NCBI GenBank assembly: GCA_013299045.1
Contig: JAAFJX010000032.1
Span: 1 to 40,525, forward strand
From: Cytophagales bacterium
GTDB lineage: Bacteria; Bacteroidota; Bacteroidia; Cytophagales; Bernardetiaceae
Length of the DNA: 40,525 nucleotides
Direction of reading: 5' to 3'
Shown: positions 1-40,525 of the stretch, piece after piece
Numbering within the stretch: the first letter of the stretch is position 1
Layout: each line of letters opens with the position of its first letter
Position numbers and translations under genes: made by a program
The notes under the pieces: generated by a model
What the model saw: the letters and a program-made list of their open reading frames with translations, nothing else
What the model was told of the DNA's origin: nothing
Databases searched by the model: none

Positions 1-124
1 CAGCCCTAAGCACAAAGAAATTATAGAATGTACTGTTAAGCAATATAATTTTGCAGAACTTGGCGTGGCCAGAGCGAAAGACGGCACCTACTATTTTACC
101 TACATAGTCATGCTGTATCGCTAA
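1..124 (+). CDS. CAP (SCP/PR1) domain protein, C-terminal end only
   Basis: The reading frame is open from position 2 and gives 40 residues before TAA at 122-124. It begins SPKHKEII and continues with GVARAKDGTYYFTY. This matches the end of a CAP/SCP/PR1 domain, where an SPxH segment is followed by a beta strand of the type GVxxxxDGxYYxxxxF. In bacteria these domains usually occur in secreted or surface proteins of poorly defined function. The gene starts outside the window, so signal peptide, other domains and operon context cannot be judged. A probable terminator follows at 141-195. Confidence 0.6.
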   Translation, partial: SPKHKEIIECTVKQYNFAELGVARAKDGTYYFTYIVMLYR

Positions 125-140
125 ATTATTCTATTTCAAA

Positions 141-195
141 GACAAAATAAGAACAACCTCATCAGGCTTTTAGGGCTTTGTGGGGTTGTTTTGTC
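141..195 (+). terminator. Probable terminator after the CAP-domain gene
   Basis: GACAAAA (141-147) plus AACAACC (152-158) can pair with GGTTGTTTTGTC (184-195), leaving a four-base bulge and a loop of about 25 bases. The hairpin lies 17 bases after the stop codon. The 3' arm is T-rich but there is no clean U-tract. Confidence 0.4.
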
Positions 196-320
196 ATCTC
201 TTATGTGTAGAATATCTTTTTGTTCAAAAAGCCCAACTCCTCGATAGAATTTTGGCATCGGTATTGGCCAGCATCTCTTAAAAGCAATTTTTTGTATACA
301 AAACGTTCTCCTTCTACAAA

Positions 321-364
321 CTTAAACCGCTTACAGGACTTTAAAATCCTATAAGCGGTTTAAG
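321..364 (-). terminator. Terminator of gcvP
   Basis: CTTAAACCGCTTA (321-333) pairs with TAAGCGGTTTAAG (352-364), and AGGA pairs with TCCT inside it. It forms a long hairpin 23 bases beyond the gcvP stop codon. The stem is nearly symmetric, so it could also stop transcription arriving from the left. Confidence 0.7.
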
Positions 365-386
365 TTAAAAAAAACGCACTCCTTAC

Positions 387-3300
387 TTAAGCGTTAGTTT
401 CTTCTTGCTGATAGGCTTCTATTGGCAAACAAGCACAGACCAAGTTACGGTCGCCGTAAGCGTTGTCCACGCGCCCTACCGAAGGCCAAAACTTGCGCTC
501 GCGTACCCACTCAAGCGGAAAAGCTGCTTTTTCACGCGAGTAAGGGCGAGTCCATTCGTTGGCACAAATAATATGGAAGGTATGCGGCGCTTGCTTCATC
601 ACATTCATAAGCGCATCGGCCTGTCCTGTTTCTACTTCTTCTATTTCTCTGCGGATTTCAATAAGGGCTTCGCAGAAACGGTCTAGTTCAGCTTTTGTTT
701 CGCTTTCGGTAGGCTCAATCATAATTGTACCAGCCACTGGGAAAGACATCGTTGGGGCATGAAAGCCATAATCCATCAATCGCTTGGCAATGTCTTCAAC
801 CGTTACTTTTTTGAAAGCACGGCAGTCCACAATCATTTCGTGCGCTGAGCGACCATGCGTACCTACATAAAGAATAGGATAATGTGCTGCCAAACGTTTT
901 TGAATGTAGTTGGCATTCAAAATGGCGTATTGCGTGGCTTCGGTCAAGCCCTCTCCGCCCATCATGGCAATATAGGCATAAGAGATGAGCAAAATATCTG
1001 CACTGCCATAAGGCGCTGCCGAAACTGGCTCTATGGCCAATGCACCTCCTGTTTTGACGAGTGGGTGGCCAGGCAAAAAAGGCGCAAGGTCTTTGACAAC
1101 GCCGATTGGCCCCATGCCAGGCCCACCTCCTCCGTGTGGAATACAGAAGGTTTTGTGTAGGTTCAGGTGGCATACGTCTGCACCAATTCGTGCAGGACTG
1201 GTGAGTCCCACTTGGGCGTTCATATTTGCGCCGTCCATATACACACGGCCGCCGTTCTGGTGAATGATGTCGCAAATTTCATGTATGCCTTCTTCATAAA
1301 CGCCGTGCGTAGATGGATAAGTAACCATGAGGCAAGAAAGGCGGTCTTTGTACTTTTCAGCCTTTTCGCGCAGGTCTGGAATATCCACGTTGCCATGCTC
1401 GTCGCATTTTGTGATGACGACCTCCATACCCGCCATGACAGCGCTGGCAGGGTTTGTGCCGTGTGCTGAAGAAGGAATCAGGGCAATGTTGCGGTGTGCA
1501 TCTCCTCTGCTGAGGTGGTAGGCACGTATGACCATAAGGCCAGCATACTCGCCCTGTGCGCCAGAGTTCGGCTGCAAAGACACGGCATCAAAGCCTGTAA
1601 CTTCACAAAGCCAAGCAGATAATTCATCTAGAACTTCTCGGTAACCCTCGGTTTGGTTCTGAGGCGCAAAAGGGTGCATATTGCAGAACTCGGGCCAGGT
1701 GATAGGAATCATCTCGGCAGTAGCGTTCAGTTTCATGGTACAAGACCCTAAGGCAATCATAGAATGTGCTAGGGACAAGTCCTTGTTTTCAAGATGCTTC
1801 ATATAGCGCAGCATTTCGTGTTCGGACTGATGCTTATTGAAAACAGGGTGCGTCAAGAAATCCGAACTTCTACAGAGGTCGTTTGGCCAGTTGAGTTCTA
1901 AGCCTTTAGAGGCTTCGTTAATGAGTGTGTTCAGTTCGTTTTGAACACTTTGCGCCAGTAGAGTGCCATGTTCTACACCAAGCGGAGAGTCGCTGAGGCT
2001 TGGCAATACGCTAGATTGTACGCCAGGTGTTACGCTCTTGAATTTGGCTGTGGCTTCCGCAAAAATGTAAGTAATGATTCTTACGTCGTCTAGCGAAGAG
2101 GTTTCGGCAAAGGAAATGCCAATATGTTGGTCGTTGAAGTAGCGGAAATTATAACCACGTCTTTCTGCAATTTCACGGATAGCGAACTGCATTTTTTTAT
2201 CGTGTGCATTAACGGTGATGCAGTCAAAAAAGTGTTCTGCAGCAATTCCAAAGCCTATTTTTTCTAAGCTGATAGCTGTTAGTTTGGCTAAGCCATGTAC
2301 GCGCCCAGCCATTTTTCGTAAGGCATCGGGGCCATGATAAACGGCATACATACCAGCCATAACGGCCAAAAGTACTTGTGCAGTACAGATGTTGGAGGTT
2401 GCTTTTTCTCGCTTGATGTGTTGTTCGCGGGTCTGTAAGGCCATTCTTAGGGCATTTTTGCCAGCAGAGTCTTTCGTAACGCCAATAATACGGCCTGGCA
2501 TAAAGCGCTTGTAGCTCTCTTTGGTAGCAAAAAATGCGGCATGAGGGCCACCAAAGCCCATAGGTACGCCAAAACGATGCGAAGAGCCAAACACCACCTC
2601 TGCCCCCATTTCACCGGGCGGTGTAAGCATGGTGAGTGCGAGGAGGTCGGTAGCGAATGCACAACGGACGTGTTGTTCTTTGGCAGCCGAAACGAAATGG
2701 CTATAATTTTCTACGCTGCCGTCCGTACCGGGGTATTGTAAAAGTGCACCAAAAAGGTCAGGATTTGTCAGGTCTATGCTTTTGTGGCTGCCTATTATGA
2801 GTTTAATACCTACTGGCTCTGCTCTGTTTTTGAGTACTGCAATGGTTTGTGGGTGGCAGAGTTCGGACACAAAAAAGGTATTGGCTTCTTTTTTTTCTTT
2901 AAGCGGCGTAACGTGCAGCATACGCATTGCTTCGGCAGCGGCAGTGCCCTCGTCTAGCAGGGAGGCGTTTGCCATTTCCATACCGGTCAGGTCTATGACC
3001 ATAGTCTGGTAGTTCAAGAGTGCCTCTAAGCGGCCTTGCGCAATTTCAGCTTGGTAAGGTGTATAGGCGGTGTACCAACCTGGGTTCTCTAAAATATTTC
3101 TTAAAATGACGTTAGGCGTAATGTTTTCGTGGTAGCCCATACCCATAAAAGACCTGAACACTTTATTTTTAGCAGCCTTTTTCTTGAGATTGTTCAAAAA
3201 TTGAAATTCGGTTTGGGCAGGCGGAAGCGCTAATGGCTTTTTGAGGCGAATATGTGCTGGTACTGTCTGTGCCACGAGTTCGTCTAGCGATTTTGCGCCA

Positions 3301-3395
3301 ATAAACGCCAACATATCGTTGGTTTCGGTACTGCTAGCAGAGGGGCTATTGTGTCGTTTTACAAAATGCTCTGCGTGATTGATGTCAATTTTCAT
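387..3395 (-). CDS. gcvP: Glycine dehydrogenase (decarboxylating), P protein
   Basis: The pyridoxal-phosphate P protein of the glycine cleavage system decarboxylates glycine and passes the aminomethyl group to the lipoyl arm of the H protein. The PLP-binding lysine is about residue 748 in [16 protein letters not shown], followed by the glycine-rich loop. The N-terminal half is the degenerate P-protein copy ([16 protein letters not shown] near the start). The end has the expected [10 protein letters not shown] and [19 protein letters not shown]. The frame stays open upstream to 3575, but those 60 residues do not look like P protein, so the ATG at 3395 ([10 protein letters not shown]) is chosen. 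This gives 1002 residues, slightly longer than the roughly 950-970 usual for single-chain P proteins. gcvT and gcvH are not adjacent. Transcription ends at the hairpin at 321-364. Confidence 0.97.
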
Positions 3396-3593
3396 TGTTA
3401 GATTTTTGTTTAAGCCTAAACCCTCAAAAATTCGTATAGATTGAATAACTTTATAATAAACATGGTGTTTGGCAAAGCTGTTTATAAAAAAATGTATTTT
3501 CTTATAGAAAACATGGCCTAAACTCCACTCCGCTAAGAATGGCGTAAATCTAATACTGAAAAAAGGAATCTGCAAAGTAAGTTTATAAAAAAT

Positions 3594-4214
3594 AGGTTTT
3601 CCGCATCAAAAATACTTGTATATTTAGGCTTAACTTTTACCTATGCCTATAAGTTCATATTTTAGTGTCGTCCAAGATTTTCGTAAAAAAACAAGTAGTC
3701 GTCCCTTAAAAAGTACATTCAATAGATGTAAGCTAAATTTAAGGAGGATAGTTTACCTATTTTGGGAACACCTTGACGGCCTTTGATAGACTTCTCTTCT
3801 CTACTTTTTGCCTTGATGCAAAAAGTAGCAAAAAAATCAAGCCTCGCAAAAGGCCAATTTAGATGAAAAAAGTTTTTTTTCATCTAAACCAGCGAATGGC
3901 TTTTTCTTTGATTCACTCTCTTGTAAAACATAATAGCACAGAAAATCTAATCCTCTGACATTTGAGTCATTCGCTTTTGTCTGATGCGAGGCAGTGCAGG
4001 CCGTAAGAAGCCTTTGAGATTTTGCCAGTTATTTGACAAAATAGGCCAAAAACTAAGAGATTTTGAAGATAAAACGCTTGTTTAATTTACTAAAAATAAA
4101 TACTTTATATCTTTTTTAAGGGAAGACTAAGTATAAAAAGAAAACGAAAAAAAGCCCACCGAGACAACCTCTATCTCTTGAAATTACTATCCTAAATTTT
4201 GATGCGGAAAACCT
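3594..4214. repeat. Outer inverted-repeat pair enclosing MITE copy A
   Basis: AGGTTTTCCGCATCAAAAAT (3594-3613) is the near-exact reverse complement of ATTTTGATGCGGAAAACCT (4196-4214), differing by one A in a run. The pair lies about 80 bases outside each end of the MITE-like element. A related sequence, AGGCTTCCGTATCAAAA, is at 28670-28686, directly beside another MITE fragment. It may be an older element into which copy A inserted, or an outer shell of the same element. Confidence 0.55.
3696..4129 (-). mobile_element. MITE-like element, copy A (about 434 bp)
   Basis: The element has terminal inverted repeats: TAGTCGTCCCTTAAAAAG at the left and, reading in from the right, TAGTCTTCCCTTAAAAAAG. 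It aligns along its full length with the reverse complement of 12864-13326. It lacks about 40 bases that the other copies carry near the GATGCA stretch. It encodes no transposase or credible ORF. Internal inverted repeats (TTTAGATGAAAAA against TTTTTCATCTAAA at about 3860-3889) would form a strong hairpin. This is the pattern of a non-autonomous transposon, so a transposase elsewhere in the genome is implied. No target-site duplication could be fixed with confidence. Confidence 0.7.
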
Positions 4215-4288
4215 GTATAAAAAAATAGAAAGGGCAGCTAAATTTGAAGGCTTATAGTTTTTCCTAAACCTAAAAGATGTGGTATTTT

Positions 4289-7129
4289 TTATTCTACCAG
4301 CACAAAAGGCCCCCAATAGTAAGGTTCTGGGTGAGTCTTGCGAATGTAGGCTTGGGCAGCATTGAGTGCTAAATTTTTGTCCTTTTTGGCGAGCCAAATC
4401 TTATAAAACTGGTTAATAAATTTTTGGGTTACGGCATCGTCCACTGGCCAAAGGCAAAGGAGCGTAGCACCAGCGCCCGCCACTTTGAAGGCTCGTTGCA
4501 AACCATATACGCCCTCACCATTTTCTAGCTTGCCTCTAGCTGTTTCGCAGGCCGATAGCACCACCAATTCCGTATTTTTTAGGTTTAGGCAACTCACTTC
4601 ATAAGCGCTCAGTAGGCCGTCATCTTTTTCGTTGGGGCCTAGCAATAAGCAAGAATTGAACATAGCCTCTTCGTTGGTGGGCGATTTGTCCAAGTAGAGG
4701 CCGTGCGTGGCTAAATGCAGAATATTGACTTCCTCTATGTTTTTGAGAGCTGTTTCGCTGGCTTGTTCGTGCAAGTAGGTTTTGGTAATAATTTTGTCTT
4801 TTTTGAGAAGTTGCGCAATGCCCAAAACTTCCTGCTCTGTGCCTGGTAGGTCTGAGGCCTTGTGCCACCAACGGATGTTTTGTGGACTTTTAAGGCTGTC
4901 ATGGAGTGTATATTTTGGCCTTCCTAACAGAAAAGCATTTTTGAGTGGGCTCTCGGAGCGTTTCTTCAGTAAATTGCGTGTGCTTGTCATCTGGTTGATG
5001 GCTACTGTTTCGCCCAGAAATTTTTTGGTTTCGGGGTTATAGAGGGAGTTTAGACTAATTTGATGATATACGCCATCGGCAGAAAAATAGATGCGTTTAA
5101 CTCCCCAAAGTACTTTTTCAAAGGGCTTCCAGAACTGGGCATAGCTGATGGTGTCTTTGATTTCAAAATAAGAGGTATTCTGATAATAATTTTTGAAATC
5201 GTACTCTAATTCTGTGCCATTTTCCAGAATAACTAGCAAGGGTTGTTGGCAGGTTTTGTTAATGACCAAGGCCACATACATAACCTGGCCTTTATCAGTA
5301 ATGTCTAGTTTAGCGCGTTCCAAAAGCCCATCTAATCTAATAAACTCTATGGCAACTTCATTTTTTTTGAGTTCTTTTTGGATAACTTCCCATTTCGTTG
5401 CGCTGTCGTTTGGGTCTATATTCGCCATGTTATAAAGCGCTTTTTCCAATTGGTTGCTCTTGTACACAAGGCTGTCTAGCTCTTGTGGATTTTGTGCGGC
5501 CTTGCCTCTTTGGTGATACTCTGCCAGTAATTGCTTGGTGCTTGTCCAATGTCTGTATGTTTTAAGGATATTTTCGTCTTTGGAATCTGCCACAACTTTT
5601 CGCATTCTTACGGAATTATCCAGCATAATTGCCTTGCTGAAGAGCACTGCCTCGTAGAGTTGGGCAAGCTCATTACCCTCTGCATTTTGTTGCTTGCTTT
5701 TGTAGAGCAGATGTTGGTAATAATCATTGAAGATAGGTGCAACAACTTTCTCATAGTACTTCGCTTTTTCTTTTTCGCTAAAAGTTTGGAAGTTGGTGCA
5801 CAACTTTCGTTTGACAGCTTCATAGCAAAAATGAATTTGTACATATCCCAAATCATGTTTTCCCATCAAATAGAGCGTGTTGGCGTAGCGGTGCTTCCAG
5901 CTCATGTGGTTGGATTCGTCCGAGTAGCCGGTTTCATCAAAAATAGCAAAACCTTTTTCAAAATAGGTTATCGAAGAATCTAGCTCATTCAGTTCTCTTT
6001 TCAAAGAGGCATAGTTACATAAAAGACCTGCATAGCTTTCTGATTGGCCTTGCCCCTGATTCTCCTTGATGCTCATAACTTCTCTGTAGAGTTGGGTAGC
6101 CTCTTCATAACGTTGGGTTGATTTGTATAAATTAGCGATGTTCATAAGCGAGGACGCATATAAGCTGTGTTTTTCTCCTAATAGCTCTTTTCTTATTTCT
6201 AAGCATTTTTTATAAACCTCTTCTGCCTCCTTGTATCTCTCCAAGTACTTCAAGTTGATGGCATGGTTATTCAAATAAGCGGCATAGCGGAGGCTTTTTT
6301 CGCCCGATACTTCTTTGCGAATGCTTAGGGCTTCACAGTAGAGCTTATCTGCATTTTCATACAAGCCAGAGCTACTGTAAACCATAGCCAAATTGAAAAT
6401 GGCAGAAGCATAATCTGTATTATTTTTACCAATTGTCGCCTCATAAATGCTAATGGCTTCTAGTGCGTCGCGCTCAGCCAAAGAATAATCGCCCAAACCT
6501 GTATAAAAAGAAACCGAATTTGAAAGTATCCTGCCATATTCCAAGTGCTTTTTGCCGTATAGTTTTTCGCGGATAACAAAACACTCTTTCAGAATAGGCT
6601 CTAGCACTAACCTGTCTGACGTAATATCTTGCATAATCAAGAAGTAGGCATTCATTATGCCTGAGTAGCTATTTCGGAGTCCTTTTTCATATTTTCTGCA
6701 CAAGTCTAGCGCTTTTTCTAAATAATCAATCGCTTGTTGCGGCTTATTGCCAGGAAAAGCCGATGAGTAGTAAATAGCGCTTGGCAGATAAAAATCTGCC
6801 AAATGTTTGGCGTTATTCGCGGTTGGATTATCCGCGTAGCGCTTTTCTGAAGCAGGCAAATACGTTTTGATAGTCGTTTCAGCTACCTCAGCTTGCCCTG
6901 CATAAACCCGCGCCCAAAGCAAATAGCTAAAGAATGAGTCTTTTGTCTTCTGCGAGGTGATGGTATCGCTATAAGCAGCCTCGGCTATGGGCAGTAACTT
7001 CTTGAATTTTTGCTGTTTATGAAGTTCGTCCATAATATCCATTAGGCTATCCTGCTGGCTTTTTTGTGCGAACGCCGTATTCTGTAAGCACAGAAATAGC
7101 ATGGCGAAAGCAAAGGCTATCGTCTTCAT
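4289..7129 (-). CDS. Secreted TPR-repeat protein with C-terminal CHAT (caspase-like) protease domain
   Basis: The 946-residue protein starts with a signal peptide (MKTIAFAFAMLFLCLQNTAFA, cleavage likely after A21). Roughly residues 130-440 hold TPR repeats of the kinesin-light-chain type, seen as recurring A-x-x-x-Y-x-x-A-L-x-I-R/E-K units. A helical linker follows. The last ~250 residues form a CHAT domain with catalytic His809 in HLATHG and Cys861 in LSACETA, then GEGVYGLQRAF and LWPVDD. CHAT is a clan CD fold related to caspase and separase. The intact dyad implies an active cysteine peptidase, here exported rather than cytoplasmic. The target is unknown. It is transcribed alone, divergently from sufE; a -7-like box on the minus strand is at 7208-7215. 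Confidence 0.9.
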   Translation of the reverse strand: MKTIAFAFAMLFLCLQNTAFAQKSQQDSLMDIMDELHKQQKFKKLLPIAEAAYSDTITSQKTKDSFFSYLLWARVYAGQAEVAETTIKTYLPASEKRYADNPTANNAKHLADFYLPSAIYYSSAFPGNKPQQAIDYLEKALDLCRKYEKGLRNSYSGIMNAYFLIMQDITSDRLVLEPILKECFVIREKLYGKKHLEYGRILSNSVSFYTGLGDYSLAERDALEAISIYEATIGKNNTDYASAIFNLAMVYSSSGLYENADKLYCEALSIRKEVSGEKSLRYAAYLNNHAINLKYLERYKEAEEVYKKCLEIRKELLGEKHSLYASSLMNIANLYKSTQRYEEATQLYREVMSIKENQGQGQSESYAGLLCNYASLKRELNELDSSITYFEKGFAIFDETGYSDESNHMSWKHRYANTLYLMGKHDLGYVQIHFCYEAVKRKLCTNFQTFSEKEKAKYYEKVVAPIFNDYYQHLLYKSKQQNAEGNELAQLYEAVLFSKAIMLDNSVRMRKVVADSKDENILKTYRHWTSTKQLLAEYHQRGKAAQNPQELDSLVYKSNQLEKALYNMANIDPNDSATKWEVIQKELKKNEVAIEFIRLDGLLERAKLDITDKGQVMYVALVINKTCQQPLLVILENGTELEYDFKNYYQNTSYFEIKDTISYAQFWKPFEKVLWGVKRIYFSADGVYHQISLNSLYNPETKKFLGETVAINQMTSTRNLLKKRSESPLKNAFLLGRPKYTLHDSLKSPQNIRWWHKASDLPGTEQEVLGIAQLLKKDKIITKTYLHEQASETALKNIEEVNILHLATHGLYLDKSPTNEEAMFNSCLLLGPNEKDDGLLSAYEVSCLNLKNTELVVLSACETARGKLENGEGVYGLQRAFKVAGAGATLLCLWPVDDAVTQKFINQFYKIWLAKKDKNLALNAAQAYIRKTHPEPYYWGPFVLVE

Positions 7130-7207
7130 CTGGAATGGTAGGCTATAATTCTTAGTGTGTTTATATTTTAAAAGAATAACATCTTGGCAATGCTATACCT
7201 TAAGCAG

Positions 7208-7215
7208 CAAATGTA
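7208..7215 (-). promoter_or_regulatory. Possible -7 box for the TPR-CHAT gene
   Basis: On the minus strand this reads TACATTTG, matching the Bacteroidota TAnnTTTG. It lies about 80 bases upstream of the start codon at 7129. No well-spaced -33 TTTG is evident. Confidence 0.35.
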
Positions 7216-7316
7216 AACATAAGATGGCAATAAACTATAAAAATAGTAGCTTTGTTCCAAAAAAAATTTAGTATCCTGCGCTTTAACCAATGCCCTATTT
7301 GTGTTGAACTTTTGTG

Positions 7317-7324
7317 TAATTTTG
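7317..7324 (+). promoter_or_regulatory. Possible -7 box for sufE
   Basis: TAATTTTG fits TAnnTTTG and lies 60 bases before the sufE start. A TTTG at 7298-7301 leaves a spacer of only 15 bases, shorter than usual. Confidence 0.35.
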
Positions 7325-7384
7325 TGGGCTTATTCTCTGCATAAAGCAGATTAGCAACAACTATTCATTATTTTAAAAAAATTT

Positions 7385-7798
7385 ATGAGCATCAAAGAAG
7401 CCCAGCAAGATTTGATAGACGCTTTTGAGCTACTCGAGGACCAAACGGACAAATACAATTACATCATAGAACTTGGTGCTTCCTTACCACCTTTTCCAAC
7501 AGACTGCTACAACGATATTTATATTATAAAAGGCTGCCAGTCAAAAGTTTGGTTGGTTTCTCGTGTATCTAATGGTCAGGTTCATTATCTGGCGGACAGC
7601 GAGTCTGTTTTGGTAAAAGGGCTGGCGGCTATCATGGTGCGCGTTCTAGGAGGGCAGAAGCCTCAGGATATTCTGGGCGCTGATTTGAGTTTTATAGAAA
7701 AAATTGGGTTGAGTAGTATGCTTTCTATGAACCGCGCCAATGGTTTTGCTTCTCTGATACAAAATATGAAGCAAGCCGCTCAGTCTGCTCTTTCATAA
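7385..7798 (+). CDS. sufE: Cysteine desulfuration protein SufE
   Basis: This 137-residue protein is the usual size for SufE. SufE accepts persulfide sulfur from the cysteine desulfurase SufS and passes it to the SufBCD scaffold for Fe-S cluster assembly in the cytoplasm. The acceptor Cys51 is in IKGCQSKVWL, the hallmark of the family. The N-terminal LGASLPPFP segment and the C-terminal LSMNRANGF also fit. No other suf genes are adjacent, so it is unlinked here. The following small gene starts 62 bases after the stop and could be co-transcribed. Confidence 0.93.
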   Translation: MSIKEAQQDLIDAFELLEDQTDKYNYIIELGASLPPFPTDCYNDIYIIKGCQSKVWLVSRVSNGQVHYLADSESVLVKGLAAIMVRVLGGQKPQDILGADLSFIEKIGLSSMLSMNRANGFASLIQNMKQAAQSALS

Positions 7799-7859
7799 AC
7801 TCTAACATAAAACATCTGCCATTTAAAATGCGTTCAATGAACCAAAAAGATTTTGTATT

Positions 7860-8282
7860 GTGGAACATTTTGTAGATAGAGTTTATTACAAAGCACGCTA
7901 TTTTAGCGGCTACTCGTCCGAAGCCATGCCTGCTGAAGTATGGCTTGAAGGTAATTTTTTAATGTTTAGATACATATCGCATACTGGCGCTGAAAATGAA
8001 AGCTGGGATTTGGATAAAATACAGCAACAGGTAAGCCCTCAGAATGCCGTTGAAGTACTCGTTTATGGCGGTTATGATATAGATGAGCACGCGCAGCCTA
8101 GCTTGGAGATTATCTCTGAAAACTTTTCGGAGGCTTTTTTGCGCCGCAGCCCTCCCAAGTCTTTAGCAACTAAAAGCAATCATTTTATAGCAAAACTTAA
8201 TACTCCGCTTGTTCTTATTCTTATGGCTGGTGTGGTGGTGCTTTACTGGTTACTTCGTTACTTTATATGGTTTTGGATATAA
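7860..8282 (+). CDS. Small membrane protein resembling the N-terminal domain of M48 peptidases; no protease domain
   Basis: The frame starts at GTG 7860 because a stop lies shortly upstream and the first ATG would cut into the domain. The 140-residue product begins YYKARYFSGYSS, followed by a strand-rich stretch with WDLDKIQQQ. This resembles the ARYFDGxSS-type N-terminal domain that precedes the membrane anchor in many bacterial M48 metallopeptidases. A single membrane segment near the C-terminus (about residues 116-139, LVLILMAGVVVLYWLLRYF) ends the protein. No HExxH follows in any frame before the next gene. It may be a remnant of a truncated M48 gene or a genuine stand-alone version. Recognition of the domain is from memory of the family pattern and is moderate. 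Confidence 0.55.
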   Translation: MEHFVDRVYYKARYFSGYSSEAMPAEVWLEGNFLMFRYISHTGAENESWDLDKIQQQVSPQNAVEVLVYGGYDIDEHAQPSLEIISENFSEAFLRRSPPKSLATKSNHFIAKLNTPLVLILMAGVVVLYWLLRYFIWFWI

Positions 8283-8351
8283 TTGTATTTGCTTATTTTG
8301 CAAAAAAAGGCTGTTTGTCAATTCTATAACTGTTAAAAAAAGTTCTTTTAT

Positions 8352-8384
8352 TTTGTTTACTACAAAAAAGATTTTATATATTTG
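8352..8384 (+). promoter_or_regulatory. Promoter of the PPR-like ATPase gene
   Basis: TTTG (8352-8355), a 21-base spacer, then TATATTTG (8377-8384). This is a textbook Bacteroidota sigma-A promoter. Transcription would begin near 8391, leaving a leader of about 85 bases before the ATG at 8476. Confidence 0.6.
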
Positions 8385-8475
8385 TCAAAATCCTATAAGA
8401 TGCACTCAAATAAAGCATTAATGAGGCAGTTCAATAGACAATAGTAAACATAGCTTAAAAAAATCCCCACATATT

Positions 8476-10002
8476 ATGTATATACGCACCGTTCGCATAC
8501 ACAACTTTAGGAAAAGAAATGATTTTGTGTTGAATTTGGCGCAAGACGTAACGCTGCTGAGTGGGCAAAATGGCAGCGGAAAAAGCTCCGTGCTAAGCCT
8601 TTTGGAAGCAGCCTTACACCGCCGCATGGGCACTGAAGAGCAAACCTTGCTCTGTGATGCAGTCTCTATTCATACCTCCGATAATGGACAAGTTTTTTGG
8701 GACCCTAAAAACGGACGTACTGACTACAAAAATTTGCTACCCGAAGAGTTCAAAAACATAGTAGGGCAACTGATAGGAGTGCCCGAAGTGAACGACCTGA
8801 ACGACCATGCTGTTGCAGAATGGACGCAACTCCTTATCAGTAAAAAACCTCAAAAAGGCATAGACAAAATATTGTTACAGCGCGTACAGCAGTTTTCAGC
8901 CTTTAAAAGCACCAACGATGCTTATTTTGTACGCAAGGCAAGGAGAAGCGAACCTATTGAAGGCGGCAATTATGACCGCATTGATGCTTTCTACGACATT
9001 CTGGAAGAATACTTCCGCGACGTAAACAAAAAGCTCAACCGCGACACTCAGCCTTTTCACTTTGTTGCGCCAAGTATAGACGAAACGCGCCTCTCTATTG
9101 GCGAAAAACAGCTACTCCTTATTTTTGTAAGCGTTTTTTTACAACACCAAGCCCCTGCTTTTTTGATGCTGGACGAAGCACTGCTCGGCATCAATACTTT
9201 TTGGCAAAAACGCATACTCAAAGATTTACGAAACCTCAATCCTAACTGCCAAATTTTGATAGCCACACACTCTCCCTACACCCTTGGCGAACAACTTGGC
9301 AATGCCCGCATCAAGCTCGAGGACTGCTGGCACAATCTGGATAGGTCTGGTTTTGGAGCCAGCAAAAGCCAAAACGCTCTTGTAAACACAGCGCCAATGG
9401 TAGGTAGTGTTACGTCCTTTATGCAAAGCGCAAACACAAGCCCCACCGATAATAAGCCGCGCATTGTGCGTTTAAAAGAAGACTTTCTGAAGGTAAAGGA
9501 CAATCCAGAATACCGCGATTTTGACCGCACCTACCACGTTAATTTGCGCATCAAAGAGGAGGTATCCTTCGCCTTGGAAGAGTGCCAAGAGATTGTGGCC
9601 ATTCTGGACGAACTCCGAATAGGAACTGACGTTATCACGGTTACAACGCTGATGAACCGCATGAACTCGCTCCAAGACTGTAAAGCGCTCTTAGAGTCGG
9701 TTTCAAACCCTGACGATGCCGTCATGTATGTGGCCAATGTACCTAATGAAATTACGCTTAACTCCATGCTCAAAAAAGCAGGCAATTTGGTAGAAGGGCT
9801 AGACTTTATTATGGAATGCGAGCGGCAATACAAAATGGAAAGTAAGTTTCCAGACATCATCACCTTCAGTACGCTGCTCGGCAAAGCCAATAGCCGTGCA
9901 GAAATAGATGAAGTAGAAAATATGCGCCGCTACTTCAAAATAAGCGTTAATGATATTTACATGACCCGCCTACACAGCAAACGTGAGCATCTAAAGGCCT
10001 GA
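8476..10002 (+). CDS. AAA/ABC-type ATPase with PPR-like C-terminal repeats
   Basis: The 508-residue protein has a complete ABC/SMC-like ATPase module. Walker A is GQNGSGKSS (residues 30-38), the signature-like motif LSIGEKQ (206-212), Walker B FLMLDEA (229-235) and the switch histidine ATHS (265). The region between Walker A and signature is short (about 165 residues) and not a long coiled coil, as in AAA_15/AAA_21 'predicted ATP-binding' proteins rather than RecN or SMC. After a linker (about 290-345) the C-terminus has repeats with the look of pentatricopeptide repeats: DVITVTTLMNRM (385 on), NEITLNSMLKKA (424 on) and PDIITFSTLLGKA (459 on), the last two 35 residues apart. No TOPRIM or nuclease motif was seen. 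It has its own promoter. Related ATPases often act in phage defence or DNA repair, but nothing adjacent confirms that here. The ATPase call is firm, the PPR call moderate. Confidence 0.8.
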   Translation: MYIRTVRIHNFRKRNDFVLNLAQDVTLLSGQNGSGKSSVLSLLEAALHRRMGTEEQTLLCDAVSIHTSDNGQVFWDPKNGRTDYKNLLPEEFKNIVGQLIGVPEVNDLNDHAVAEWTQLLISKKPQKGIDKILLQRVQQFSAFKSTNDAYFVRKARRSEPIEGGNYDRIDAFYDILEEYFRDVNKKLNRDTQPFHFVAPSIDETRLSIGEKQLLLIFVSVFLQHQAPAFLMLDEALLGINTFWQKRILKDLRNLNPNCQILIATHSPYTLGEQLGNARIKLEDCWHNLDRSGFGASKSQNALVNTAPMVGSVTSFMQSANTSPTDNKPRIVRLKEDFLKVKDNPEYRDFDRTYHVNLRIKEEVSFALEECQEIVAILDELRIGTDVITVTTLMNRMNSLQDCKALLESVSNPDDAVMYVANVPNEITLNSMLKKAGNLVEGLDFIMECERQYKMESKFPDIITFSTLLGKANSRAEIDEVENMRRYFKISVNDIYMTRLHSKREHLKA

Positions 10003-10050
10003 TACTTTATAAAAAAAATCTCTTTTTATCATCTCTTAATGGCGCGCTGT

Positions 10051-11352
10051 ATGAAGAAATTATTTCTATGCTTATTCCTGTTCATTTATATCAAGTCCTT
10101 TGGACAAAACCAATTGGTGATTACAAAGGATATAGACAACTTTTGGATTGCTTACGACGAGATTGTCAGAACCAAAGATAGTTTACAAAAAATTGAGATA
10201 ATTCAAAAAAAGTACATTGATAAAGGCACAGAAGGGCTAAAAGGCATTATGGAGGCCAGGCAATATACTGCCAATGACTATGTTTCGGCCATTGAAAAAT
10301 ATCCGCTATTCTGGAGCTCAATTAGAAAAAATACTCTGATGGCTAATTCTTGTGCAAAGGATATTCAAAATGGTATTAAAAGACTCAAAAAAATTTATCC
10401 ACCTCTAAAACCCGCACAAATTTATTTTACAGTGGGGGCTTTGCGAACCAACGGAACAACTTTGAAGGATAAGGTTTTGATAGGAAGTGAAATTGCCATG
10501 GGAAATCAACGAGTGAACACAAGCGAACTTGGTAAAAGATTTTCTCATTTACCGCCTTATTTTGAAACCAATCCTTTAGACAATATCGTTTTTTTGAACG
10601 TGCATGAATTTGTGCATACACAACAAAAAACAACAATAGGTAATAACCTTCTTGCGCAAACTGTTTTGGAGGGAGCTTGCGAATACCTTGCTACACTGGC
10701 GCTAAAAGTAAACTCGCCTAATCCACAAATTGCTTTCGGAAAGCTAAACGACAACAGAATTAAGGAGGCATTTACACAAGAAATGTTTTCTACAAATTTT
10801 GAAAACTGGCTCTGGAACAGCACCGAAAACCCATTTAAAATGAGAGATTTGGCCTATTATGTTGGATACGCCATTTGTGAAAGTTACTATAACAAAGCCA
10901 TAGATAAAAAGTTGGCGATTAAACAAATGATAGAGTTGGATTATAACATGGAAGATGAATTGATTGCGTTTGTGGAAGAAAGTAAGTATTTCAGCGATGC
11001 GTTATCAACCTATAAACAGAACTTTGAAAATGCAAGGCCTTTTGTAACAAAAATTGAGCCTTTTATGAATGGTCAAAACAATATTGATACCTTAGTAAAG
11101 TCTGTTACTATTTACTTTTCGCAGCCAATGCGTAAAAACTCAGCTGATTTTGACATCGGCCCCTTAGGCAACGCAAATACCATGTGGATTAAAAAAAGAA
11201 CTGGGTTCTCTGAAGATGGAACATCATATACCATTGAAATACAGCCCTTAATATCAAATAAAAATTATCAATTATGGGTTACAGACGCATTTGTTAATCA
11301 GAATGGCCTTCCCTTAAAACCTTATCTTATTGATGTAAGCACTGAAAAGTAG
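10051..11352 (+). CDS. Secreted putative zinc metallopeptidase (HExxH), DUF2268-like
   Basis: The ATG at 10051 starts a clean signal peptide (MKKLFLCLFLFIYIKSFGQ). An in-frame ATG at 10039 would add only MARC, so the shorter start is preferred. The mature protein has the zinc motif HEFVH at about residues 185-189 and a downstream EGACEYLA whose glutamate could be the third ligand. That arrangement is known from predicted zincin families such as DUF2268 and GldB-like proteins. The last ~100 residues contain VTIYFSQPM, typical of a small Ig-like domain found at the end of exported proteins. It follows the ATPase gene by 48 bases on the same strand but differs in cellular location, so a functional link is doubtful. 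The substrate is unknown. Confidence 0.6.
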   Translation: MKKLFLCLFLFIYIKSFGQNQLVITKDIDNFWIAYDEIVRTKDSLQKIEIIQKKYIDKGTEGLKGIMEARQYTANDYVSAIEKYPLFWSSIRKNTLMANSCAKDIQNGIKRLKKIYPPLKPAQIYFTVGALRTNGTTLKDKVLIGSEIAMGNQRVNTSELGKRFSHLPPYFETNPLDNIVFLNVHEFVHTQQKTTIGNNLLAQTVLEGACEYLATLALKVNSPNPQIAFGKLNDNRIKEAFTQEMFSTNFENWLWNSTENPFKMRDLAYYVGYAICESYYNKAIDKKLAIKQMIELDYNMEDELIAFVEESKYFSDALSTYKQNFENARPFVTKIEPFMNGQNNIDTLVKSVTIYFSQPMRKNSADFDIGPLGNANTMWIKKRTGFSEDGTSYTIEIQPLISNKNYQLWVTDAFVNQNGLPLKPYLIDVSTEK

Positions 11353-11442
11353 CCATGTAAAACTTGTTTGAATGCTTTTTTTTACAATTTTCACTCCCCA
11401 ATAGTCCCTCGCTTTTGACTTTCCAAACCAGCACAATTTTAT

Positions 11443-11450
11443 TATATTTG
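11443..11450 (+). promoter_or_regulatory. -7 box for the glycosyltransferase gene
   Basis: TATATTTG lies 41 bases before the ATG at 11492. A TTTG at 11414-11417 leaves a 25-base spacer, slightly long. Confidence 0.45.
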
Positions 11451-11491
11451 TGGCTTATCCAAGTGCCTAAACTCTAAAGTACTAAATACAA

Positions 11492-12625
11492 ATGCCTCTT
11501 TTTAGCCTTTTGTTGCCATACCGAAACCGCGATATGCTGCGCTTGAAGCGTTGCTTGGAATCATTGAGTGCTCAGGACTTTAATGATTTTGAGCTGGTGT
11601 TGGTGGACTACGGCACAGAAAAAAAACTGGCTGCCGAAGTAGCTGCACTTTGTGCAAACTACAACTTCGTGCGTCTGATTTACAACGATTTTGAAGGACA
11701 CCTCTGGAATCGTTCTCATGCTCTTAATACCGCTCTAAACGCTACAGAAGCAGTTTATATCATTACTTTAGATGTAGATATGATTTATTGTCCGCACTTT
11801 TTGACCGCAGTTAAGGCGCGAGCACAACCCAACCTGCTGCTATTTTATGGTTGCTACTATCTGCCTCAAAACTTTCAGGCTTATAGCACCTTGCACACGC
11901 AAACCCCAAAAGACCTTCCCGAAAGCGATGCGGCTGCTCTTGGTATTTTTGTTGCGCCACGTGCTGCTATGCAAGAAGTGGGGGGCTTTGATGAATATTT
12001 TAGAGTATGGGGTGTAGAAGATTTGGATATGCGCACACGGCTGGTGGCATACGGCCTCAAAAATGAGCGTTTGCAAACTAAAGATGCACCTGTCTTTCAT
12101 CAATGGCATGCCGCCTCAGACGTTCGTAGCAATATGCCTGCTGACTGGAAACAAAAGATGTTGGATTATTACCATGCCAAAACCTTCCCCAAAGACCTCA
12201 AAAACCCTAAAGCAAACTGGGGTAGGCTGCTAGCTACCAACGGAAGACCCGCACTTTGCCTCAAAAATGAAGCACCCAACTATACCTTTGAGTTCCCGCT
12301 TGAGTATGCACTTTTAGGGTGGGTAAAGCGTTTTATGCTGCTTAATAGCGGAGATTTTTTGATTCTCAAACAAAGCACTCAGCTCTTTGAAACTAAACAG
12401 AGCCGACTAGGGCCTTACATGGCCGCTGCCAACAGGATTCTTGCCAAAATCAAAATTTCATATAGACTAACAGACCTAGAAACCAATAGACGAGGCCAAG
12501 CCCTCACTTTTTACGAGTTGCGCGACGCACTTTTTTATTTTTTGTATTATTTTGAAAACGAGATAGCCGACTATTACTGGGAACAGGGCGAAGAATTTTT
12601 ACACTTGGTAGTTGTAAAAAATTAG
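11492..12625 (+). CDS. Family 2 glycosyltransferase with galactosyltransferase-type C-terminal motif
   Basis: The 377-residue cytoplasmic enzyme begins FSLLLPYRNRDMLRLKRCLESL, the nucleotide-sugar binding start of the GT-A fold. The metal-binding DxD is at residues 94-96 in ITLDVDMIY. GGFDEYFRVWGVEDLDM (about 164-180) is the Glyco_transf_7C motif seen in chondroitin-synthase and beta-galactosyltransferase relatives, with catalytic-base candidates E176 and D177. No signal peptide or membrane segment is seen. No other polysaccharide genes are adjacent, so donor and acceptor cannot be predicted. A MITE-like element begins about 28 bases after its stop codon. Confidence 0.85.
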   Translation: MPLFSLLLPYRNRDMLRLKRCLESLSAQDFNDFELVLVDYGTEKKLAAEVAALCANYNFVRLIYNDFEGHLWNRSHALNTALNATEAVYIITLDVDMIYCPHFLTAVKARAQPNLLLFYGCYYLPQNFQAYSTLHTQTPKDLPESDAAALGIFVAPRAAMQEVGGFDEYFRVWGVEDLDMRTRLVAYGLKNERLQTKDAPVFHQWHAASDVRSNMPADWKQKMLDYYHAKTFPKDLKNPKANWGRLLATNGRPALCLKNEAPNYTFEFPLEYALLGWVKRFMLLNSGDFLILKQSTQLFETKQSRLGPYMAAANRILAKIKISYRLTDLETNRRGQALTFYELRDALFYFLYYFENEIADYYWEQGEEFLHLVVVKN

Positions 12626-12652
12626 CCAGACTCAAAATATTCAAAACCTTAT

Positions 12653-12861
12653 CTGCTCGTCCCTGAAGATATATCTAAAGCATTTATTATAAAAATATCA
12701 AACAAATATTTTGCCTTTAAAACTTATTAGGTTTTAGCCTATTTTATCAAAAAAAGAGAAGAGATGTCTATCAAAGGCCGCAAAAGCGTTCCCAAAATAG
12801 GCAAGCTATCCTCCTTAAATTTAGCTTACATCTGTTGAATGTACTTTTTAAGGGACGATTA
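12653..12861 (+). mobile_element. MITE-like element, copy B (internally deleted, about 209 bp)
   Basis: Its first ~95 bases match the left end of copy C (the AAAGCATTTATTAT stretch and the TTTTAGCC segment). It then jumps to the right part (GAAGAG, then TCTATCAAAGGCCG) and runs to the same right end (TTTTTAAGGGACGATTAT). The middle ~250 bases, including the palindromic core, are missing. It lies directly before copy C in the same orientation. Confidence 0.7.
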
Positions 12862-12863
12862 TC

Positions 12864-13326
12864 TGGTCTTTCCTTAAAAAGAACATAAAGCATTTATTAT
12901 CAGAAAATTAACCAATATTTTTATCTTTAAAATCTACTAGTTTTTAGCCCATTTTGTCAAATAACTGGCAAAACCTCAAGGGCTTTTTACGGCTTGCCAT
13001 GCCTCGCATCAGGCAAAAGCGAATGGCTCAAAGGTCAGAGAGTGAGATTTTCTGTGCAATCATGTTTTGTGAGAGAATGAATCAAAGAAAAAGCCATTCG
13101 CTGGTTTAGATGAAAAAATGTTATTTTTCATCTAAATTGGCCTTTTGCGAGGCTTGCTTTTTTTGCTATGCCCTAGTAACTTTCAGCTCGCGCTTCAGTT
13201 CTGCATCAAGGCAAAAAGTAGAGAAGAGAAGTCTATCAAAGGCCGTCAAGGTGTTCCCAAAATAGGCAAGCTATCCTCCTTAAATTTAGCTTACATCTGT
13301 TGAAAGTGCTTTTTAAGGGACGATTA
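12864..13326 (+). mobile_element. MITE-like element, copy C (full, about 463 bp)
   Basis: The ends are TGGTCTTTCCTTAAAAAG at the left and CTTTTTAAGGGACGATTA at the right, an imperfect terminal inverted repeat. Inside are arms that can pair: GCCTCGCA (13001-13008) with TGCGAGGC (13146-13153), GCGAATGGCT (13019-13028) with AGCCATTCGC (13092-13101), and TTTAGATGAAAAA (13105-13117) with TTTTTCATCTAAA (13124-13136). It is the inverted counterpart of copy A and codes for nothing recognisable. Confidence 0.7.
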
Positions 13327-13370
13327 TCTGAGTTTTTTACAACACGGAAGCCCTTTATAAAAAATTATCT

Positions 13371-13378
13371 TAGTTTTG
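13371..13378 (+). promoter_or_regulatory. -7 box for the thioesterase gene
   Basis: TAGTTTTG lies 27 bases before the ATG at 13406 and 45 bases past the end of MITE copy C. The element may therefore sit just upstream of the -33 region or contribute to it. Confidence 0.4.
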
Positions 13379-13405
13379 TGTCCATAATTTTTACAGAAAA
13401 GCCTC

Positions 13406-13843
13406 ATGGATACTTCAGAAAAAAATGCTTTGGCGAAGGCTGTTGTTCAGAAAATGCTTGACAAAGATTGGTTCAGCCAATGGCTTGGCATAGAAACCGA
13501 GTTGGTAGAACAAGGGCACGTGCGCCTGCATATGCGCATTCGTCGCGAAATGCTTAACGGCTTCGGCATTGCGCATGGGGCAATAGCTTATGCACTAGCA
13601 GATAGCGCTTTGGCATTTGCAGCTAATGGTTATGGACAAATCAGCGTTACTTTGGAAAGTTCTTTGAGTCATTTGAAACCAGCCAAAGAAGGCGATGAAA
13701 TCATAGCAGAAACAGAGGAAATATCTAATACCCGCCGAACAGCCATTTACCTCGTGCATATCACACACAGTAGCGGCTACAAAATAGGTATTTTCAAGGG
13801 CATTTTGCACAAAACAGAGCAAACCCATTTTCCAAGCGCCTGA
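13406..13843 (+). CDS. Hotdog-fold thioesterase, PaaI family
   Basis: This 145-residue protein has the single hotdog domain of PaaI-type acyl-CoA thioesterases. GFGIAHGAIAYALADSALAFAANG holds His57 and Asp66 at the substrate pocket. In characterised PaaI the Asp is the catalytic residue, and the usual HGG is HGA here. The protein is the normal family size. No phenylacetate-degradation genes are nearby, so a housekeeping role on medium or aromatic acyl-CoA esters is as likely as phenylacetate catabolism. The stop codon directly abuts AAAGGGACGATTAT, which matches the right end of the MITE family. Confidence 0.85.
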   Translation: MDTSEKNALAKAVVQKMLDKDWFSQWLGIETELVEQGHVRLHMRIRREMLNGFGIAHGAIAYALADSALAFAANGYGQISVTLESSLSHLKPAKEGDEIIAETEEISNTRRTAIYLVHITHSSGYKIGIFKGILHKTEQTHFPSA

Positions 13844-13857
13844 AAGGGACGATTATT

Positions 13858-14358
13858 TTAAAAAAAACGCGCCAAAAAAGAGTCGCCTGCTCTGATACAC
13901 CAATTTGCTCTTAACTGCCCCAGTGTGTTGTGAGAATTATTGAAAATAGGCGTTTCTGGGCTAAAATAGCCACTCTGTATGTTTGCTTTGAGGGCTGCTA
14001 GCGGTAAGGTATGCAAATGCCCATTTTCCAAAAAGGCAATTTGAAGCCTATCAAAAAAGTTAATGCCCAGCGCTTCTCCCAGTTCTTTGATACAAGCTAC
14101 CGAAGAATCAATGGAACAGCCGCTTGCTTGCTCTATGCTGTTATCCGCAGCCAAAACAAGAATTTGGTCATAAAAAACAGCATAGGTAGCGCGGAGCGGT
14201 TTGCCATGTGCTTTCCATTGCGCCACAAAAGCCCCTAATTTTTCGTGGACTATGCCGAGGGCTTGGCCATTCAAAGGTACATGGGCTTGGTAAATCCAGA
14301 CCTGTGCGTCGTCTGGCATATTGGGTATAAGGACAGGTGTCTGCGTGGTCTGGTTCAT
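13858..14358 (-). CDS. Conserved Bacteroidota protein with SGCSIDSSV motif (family often labelled 'ABC transporter ATPase')
   Basis: The ATG at 14358 (MNQTTQ) is chosen; the longer frame to 14424 would overlap the upstream nifU-like gene. The 166-residue protein has no Walker motifs, so the ATPase label that relatives often carry is not supported by this sequence. It contains DAQVWIYQ near the start, SGCSIDSSV at about 79-87, then FFDRL; all are typical of this small family. A conserved cysteine lies in SGC. The function is unknown. It follows the nifU-like gene by 19 bases on the same strand, so the two are probably one operon, which hints at Fe-S or thiol chemistry but does not prove it. 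Confidence 0.75.
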   Translation of the reverse strand: MNQTTQTPVLIPNMPDDAQVWIYQAHVPLNGQALGIVHEKLGAFVAQWKAHGKPLRATYAVFYDQILVLAADNSIEQASGCSIDSSVACIKELGEALGINFFDRLQIAFLENGHLHTLPLAALKANIQSGYFSPETPIFNNSHNTLGQLRANWCIRAGDSFLARFF

Positions 14359-14377
14359 TTCTGCGGGTATATTTCTT

Positions 14378-14650
14378 TTAGAAGTTGAGAGCAGGAACAA
14401 CGGCCTTAATTTCGGGTACAGCATTCAAAACGGCTTGTTCAACACCTGCTTTAAGAGTCATGCCCGAAATATGACAAGAACTACAGTTACCGAGCAGTTC
14501 AATTTCGGCAATAAAGTCCGTCGTGATATTGACCAAGCGTACATCACCACCATCAGTTTTAAGATAAGGACGAATGCTCTCTAAAGCATTTTCTACACGC
14601 TGATAAAGCTGGCTATCGTGTTCCTGAATTGTTTTTTCGGAGAGGCTCAT
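14378..14650 (-). CDS. NifU-like Fe-S scaffold protein (C-terminal domain type)
   Basis: This 90-residue protein from the ATG at 14650 (MSLSEKTIQE) is a stand-alone NifU C-terminal domain. YLKTDGGDVRLV and the cluster-binding CxxC (C56 and C59 in LLGNCSSCHIS) are diagnostic. Such proteins carry or deliver 4Fe-4S clusters. It is the first gene leftward from the candidate origin and is probably co-transcribed with the 13858-14358 gene. An ATG at 14671 would add MLPNPNT, which is not typical of the family. Confidence 0.92.
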   Translation of the reverse strand: MSLSEKTIQEHDSQLYQRVENALESIRPYLKTDGGDVRLVNITTDFIAEIELLGNCSSCHISGMTLKAGVEQAVLNAVPEIKAVVPALNF

Positions 14651-14759
14651 GGTGTTTGGGTTTGGCAGCAAAAGAGTTCACAAACATACAAAAATAAGTG
14701 CAATCATGCAAATTGATGCGCCATCTCTTTCTGATAAAGTTCCTTGATATATTAGCTGT

Positions 14760-15200
14760 TCTATTTTATCCACAAAGAGCTTGTTTTATATTTAACTATT
14801 AAAATAATTTTAAGAATAAAATTAAAACTCATAGTAAGCCTGTGGACTTGGCGAATAACTCTTCTAATTCATCGTTTATCAACGTTCATATCCGCGAAGT
14901 TGTCAAGTTATAAAGTATTGATAAATAGATAAATAAATCTTTTTTGAACGGCTGTGTATAAAGAAAATCCACAAATTAAGGACTGTTCATAATTCGTTCA
15001 TAATTGATTCGAAAAAGGCGACCCCTTGTGGATAAACAATCCATAAAATATATAGTGAGCCAGACTTATACACACGAAATGTTTAAAAAGAGGTTTTATC
15101 CACAGGTAAGAGTCATTTTGTGGAATGTATAAAATTTATACACATTCGTTGATAAAGTCTGTTTAGTGTCTGATTATCAGTTTTTTTTATGTGGAAAACT
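14760..15200. other. Candidate chromosomal replication origin (oriC)
   Basis: This gene-free, AT-rich region has six 9-mers matching the DnaA-box consensus TTATnCACA: 14766-14774 (+, TTATCCACA), 14953-14961 (-), 15027-15035 (-, TGTGGATAA), 15066-15074 (+), 15096-15104 (+, TTATCCACA) and 15136-15144 (+). Three are the perfect TTATCCACA. Weaker boxes include TTATCAACG (14876-14884), its reverse complement CGTTGATAA (15147-15155), AAATCCACA (14965-14973) and TGTGGAAAA (15190-15198). Very AT-rich stretches at about 14785-14832 and a GATAAATA tandem at 14920-14936 could be the unwinding element. The flanking genes nifU-like (-) and hemH (+) both point away from it, as expected for leading-strand genes beside an origin. 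dnaA itself is not in the window. Confidence 0.75.
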
Positions 15201-15285
15201 CAATATTGGGATAAGAAAATTGTAAAAAGTGTATGGAGGGTTATGAAAGATTAGCCACAAAGGTTTTAGCAAACGAATAGAGTTG

Positions 15286-15293
15286 TACCTTTG
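15286..15293 (+). promoter_or_regulatory. -7 box for hemH
   Basis: TACCTTTG fits TAnnTTTG and is 77 bases before the hemH ATG. A TTTT/TTTA stretch at about 15264 lies at a plausible -33 distance. Confidence 0.45.
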
Positions 15294-15370
15294 CGAGTAA
15301 CTATCAAAAACAAAAGACAGTATCAAGTGTTTTTGTACTCAAACAAAACAATCAAAAAGTAGAATTTTAT

Positions 15371-16414
15371 ATGGCCTCCTCCACACACACAGCCGTTTTA
15401 TTAGTCAATTTGGGCACTCCCGATAGCCCCAAAACGCCCGATGTACGCAAATATTTACGGCAGTTTTTAATGGACGGGCGCGTGATAGATATTCCCTACT
15501 GGCAGCGTTTTTTGTTGATAAATGGCATTATTGCTCCTTTCCGTGCCCCAAAGTCTGCCAAAGAATACCAAAAGCTATGGACAGAGCGAGGTTCTCCTTT
15601 GTTGTTTCACAGCCAAGATGCTGCTGAACTGCTCCAAAAAGCACTTGGCAAAGATTACATGGTGCGCTTAGGTATGCGTTACCAAAGCCCTAGTATAGAG
15701 AGTGCTTTAAACGAACTTCTTGCTGCTTCGCCCCAAAAGTTGATAGTTTTACCCATGTTTCCTCAGTATGCTTCCTCTACAACAGGTTCGGCGCACGAAG
15801 AAGTCATGCGTTTACTCAACAAACGCTTGCTGATTCCGCAGGTGCATTTTATTGACCATTATCCTGAGCATCAGCGTTTCATTGAGGCATTTTCGACCAT
15901 CACGCAGAGCTATCTGGAGCAAGATGATTATGACCACGTTTTGTTTACTTATCATGGCCTGCCCGAGAGGCATCTTAAAAAGGAAAATAATGCCTGCATA
16001 TATGGAACTTGCTGCAATACCCTCACTCCTCAGAATAGGCTTTGTTATCGTGCTCAATGTTATGCTACTACGCGCCGTATGGTAGAAAAATTAGGACTTA
16101 AAGAAGGCTCTTACACGGTTTCTTTCCAGTCCCGTTTGGGCAAGAATCCTTGGATAAAACCATATACAGACCTTATTATTGACGAGTTAGCGGCCAAAGG
16201 CATCAAAAGAGTATTGGCCTTATCTCCTTCGTTCACATCGGATTGTCTAGAAACGGTCATTGAAATAGGCGAAACATACAACGAACAATTTGTAGAAAAA
16301 GGAGGCGAGCGCTGGCAGCTTGTTCCTTGTTTGAACACTCACCCACTTTGGATTCAGGCGCTCAAAGAACTGACGTACAGCGTAGAAGCCCCTGCATTTA
16401 TGGAAGAGGTCTAA
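15371..16414 (+). CDS. hemH: Ferrochelatase
   Basis: HemH inserts ferrous iron into protoporphyrin IX to make protohaem. The 347-residue protein starts AVLLVNLGTPDSP, the family's N-terminal signature. The metal-binding His195 is in FTYHGLPERH and the catalytic Glu294 in DCLETVIEIGE. SFQSRLGKNPWIKPYT (251 on) is also characteristic. A cluster of cysteines (209, 214, 215, 225, 230) follows the active-site histidine, a pattern present in many bacterial ferrochelatases, some of which bind a 2Fe-2S cluster. No other haem genes are adjacent. It is the first gene to the right of the candidate origin and ends only 23 bases from the converging thyA stop. Confidence 0.96.
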   Translation: MASSTHTAVLLVNLGTPDSPKTPDVRKYLRQFLMDGRVIDIPYWQRFLLINGIIAPFRAPKSAKEYQKLWTERGSPLLFHSQDAAELLQKALGKDYMVRLGMRYQSPSIESALNELLAASPQKLIVLPMFPQYASSTTGSAHEEVMRLLNKRLLIPQVHFIDHYPEHQRFIEAFSTITQSYLEQDDYDHVLFTYHGLPERHLKKENNACIYGTCCNTLTPQNRLCYRAQCYATTRRMVEKLGLKEGSYTVSFQSRLGKNPWIKPYTDLIIDELAAKGIKRVLALSPSFTSDCLETVIEIGETYNEQFVEKGGERWQLVPCLNTHPLWIQALKELTYSVEAPAFMEEV

Positions 16415-16437
16415 GAAAATTTTGTTATGGGGGGCTG

Positions 16438-17247
16438 TTAGACTGCCACTGTGGCGGCTATATGTGGGTATGGATAGTAGCCAGTAAGCGAAAAATCCTC
16501 GTAGCGGAAATCAAAAATTGATTTGACATTGGGGTTCAAGCGCATTCTGGGTAATGGGCGTGGCTCGCGTTCAAGCTGCAAAGAGGCCTGCTCCAAATGG
16601 TTTTTGTAGAGATGTGTGTCGCCGAAAGTATGCACAAACTCGCCGAGTTTAAGGTCGCAGACTTGGGCTACCATCATGGTCAGGAGTGCGTATGAGGCTA
16701 TGTTGAAGGGGACACCCAGAAAAACATCGGCGCTGCGCTGATACAGCAAACAAGAAAGACGGTTGTCGGCGCTGACAAAAAACTGAAACAGCAAATGACA
16801 AGGCGGCAGTTTCATTTCTGGCAGAGCGCCTACATTCCAAGCACTCACAATCAAACGCCTAGAAAAAGGGTTTTGCTGAATTTGTGCAATCACTTCGCTG
16901 ATTTGGTCTATGCCTTTGGCTTCACCTTCAGGGACATGGTTTGTCCAGGAGCGCCATTGTTGGCCATAAACAGGGCCTAGGTCGCCGTTTTCGTCTGCCC
17001 ATTCGTCCCAAATCCGAACGCCATTTTCTTTGAGATAGGCAATGTTGGTGCTGCCTTGCAAGAACCAGAGCAGTTCGTGAATTATAGATTTGAGGTGAAT
17101 TTTTTTGGTGGTTATGAGCGGGAAGCCTTCATTGAGGTCAAAGCGCATTTGGTAACCAAAGATGCCGCGTGTGCCTATACCTGTGCGGTCTGGACGGTCT
17201 TGTCCTTTTTGCAAGATATGCTTGAGTAAATCGTGGTATTGCTGCAT
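16438..17247 (-). CDS. thyA: Thymidylate synthase (ThyA type)
   Basis: ThyA methylates dUMP to dTMP using methylene-tetrahydrofolate. The protein from the ATG at 17247 ([12 protein letters not shown]) is 269 residues, close to the usual 264. [11 protein letters not shown] at the start binds phosphate, the catalytic Cys150 is in [13 protein letters not shown], and [17 protein letters not shown] follows. The frame is open to 17352, but those 35 residues are not ThyA-like. A -7 box at 17363-17370 precedes the gene. dfrA, its usual partner, is not adjacent. It converges on hemH. Confidence 0.97.
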
Positions 17248-17362
17248 GGTGCAGTATTTTTTTTTAAATTTAGAGTCAAAATTTTTGTAAGGCGAATACC
17301 GTTCCAAAAGGAATTTTTTTTGTGTTATGTATGGAAAGACCAACGTTTCCACTACTATAGAG

Positions 17363-17370
17363 CAAAGGTA
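17363..17370 (-). promoter_or_regulatory. -7 box for thyA
   Basis: On the minus strand this reads TACCTTTG, about 115 bases upstream of the thyA ATG. Confidence 0.4.
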
Positions 17371-17555
17371 TATAAAAATCGTGTAAAAAAATTAGGGCTC
17401 AAATTTATTGATGGCACTCAAACTACCTGCTTTTCCAAAAAGAATTAAGCCATAGGCAATTTGCTTTCATAGGGCTATACTTTTTGGAGTGCTGCGGCTA
17501 TTAGCTCCTGAACCTCCGCCTTTTCTTTAGCTAGAGCGCACAAAAAAAACCAATC

Positions 17556-17586
17556 TTTGGACTTTATGTATTTTTTATTATCTTTG
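17556..17586 (+). promoter_or_regulatory. Promoter of hppD
   Basis: TTTG (17556-17559), a 19-base spacer, then TATCTTTG (17579-17586): a near-ideal Bacteroidota promoter. Transcription would begin near 17593. The GTG at 17624 lies downstream of that point, but the ATG at 17696 is where HPPD homology begins. Confidence 0.6.
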
Positions 17587-17695
17587 CATGAGGCAAATCT
17601 GAGTTGGCCAAGAGCCTATTTTTGTGCTTTGGGTGGTTTATTTGCCTCTATCTTTTTTTAGATTCCTGACCAGAAAACAAATAAAAATTTGCGCT

Positions 17696-18796
17696 ATGAA
17701 TGTAACGACAGACTTTTTGCCGCTTAAGGGTACAGACCACGTGGAGTTTTATGTGGGTAATGCCAAACAAGCCGCTTACTTCTATCAAGCCGCTTTTGGC
17801 TTTGAGTTGGTGGCCTACGCTGGCCCTGAAACAGGCATACGAGACCGTGCATCTTATGTCCTGCAACAGAACAAATTACGCTTTGTTCTGACAACCCCAC
17901 TACAACCAGATTCCGACATGGCGGCACATATTCACAAACACGGAGACGGCGTTAAAGTGCTGGCTTTGTGGGTAGATGATGCCGAAAAATCTTTCTACGA
18001 AACCGTGAGCAGAGGCGCAAAAGAGGCAGCGAAACCACACACTATGAGCGATGAACATGGTTCGGTGGTCTTATCGTCTATCCATACCTACGGCGACACC
18101 ATCCATACGTTTGTGGAAAGAAACAATTACAAAGGAGTTTTTATGCCTGGCTATAAGGCGGTTAAGTCCACACTTAAAACCAAGCCAGTTGGGCTAAAAT
18201 TTGTAGACCACTGCGTAGGGAATGTAGAACTTGGCGAAATGAACCGCTGGGTGGAGTTTTACGAAAAAGTGATGGGCTTTAAGCTCTTGGTTACCTTTGA
18301 TGACAAGGATATTTCTACTGAATACTCAGCCTTGATGTCCAAAGTGGTTTCTAACGGTAACGGTTACGTCAAATTTCCCATCAATGAACCCGCGCAGGGC
18401 AAAAGGAAATCTCAAATAGAAGAGTATTTAGACTTCTACAAAGGTGCTGGCGTACAGCACATTGCCATTGCTACAGACGATATACTTGAAACCATTGCGG
18501 AGTTGCGCAGCCGCGGCATAGATTTCCTCTACGTGCCCGAAACGTATTACGAAGACCTCAAAGAGCGCGTAGGGGCCATTGACGAGGATATTGAGGCGCT
18601 TCGCAAACTGAACATTCTGGTCGACCGCGACGAAGAGGGTTACTTGCTCCAAATTTTTACAAAGCCGCTCGAAGACCGCCCTACACTTTTCTTTGAAATC
18701 ATACAACGCAAAGGTGCGGTTTCGTTCGGCAAAGGCAATTTTAAAGCCCTCTTTGAGTCCATTGAGCGCGAACAAGAACTGCGCGGAAATCTCTAA
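17696..18796 (+). CDS. hppD: 4-hydroxyphenylpyruvate dioxygenase
   Basis: HPPD converts 4-hydroxyphenylpyruvate to homogentisate in tyrosine catabolism, using Fe(II) and oxygen. The 366-residue protein has two vicinal-oxygen-chelate domains. The iron ligands are His172 (FVDHCVGNV), His255 (GVQHIAIAT) and Glu334 (LFFEIIQRKG), all present. The C-terminal GKGNFKALFESIE is the expected lid helix region. The start at 17696 (MNVTTDFLPLKG) is preferred over an in-frame GTG at 17624. The next pathway gene, homogentisate dioxygenase, is not adjacent. A strong hairpin follows. Confidence 0.96.
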   Translation: MNVTTDFLPLKGTDHVEFYVGNAKQAAYFYQAAFGFELVAYAGPETGIRDRASYVLQQNKLRFVLTTPLQPDSDMAAHIHKHGDGVKVLALWVDDAEKSFYETVSRGAKEAAKPHTMSDEHGSVVLSSIHTYGDTIHTFVERNNYKGVFMPGYKAVKSTLKTKPVGLKFVDHCVGNVELGEMNRWVEFYEKVMGFKLLVTFDDKDISTEYSALMSKVVSNGNGYVKFPINEPAQGKRKSQIEEYLDFYKGAGVQHIAIATDDILETIAELRSRGIDFLYVPETYYEDLKERVGAIDEDIEALRKLNILVDRDEEGYLLQIFTKPLEDRPTLFFEIIQRKGAVSFGKGNFKALFESIEREQELRGNL

Positions 18797-18845
18797 AATA
18801 AAAAAAAGGCCAAACGCATGATTTAGTCTGACCTTTTTTGGGTTG

Positions 18846-18887
18846 AAGCATGACAAAAACTTTCAAATTTTGTCATGCTTTTTTTAT
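18846..18887. terminator. Bidirectional terminator between hppD and the C1 peptidase gene
   Basis: AAGCATGACAAAA (18846-18858) pairs perfectly with TTTTGTCATGCTT (18868-18880), followed by a T run. It separates two converging genes. A weaker hairpin (AAAAAGG with CCTTTTT) lies just upstream at about 18806-18838. Confidence 0.85.
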
Positions 18888-18896
18888 TCTGAAAAG

Positions 18897-20153
18897 TTAA
18901 GGCTGTGCAGTAAAACTCTTTAATAAATCCTTAACAGCGTCGCGATGAACAGTGAAAGTCATCATTTTGAGTTTGACGTAATCCTCATGAATGAAGTAGT
19001 AACCAAACTGTTTGCAGGTTTCGCCGCAGTTGCGTGAGCCTGCACCAGAATCCTTGACCAAATACCATGTTTTGCCATTAAATTCCTGATAACCCACCAA
19101 GTGCATGGCGTGGTCGTCGGTGGTGGTGCCGTTCAAAAAGCGGAACTGGCGAGCGTGTTCGTCTATGTATTCGGACGGAATATCATACGTAGGTACCATA
19201 GCCACCTGCTTGCTTGTTTCAAAGCCCGACTCGGAGGTATCGCCACCTATTGAAATGCTATAACCAGCCACAATAGCATTTTTCACGGCTGTCATAAATG
19301 CGTCCAGCGGTACGTTGTAGTAGGTAGCGTCGCGCCACCAGTTATCGGGCACTTTGTATTCACCTTGTTTGTAATAAGGCACTTCCAACAAGGACATTAC
19401 GTCCACATAATCGTCTGGTTTCAGCTTAAGTTCTTGCTCTAAATACTGCTTAGGCGTAAGGTCTTTGCCGTTCACCTTAACGCTCGTGGGCGGCGCACCC
19501 ATGTAAAAGTCCAAAATAGAGCGTACAGTACTTACCACTTCAGTTTGACTCCATGCGTTGCGCTCCTTGACAGAGGCCAAATATTTTTCTATTTCTACAA
19601 ACATTTGCTCATGGTTATGGAATTTTTGGCCATTTTTAAGACCATTATAAGCCTCCCAAGGCACAGCACCATATTTTTTGTAGAGTTTATAAACCGCATT
19701 GGTTTCGCTGCCTTCGCCAAGGTGCATTTTACCACGTGTTTTTACAAAATACTCAGCACGCTCCACGTACTCATAGTAAACGGTAAACATTTCTGAAATA
19801 CGCACCTCTTTGCCACTTAGGCGCTTGGCCTCGCTTTCAAAAAAAGAAGTGGTAGAAAAACACCAGCAAGAGCCTGTTCTACCCTGCGAAACAGGTTTGC
19901 TGTGCCACACTTGTTTGTACTTGTCGGGTTCGGTAGGCAGCTGGGCTTGGCTCAAATCCACTTTGTAGCGCTTAGGCGTTGCTTCTTTTTGGTCTTGCGT
20001 GTCGTCGTAGGCGTTTATGTCGCGCAGAATGGTATTTTGATAATAACCACCCTTATTTTCCATAAAGACCCCCTTGTCTTTATTCTGAGCAGCCAAAGGC
20101 AAATTGACAGCCCCAGCGAGCAAAAATGCCAACCAATACTTTTCTTTCAGCAT
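18897..20153 (-). CDS. Secreted C1-family (bleomycin hydrolase-like) cysteine peptidase
   Basis: The 418-residue protein starts with a signal peptide (MLKEKYWLAFLLAGAVNLPLAA). The catalytic Cys96 is in SQGRTGSCWCFS, preceded by the oxyanion glutamine Q90, and the catalytic His348 is in TDDHAMHLVGY. This layout is that of the C1B peptidases (PepC and bleomycin hydrolase). The third position, normally Asn in a VxNSWG motif, reads VKDSGAG here, so Asp368 replaces Asn. C1B enzymes are usually cytosolic hexamers; this one is predicted to be exported. It has its own promoter at 20195-20224 and follows the secreted papain-like pair on the same strand. Confidence 0.88.
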   Translation of the reverse strand: MLKEKYWLAFLLAGAVNLPLAAQNKDKGVFMENKGGYYQNTILRDINAYDDTQDQKEATPKRYKVDLSQAQLPTEPDKYKQVWHSKPVSQGRTGSCWCFSTTSFFESEAKRLSGKEVRISEMFTVYYEYVERAEYFVKTRGKMHLGEGSETNAVYKLYKKYGAVPWEAYNGLKNGQKFHNHEQMFVEIEKYLASVKERNAWSQTEVVSTVRSILDFYMGAPPTSVKVNGKDLTPKQYLEQELKLKPDDYVDVMSLLEVPYYKQGEYKVPDNWWRDATYYNVPLDAFMTAVKNAIVAGYSISIGGDTSESGFETSKQVAMVPTYDIPSEYIDEHARQFRFLNGTTTDDHAMHLVGYQEFNGKTWYLVKDSGAGSRNCGETCKQFGYYFIHEDYVKLKMMTFTVHRDAVKDLLKSFTAQP

Positions 20154-20194
20154 GATTTTGATAGTTTATGTTTGAGTGTAATGAAGGAATGGCA

Positions 20195-20224
20195 CAAATC
20201 TATTAAAAAATTGTATTCAAGCAA
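20195..20224 (-). promoter_or_regulatory. Promoter of the C1 peptidase gene
   Basis: On the minus strand: TTG, a 19-base spacer, then TAGATTTG. It is about 42 bases upstream of the ATG at 20153 and downstream of the preceding gene's stop at 20259. Confidence 0.5.
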
Positions 20225-20258
20225 TGTTTAGGGCTAAAATTATACAACCACTTTAGAA

Positions 20259-21113
20259 CTAGTCTGCAATCACTAGCTTGGTGGTGAAGCTCTGCTTGTT
20301 TTCTGTCAGACGCAAGATATAAAGACCACTCGGTAAGTTATCGCGCTGTAAAGTTATGCTCTGGCCACTAAGATTTTTTATTTCTTTAACCTCTTGTCCA
20401 TAAGCATTATAAATATTCAAAGTGGCATTATTAAAGCGCTTGTCTGCTAGCAAGACGGTTTCAAATACCAGTGGATTGGGCTGCGCAGACAGAGTACCAT
20501 GCAGATTTTTGTCATTTAGCCCTGTTACAGTTCTTTTAATTTTGTTGGTATGCGTCCAAGTATGGCTTGCACTTCCGCTTTTTCTACCACTAAGAACGTA
20601 GTTATAAGTGTTAATTTGTAAACCCTCACCAAACCAAGGGTTCATCAAATAAACGTTCTTGTCTTTGACACCATGCCCAACAACGAAGTGCCCACCACCA
20701 GTAGACCAGCCCCAGCGAATGAGAAATAGCTGGTTGTTTCGGATTTCGGTAACAATCTCGGCGAGCGTTAGGGGGGTCTCAAAACCTGTGTTCTGAATAT
20801 TGCCAAAGTGAATCAGAATGTCCTGTATGCTGCCATCGAAATAATAATTATAATTCCAATAATTACAACCTTGAATGGCATTGGTGCAGCAGTTTACTCT
20901 ACCAAAGTCAGCAAATGTAGCCCTTGTTCTTGTATATTCGGCAATTTCGCATTGGCGATGTACAAATCCATAATAGTCAAGAATGGCCTTGGAGCAAGCT
21001 GCCCAGCACCATTGGTCATACTCTTGGATAATTGGATTGACCTTCAGAACTTGGGCCTGGGCACTAAAAGCAAAAAAAACGTGTATTAAGGCCAGTAAAA
21101 ATATCTTTTTCAT
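20259..21113 (-). CDS. Secreted papain-like (AvrRpt2/C39-like) cysteine peptidase with T9SS sorting domain
   Basis: The 284-residue protein has a signal peptide (MKKIFLLALIHVFFAFSAQA). Next comes a papain-like domain with Cys36 in YDQWCWAACSKAILDYYG, His142 in GGGHFVVGHG and Asn158 in LMNPW. The QWCWAA start is typical of AvrRpt2, staphopain and C39_2 enzymes. Additional cysteines (C40, C55, C75, C76, C83) suggest disulfides. The last ~75 residues (SAQPNP to the end, with NIYNAYGQEV and LPSGLYILRL) are a type A T9SS sorting domain, so the protein should cross the outer membrane and be anchored or released. The gene lies 15 bases after a secreted gene of unknown function, forming an operon. 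Confidence 0.88.
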   Translation of the reverse strand: MKKIFLLALIHVFFAFSAQAQVLKVNPIIQEYDQWCWAACSKAILDYYGFVHRQCEIAEYTRTRATFADFGRVNCCTNAIQGCNYWNYNYYFDGSIQDILIHFGNIQNTGFETPLTLAEIVTEIRNNQLFLIRWGWSTGGGHFVVGHGVKDKNVYLMNPWFGEGLQINTYNYVLSGRKSGSASHTWTHTNKIKRTVTGLNDKNLHGTLSAQPNPLVFETVLLADKRFNNATLNIYNAYGQEVKEIKNLSGQSITLQRDNLPSGLYILRLTENKQSFTTKLVIAD

Positions 21114-21128
21114 ATTGTGTTTCAGTTT

Positions 21129-21758
21129 TTATTTGATGTTATGAATGAATTCCATCGTTGTCTTTTGAAAGTCTGCCACACTTGTTTTTATGGGCACAAA
21201 TTCATTCACTTGATAAAGTGGCTCCACTGCATCAGTATCAATGCTTATCAAATTAACAGGTCCATTCGGTCTGCAAAGAGAGGTAAAATTTGTGGTTACA
21301 TAATCTCTCTTCAAATAAGTATTTCTTATCATCACACGCTGGCTCGTCGTATTGGGGTAAAGTAGCTCAAACTCTTGAATTTTTTTGGCAAGCACCTGTC
21401 CACCAAGCCCAACAACCTCAGCTTTGTCTTCATTGATTTGAACCGTGAGTAAGGTAGCATATTGATTATCAACAGAAATAGGTACTCGCCACACATAAAT
21501 CGGCACAAACGCTAATTCATTGTTTTCTAAGGTTAGATGGTAAACTTGATAAGGCTCTTCAACTTTTATCTTTGAAAAATCGTTTCTTGTCTTAAAACCA
21601 TATTCTTTTTCTTGCCCTTCTGGAATCAAATCTAGAAAATACAGCGCCTTGAGCTTTGCTTCCTCTTTAACCAATAAACGCTCATCAATTTTTTGAGCAG
21701 AAGCCTTGATTGAAACAAAAAAGAGAAGAAATAGGCTAATCAATACCATTTTTACCAT
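21129..21758 (-). CDS. Secreted protein of unknown function, operon partner of the papain-like peptidase
   Basis: The 209-residue protein has a signal peptide (MVKMVLISLFLLFFVSIKASA). The mature part has alternating strands, for example EPYQVYHLTLENNELAFVPIYVWRVPIS and ATLLTVQINEDKAEVVGLGG. It has one cysteine apart from the signal region, no catalytic motif and no T9SS sorting domain. I do not recognise the family. Immediate upstream linkage (15 bases) to a secreted papain-like peptidase resembles peptidase-inhibitor or peptidase-chaperone pairs such as staphopain and staphostatin, or a detached propeptide. That role is inferred from position only. Confidence 0.7.
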   Translation of the reverse strand: MVKMVLISLFLLFFVSIKASAQKIDERLLVKEEAKLKALYFLDLIPEGQEKEYGFKTRNDFSKIKVEEPYQVYHLTLENNELAFVPIYVWRVPISVDNQYATLLTVQINEDKAEVVGLGGQVLAKKIQEFELLYPNTTSQRVMIRNTYLKRDYVTTNFTSLCRPNGPVNLISIDTDAVEPLYQVNEFVPIKTSVADFQKTTMEFIHNIK

Positions 21759-21822
21759 AAAGTTTTTGGGTTATTCGTGATGATTGTCTCAAACAAGGTT
21801 TAGCTTTATTTGGCTTAGATTA

Positions 21823-21830
21823 TAGCTTTG
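21823..21830 (+). promoter_or_regulatory. -7 box for polA
   Basis: TAGCTTTG fits TAnnTTTG; a TTTA at 21799-21802 is 20 bases upstream. The leader to the ATG at 21950 would be about 110 bases. Confidence 0.4.
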
Positions 21831-21949
21831 CAAGTATAGAGTCCCTTTGCCAAATTTCAAAGCAATTATCCAAAAAAACAACAAGCAATTCGGTTCTTTT
21901 TACAATTTTGACTAGTTTGCAGCCCAAAACTATCTACACAAAAAGCCTT

Positions 21950-24799
21950 ATGCCTACTCTTTTTTTGGTTGATGCCATGGCGCTTATTTACAGAGCGCAT
22001 TTTGCTTTTCAGAAAAACCCACGCCTCAATTCCAATGGGCTTAATACAGGCTGTGTTTTTGGCTTTGCCAATAGCATTTTTGAGGTTTTGAACAAAGAAA
22101 AGCCCACGCATATAGGCGTAGCCTTTGATACCAAAGCCCCTACTTTCAGGCATGAGGCTTATGAACCTTACAAAGCCCAGCGCCAGAAGCAACCCGAAGA
22201 TATTAGTTTGGGTATTCCTTATATTCTGCGTTTTTTGGAAGCCATGCGCATTCCTGCCATAGGCATTGAAGGCTATGAGGCGGACGATGTGGTGGGTACA
22301 CTCGCGCACAAAGCTGCTAAACAGGGTTTTAAAGTGTATATGATGACCATGGACAAGGACTATGCCCAGCTCGTTACAGAAGATGTTTTGTTTTATAAAC
22401 TCTCTTTTGCAGGTGGGCAAGGTACAGAGGTTTGGGGGATTCAAGAGGTTTGCAACCGCTGGGGTTTGCAAAATCCTATGCAGCTTACAGACGTTTTTGG
22501 GTTGCAAGGCGATGCCTCCGACAATATTCCTGGCATACCAGGCATAGGCGAAAAAACAGCCATCAAGCTCATTCAGGAATATGGCTCATTGGAAGCCCTG
22601 CTGGCAGATGCCGATAACATGAAGGGCAAAATGGGCGAAAATATCAGGCAGTTTGCCGAACAAGGTCGCCTTTCTAAGCATTTGGCCACTATTCATACAG
22701 AAGTTCCTACCGAGTTTGTGCCTGAACTCTTTGAAAACAAAGGATTTGATGCTAATCTTTTGAAACCACTTTTACAGGAACTAGAGTTTAGAACTTTTAG
22801 CAAAAGGCTTTTTGGCGAAGAGAGCAACATAAAAAGTGCTGCAAACACGCCAACAAATACCAGTAAAGCGGCACAAAACGCCCAAGCATCGCTTTTTGGC
22901 GATAGTGCCGAAAAAGAAAGCCCAGCGCTTACGCCCACAAGCAGCCCTGAGAGTACAGAAAATACAGAGCAGTTTGTGCCTTTGCAGACGATAGACACCT
23001 ACAAACACCACTTTTATCTTATGAACACGCCCGAACTCATGCAAGAGTTGGTGGATTACTTGAACAAGCAGCCAGAGTTTTGTTTTGATACCGAAACAAC
23101 AGACTTGGAAGCAACAGAGGCCAGTTTGGTAGGAATGTCCTTTTGTGCGCGTGAGCGTGAGGCGTACTACGTGCCTGTGCCACAAGAGCCAGAAGCCGCT
23201 GCCGAAATACTACGCATTTTCAAGCCACTTTTTGAGAACGAACATACCCTTAAAATAGGCCAAAATCTCAAATACGACCTCAGCATACTTCAAAACTATA
23301 ATTTGGACGTAAAAGGGCAGCTTTTTGACACCATGCTCGCCCACTATATGCTTGAGCCAGACCTCCGCCACGGCATGGACTACTTGGCCGCAACTTATTT
23401 GCGTTACGAAACCGTACCTATTGAGCAGTTGATTGGCAAAAAAGGCAAAAATCAGGGCAATATGGCCGACGTACCCGTAGAAAAAATTTGCGAGTACGCT
23501 TGCGAAGATGCGGAAGTTACTTTCAGACTCAAGCAAATTTTTGAGCCGCGCCTGCAAAACAACAAAATGGGAGAAGTGCTACAGAATATTGAGATACCGC
23601 TTATAAAGGTACTGGCGCGTATGGAACGAGAAGGTGTTTGCATAGACGTAAAAAGCCTAAAAGTCTATTCAAAAGAGCTAGAGCAGGAATTGAATACACT
23701 AGAAAAGCAAATTCACGAGGCAGTGGGCGAAGTATTCAACGTACAGTCCCCGCGCCAACTCGGAGATATTCTATTTGACAAACTAAAGCTAGACCCCAAG
23801 GCCAAAAAAACCGAAAAGAGCAAGCAATATGCCACAGGCGAAGAAATTTTGAGCAAACTCCGCGACGCACACCCGGTGGTAGGTCTTATTTTGGAGTATC
23901 GCGAACTTCAAAAACTAAAGTCCACCTACATAGATGCTTTGCCTTTGCTCATCAGTAAGCGTGATGGGCGTGTACATACTTCTTATAATCAGGCGGTTGC
24001 GGCTACTGGGCGCTTGAGTTCTACCAGCCCAAACTTGCAAAACATTCCTATACGTACTCAAAGAGGCCGCGAAATCCGCAAGGCTTTTGTAGCTCAAAGT
24101 TCGGATTATTTCATAGTATCTGCGGATTATTCTCAAATAGAGCTGCGAATTATGGCGGCTTTTAGTCAAGATTCCAGTATGCTAGAGGCTTTTAGGCTTG
24201 GTAAGGACATTCATGCAGCCACAGCCGCCAAGCTCTACAAAGTACCTTTGGAAGAGGTTACAAGCGATATGCGCCGCAAAGCAAAAACAGCGAATTTCGG
24301 GATTATCTACGGTATTTCGGCGGTAGGGCTGGCGGATAGGCTCGGCATTTCGCGCTCTGAGGCCAGCCAAATCATCAAGGCTTATTTTGAGGAGTTTTCG
24401 GCTGTTAAGGGTTATATGGACGAGGTTATCAACAAAGCCCGTAGCCAAGAGTATGTAGAAACTCTGCTGGGTCGCCGTCGTTATTTGCGCGACATCAACT
24501 CACGTAACTTTACGCAGCGCGGTTTTGCAGAACGCAACGCCATTAACGCACCCATACAAGGCAGCGCTGCAGACATCATCAAAATTGCGATGACCAACAT
24601 ACATCACCACCTGCAAAGCAAACATCTGAAATCCAAAATGATTATGCAGGTACACGACGAATTGGTTTTTGAGGTACACAAAGACGAATGGCCAGGGTTA
24701 AAAAGCCATATTGAAGACCTAATGAGCAAAGCGGTGGATATAGGTGTACCACTAGAGGTGAGCGTAGGGGCTGGGCATAACTGGTTAGAAGCACACTAG
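21950..24799 (+). CDS. polA: DNA polymerase I
   Basis: The 949-residue protein has all three classical domains. The 5'-3' exonuclease (FLVDAMALIYRAHFAF, EADDVVGTLA, GDASDNIPGIPGIGEKTA) spans about 1-290. The 3'-5' proofreading domain retains DxE near residue 379 (FCFDTETTDLE), so proofreading should be active. The polymerase has motif A DYSQIELRIMAA (about 725), motif B RRKAKTANFGIIYG (about 774) and motif C QVHDELVFEV (about 901). It removes Okazaki primers and fills gaps. The ATG at 21950 (MPTLFLVDAM) is used; an upstream TTG at 21908 would add residues absent from the family. It lies about 7 kb from the candidate oriC. MITE remnant sequence follows the stop. Confidence 0.97.
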   Translation: MPTLFLVDAMALIYRAHFAFQKNPRLNSNGLNTGCVFGFANSIFEVLNKEKPTHIGVAFDTKAPTFRHEAYEPYKAQRQKQPEDISLGIPYILRFLEAMRIPAIGIEGYEADDVVGTLAHKAAKQGFKVYMMTMDKDYAQLVTEDVLFYKLSFAGGQGTEVWGIQEVCNRWGLQNPMQLTDVFGLQGDASDNIPGIPGIGEKTAIKLIQEYGSLEALLADADNMKGKMGENIRQFAEQGRLSKHLATIHTEVPTEFVPELFENKGFDANLLKPLLQELEFRTFSKRLFGEESNIKSAANTPTNTSKAAQNAQASLFGDSAEKESPALTPTSSPESTENTEQFVPLQTIDTYKHHFYLMNTPELMQELVDYLNKQPEFCFDTETTDLEATEASLVGMSFCAREREAYYVPVPQEPEAAAEILRIFKPLFENEHTLKIGQNLKYDLSILQNYNLDVKGQLFDTMLAHYMLEPDLRHGMDYLAATYLRYETVPIEQLIGKKGKNQGNMADVPVEKICEYACEDAEVTFRLKQIFEPRLQNNKMGEVLQNIEIPLIKVLARMEREGVCIDVKSLKVYSKELEQELNTLEKQIHEAVGEVFNVQSPRQLGDILFDKLKLDPKAKKTEKSKQYATGEEILSKLRDAHPVVGLILEYRELQKLKSTYIDALPLLISKRDGRVHTSYNQAVAATGRLSSTSPNLQNIPIRTQRGREIRKAFVAQSSDYFIVSADYSQIELRIMAAFSQDSSMLEAFRLGKDIHAATAAKLYKVPLEEVTSDMRRKAKTANFGIIYGISAVGLADRLGISRSEASQIIKAYFEEFSAVKGYMDEVINKARSQEYVETLLGRRRYLRDINSRNFTQRGFAERNAINAPIQGSAADIIKIAMTNIHHHLQSKHLKSKMIMQVHDELVFEVHKDEWPGLKSHIEDLMSKAVDIGVPLEVSVGAGHNWLEAH

Positions 24800-24821
24800 C
24801 TGGTTGTCCCTGAGTATACAT

Positions 24822-24875
24822 TTAGTCTCCCTTAAAAAGGCAATAAGTTATTCGTTATCAATAAATTATTGTTGA
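24822..24875 (+). mobile_element. MITE-like remnant: single left end
   Basis: TTAGTCTCCCTTAAAAAG (24822-24839) matches the terminal repeat of copy A with one deletion. It is followed by about 35 bases resembling the AT-rich left end (the ATTATT and AATAAATT stretches). Nothing resembling the element's middle or right end follows. Confidence 0.45.
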
Positions 24876-24950
24876 ATTTATTTGGAAAAAACTACAAATT
24901 TTTGTAATTCTGCTTTCTAAACCTTGCAAATATTTTTGCAGCAATACCTT

Positions 24951-25520
24951 TTATTGAATCAAAGCGCTTCGCTTTTTTGTTCGTTTTAACCAAAGTATAA
25001 GAACCGCATAAAACAACGCTAGCAGGAAAAGATAGCAAAACGCGCCCACAAATTGGTGTAAAGCCTCAGGGCTGAGCCAATCCAGTTGGTGTTGGAGATG
25101 CTGCCGCGCTAAGATAGCACATTGGATACGTGAAACATTTGCCCAGATGGTCAGACCATAAGCTACAAAAAGCAGGCAAAAAAGATATAAGTAAGACTTT
25201 ATCTTTGAGGCTTTTAGATAAGGAATACAGGCCAAGCAAGCCACCAAATAAGCACATAACCAAAAATTATAGCCCGAGCAAGAACGCTCTATCAGCACGT
25301 TGAAGTGGCTAAAATGAAAGGCATGGTCTGGGGTTGTGTAGGCGGGATAGCCACTCAAAATACTGATGCCCAAAACCGTTGGCAAAAGCAAAAAAGAGAG
25401 AGATTCGTTGTCTGTATAGCTGTATAAAAATCTTAAAACGAGCACAACAGAAACTGAAAAGACGTAGAGTTTCCACGCTTTCAGATTGCTTAGAGTTGAG
25501 TTTTTAGCGAGCAGCATCAT
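24951..25520 (-). CDS. Exosortase/archaeosortase family protein
   Basis: The start at 25520 is chosen because the longer frame to 25595 reads out of frame through the end of the preceding gene; this gives 189 residues with about six membrane segments. The exosortase triad is visible: Cys81 in RSCSGYNFW, Arg131 in NVSRIQCAI and His155 in ALHQFVGA. Exosortases are transpeptidase-like membrane enzymes that cleave PEP-CTERM-type C-terminal anchors during export. This is one of the short Bacteroidota-type forms; the subfamily cannot be fixed by eye. It overlaps the DUF423 gene by 17 bases and is the last gene of a valS-DUF423-exosortase operon. No PEP-CTERM-like substrate gene is in the window. 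Confidence 0.8.
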   Translation of the reverse strand: MMLLAKNSTLSNLKAWKLYVFSVSVVLVLRFLYSYTDNESLSFLLLPTVLGISILSGYPAYTTPDHAFHFSHFNVLIERSCSGYNFWLCAYLVACLACIPYLKASKIKSYLYLFCLLFVAYGLTIWANVSRIQCAILARQHLQHQLDWLSPEALHQFVGAFCYLFLLALFYAVLILWLKRTKKRSALIQ

Positions 25521-25899
25521 CGCGGGAAGTTTGCCAAAAGCCCACCATAGCAAGCACCCAACCCAGCACAAAAGCCAAACCGCCAACAGGTGCAACTGCT
25601 CCCCATTTTTTTACGCCAGTTACGCTCAAAATGCTCAAAGAGCCCGAAAAAAACAGAATACCCAGCAGTAAACTCAGGGCAGCCCAGCCCAAAAGTTTAT
25701 GGTCGTATTTGAGCCGCAGTAAGCCCAAACCCAAAAGCCCCAGCGCATGGTAAAACCAATAGGACATACCTGTTTGGAAAGTGGCCTGTGTGTCGTGCTG
25801 TTTGAGTATAGGCATGAGGGCGTGAGCGCCAAAAGCGCCCACCACCACCGCCAAAGCCAACAAGGCAAACGCCACTAAAATACTGTTCTTGCCCGACAT
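25504..25899 (-). CDS. DUF423 (YgdD-like) inner-membrane protein
   Basis: This 131-residue protein has four predicted membrane segments. It begins VAFALLALAVVVGAFGAHAL and continues with FQTGMSYWFYHALGLL and FSGSLSIL, then TPxGG-like APVGGLAF, all diagnostic of DUF423. The function of the family is unknown. It starts 17 bases after the valS stop and overlaps the exosortase start, so the three genes are probably co-transcribed and the last two translationally coupled. Confidence 0.9.
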   Translation of the reverse strand: MSGKNSILVAFALLALAVVVGAFGAHALMPILKQHDTQATFQTGMSYWFYHALGLLGLGLLRLKYDHKLLGWAALSLLLGILFFSGSLSILSVTGVKKWGAVAPVGGLAFVLGWVLAMVGFWQTSRDDAAR

Positions 25900-25915
25900 A
25901 CCTGTTTTTTTTTGA

Positions 25916-28585
25916 TTAACTCAAAGCCATTAAACCTTCTTCCAAAGCCTTTATTTTAGCCTCGGCATCGGCTTTTTTCTTCTGCTCGGCAGCAAGAACT
26001 TCGGGTTTGGCGTTTTGTACAAAGCGTTCATTGTTCAATTTTTTTAGTACGGACTCCAAGAAACCTTTCTGATAGGCAATGTCCTTTTCAAGACTTTCAC
26101 GCTCTTTGTCATTATCCTTTTGAAGTTCTACAGCCACAAAAAACTCGTCCTGCCCCACCACAAAACTCAAAGGGTAAGCCGATTTTTCGTCTAAGAATGT
26201 AATGCCGCTCAGGTTAGCCATTTTGAGAATTTCGGCAGCAAACTCCACATAAAGGTCGGTTTTTTGCGCACGAATTTGCAAGTTAAAATCCGTTTTGGGC
26301 GACATACCGTGCTTGCTTCGGAAGTTGCGAATTTGGCTAATAACTTCTAGGGCTTTGTCGGCACGTTGCAAAAGGTTGGTGCTGTTTAAGTTCTTAGGAA
26401 CGGGATAGGCGCTCAGCGTGATGCAGTCAGTTTCGCTTCTTTTTGCCAAAAGCGACCAGATTTCTTCGGTAATAAATGGCATGAAGGGGTGCAATAATTT
26501 GAGAATGCTCTCCATAAATTCTCTGGTTTTAAGGAAAGTGGCCTCATCAATAGGTTCACCTTGTTCAGGCTTAATCATTTCCAAATACCAAGAGCAGAAG
26601 TCGTCCCAAACGAGCTTATAAATGGCCATGAGTGCTTCCGAAATGCGGAATTGTCCATAAAGTTGCTCCACAACCACAAGCGTATGGTCTAGTTTTGCCT
26701 CAAACCAATCCATTGCTTTCGGATTGCTCGGCGACTCGGCCTTATCCACCTGCCAGCCCTGAATGAGTCTAAAAGCATTCCAAATTTTATTAGAAAAATT
26801 GCGACCTTGCTCACAAAGTTTTTCATCAAAAGGCAAGTCATTGCCTGCAGGCGAACAAAAGAGCATACCAATTCGTACACCGTCTGCGCCGTGCTTGTCA
26901 ATGAGGTCTAGGGGGTCTGGAGAGTTGCCTAGTTGTTTGGACATTTTGCGGCCTTGCTTGTCGCGGACTATGCCTGTCAAATAGACATCGCTAAAGGGTT
27001 TTTCTTTCATATATTCCTGCCCCGCGATAATCATGCGCGCCACCCAGAAAAACAAGATTTCGGGGGCCGTAACCAGCACATCAGTAGGATAGAAGTAGGC
27101 CAAATCGGCGTTTTCTTTGGCAAATTTTACATTCTCAAGGTCGTAGTCCTCGTAGGCATCAAAAACAGCCATAGGCCAGAGCCAAGAGGAAGCCCAAGTA
27201 TCTAACACATCTTCGTCCTGCCGCAGGTCTTTGGCAGTATATGTAGGATTCAATTTTTGTGCTTCATGCAAGGCTTCTTCGGCTGTTTCGGCCACCACAA
27301 ACTCACCAGTAGGCAAATAGTAGGCTGGTATGCGCTGCCCCCACCAAAGCTGGCGCGAAATACACCAATCCTTGACGTTTTCCATCCAATGACGATAGGT
27401 ATTTTTGAACTTGGCTGGGTGCAAACGCACAGAATCGCTCTCTACGGCCTCTAATGCGGGCTTAGAAATGGCTTGCATATTGATAAACCATTGCAAGGAG
27501 AGCTTAGGTTCTACGACAGTATTGGTGCGCTCCGAACGCCCTATGCGCGTGGTAAATTCTTTGGACTCCACAATGAAGCCCTCCGTCTCCAATTTTTTGA
27601 CAATGCGTTTGCGCACTTCAAAGCGGTCTTTACCAATGTATTCGGGCATTTGGCATAACGGACTCATGGTGCCATCTTCGTTGATGGTATCAATAACCTC
27701 TAGATGATGGCGCTGGCCAATTTCATAGTCATTGATGTCGTGAGCGGGCGTAACCTTGAGGCAGCCTGTGCCGAAGGTTTTATCTACGTAATCGTCTGCA
27801 ATGATAGGAATTTCGCGGTTGATGAAAGGAACAAGTGCCTTTTTACCAAGTAAATGCGTATAACGCTCGTCGCTAGGATTAACAGCCACCGCTACGTCGC
27901 CCATAATGGTTTCGGGGCGCTGCGTTGCAATGACAATAAAATCGTTTGTGCCTTTGATGGGGTAGCGAATGCTGTAAAGTGTGGAGCGTTCACCCTCATC
28001 TTTGTAAAGAACTTCTTCGTTTGAAAGAGCTGTTTTGGCCTCGCAGTCCCAGTTAATCATGCGTAGCCCTCTGTAGATATGGCCCTTTTTATAAAAGTCT
28101 ATAAATACTTTGATGACGGCGCGGTAATAGGTTGGCTCAAGGGTAAAGCGTGTGCGAGACCAGTCGCAGGAAGCACCCAATTTTTTGAGCTGCTCCAGAA
28201 TGATGCCGCCGTATTTTTCTTTCCATTCCCAAGCGTGCTCCAAAAACTGCTCTCGGGTAAGGTCTGCCTTTCTGATGTTTTGTTCGCGTAGCATACGCAC
28301 CACTTTGGCTTCCGTCGCAATAGATGCGTGGTCAGTGCCCGGCACCCAGAGCGCCTCAAAGCCCTGCATACGCGCCTTGCGTACGAGAACGTCTTGAATG
28401 GTGTTGTTCAGAATATGCCCCATGTGCAAAATGCCCGTTACGTTGGGCGGGGGCATCAAAATCGTGAATGGCTTTTTGTTCGGATTGGGCTTGGCTTCAT
28501 ACATTTTGTGTTTGAGCCAATGCGCATACCATTTTTTTTCTACCTCCTGGGGCTGATATATTTTAGGAATTTCTGACGACATCAT
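25916..28585 (-). CDS. valS: Valyl-tRNA synthetase
   Basis: The 889-residue class I synthetase charges tRNA-Val. The HIGH box is HMGH at about residues 54-57 (PPPNVTGILHMGHIL). The KMSKS loop reads KMSKQLGNSPDPLD near residue 545. The editing (CP1) domain is present (GTGCLKVTPAHDINDYEIG). WWGQRIPAYY and the C-terminal coiled-coil arm (KDIAYQKGFLESVLKKLNNERF) are also present. The frame runs to 28684, but a promoter (28620-28653) lies inside that extension, so the ATG at 28585 is used. It heads an operon with DUF423 and the exosortase. Confidence 0.97.
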   Translation of the reverse strand: MMSSEIPKIYQPQEVEKKWYAHWLKHKMYEAKPNPNKKPFTILMPPPNVTGILHMGHILNNTIQDVLVRKARMQGFEALWVPGTDHASIATEAKVVRMLREQNIRKADLTREQFLEHAWEWKEKYGGIILEQLKKLGASCDWSRTRFTLEPTYYRAVIKVFIDFYKKGHIYRGLRMINWDCEAKTALSNEEVLYKDEGERSTLYSIRYPIKGTNDFIVIATQRPETIMGDVAVAVNPSDERYTHLLGKKALVPFINREIPIIADDYVDKTFGTGCLKVTPAHDINDYEIGQRHHLEVIDTINEDGTMSPLCQMPEYIGKDRFEVRKRIVKKLETEGFIVESKEFTTRIGRSERTNTVVEPKLSLQWFINMQAISKPALEAVESDSVRLHPAKFKNTYRHWMENVKDWCISRQLWWGQRIPAYYLPTGEFVVAETAEEALHEAQKLNPTYTAKDLRQDEDVLDTWASSWLWPMAVFDAYEDYDLENVKFAKENADLAYFYPTDVLVTAPEILFFWVARMIIAGQEYMKEKPFSDVYLTGIVRDKQGRKMSKQLGNSPDPLDLIDKHGADGVRIGMLFCSPAGNDLPFDEKLCEQGRNFSNKIWNAFRLIQGWQVDKAESPSNPKAMDWFEAKLDHTLVVVEQLYGQFRISEALMAIYKLVWDDFCSWYLEMIKPEQGEPIDEATFLKTREFMESILKLLHPFMPFITEEIWSLLAKRSETDCITLSAYPVPKNLNSTNLLQRADKALEVISQIRNFRSKHGMSPKTDFNLQIRAQKTDLYVEFAAEILKMANLSGITFLDEKSAYPLSFVVGQDEFFVAVELQKDNDKERESLEKDIAYQKGFLESVLKKLNNERFVQNAKPEVLAAEQKKKADAEAKIKALEEGLMALS

Positions 28586-28619
28586 GGGAATAAGACCGCT
28601 AAAATCAATAGTTTGGCTG

Positions 28620-28653
28620 CAAAGATAGGAATTTATTGAAAATTTTGCACAAA
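28620..28653 (-). promoter_or_regulatory. Promoter of the valS operon
   Basis: On the minus strand: TTTG (28650-28653), a 22-base spacer, then TATCTTTG (28620-28627). Transcription would begin near 28613, about 28 bases before the ATG at 28585. Confidence 0.6.
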
Positions 28654-28685
28654 GAATTTTTTTGATATGAGGCTTCCGTATCAAA

Positions 28686-28841
28686 AGCTAAATTGACGAG
28701 CATGGTTTGCCTACTTTAGCAAAATCCTTTATGCTTTAATATTCTCTTCCTAGCTACTTTTCGCCTTAATGCAGAACTGAAGCGCGAGCTGAAAGTTCCG
28801 ACCGTAGGGCATAGCAAAAAAATCAAGCCTCGCAAAAGGGC
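28686..28841 (-). mobile_element. MITE-like remnant: internal fragment, diverged
   Basis: From AGCTAAATT through GCCTCGCAAAAGGG this aligns with the right half of the element in copy-A orientation. It carries the GAACTGAAGCGCGAGCTGAA segment found in copy C but missing from copy A. Both terminal repeats are absent. It is the most diverged copy in the window. Confidence 0.6.
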
Positions 28842-29279
28842 AAGATAAGCCTTGGGGTTCTATCCGTTTTTTTAGCGGAATAGGGATAAAAAAAATTCTT
28901 GCTTAAATTGCTCTTAATGAAAATTGAGATTAGGATTAGGTTGTTGGAGAACTTTCTGCCTTTATATCTTGCAAAGTTTAGATAGCGATGAAAGTCTATT
29001 CTGTTTGATAAAAAAATTAATACAACAAATATTGAAGATAAAACTGGTCATTTTTTTATCTAGAAGGACTGTATATCTGTATTTTGTAAATTTTGAAACA
29101 CCGATTAAACGATGTATTCACTGTTTAAATTTTGTTTAACAAAATTTAACCCCTAACCCCGAAAATATTTTACGGAATTTATGCTAAAAACAACCTCTTA
29201 ATTAACCTCTCTAAGAGATGTAAGTTTTGAGAAGGGAATAATTGTATTTTTCTAAGATAGGGACTTTACTTTTAAAGTA

Positions 29280-29395
29280 CGGCCAACTACGGCTAAGGCC
29301 TGTATTTTGCGTTAGAGAGTCGGCGGGTTTAGTGCGTAGCACCGAAGCGAAGCCCAAAGACGAACGACCGCGAATCGGGAACGTCCAAGAAATTA
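29280..29395. repeat. GC-richer non-coding block, probably a dispersed repeat
   Basis: About 115 bases (ACGGCCAACTACGGCTAAGG through CGGGAACGTCC) are clearly richer in G+C and in CG dinucleotides than the AT-rich flanks. They contain small inverted arms (GGCC and GGCC; GTGCGTAGCAC). No second copy occurs in this window. It could be a dispersed repeat, an insertion-sequence remnant or a structured RNA. Confidence 0.35.
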
Positions 29396-29519
29396 TACAA
29401 AAACAATTAGGTGTTTTTTTTGTTCAAGATTTTTTTTAATAGGCGCTTGGTTTCTTACTGCCTCAAAGTCTTGTGTGTTTGCTAGCAACTGTTTATTTCA
29501 TTGCATGAAATCCTTTGCT

Positions 29520-29527
29520 TAACTTTG
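29520..29527 (+). promoter_or_regulatory. -7 box for the PIG-L gene
   Basis: TAACTTTG fits TAnnTTTG and lies only 13 bases before the ATG at 29541. This favours the second ATG at 29556 as the start. Confidence 0.4.
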
Positions 29528-29555
29528 CGCCCACAATACCATGAACTTCTCTGCC

Positions 29556-32063
29556 ATGAAACACCTTCTGTTTTTGCTATTTTTTTGTACAAATACAATA
29601 TTGTTTGCTCAACTACCTGTTTTTCAGTCTAAGTCTGCCAGTCATATCCAGCATGATTTGTTCAAGCTGCAAACCGTGGGCAATGTGCTTTATTTGGCTG
29701 CCCATCCAGACGATGAAAACACTCGGCTCATAGCTTACTACGCGAATCAGGTGGGCGCAAGAACGGCTTATCTTTCGCTGACGCGTGGCGACGGCGGCCA
29801 AAACCTTATCGGCAAGGAGCAGCGCGAACTCATGGGGCTTATACGCACACACGAGTTGCTGGCAGCGCGTTTTACGGACGGTGGCGAGCAAATTTTTTCT
29901 AGGGCCAATGATTTTGGCTACTCAAAAACTGCTGATGAAACGATGCGCATCTGGGACAAAGAGCAGGTTTTGGCAGACGTGGTCTGGACGATTAGGCAGT
30001 TTAAACCTGATTTGATTATCACCCGCTTTGCCCCCGACTATGCAGACACCCACGGCCACCACATTGCTTCGGCGCAGTTGGCCGTGGAGGCTTTTGCCGC
30101 TGCTGCCGACCCTAAGCGTTTCCCAGAGCAACTGAAATACGTCAGTACGCACCGCAGCAAACGTATTTTTTGGAATACATCTGCTTTTTTCTTTCGCGAC
30201 AAACCCAATTTGGATAAATCCGCTTATCCCACCATAGATGTAGGCGTTTTTAACCCACTCCTTGGTCAGCATTACGGCGAAATAGCCGCCAAAAGCCGCT
30301 CTCAGCACAAATCGCAAGGTTTTGGTGCAGCAGCCAATCGGGGCGAACAGTTGGAGTACTTCAAGTTTTTGGCTGGGGATAGCCTCAAGTCTAATCAAAT
30401 TGATGAGGGTATTGATTGGACTTGGCAGCGCGTCCCGAACAGCCAAAAAGTGGCGCAACTCTTACAGAAAGCCTATCTGAATTTTAAACCCACCGAGCCG
30501 TTGGCTTCTGTGCCGCTTTTGCTAGAAGCGCTAACTGCTATGCGGCAACTCCCGCAAGATGTGCTGGTTGCTTACAAAGTAAAACAGTTAGAGGAAATCA
30601 TTTTGCATTGTGCTGGCATTTGGGCAGAGGCTGTTTCGCCGGATTATTCGCTCTGCAACGGCGATTCGCTCACGGTGCTGGCTCCCGCGCTTATGCGCTA
30701 CGAGAGCAAGGCTTCTCTCAGAGGTATTCAACTGAAAATTCAGACCAAAACTGGCCTTGAAAGCCACGACTTCAGCGTTCAAAAGTTTGTTTTGAACAAA
30801 ATAGCTGCTGCCAATCTTAAAATTTTGTTGCCCACAAACCTCGACAACTCCCACCCCTATTGGCTCAAAGAAAAAAGTACGCCGGGAATGTTTGAGGTAC
30901 AAGACCAGTTACAACGCGGTTTACCCCAAAACAAACCCATTTTTCAGGTTATTTATAGTTTTGATGTTCAGGGTGTCAGTATAGAATTGGTTTTGCCTCT
31001 TTTGCACAAAATGACAGACCCCGTGGACGGCGAAGTGTATAGACAAGTAAGCCTTGCGCCTGCCGCTACGCTTAACTTTGAACAAGAGGCTTATACTTGG
31101 CCTCAAAACACGGAACGAGCACTCAAAGTAACTGTTAAAGCACACAAAAAGAATGCAAAGGGCACTTTTCAGCTTAAATTCCCGCAGGGTTGGACGGCCT
31201 CTCTCACAGACCTAGACTTTGATATTAAAGAAAAATTTGGTGAACAAATTTTTACAGTCCGTGTGAAGCCACCTCAAAAGAGCAGCGAAGGGACTATCAA
31301 AGCCGAATTAAAATTGGCAGACCATCAAGGTTTTGAGGCGGCAAAGTCCTTTACTAGAATTGAATACAAGCATATTCCTATCCAAAATCTTTATCCTGAA
31401 ACGGAAACCAAAATCAACTTTGAGCCGATAGAAGTGAAAGCAAAGCGCATAGGCTACATCAAAGGCGCGGGCGATGCGTTGCCGCAAGCGATAGAACAGC
31501 TCGGTTGCGAAGTGGTTATGCTGGAAGAAAATCAGATAAAACCCGAAATTTTAGCTGGTTTTCAGGCTGTTGTACTGGGTGTGCGCGCCTTCAATACCAT
31601 AGATTTTTTGAAGTTTAAAGCACAAATTTTGTTTGACTACGTACAAAACGGCGGTGTGATGTTGGTACAATACAACACCAATTTTGAGCTAGTAACGCAA
31701 CAAATAGCACCCTTTTCGCTCAAGATTTCCAGAGAGCGCGTTACAGAAGAAAACGCCAAAGTGCGCTTTCTTGAGCCTAAACATAAGCTACTCAGCAGCC
31801 CCAATAAGATTACCGAAGCCGATTTTGAGGGCTGGGTACAAGAGCGCGGCCTATATTTTCCGAACGAGTGGGCTGCCGAATTTACACCGATTTTGGCTAT
31901 GCAAGACAACAACGAGCCAGAACGAAAAGGTGCGCTGCTGGTGGCTAAGCACGGCAAAGGGCATTTCATTTACACGGGTTTGTCGCTTTTTAGGCAGCTA
32001 CCGGCCAATGTGGAAGGCGCTTATCGGCTTTTGGCTAATTTGATTTCTTTGGGAGATGAGTAA
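29556..32063 (+). CDS. Secreted PIG-L family deacetylase, multidomain
   Basis: From the ATG at 29556 the 835-residue protein has a signal peptide (MKHLLFLLFFCTNTILFAQ). The PIG-L/LmbE domain follows, with the zinc motif AHPDDEN (about residues 49-55) and the second-ligand region THGHH. This family removes N-acetyl groups from sugars such as GlcNAc derivatives. The middle (about 330-590) is strand-rich and Ig-like. The C-terminal ~200 residues (VVLGVRAFNTID, GGVMLVQYNTN, GKGHFIYTGLSLFRQLP) look like a glutamine-amidotransferase-like/ThuA-type domain, which may be non-catalytic. The stop codon overlaps the next start by 8 bases. Confidence 0.87.
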   Translation: MKHLLFLLFFCTNTILFAQLPVFQSKSASHIQHDLFKLQTVGNVLYLAAHPDDENTRLIAYYANQVGARTAYLSLTRGDGGQNLIGKEQRELMGLIRTHELLAARFTDGGEQIFSRANDFGYSKTADETMRIWDKEQVLADVVWTIRQFKPDLIITRFAPDYADTHGHHIASAQLAVEAFAAAADPKRFPEQLKYVSTHRSKRIFWNTSAFFFRDKPNLDKSAYPTIDVGVFNPLLGQHYGEIAAKSRSQHKSQGFGAAANRGEQLEYFKFLAGDSLKSNQIDEGIDWTWQRVPNSQKVAQLLQKAYLNFKPTEPLASVPLLLEALTAMRQLPQDVLVAYKVKQLEEIILHCAGIWAEAVSPDYSLCNGDSLTVLAPALMRYESKASLRGIQLKIQTKTGLESHDFSVQKFVLNKIAAANLKILLPTNLDNSHPYWLKEKSTPGMFEVQDQLQRGLPQNKPIFQVIYSFDVQGVSIELVLPLLHKMTDPVDGEVYRQVSLAPAATLNFEQEAYTWPQNTERALKVTVKAHKKNAKGTFQLKFPQGWTASLTDLDFDIKEKFGEQIFTVRVKPPQKSSEGTIKAELKLADHQGFEAAKSFTRIEYKHIPIQNLYPETETKINFEPIEVKAKRIGYIKGAGDALPQAIEQLGCEVVMLEENQIKPEILAGFQAVVLGVRAFNTIDFLKFKAQILFDYVQNGGVMLVQYNTNFELVTQQIAPFSLKISRERVTEENAKVRFLEPKHKLLSSPNKITEADFEGWVQERGLYFPNEWAAEFTPILAMQDNNEPERKGALLVAKHGKGHFIYTGLSLFRQLPANVEGAYRLLANLISLGDE

Positions 32064-32631
32064 GACAGCCAAAACTATTTTTTTGGTGCGGCACACACCA
32101 GTCGCTTTGTCTGCAGCGCATTGCTACGGTCAGCTAGATGTGGAACTTGCGCCTCATGCAGAGGAGTCCATCGCTGAGGTTTTAAAACGTTTGCCTCCGC
32201 TTGATGCCGTTTGGACAAGTTCTTTGCAGCGCTGTTATGTATTGGCGGAACGGATTTTGCCTCTTCCTCAGGTATTTGAGGATTTGCAGGAATACAATTT
32301 TGGGGCTTGGGAAGGAAAAAAATGGTCTGAAATTCCTGAAGACGCGCTAAATGCTTGGATGCAGGATTTTGTAAAGACTGCACCACCACAGGGCGAAAGT
32401 TATGAGGCACTTCAAGAACGCACCATCAAGGCTTTCGGTAAAATAGAGCAAGCCATGCAAGCGGGTAATTTACAAAACATAGGGATTGTAACACATGGAG
32501 GCAATATGCGCGCCTTGTTGGCGCACGTTCTGCACATTCCGCTGGCGCAATCTTTTCAGCTAGAAATTGGTTTTGGAGCCATCTGCCGTTTGCGGAGCAG
32601 CCATAGCGGCTACAAATTGGTGCTGGACTGA
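32056..32631 (+). CDS. Histidine phosphatase, alpha-ribazole phosphatase-like
   Basis: The 191-residue protein belongs to the phosphoglycerate-mutase-like superfamily. The phosphoryl-accepting His13 is in LVRHTPVAL; RHT in place of RHG is typical of CobC. SSLQRC (Arg59), the catalytic-acid region FGAWEGKKW (Glu79/Glu86) and His147 in THGGNMRAL complete the site. CobC removes the 5'-phosphate of alpha-ribazole in cobalamin assembly. No other cobalamin genes are near, so another small phosphate ester is possible. Its ATG overlaps the PIG-L stop by 8 bases (ATGAGTAA), implying translational coupling. Confidence 0.8.
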   Translation: MSKTAKTIFLVRHTPVALSAAHCYGQLDVELAPHAEESIAEVLKRLPPLDAVWTSSLQRCYVLAERILPLPQVFEDLQEYNFGAWEGKKWSEIPEDALNAWMQDFVKTAPPQGESYEALQERTIKAFGKIEQAMQAGNLQNIGIVTHGGNMRALLAHVLHIPLAQSFQLEIGFGAICRLRSSHSGYKLVLD

Positions 32632-32700
32632 TAAAAAGAGTCAATACAGCACCAGAAACCTTATTTTTTTGCGGCTTAATGCCTTGGGCTGAAACTCATT

Positions 32701-34101
32701 TTAAAATTCAGCATTTTGTGGCGTGCGTGGGAAAGGGATTACGTCGCGGATATTACCCATGCCGCTCACAAAAAGTACTAAGCGTTCAAAACCAAGCCCA
32801 AAACCAGCGTGTGGGCAGGTGCCATACTTTCGGGTATCCATGTACCACCACAGTTCGTGCTCAGGAATATTCATTTCTTTGATGCGGGTGGCCAAGTTTT
32901 CGTAGCGCTCTTCACGCTGTGAGCCACCAATAATTTCACCAATTTGTGGGAATAATACGTCCATAGCGGCCACTGTTTTACCGTCGTTGTTTTGGCGCAT
33001 ATAGAAGGCCTTGATGTCTTTGGGATAATCACTCAAAATAACGGGTTTCTGAAAGTGCTTTTCCACCAAATAGCGCTCGTGTTCGGACTGCAAATCAATG
33101 CCCCATTTCACATTGTACTCAAATTTTCCTTTTTTGTAGGCCGAAGAACTTAACAAGATGTCTATGGCTTCGGAGTAAGTGATGCGAACAAAATCGTTGG
33201 AAAGGACGCTTTGTAAGCGTTCCAAAAGGGCGTTGTCGTAGGTGTCGTTCAAGAACTGAATATCGTCTGGGCAGCGCTCTAGGGCTTTTTTGATAAGGTA
33301 TTTAATGAAATCTTCTGCCAAGTCCATGTTATCTTTGAGGTCGTGGAAAGCCATTTCTGGTTCTATCATCCAAAATTCGGCGAGGTGGCGGCTGGTATTA
33401 GAGTTCTCGGCGCGGAAAGTGGGGCCAAAGGTGTAAACAAGCCCTAAGCCCATAGCGCCCAGCTCTCCCTCAAGTTGGCCAGAAACGGTCAGGTTCGTAG
33501 ATTTGCCAAAAAAATCTTGGTTGTAGTCCACTGCTCCCTCGCTGTTTAGTGGCGGATTTTTAGCGTCTAGCGTTGTTACGCGAAACATTTGCCCTGCACC
33601 TTCGGCATCAGAGCCTGTAATGATGGGTGTATGCAAGTAAAAAAAACCTTTTTGATTAAAATACTCGTGTATCGCAAAAGCGAGTGTGTGCCTAATGCGG
33701 AATATAGCACCAAAAGTATTGGTTCTGGGTCTTAAATGGGCTATTTCACGCAGGAACTCCATGGTGTGTTTCTTTTTTTGGAGAGGGTATTCTTCGGCAT
33801 CGGCTTCGCCGAGAATGAGAATGTCCTGCGCCTGGATTTCCACGCTCTGTCCCTTACCTTGCGAAGCTACTAGCGTACCTTTGACTTCTACGGCCGTGCC
33901 TGTGTTTACTTTACGCATTAAATCTTCTGAAAACCTCTCATTATCTGCCACTACCTGTATACTTTTGAGACAAGAGCCATCATTCAGCGCTAAAAAATTG
34001 ACAAATTTATTGCCTCGTTTGGTGCGTATCCAACCCTTGATGTGAACATTCTGGCCAGCGCCTTCATGCGTAAGTAGTTGTTTTACAGAATATTTATTCA
34101 T
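32701..34101 (-). CDS. asnS: Asparaginyl-tRNA synthetase
   Basis: The 466-residue class IIb synthetase charges tRNA-Asn. It has an N-terminal OB-fold anticodon-binding domain ([18 protein letters not shown]). Motif 2 reads [20 protein letters not shown] and motif 3 [12 protein letters not shown]. Asn rather than Asp specificity is suggested by overall match to the AsnRS pattern (residues such as PEMAFHDL after motif 2). The length is normal. The convergent phosphatase gene ends 69 bases away with no obvious hairpin between them. Confidence 0.95.
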
Positions 34102-34584
34102 ATTTTTACAAATTTAATTCATCAGGATAAAGGCGGCGCAGAGAGCTGCAAAAGTACTTTTTAAGCAAACGCAAAATAAATGGAATATTGACAAAAAAGC
34201 AAGTCTTATGTGCGTTGAAAGGGCAGTTGCTTTGTTTGCTCAATTCAGAATACAAAGAACAACCCATTGCATACTAAACACAGCACACCAAACTACCGAA
34301 ATATAGCTCTTTCTGCAAAAGTGTGTTGGAAATAAGACAAAAAGACGCATATTTAAAAAAGACGAACACCTTGAAAAATAAAATGCGCTATTTTGTCGTA
34401 TTTTTTTGAAAATGTGAATCTTTTGTACGCAATAAATGTCAAAATGTCTTTTTGTTATGGAGTGGTCTTTCCTTTGCAAAATACTTAGCAGCGCAGCACA
34501 CACCACAAACACACAAAACACAGGTGCTGTGATACTATTTCTTTCAAAACAAACAAAATCATCACGCCAAACACACAAACAAAT
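34102..34584. other. 483-base divergent intergenic region between asnS and hsp20
   Basis: It contains the asnS -7 box (34149-34156, minus) and an A/C-rich leader before hsp20 (about 34490-34584, repeated CACAAAC and ACACAAA). A minus-strand ORF spanning 34240-34632 is cysteine- and phenylalanine-rich, overlaps hsp20 and is not credible. Confidence 0.5.
34149..34156 (-). promoter_or_regulatory. -7 box for asnS
   Basis: On the minus strand this reads TACTTTTG, fitting TAnnTTTG, about 48 bases upstream of the ATG at 34101. Confidence 0.4.
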
Positions 34585-35064
34585 ATGAAATGTTATTCTG
34601 AATACACGCACAAAAACGGTAAAAATCCACACCGCATCAAATTTGAATGGCCTAACAACTTTGCTGAAGCCATGAATAACGTTTTGAAGGACTCTTGGCT
34701 AGACGAGCCATTGAGAGGCTTTCGAAGCACACCGGCAGTCAATATCAGCGAAACAGACGAGGCATATTGGTTAGAACTGGCCGCTCCTGGTTATGAACGC
34801 GAGAACTTTAAAATTGATTTAGATGCAGACACTCTCAAAATATCCTCACCCAAGCACACAGAAACAAACACGGAACACGAGCACACCAAGCGTTACCGCA
34901 AGCAGGAGTTTAAGTATGCCTACTTTGAGCGTTCATTCAAGTTGCCCAAGGATACAGAACGCCAGAACATTACAGCCAAGTATCACAATGGTATTTTGTT
35001 GGTAATGATTCCGAAGCTAGTAGCCACAAAAGCAGACAATAGCCATAGCATTCCTGTTGAATAG
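34585..35064 (+). CDS. Hsp20 / alpha-crystallin family small heat-shock protein
   Basis: The 159-residue protein has the alpha-crystallin domain at about 48-150: PAVNISETDEAYWLELAAPG at the start, RSFKLPKDTERQNITAKYHNG, and the closing GILLVMIPK (the GxLxxxxPK signature). A short IxV-type tail (SIPVE) at the C-terminus matches the I/V-x-I/V contact motif used for oligomer assembly. It acts as an ATP-independent holdase under heat or other stress. It follows a long A/C-rich leader and ends at a strong terminator. Confidence 0.93.
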   Translation: MKCYSEYTHKNGKNPHRIKFEWPNNFAEAMNNVLKDSWLDEPLRGFRSTPAVNISETDEAYWLELAAPGYERENFKIDLDADTLKISSPKHTETNTEHEHTKRYRKQEFKYAYFERSFKLPKDTERQNITAKYHNGILLVMIPKLVATKADNSHSIPVE

Positions 35065-35093
35065 TGGCTTTGGTAGGAGCTTAAAACTCAAAA

Positions 35094-35129
35094 AAAAAAC
35101 ACGTACTCAGCAATGGGTACGTGTTTTTT
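35094..35129. terminator. Bidirectional terminator between hsp20 and the AIM24 gene
   Basis: AAAAAACACGTAC (35094-35106) pairs perfectly with GTACGTGTTTTTT (35117-35129), with a 10-base loop and A/T runs on both sides. It separates two converging genes. Confidence 0.88.
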
Positions 35130-35157
35130 GGGGTATATAAGCAGCAAAAAGTACGTT

Positions 35158-35859
35158 TTATGATGCTTGCGTGCCTGCCGGAACTGGGTGCTCCTCAAAA
35201 GGCTGAACCAAGACCCATCCACTGCCGCGGAACATCAGTTGTATAGACTCACCGCTGCTTTTGCCTATTAAGTTTTTCCAAGAAATGTCGGTTTTTATTT
35301 CAGGGCTAAGGTTGCCGTCCCATGCCACGGTTGCGTCTCCGTCCGTACAAACAGGATTGTCTGGGGTTACGTTCAGCATAACAGGGCTGCCGTGTACTGT
35401 AATGGCAATAAAGCCAGTACCTGAAATTCTCATGTTAAAAAGACCACCAGCTAGCATAGCCCCACCAGATTTCATGCGTTTGATTTCGTATGTTAGGGTT
35501 TCTTCTAGGGCTAGTACGTCGTTGCCATTGACAGAAATAGACTCGTTGTTGAGTTGTATGATTTGTATTCTTTTGCCTTGGTCTGCACAAAAAAGCGCGC
35601 CGTTGCCTTCCGCACGCATCATGGTCATGCCTTCGCCTGTAACCATTTTTTTGAACATACTTCCCAGACCCTGCTCCATTGAGCCTTGTTTTTTGAACTG
35701 GATGTTGCCAGTGTAGGCTATCATGGCACCTATTTTGGTCAGAACCGTATTTTTTAGATTAATTCGGAGCGTATTAGGGTTTTCTTGCTCAAAAAAAGAC
35801 CCTGTACTAGTAGGAGAAGCGTTTCGCTTGATAAATTCGGAAATTGAATAATTAGACAT
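35158..35859 (-). CDS. AIM24 family protein
   Basis: This 233-residue protein is of the AIM24/TRAP-like superfamily (DUF124). The fold is seen in repeated strands with glycines: MIAYTGNIQFKKQG, MVTGEGMTMMRAEGNGALFCADQG, GGLFNMRISGTGFIAIT and MFRGSGWVLVQPFEE. The bacterial role is unknown; a yeast member is a mitochondrial inner-membrane organiser. No signal peptide or membrane segment is visible. It is monocistronic here, with the terminator at 35094-35129. Confidence 0.85.
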   Translation of the reverse strand: MSNYSISEFIKRNASPTSTGSFFEQENPNTLRINLKNTVLTKIGAMIAYTGNIQFKKQGSMEQGLGSMFKKMVTGEGMTMMRAEGNGALFCADQGKRIQIIQLNNESISVNGNDVLALEETLTYEIKRMKSGGAMLAGGLFNMRISGTGFIAITVHGSPVMLNVTPDNPVCTDGDATVAWDGNLSPEIKTDISWKNLIGKSSGESIQLMFRGSGWVLVQPFEEHPVPAGTQAS

Positions 35860-35943
35860 TTTGTATAGATGTTTAAATTAGAGAATAATACAACAGCAAT
35901 TTCAGAAATAATTAGGCCATTTTGCAAATTTATTCATTTTTTT

Positions 35944-37068
35944 TTACAAAACAATACAAAAAATTTTATGAACGGCCTCTACAACGTATTCCAACTGTTT
36001 TTTTGTAGTAGCCAAGCCCGAAGGCAAATAGAGACCATTACGCGCCAAACGTTCAGCCACGGGGAAACTTTGATTTTCAAAAAGTCCCATTTTTTGAAAG
36101 ACAGGCTGCTCGTGCATACACCAAAAAAAAGGGCGTGTTTGTATGCCTAACTGAGCGAGTTTTGTGGCCAGCTCCTCTGCTGAAATAGGCGCATTGGGCT
36201 TTAACACAAGGCCAAAAACCCAGTAGATGTTATCGGCATAGTGCATTTTTTTAAGGGGGAGGTCTGCATATTGGCTGATTTTGAGGTTATTCTGATAAAA
36301 TTGCCCAAGTGCTCTCTTTTGGGCAAGGTTTTCGGCCAGGCGTGGGAGTTGCGCCAAACCAAGTGCAGCCTGCAAACTGGTCATGCGGTAGTTCCAGCCG
36401 ATGTTGTGGTGCACAAAACGCCGTCCATTTGGCTCAAAACAGAGATTTCGGAAATAACGGCAGCGCTCGGCAAGTTCAGGGTCGTTGGTCAGAATCATGC
36501 CTCCTTCGCCTGTCGTAATGTGCTTGTTGGGGTAAAAACTAAAAGTACTCAAATGCCCAAAAGAACCGCAAGGCTGTCCATAAGCAGTTTGGCCAATCAT
36601 TTCGGCTGCGTCTTCCACCACCCATAAATTGTACTTTTGAGCAAGCTCTAGTAGCGGCTTCATGTCCGTAGGTAAGCCGTAAATATGAACGGGCAAAATG
36701 GCCTTGGTTTTAGGTGTAATAGCGGCTTCTATCTGCTCTATGGCCATGTTCCAAGTGAGCGGGTCTGCGTCCACCAGCACGATTTTCGCGCCTGCATACC
36801 AAACTGCCGAAGCAGGTGAGATAATGGTGAAGGTAGGCATAATAACCTCATCTTCAGGCTTTAAGCCCAGTACGCGAAGTGCAATGTCTAGTGCGGCAGT
36901 ACCGTTTGCTACTGCAATGCCAAATTGGCGCTGGTGCAACTTAGCGAACTCAGCCTCAAACTGCTGCACAAAAGGGCCTTCGGAAGAAATCCAATTTGTT
37001 TTGAGGCATTCCAAAACGAATTCTTGCTCGGTTGTGCCAAGTTCAAAGGCATTGACAGGAACAAACAT
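35944..37068 (-). CDS. DegT/DnrJ/EryC1/StrS family aminotransferase
   Basis: This 374-residue PLP enzyme of the sugar-aminotransferase type has the PLP lysine K182 in FSFYPNKHITTGEGGM, D153 in VVEDAAE for the pyridine nitrogen, and NGTAALDIAL (about 55-64) for the phosphate. Family members aminate keto sugars in nucleotide-sugar pathways for surface polysaccharides or natural products. No sugar-nucleotide genes are adjacent, so the substrate is open. It starts two bases after the stop of the upstream PD-(D/E)XK gene, so they share a transcript. Confidence 0.88.
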   Translation of the reverse strand: MFVPVNAFELGTTEQEFVLECLKTNWISSEGPFVQQFEAEFAKLHQRQFGIAVANGTAALDIALRVLGLKPEDEVIMPTFTIISPASAVWYAGAKIVLVDADPLTWNMAIEQIEAAITPKTKAILPVHIYGLPTDMKPLLELAQKYNLWVVEDAAEMIGQTAYGQPCGSFGHLSTFSFYPNKHITTGEGGMILTNDPELAERCRYFRNLCFEPNGRRFVHHNIGWNYRMTSLQAALGLAQLPRLAENLAQKRALGQFYQNNLKISQYADLPLKKMHYADNIYWVFGLVLKPNAPISAEELATKLAQLGIQTRPFFWCMHEQPVFQKMGLFENQSFPVAERLARNGLYLPSGLATTKKQLEYVVEAVHKIFCIVL

Positions 37069-37070
37069 TT

Positions 37071-38036
37071 TTAGCGGCCTTTTTTTCTTTTAAGTTCTTC
37101 TAGCTGGCGCAGCAAGTCGGCATTGGCTTGCTCTTTAGCGGCTAAAATACGTTGCTGTTCCTCAAATGCTTTTTGCTGTTCCTCAAATGCCTTCTTTTGC
37201 TCACTAAGTGCTTTTTGTTGTTCTTGAATGGTCTTTTTGTACTGCTTTTCGGTATTGTGAAAAAGCGCGTTCAGAGTGCGCATAGCCTCGTTTTCGTTGT
37301 CTAACTTCTGTCTTTCTTCGGGGTCAGTGCCTGCGTGATGGAGTATGTTTGTAATAGTTTGAAGTTCTTCAATATCAGTTAAGTGAGTATAATTTTTTAC
37401 TGTTTTGCTGTCGTCAATAAAATATTTTTGTTCAAAGATACTGAGTAGTTTGTCTAGTTTGGTTTGGTAGCGGTCTGTAATTCTCTCTACCTGAACGATA
37501 TAACAGTCGTGTGAGAGTTTTTCAATAAAATCATTTTTTTCATAAATGGGTTGCTTGTTCACAAGGTCATAGTATTGGCGCGCCACTTTGAGGCAAGGCG
37601 CTTCTATCTTAGGTAACTTAAATCCCAAAATATAGATGGTGGTGATGGGCAGCGGCATTTTTTCGCCTTCTATCCACTCTTCGCGACGGTACTGTTCACC
37701 CAGATAATTTCTGAAACGCATCAAATCTACGTCTCTTTGTGCTTTTTGAATTTCAATAAGTATCTTTTTGAACTCACCTGATTCAGTTTTGATGGTGGCA
37801 ATAAAATCTAACCTGAACAAATGCACGTTGAGGTGCTCTTGCAAAACAGCTTCTCTTAGCTCCTCCTCATTGACATTTTGGGCTTTCAGGTATTTGAGAT
37901 AAGTAAACTCCTGAGGTTTGATTTGCAGGTGTTCAATCGTTTCGTCTAACAGAGTCCCTACAAAAAACTTTGCTGCACGTTCATTTTCCATGAGGCGCTT
38001 AAACACAACGTCGTAAATAGGGTTCGCTATGAGCAT
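37071..38036 (-). CDS. Rpn family PD-(D/E)XK nuclease / putative transposase
   Basis: From the ATG at 38036 (MLIANPIYDVVFKRLM) the 321-residue protein matches the Rpn/PDDEXK_2 family. The start motif is DxxFKxLM, and the nuclease core is Asp77 in FRLDFIATI with Glu95-x-Gln97 in ILIEIQKAQ and RFRNYLGEQYRR after it. Rpn proteins have been linked to recombination and phage defence. The C-terminal ~70 residues form a coiled coil of near-perfect heptads (EEQQKAF units). The frame is open to 38108, but a -7 box (38056-38063) lies in that extension. It is probably co-transcribed with the downstream aminotransferase. Confidence 0.85.
   Translation of the reverse strand: MLIANPIYDVVFKRLMENERAAKFFVGTLLDETIEHLQIKPQEFTYLKYLKAQNVNEEELREAVLQEHLNVHLFRLDFIATIKTESGEFKKILIEIQKAQRDVDLMRFRNYLGEQYRREEWIEGEKMPLPITTIYILGFKLPKIEAPCLKVARQYYDLVNKQPIYEKNDFIEKLSHDCYIVQVERITDRYQTKLDKLLSIFEQKYFIDDSKTVKNYTHLTDIEELQTITNILHHAGTDPEERQKLDNENEAMRTLNALFHNTEKQYKKTIQEQQKALSEQKKAFEEQQKAFEEQQRILAAKEQANADLLRQLEELKRKKGR
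37152..37235 (-). repeat. Four 21-bp tandem repeats inside the Rpn gene
   Basis: Units at 37152-37172, 37173-37193, 37194-37214 and 37215-37235. The first two differ at one base; the others are more diverged. Each encodes one turn of seven residues in the coiled coil, so unit gain or loss keeps the reading frame. Confidence 0.75.
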
Positions 38037-38055
38037 TAAGGTTTGTTTTAAGGCG

Positions 38056-38063
38056 CAAAGATA
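38056..38063 (-). promoter_or_regulatory. -7 box for the Rpn-aminotransferase operon
   Basis: On the minus strand this reads TATCTTTG, 20 bases upstream of the ATG at 38036. It supports that ATG over the longer frame. Confidence 0.45.
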
Positions 38064-38226
38064 GGAATTTTTAGAGAAGAAATGAAGGAAAAGCAAAGTA
38101 TTAAGCATTGGAAATAGTAGAAGTGCGTCAAGGATAAGTTTTGTGCAAAAACGCTAAGCGCTTTTTCACAAAGGACTTGCCTAAAAAGCGCAATTTTTAG
38201 GCGTTTGCTAAAAAAAGGCATAAGAT

Positions 38227-38257
38227 TTTGCGATTTTAATTATTTGCACTATGTTTG
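38227..38257 (+). promoter_or_regulatory. Promoter of gltA
   Basis: TTTG (38227-38230), a 19-base spacer, then TATGTTTG (38250-38257). The predicted start is near 38264, with a leader of about 45 bases. Confidence 0.6.
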
Positions 38258-38308
38258 TGGTCAATCCATTTTATAAGTACTCACCCAAATTTACTGTTTA
38301 ACTGAATT

Positions 38309-39619
38309 ATGTCAGAGCAAAACAAAAAAATTGCAAAACTTGAATACGATGGCAAGGTGTATGAGTTGCCTGTCATTATCGGTACTGAGAATGAAGCTGC
38401 GATTGATATAAGCAAATTACGCGACCTCAGCGGCCTCATTACACTAGACCCCGGCTACAAAAATACAGGTTCTACACAAAGTGCTATTACGTTTCTGGAT
38501 GGCGAAACAGGCATTTTGCGCTATCGTGGCTATGATATTGAAGAGTTGGCCGAACACGCCAGCTTTATGGAAGTGGCTTGTTTATTGATTTTTGGCGACC
38601 TGCCTACTGCCACCCAGTTGAGTCGTTTTGAGACTGATGTAGCTGAGCATACACTTTTGCATGAAGATATGCGCAAATTTTTTGATGCGCTACCTTCTAC
38701 CACCCACCCTATGGGTGTAATTGCAGCCATGACTTCTGCTCTGACCTCTTTCTATCCGCGCTCACTAGACCCTTACAGGCCGCCGCATGAAGTGTATCGC
38801 ACAATGGTTCGTAGTATGGCCAAGTTACCAACTATCGCGGCTTGGGCTTATAAAGCCTCTATGGGACACCCATTCAACTATCCAGATAACACGGTAGATT
38901 ATTGCTCGCGCTTCCTAAAAATGATGTTCGCGTTGCCTACTGCTCCTTATGAGCTAGACCCTGTGCTGGTAGATGCTCTCAATAAACTCTTGATTCTGCA
39001 CGCCGACCACGAACAAAACTGTTCTACCTCTACAGTACGTATTGTAGGCTCTTCTTTGGCGAGCTTGTATTCCGCTATTGCTGCTGCTATCAATGCCTTG
39101 GGGGGCCCGTTGCACGGTGGTGCAAACCAAGAAGTATTGGTGATGTTGCGCAAAATTAAAGAAAGTGGCATCAGCACAAAAGCCTATGTAGAAAAAGTGA
39201 AATCTGGCGATAAGTCTGCTCGTTTGATGGGCTTTGGCCACCGCGTGTACAAAAACTTTGACCCACGCGCCAAAATTATCAAAAAGGCCTGCGACGACGT
39301 ATTGAATAAACTCGGTATCAATGACCCGCTCCTAAATATAGCGAAAGAGTTAGAAGAAGCCGCTCTCAACGACGAGTACTTCATCAGCCGCAAGCTCTAT
39401 CCGAATGTGGACTTCTACTCTGGTATCATTTATCAGGCCATGAATATCCCCGAAGAAATGTTTACGGTTATGTTTGCGCTTGGCCGCCTGCCTGGTTGGA
39501 TTGCCCAGTGGAAAGAAATGCTCGAAATGAAGCAAGCCATTGGCCGCCCGCGTCAAGTCTATATTGGTGCTACGCAGCGCCCTTACGTGCATATCGATAA
39601 GCGCGAAGATAAAAAATAA
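38309..39619 (+). CDS. gltA: Citrate synthase (type II)
   Basis: Citrate synthase condenses oxaloacetate and acetyl-CoA at the entry to the TCA cycle. The 436-residue length and the N-terminal beta domain (LEYDGKVYELPVIIGTENE) are typical of type II, NADH-sensitive-type enzymes such as that of E. coli. Catalytic residues lie in GGPLHGGANQEV (His near 269), MGFGHRVYKNFDPR (His near 312) and PNVDFYSGIIY (the Asp). ITFLDGETGILRYRGYDIEELAE near residue 70 is also characteristic. It has its own promoter and terminator. Confidence 0.97.
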   Translation: MSEQNKKIAKLEYDGKVYELPVIIGTENEAAIDISKLRDLSGLITLDPGYKNTGSTQSAITFLDGETGILRYRGYDIEELAEHASFMEVACLLIFGDLPTATQLSRFETDVAEHTLLHEDMRKFFDALPSTTHPMGVIAAMTSALTSFYPRSLDPYRPPHEVYRTMVRSMAKLPTIAAWAYKASMGHPFNYPDNTVDYCSRFLKMMFALPTAPYELDPVLVDALNKLLILHADHEQNCSTSTVRIVGSSLASLYSAIAAAINALGGPLHGGANQEVLVMLRKIKESGISTKAYVEKVKSGDKSARLMGFGHRVYKNFDPRAKIIKKACDDVLNKLGINDPLLNIAKELEEAALNDEYFISRKLYPNVDFYSGIIYQAMNIPEEMFTVMFALGRLPGWIAQWKEMLEMKQAIGRPRQVYIGATQRPYVHIDKREDKK

Positions 39620-39635
39620 AACGCACCACCAAACC

Positions 39636-39684
39636 AAGCCGTGTAGATTGTTAATGTTTTTTAAACAGCCTGCACGGCTTTTTT
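39636..39684 (+). terminator. Terminator after gltA
   Basis: AAGCCGTG (39636-39643) pairs with CACGGCTT (39673-39680), followed by TTTT. The 29-base loop can form a smaller inner hairpin. Confidence 0.7.
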
Positions 39685-39741
39685 GTAGCATAGTTTTTGA
39701 GCTTACCTTATACAAAATTGATTATAATCAAAAAAAACCTT

Positions 39742-40263
39742 ATGTCTAAATTTCTGTTCTTGTGTTTGATGGCACTCGCTGTTTTCAGTAGCCAGTCCGC
39801 ACTTTCTCAGGCCAAAAGACTGCCCGCCGTCCAGGTAAGTGATATGAACGGTAAAGCAGTTGATGCCTCTTCTTTTAGCAATGACGGCAAACCAGTTTTT
39901 ATAACCTTTTGGGCTACTTGGTGCAAGCCTTGTATCAACGAACTAGACGCTATACAAGAAAATATAGAGGAGTGGAAAACCGAAACAGGAGTACGTGTTA
40001 TTGCGGTTTCTATTGATGATGCGCGTAGCAAATCGCGTGTGCCAACCATGGTCAGTGGCAGAAATTGGGACTGTGAAATTATGTTAGACGAAAACAGCAA
40101 CCTCAAACGCGCTTTAAACGTTACAAACCCTCCCCATGCCTTCATTCTGGACAAAGACGGTAATATCGTTTGGGAACACAACGCCTATCAGCCCGGAGAC
40201 GAAGACTATTACTTAGAAATCCTTAAAAAATTAGCCAAAGGCGAAATCATAGGAAAACAATAG
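39742..40263 (+). CDS. Exported TlpA-like thiol-disulfide oxidoreductase
   Basis: From the ATG at 39742 the 173-residue protein has a signal peptide (MSKFLFLCLMALAVFSSQSALSQ). A thioredoxin fold of the TlpA/ResA type follows. The redox motif is WATWCKPCINEL, with Cys61 and Cys64. FITFW and IAVSIDD flank it, and NPPHAFILDKDGNIV carries the conserved cis-proline loop. Such proteins reduce periplasmic cysteines, for example in cytochrome c maturation. No cytochrome or DsbD gene is adjacent, so the target is unknown. The frame opens at 39697, but that start precedes the signal peptide. Confidence 0.9.
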   Translation: MSKFLFLCLMALAVFSSQSALSQAKRLPAVQVSDMNGKAVDASSFSNDGKPVFITFWATWCKPCINELDAIQENIEEWKTETGVRVIAVSIDDARSKSRVPTMVSGRNWDCEIMLDENSNLKRALNVTNPPHAFILDKDGNIVWEHNAYQPGDEDYYLEILKKLAKGEIIGKQ

Positions 40264-40289
40264 AGTTTGTTGTAAACCTACAAAAGCAA

Positions 40290-40396
40290 GCCAGTTTTTT
40301 GACAAAATAGGCTAAAAACTAGTAGATTTTAAAGATGAAGCCTTTGTTTAATTGACTGATAATAAATATTTTATATACTTTTTAAAGGAAGACTCG
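40290..40396 (-). mobile_element. MITE-like remnant: one end only (about 107 bp)
   Basis: From GCCAG at 40290 to GACTC at 40396 this aligns closely with 4024-4129 of copy A (the TTGACAAAATAGG and CTTTTTAAAGGAAGACT stretches). The rest of the element is missing. It lies about 25 bases after the TlpA-like gene. Confidence 0.65.
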
Positions 40397-40404
40397 ATAA
40401 AAAA

Positions 40405-40436
40405 GAGGAGCTACTGCACGTCTCCTCTTTTTTTGT
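40405..40436. terminator. Bidirectional terminator before the right-edge gene
   Basis: AAGAGGAG (40405-40412) pairs with CTCCTCTT (40424-40431), followed by a T run. It lies between the TlpA-like gene and a converging minus-strand gene. Confidence 0.75.
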
Positions 40437-40441
40437 AAACA

Positions 40442-40525
40442 TCAAGGTTTTTCAGGAACGCCCATCAGCTCTTTGATTTTTTTAAGGTTATCACCATGAG
40501 TGAGTCGTACTGCTTCGCAACCATA
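40442..40525 (-). CDS. C-terminal end of an unidentified protein (partial)
   Basis: The minus-strand frame from the window edge gives 27 residues ending HGDNLKKIKELMGVPEKP and TGA (complement of 40442-40444). The position directly after a terminator supports a real gene end. It is too short to assign a family. Confidence 0.45.
   Translation of the reverse strand, partial: YGCEAVRLTHGDNLKKIKELMGVPEKP

Follow-up and report, generated by a model that had tools for sequence, protein, structure and literature searches.

Predicted chromosomal origins of replication (oriC) of the type collected by Ori-Finder and DoriC occupy a long intergenic region, in which a cluster of DnaA boxes (TTATNCACA) is combined with an unstable segment rich in A+T. 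As excerpts of the Ori-Finder 2022 paper put it, oriC is not always located near dnaA, and box clusters are an important criterion for finding it (PMC10225481); excerpts of the DoriC 10 paper describe one cyanobacterial oriC at a distance from both dnaA and dnaN (PMC6323995). Here we describe a locus with both of these features at positions 14747–15200 of a 40.5 kb stretch of DNA (hereafter, the window), which is the whole of contig C74 in a draft assembly of 4,064,984 bases and 79 contigs (99.8% complete). On the evidence of its sequence and of genome comparisons, we give a probability of roughly 0.87 that this non-coding element of ~450 bp is the chromosomal oriC of this bacterium. It departs from the described type in that its neighbours vary within the genus and it does not lie beside dnaA, the usual though not an obligatory place.

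All six TTATNCACA boxes of the window fall within 379 bp (14766–15144), with none in the rest of the 40.5 kb. Three of them read TTATCCACA (14766–14774 and 15096–15104 on the plus strand, 15027–15035 on the minus strand) and three read TTATACACA (15066–15074 and 15136–15144 on the plus strand, 14953–14961 on the minus strand), which agrees with an initial annotation of six such 9-mers on both strands within about 380 bases. Given 235 TTATNCACA matches in the 4,064,984 bases of the assembly, 0.022 would be expected in 379 bp, and a Poisson model puts the probability of finding a cluster like this one somewhere in the genome at ~1e-8. Dinucleotide shuffles of the window yielded a mean of 1.8 boxes and reached six in 1 of 100 cases, a test of the whole-window count that ignores clustering. 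The same annotation had mentioned several near-matches, and these are indeed concentrated here: of the 178 sites in the window that differ from TTATCCACA at no more than two positions, 12 begin within 14760–15200, compared with 1.9 expected by length.

The surrounding DNA is A+T-rich (71% in 14760–15200 versus 57% in the whole window) and includes, at 14778–14837, a 60-mer of 87% A+T for which nearest-neighbour energies give the lowest stability anywhere in the 40.5 kb window. This candidate DNA unwinding element starts four bases beyond the end of the first box. Open reading frames of at least 30 aa that overlap the box region are purely mechanical (31 to 49 aa), and nothing of 50 aa or more lies between the starts of the two flanking genes at 14650 and 15371. 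On the left, a stand-alone NifU-domain protein of 90 aa (Pfam NifU, E = 1.3e-23) is encoded on the minus strand at 14378–14650; on the right, the ferrochelatase gene hemH (Pfam Ferrochelatase, E = 2.2e-105) occupies 15371–16414 on the plus strand and is followed by a thymidylate synthase gene. The A+T-rich DNA, the lack of a gene and the divergent flanks claimed at the outset are thus all borne out. Searches of the window for Rfam families at gathering score, tRNA and tmRNA returned nothing. Elsewhere in the window we noted a TPR protein of 946 aa whose C-terminal domain is of the CHAT (caspase-like) type (4289–7129) and an ATPase of 508 aa that matches AAA_15 and AAA_21 (8476–10002), the latter of a kind known from some defence systems.

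A position between two divergent genes would also suit a DnaA-controlled regulatory region of nifU or hemH. The element TAnnTTTG is the Bacteroidota −7 element, and possible promoters are found outside the box cluster on either side: two matches for nifU at 14681–14696 on the minus strand (starts 14681 and 14689) and one for hemH at 15286–15293 on the plus strand. Since the window holds 71 TAnnTTTG matches, these assignments are weak and suggestive at most, and so is the argument that they make against a regulatory role of the boxes. A further comparison comes from relatives located through hemH (40 loci; 53 of 59 genomes, best 30 loci including the bacterium's own). Among the 69 other hemH loci (L002–L041 and L043–L071, some of them the same place taken from two collections), none has two or more boxes within up to 1500 bp upstream of hemH, 66 of them covering the full 1500 bp, and two have one box; oriC is therefore not found next to hemH as a rule. 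The nifU–hemH gap, proposed in the initial annotation as the place to look for conserved boxes, was found in no relative examined.

A related element came to light elsewhere in the genome of the only congener compared (G001, of the same genus, g1; 84% complete). A DNA search with window positions 14660–15360 gave a 50-bp match on its contig C28 (E = 5.1e-4), the second-best outside the bacterium's own genome, which we pursued since a listed TTATCCACA adjoined it. The best match by E value, on contig C43 of the same genome (2.7e-4, 34 bp), has no TTATNCACA in the surrounding 13 kb and was set aside as an A+T-rich chance match. Window positions 14747–15200 are collinear with C28:62531–62984, with a local alignment score of 132. 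By comparison, 500 dinucleotide shuffles averaged 37.7 and reached 61 at most, 109 other pieces of the same genome scored no higher than 56, and the wrong strand gave 55. Three TTATNCACA boxes lie in the congener's element (C28:62604, 62696 and 62740), the sole group among the contig's 12. At the place of the box at 14766 the congener has CTTTCCACA, and at that of the box at 15027 it has, on the same strand, TTATGCACA; the near-match TTTTCCACA (15190–15198, minus strand) belongs to a block that is identical in the two genomes (TTTTTATGTGGAAAACT). The A+T-rich segment is represented too: at the corresponding place, the congener has the 60-mer that ranks fourth for instability on the 124 kb contig. 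With box-like 9-mers masked, the alignment scored 63, whereas 200 shuffles averaged 40 (sd 6.2) and went up to 65. Homology outside the boxes thus appears genuine, though modest.

In the congener, the element is flanked by rpsP (30S ribosomal protein S16) and a DUF2805/TIGR03643 gene rather than by nifU and hemH. Its own hemH follows an 838-aa ORF (taken as ccmF by eye), in a 13 kb locus that is devoid of TTATNCACA. Because the element has been kept with other flanking genes, the boxes belong to a non-coding element and not to nifU or hemH; a regulator of these neighbours is unlikely when both have changed between congeners, and, taken together with the 69 hemH loci, we regard a regulatory region as very unlikely. 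The congener's element also speaks against an origin that came with an integrated plasmid or another mobile replicon. Plasmid origins, too, can hold box clusters, according to excerpts of the DoriC 10 paper (PMC6323995). In the window, no replication-initiator, partition or integrase family was detected in the 20 scanned proteins of 51 ORFs (dnaN, another frequent neighbour of oriC, was not among these 20 either), and positions 14660–15360 had no match in 72,556 plasmid and 50,697 phage records. We consider such a mobile origin scarcely probable at all.

Within its own genome, the cluster stands alone as far as the listed places go. The listing, read by eye, took in all 67 TTATCCACA, all 48 TTATACACA and the first 100 of the 235 TTATNCACA places; it covers the C and A variants in full, those among the other 135 places included, and the G and T variants on the earlier contigs. 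Among the matches listed, two TTATNCACA in 500 bp is the most seen at any other place, with such pairs on contigs C59, C69, C9 and C40. As a separate observation, TTATNCACA is 1.9 times commoner in this genome than its reversed control (235 versus 126), and boxes outside oriC may be conserved as well. The genome has one DnaA match, on contig C32, in which the N-terminal domain, the ATPase domain and the helix-turn-helix domain are all present. The initial annotation had named a stronger cluster next to dnaA as evidence that would count against the locus; the 18 kb around dnaA contain no TTATNCACA box. The helix-turn-helix signature of this DnaA (L125:7762–9231) reads FGKRHHSTVIHA; the E. coli motif is FGGRDHTTV, from which a box-contacting residue seems to differ.

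The comparison within the family covered 11 genomes from four genera. A dense TTATNCACA cluster of 10–33 boxes is present in 9/9 genomes from the three other genera, none of them beside hemH. In genus g2, 10–17 boxes lie directly downstream of one glutamate dehydrogenase gene in 7/7 genomes, and in the single-contig genome G005 this cluster (C1:2058870–2059576, intergenic) is the only dense one among 81 TTATCCACA places. The predicted g2 origin shares with the window the box consensus, the density of boxes and the intergenic position, while having 10–17 boxes versus six, other neighbours, and a masked similarity to the window at the level of chance (G002 and G005). In G003, 22 boxes separate an SDR-family gene from recN, and the SDR frame, if read at its greatest length, overlaps two of these boxes; the glutamate dehydrogenase gene of this genome is on the same contig, ~51 kb from the cluster. 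In G004, the flanking genes are one of the Uma2 family and one for a carbon-nitrogen hydrolase, and the 33 boxes occupy L122:8912–10067 (1.16 kb), several of them recurring at a spacing of ~212 bp. A close copy of the g2 glutamate dehydrogenase gene is absent from the bacterium's own genome and from its congener (best identity 33% and 31%).

Homology of the window element to the clusters of these other genera was considered and rejected. Raw alignments scored 95 for G004 (at most 59 in 100 shuffles) and 81 for G002 (at most 66 in 100), on one strand each. Shared boxes alone can lift unmasked scores in this way, to 95 for the window with G004 and 88 for G001 with G002, versus 132 for the window with G001. 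Masked scores were at chance (41 versus a shuffle mean of 38.8 for G004 and 28 versus 39.5 for G002, with G003 and G005 likewise), so the likeness of the window to the clusters of G002–G005 lies in the boxes themselves.

Several observations weigh against the oriC reading. Masking leaves modest homology with the congener, unmasked scores between origins of different genera come fairly close to the congener's 132, and GC skew keeps its sign across the window. In addition, the cluster is smaller than those of the other genera (six boxes here and three in the congener versus 10–33), and a draft of 79 contigs leaves gaps in which a stronger cluster could sit. These last two points would fit a true oriC hidden in an assembly gap, with the present element acting as a secondary, DnaA-titrating site. 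The datA locus of E. coli is such a DnaA titration site and is likewise a non-coding cluster of DnaA boxes; the element described here differs from it by including the least stable DNA of the window, a melting-prone segment, and by being the sole cluster among the genome matches listed. Moreover, a second dense TTATCCACA cluster was found neither in G005 and G003, for which the lists are complete, nor among the matches listed in G002 and G004 (of g2, this genome-wide listing covered G002 and G005). The full list of 48 TTATCCACA in the congener, an assembly 84% complete, contains no two within 500 bp; other TTATNCACA variants were surveyed there on contig C28 and on other fetched stretches. We rate titration with a hidden origin as unlikely.

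What supports window positions 14747–15200 as oriC, and with them the proposal of the initial annotation that replication starts here, is a combination of features: an intergenic box cluster far above chance, the strongest in the genome among the matches listed; the lowest DNA stability in the window; a collinear counterpart in the single congener compared; clusters in all nine genomes of other genera; and a DnaA that has its DNA-binding domain. An oriC would be expected to have just this appearance, a sole cluster among the places listed together with DNA prone to melting.

Other markers of an origin were of little help in this family. GC skew, a minimum of which the initial annotation had proposed as a check, was +0.011 to the left and +0.009 to the right of the cluster in the window, and −0.017 and −0.011 on the congener's contig, with no sign change in either. 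In G005, skew averaged over 38 stretches of 15–19 kb came to −0.019 on one side of the cluster and +0.005 on the other (permutation p = 0.066), and 1 of 246 split points scored above the one at the cluster. GC skew is weak in the family, even in this single-contig genome. The sequence TGTTTCACGTGAAACA, which we take to be the canonical parS, was found, at ≤2 mismatches, neither in the window nor in the loci examined. ParB_N matches above the Pfam cut-off were present in 0/7 family genomes (G000, the bacterium's own, to G005, and G007) versus 9/14 control genomes, and partition genes are therefore of no use as an origin marker here; judged by these domain searches, the family may have no canonical ParABS system. 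Weak ParB_N matches below the cut-off were seen in G005 and G007. DnaA-trios were equally uninformative. The pattern of the basal unwinding system (BUS), in the excerpts consulted, comprises a box, a spacer of up to 16 bp and three or more NAN trios, with 3′-GAT-5′ the commonest (PMC8287927). The longest run at the locus was four trios, none of them GAT, which is no enrichment over a shuffle mean of 5.5 and runs of at least four in 99.4% of 500 shuffles, the pattern being so loose that the test is powerless.

If the locus works like the origins of other bacteria, DnaA, whose gene is on a different contig, would bind the TTATCCACA and TTATACACA boxes along with weaker box-like sites, form an oligomer, melt the A+T-rich segment at 14778–14837 and load the helicase at that segment. 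Binding, melting and initiation at 14747–15200 are predictions.

Across the family, the clusters were found in five neighbourhoods: glutamate dehydrogenase (g2), SDR/recN (G003), Uma2/carbon-nitrogen hydrolase (G004), rpsP/DUF2805 (G001) and nifU/hemH (here). Even in g2, where the glutamate dehydrogenase gene is constant, the other side of the boxes varies: judged by eye, small cysteine-rich ORFs belonging to a single family stand there in G002, G006 and G007, but a 586-aa ORF in G005, and the genes further out differ between G005/G006 and G002/G007. One conceivable explanation, which we put forward tentatively and with some doubt, is that the family's oriC is a portable unit of ~450 bp, the sequence of which is kept in congeners while both flanks are swapped, either as breakpoints recur at the edges of oriC or as oriC itself moves. 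Excerpts of a published paper report that the bias towards symmetric inversions around the origin is much weaker in Bacteroidetes and their allies (PMC5850607). Among the titles and abstract openings listed from the open-access literature on oriC in Bacteroidota and Bernardetia and on oriC relocation, we found descriptions of neither this origin nor such a turnover of neighbours.

These results place a probable origin in a chromosome in which dnaA gives no hint of its position and GC skew is weak, and suggest that members of this family reveal their oriC more reliably through box clusters than through gene neighbours. The kind of origin, a DnaA-box oriC, is already known, and the turnover of its neighbours within one family is the more interesting part. 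If the neighbours of oriC do turn over so fast, the family would provide a natural test of selection on gene order around the origin.
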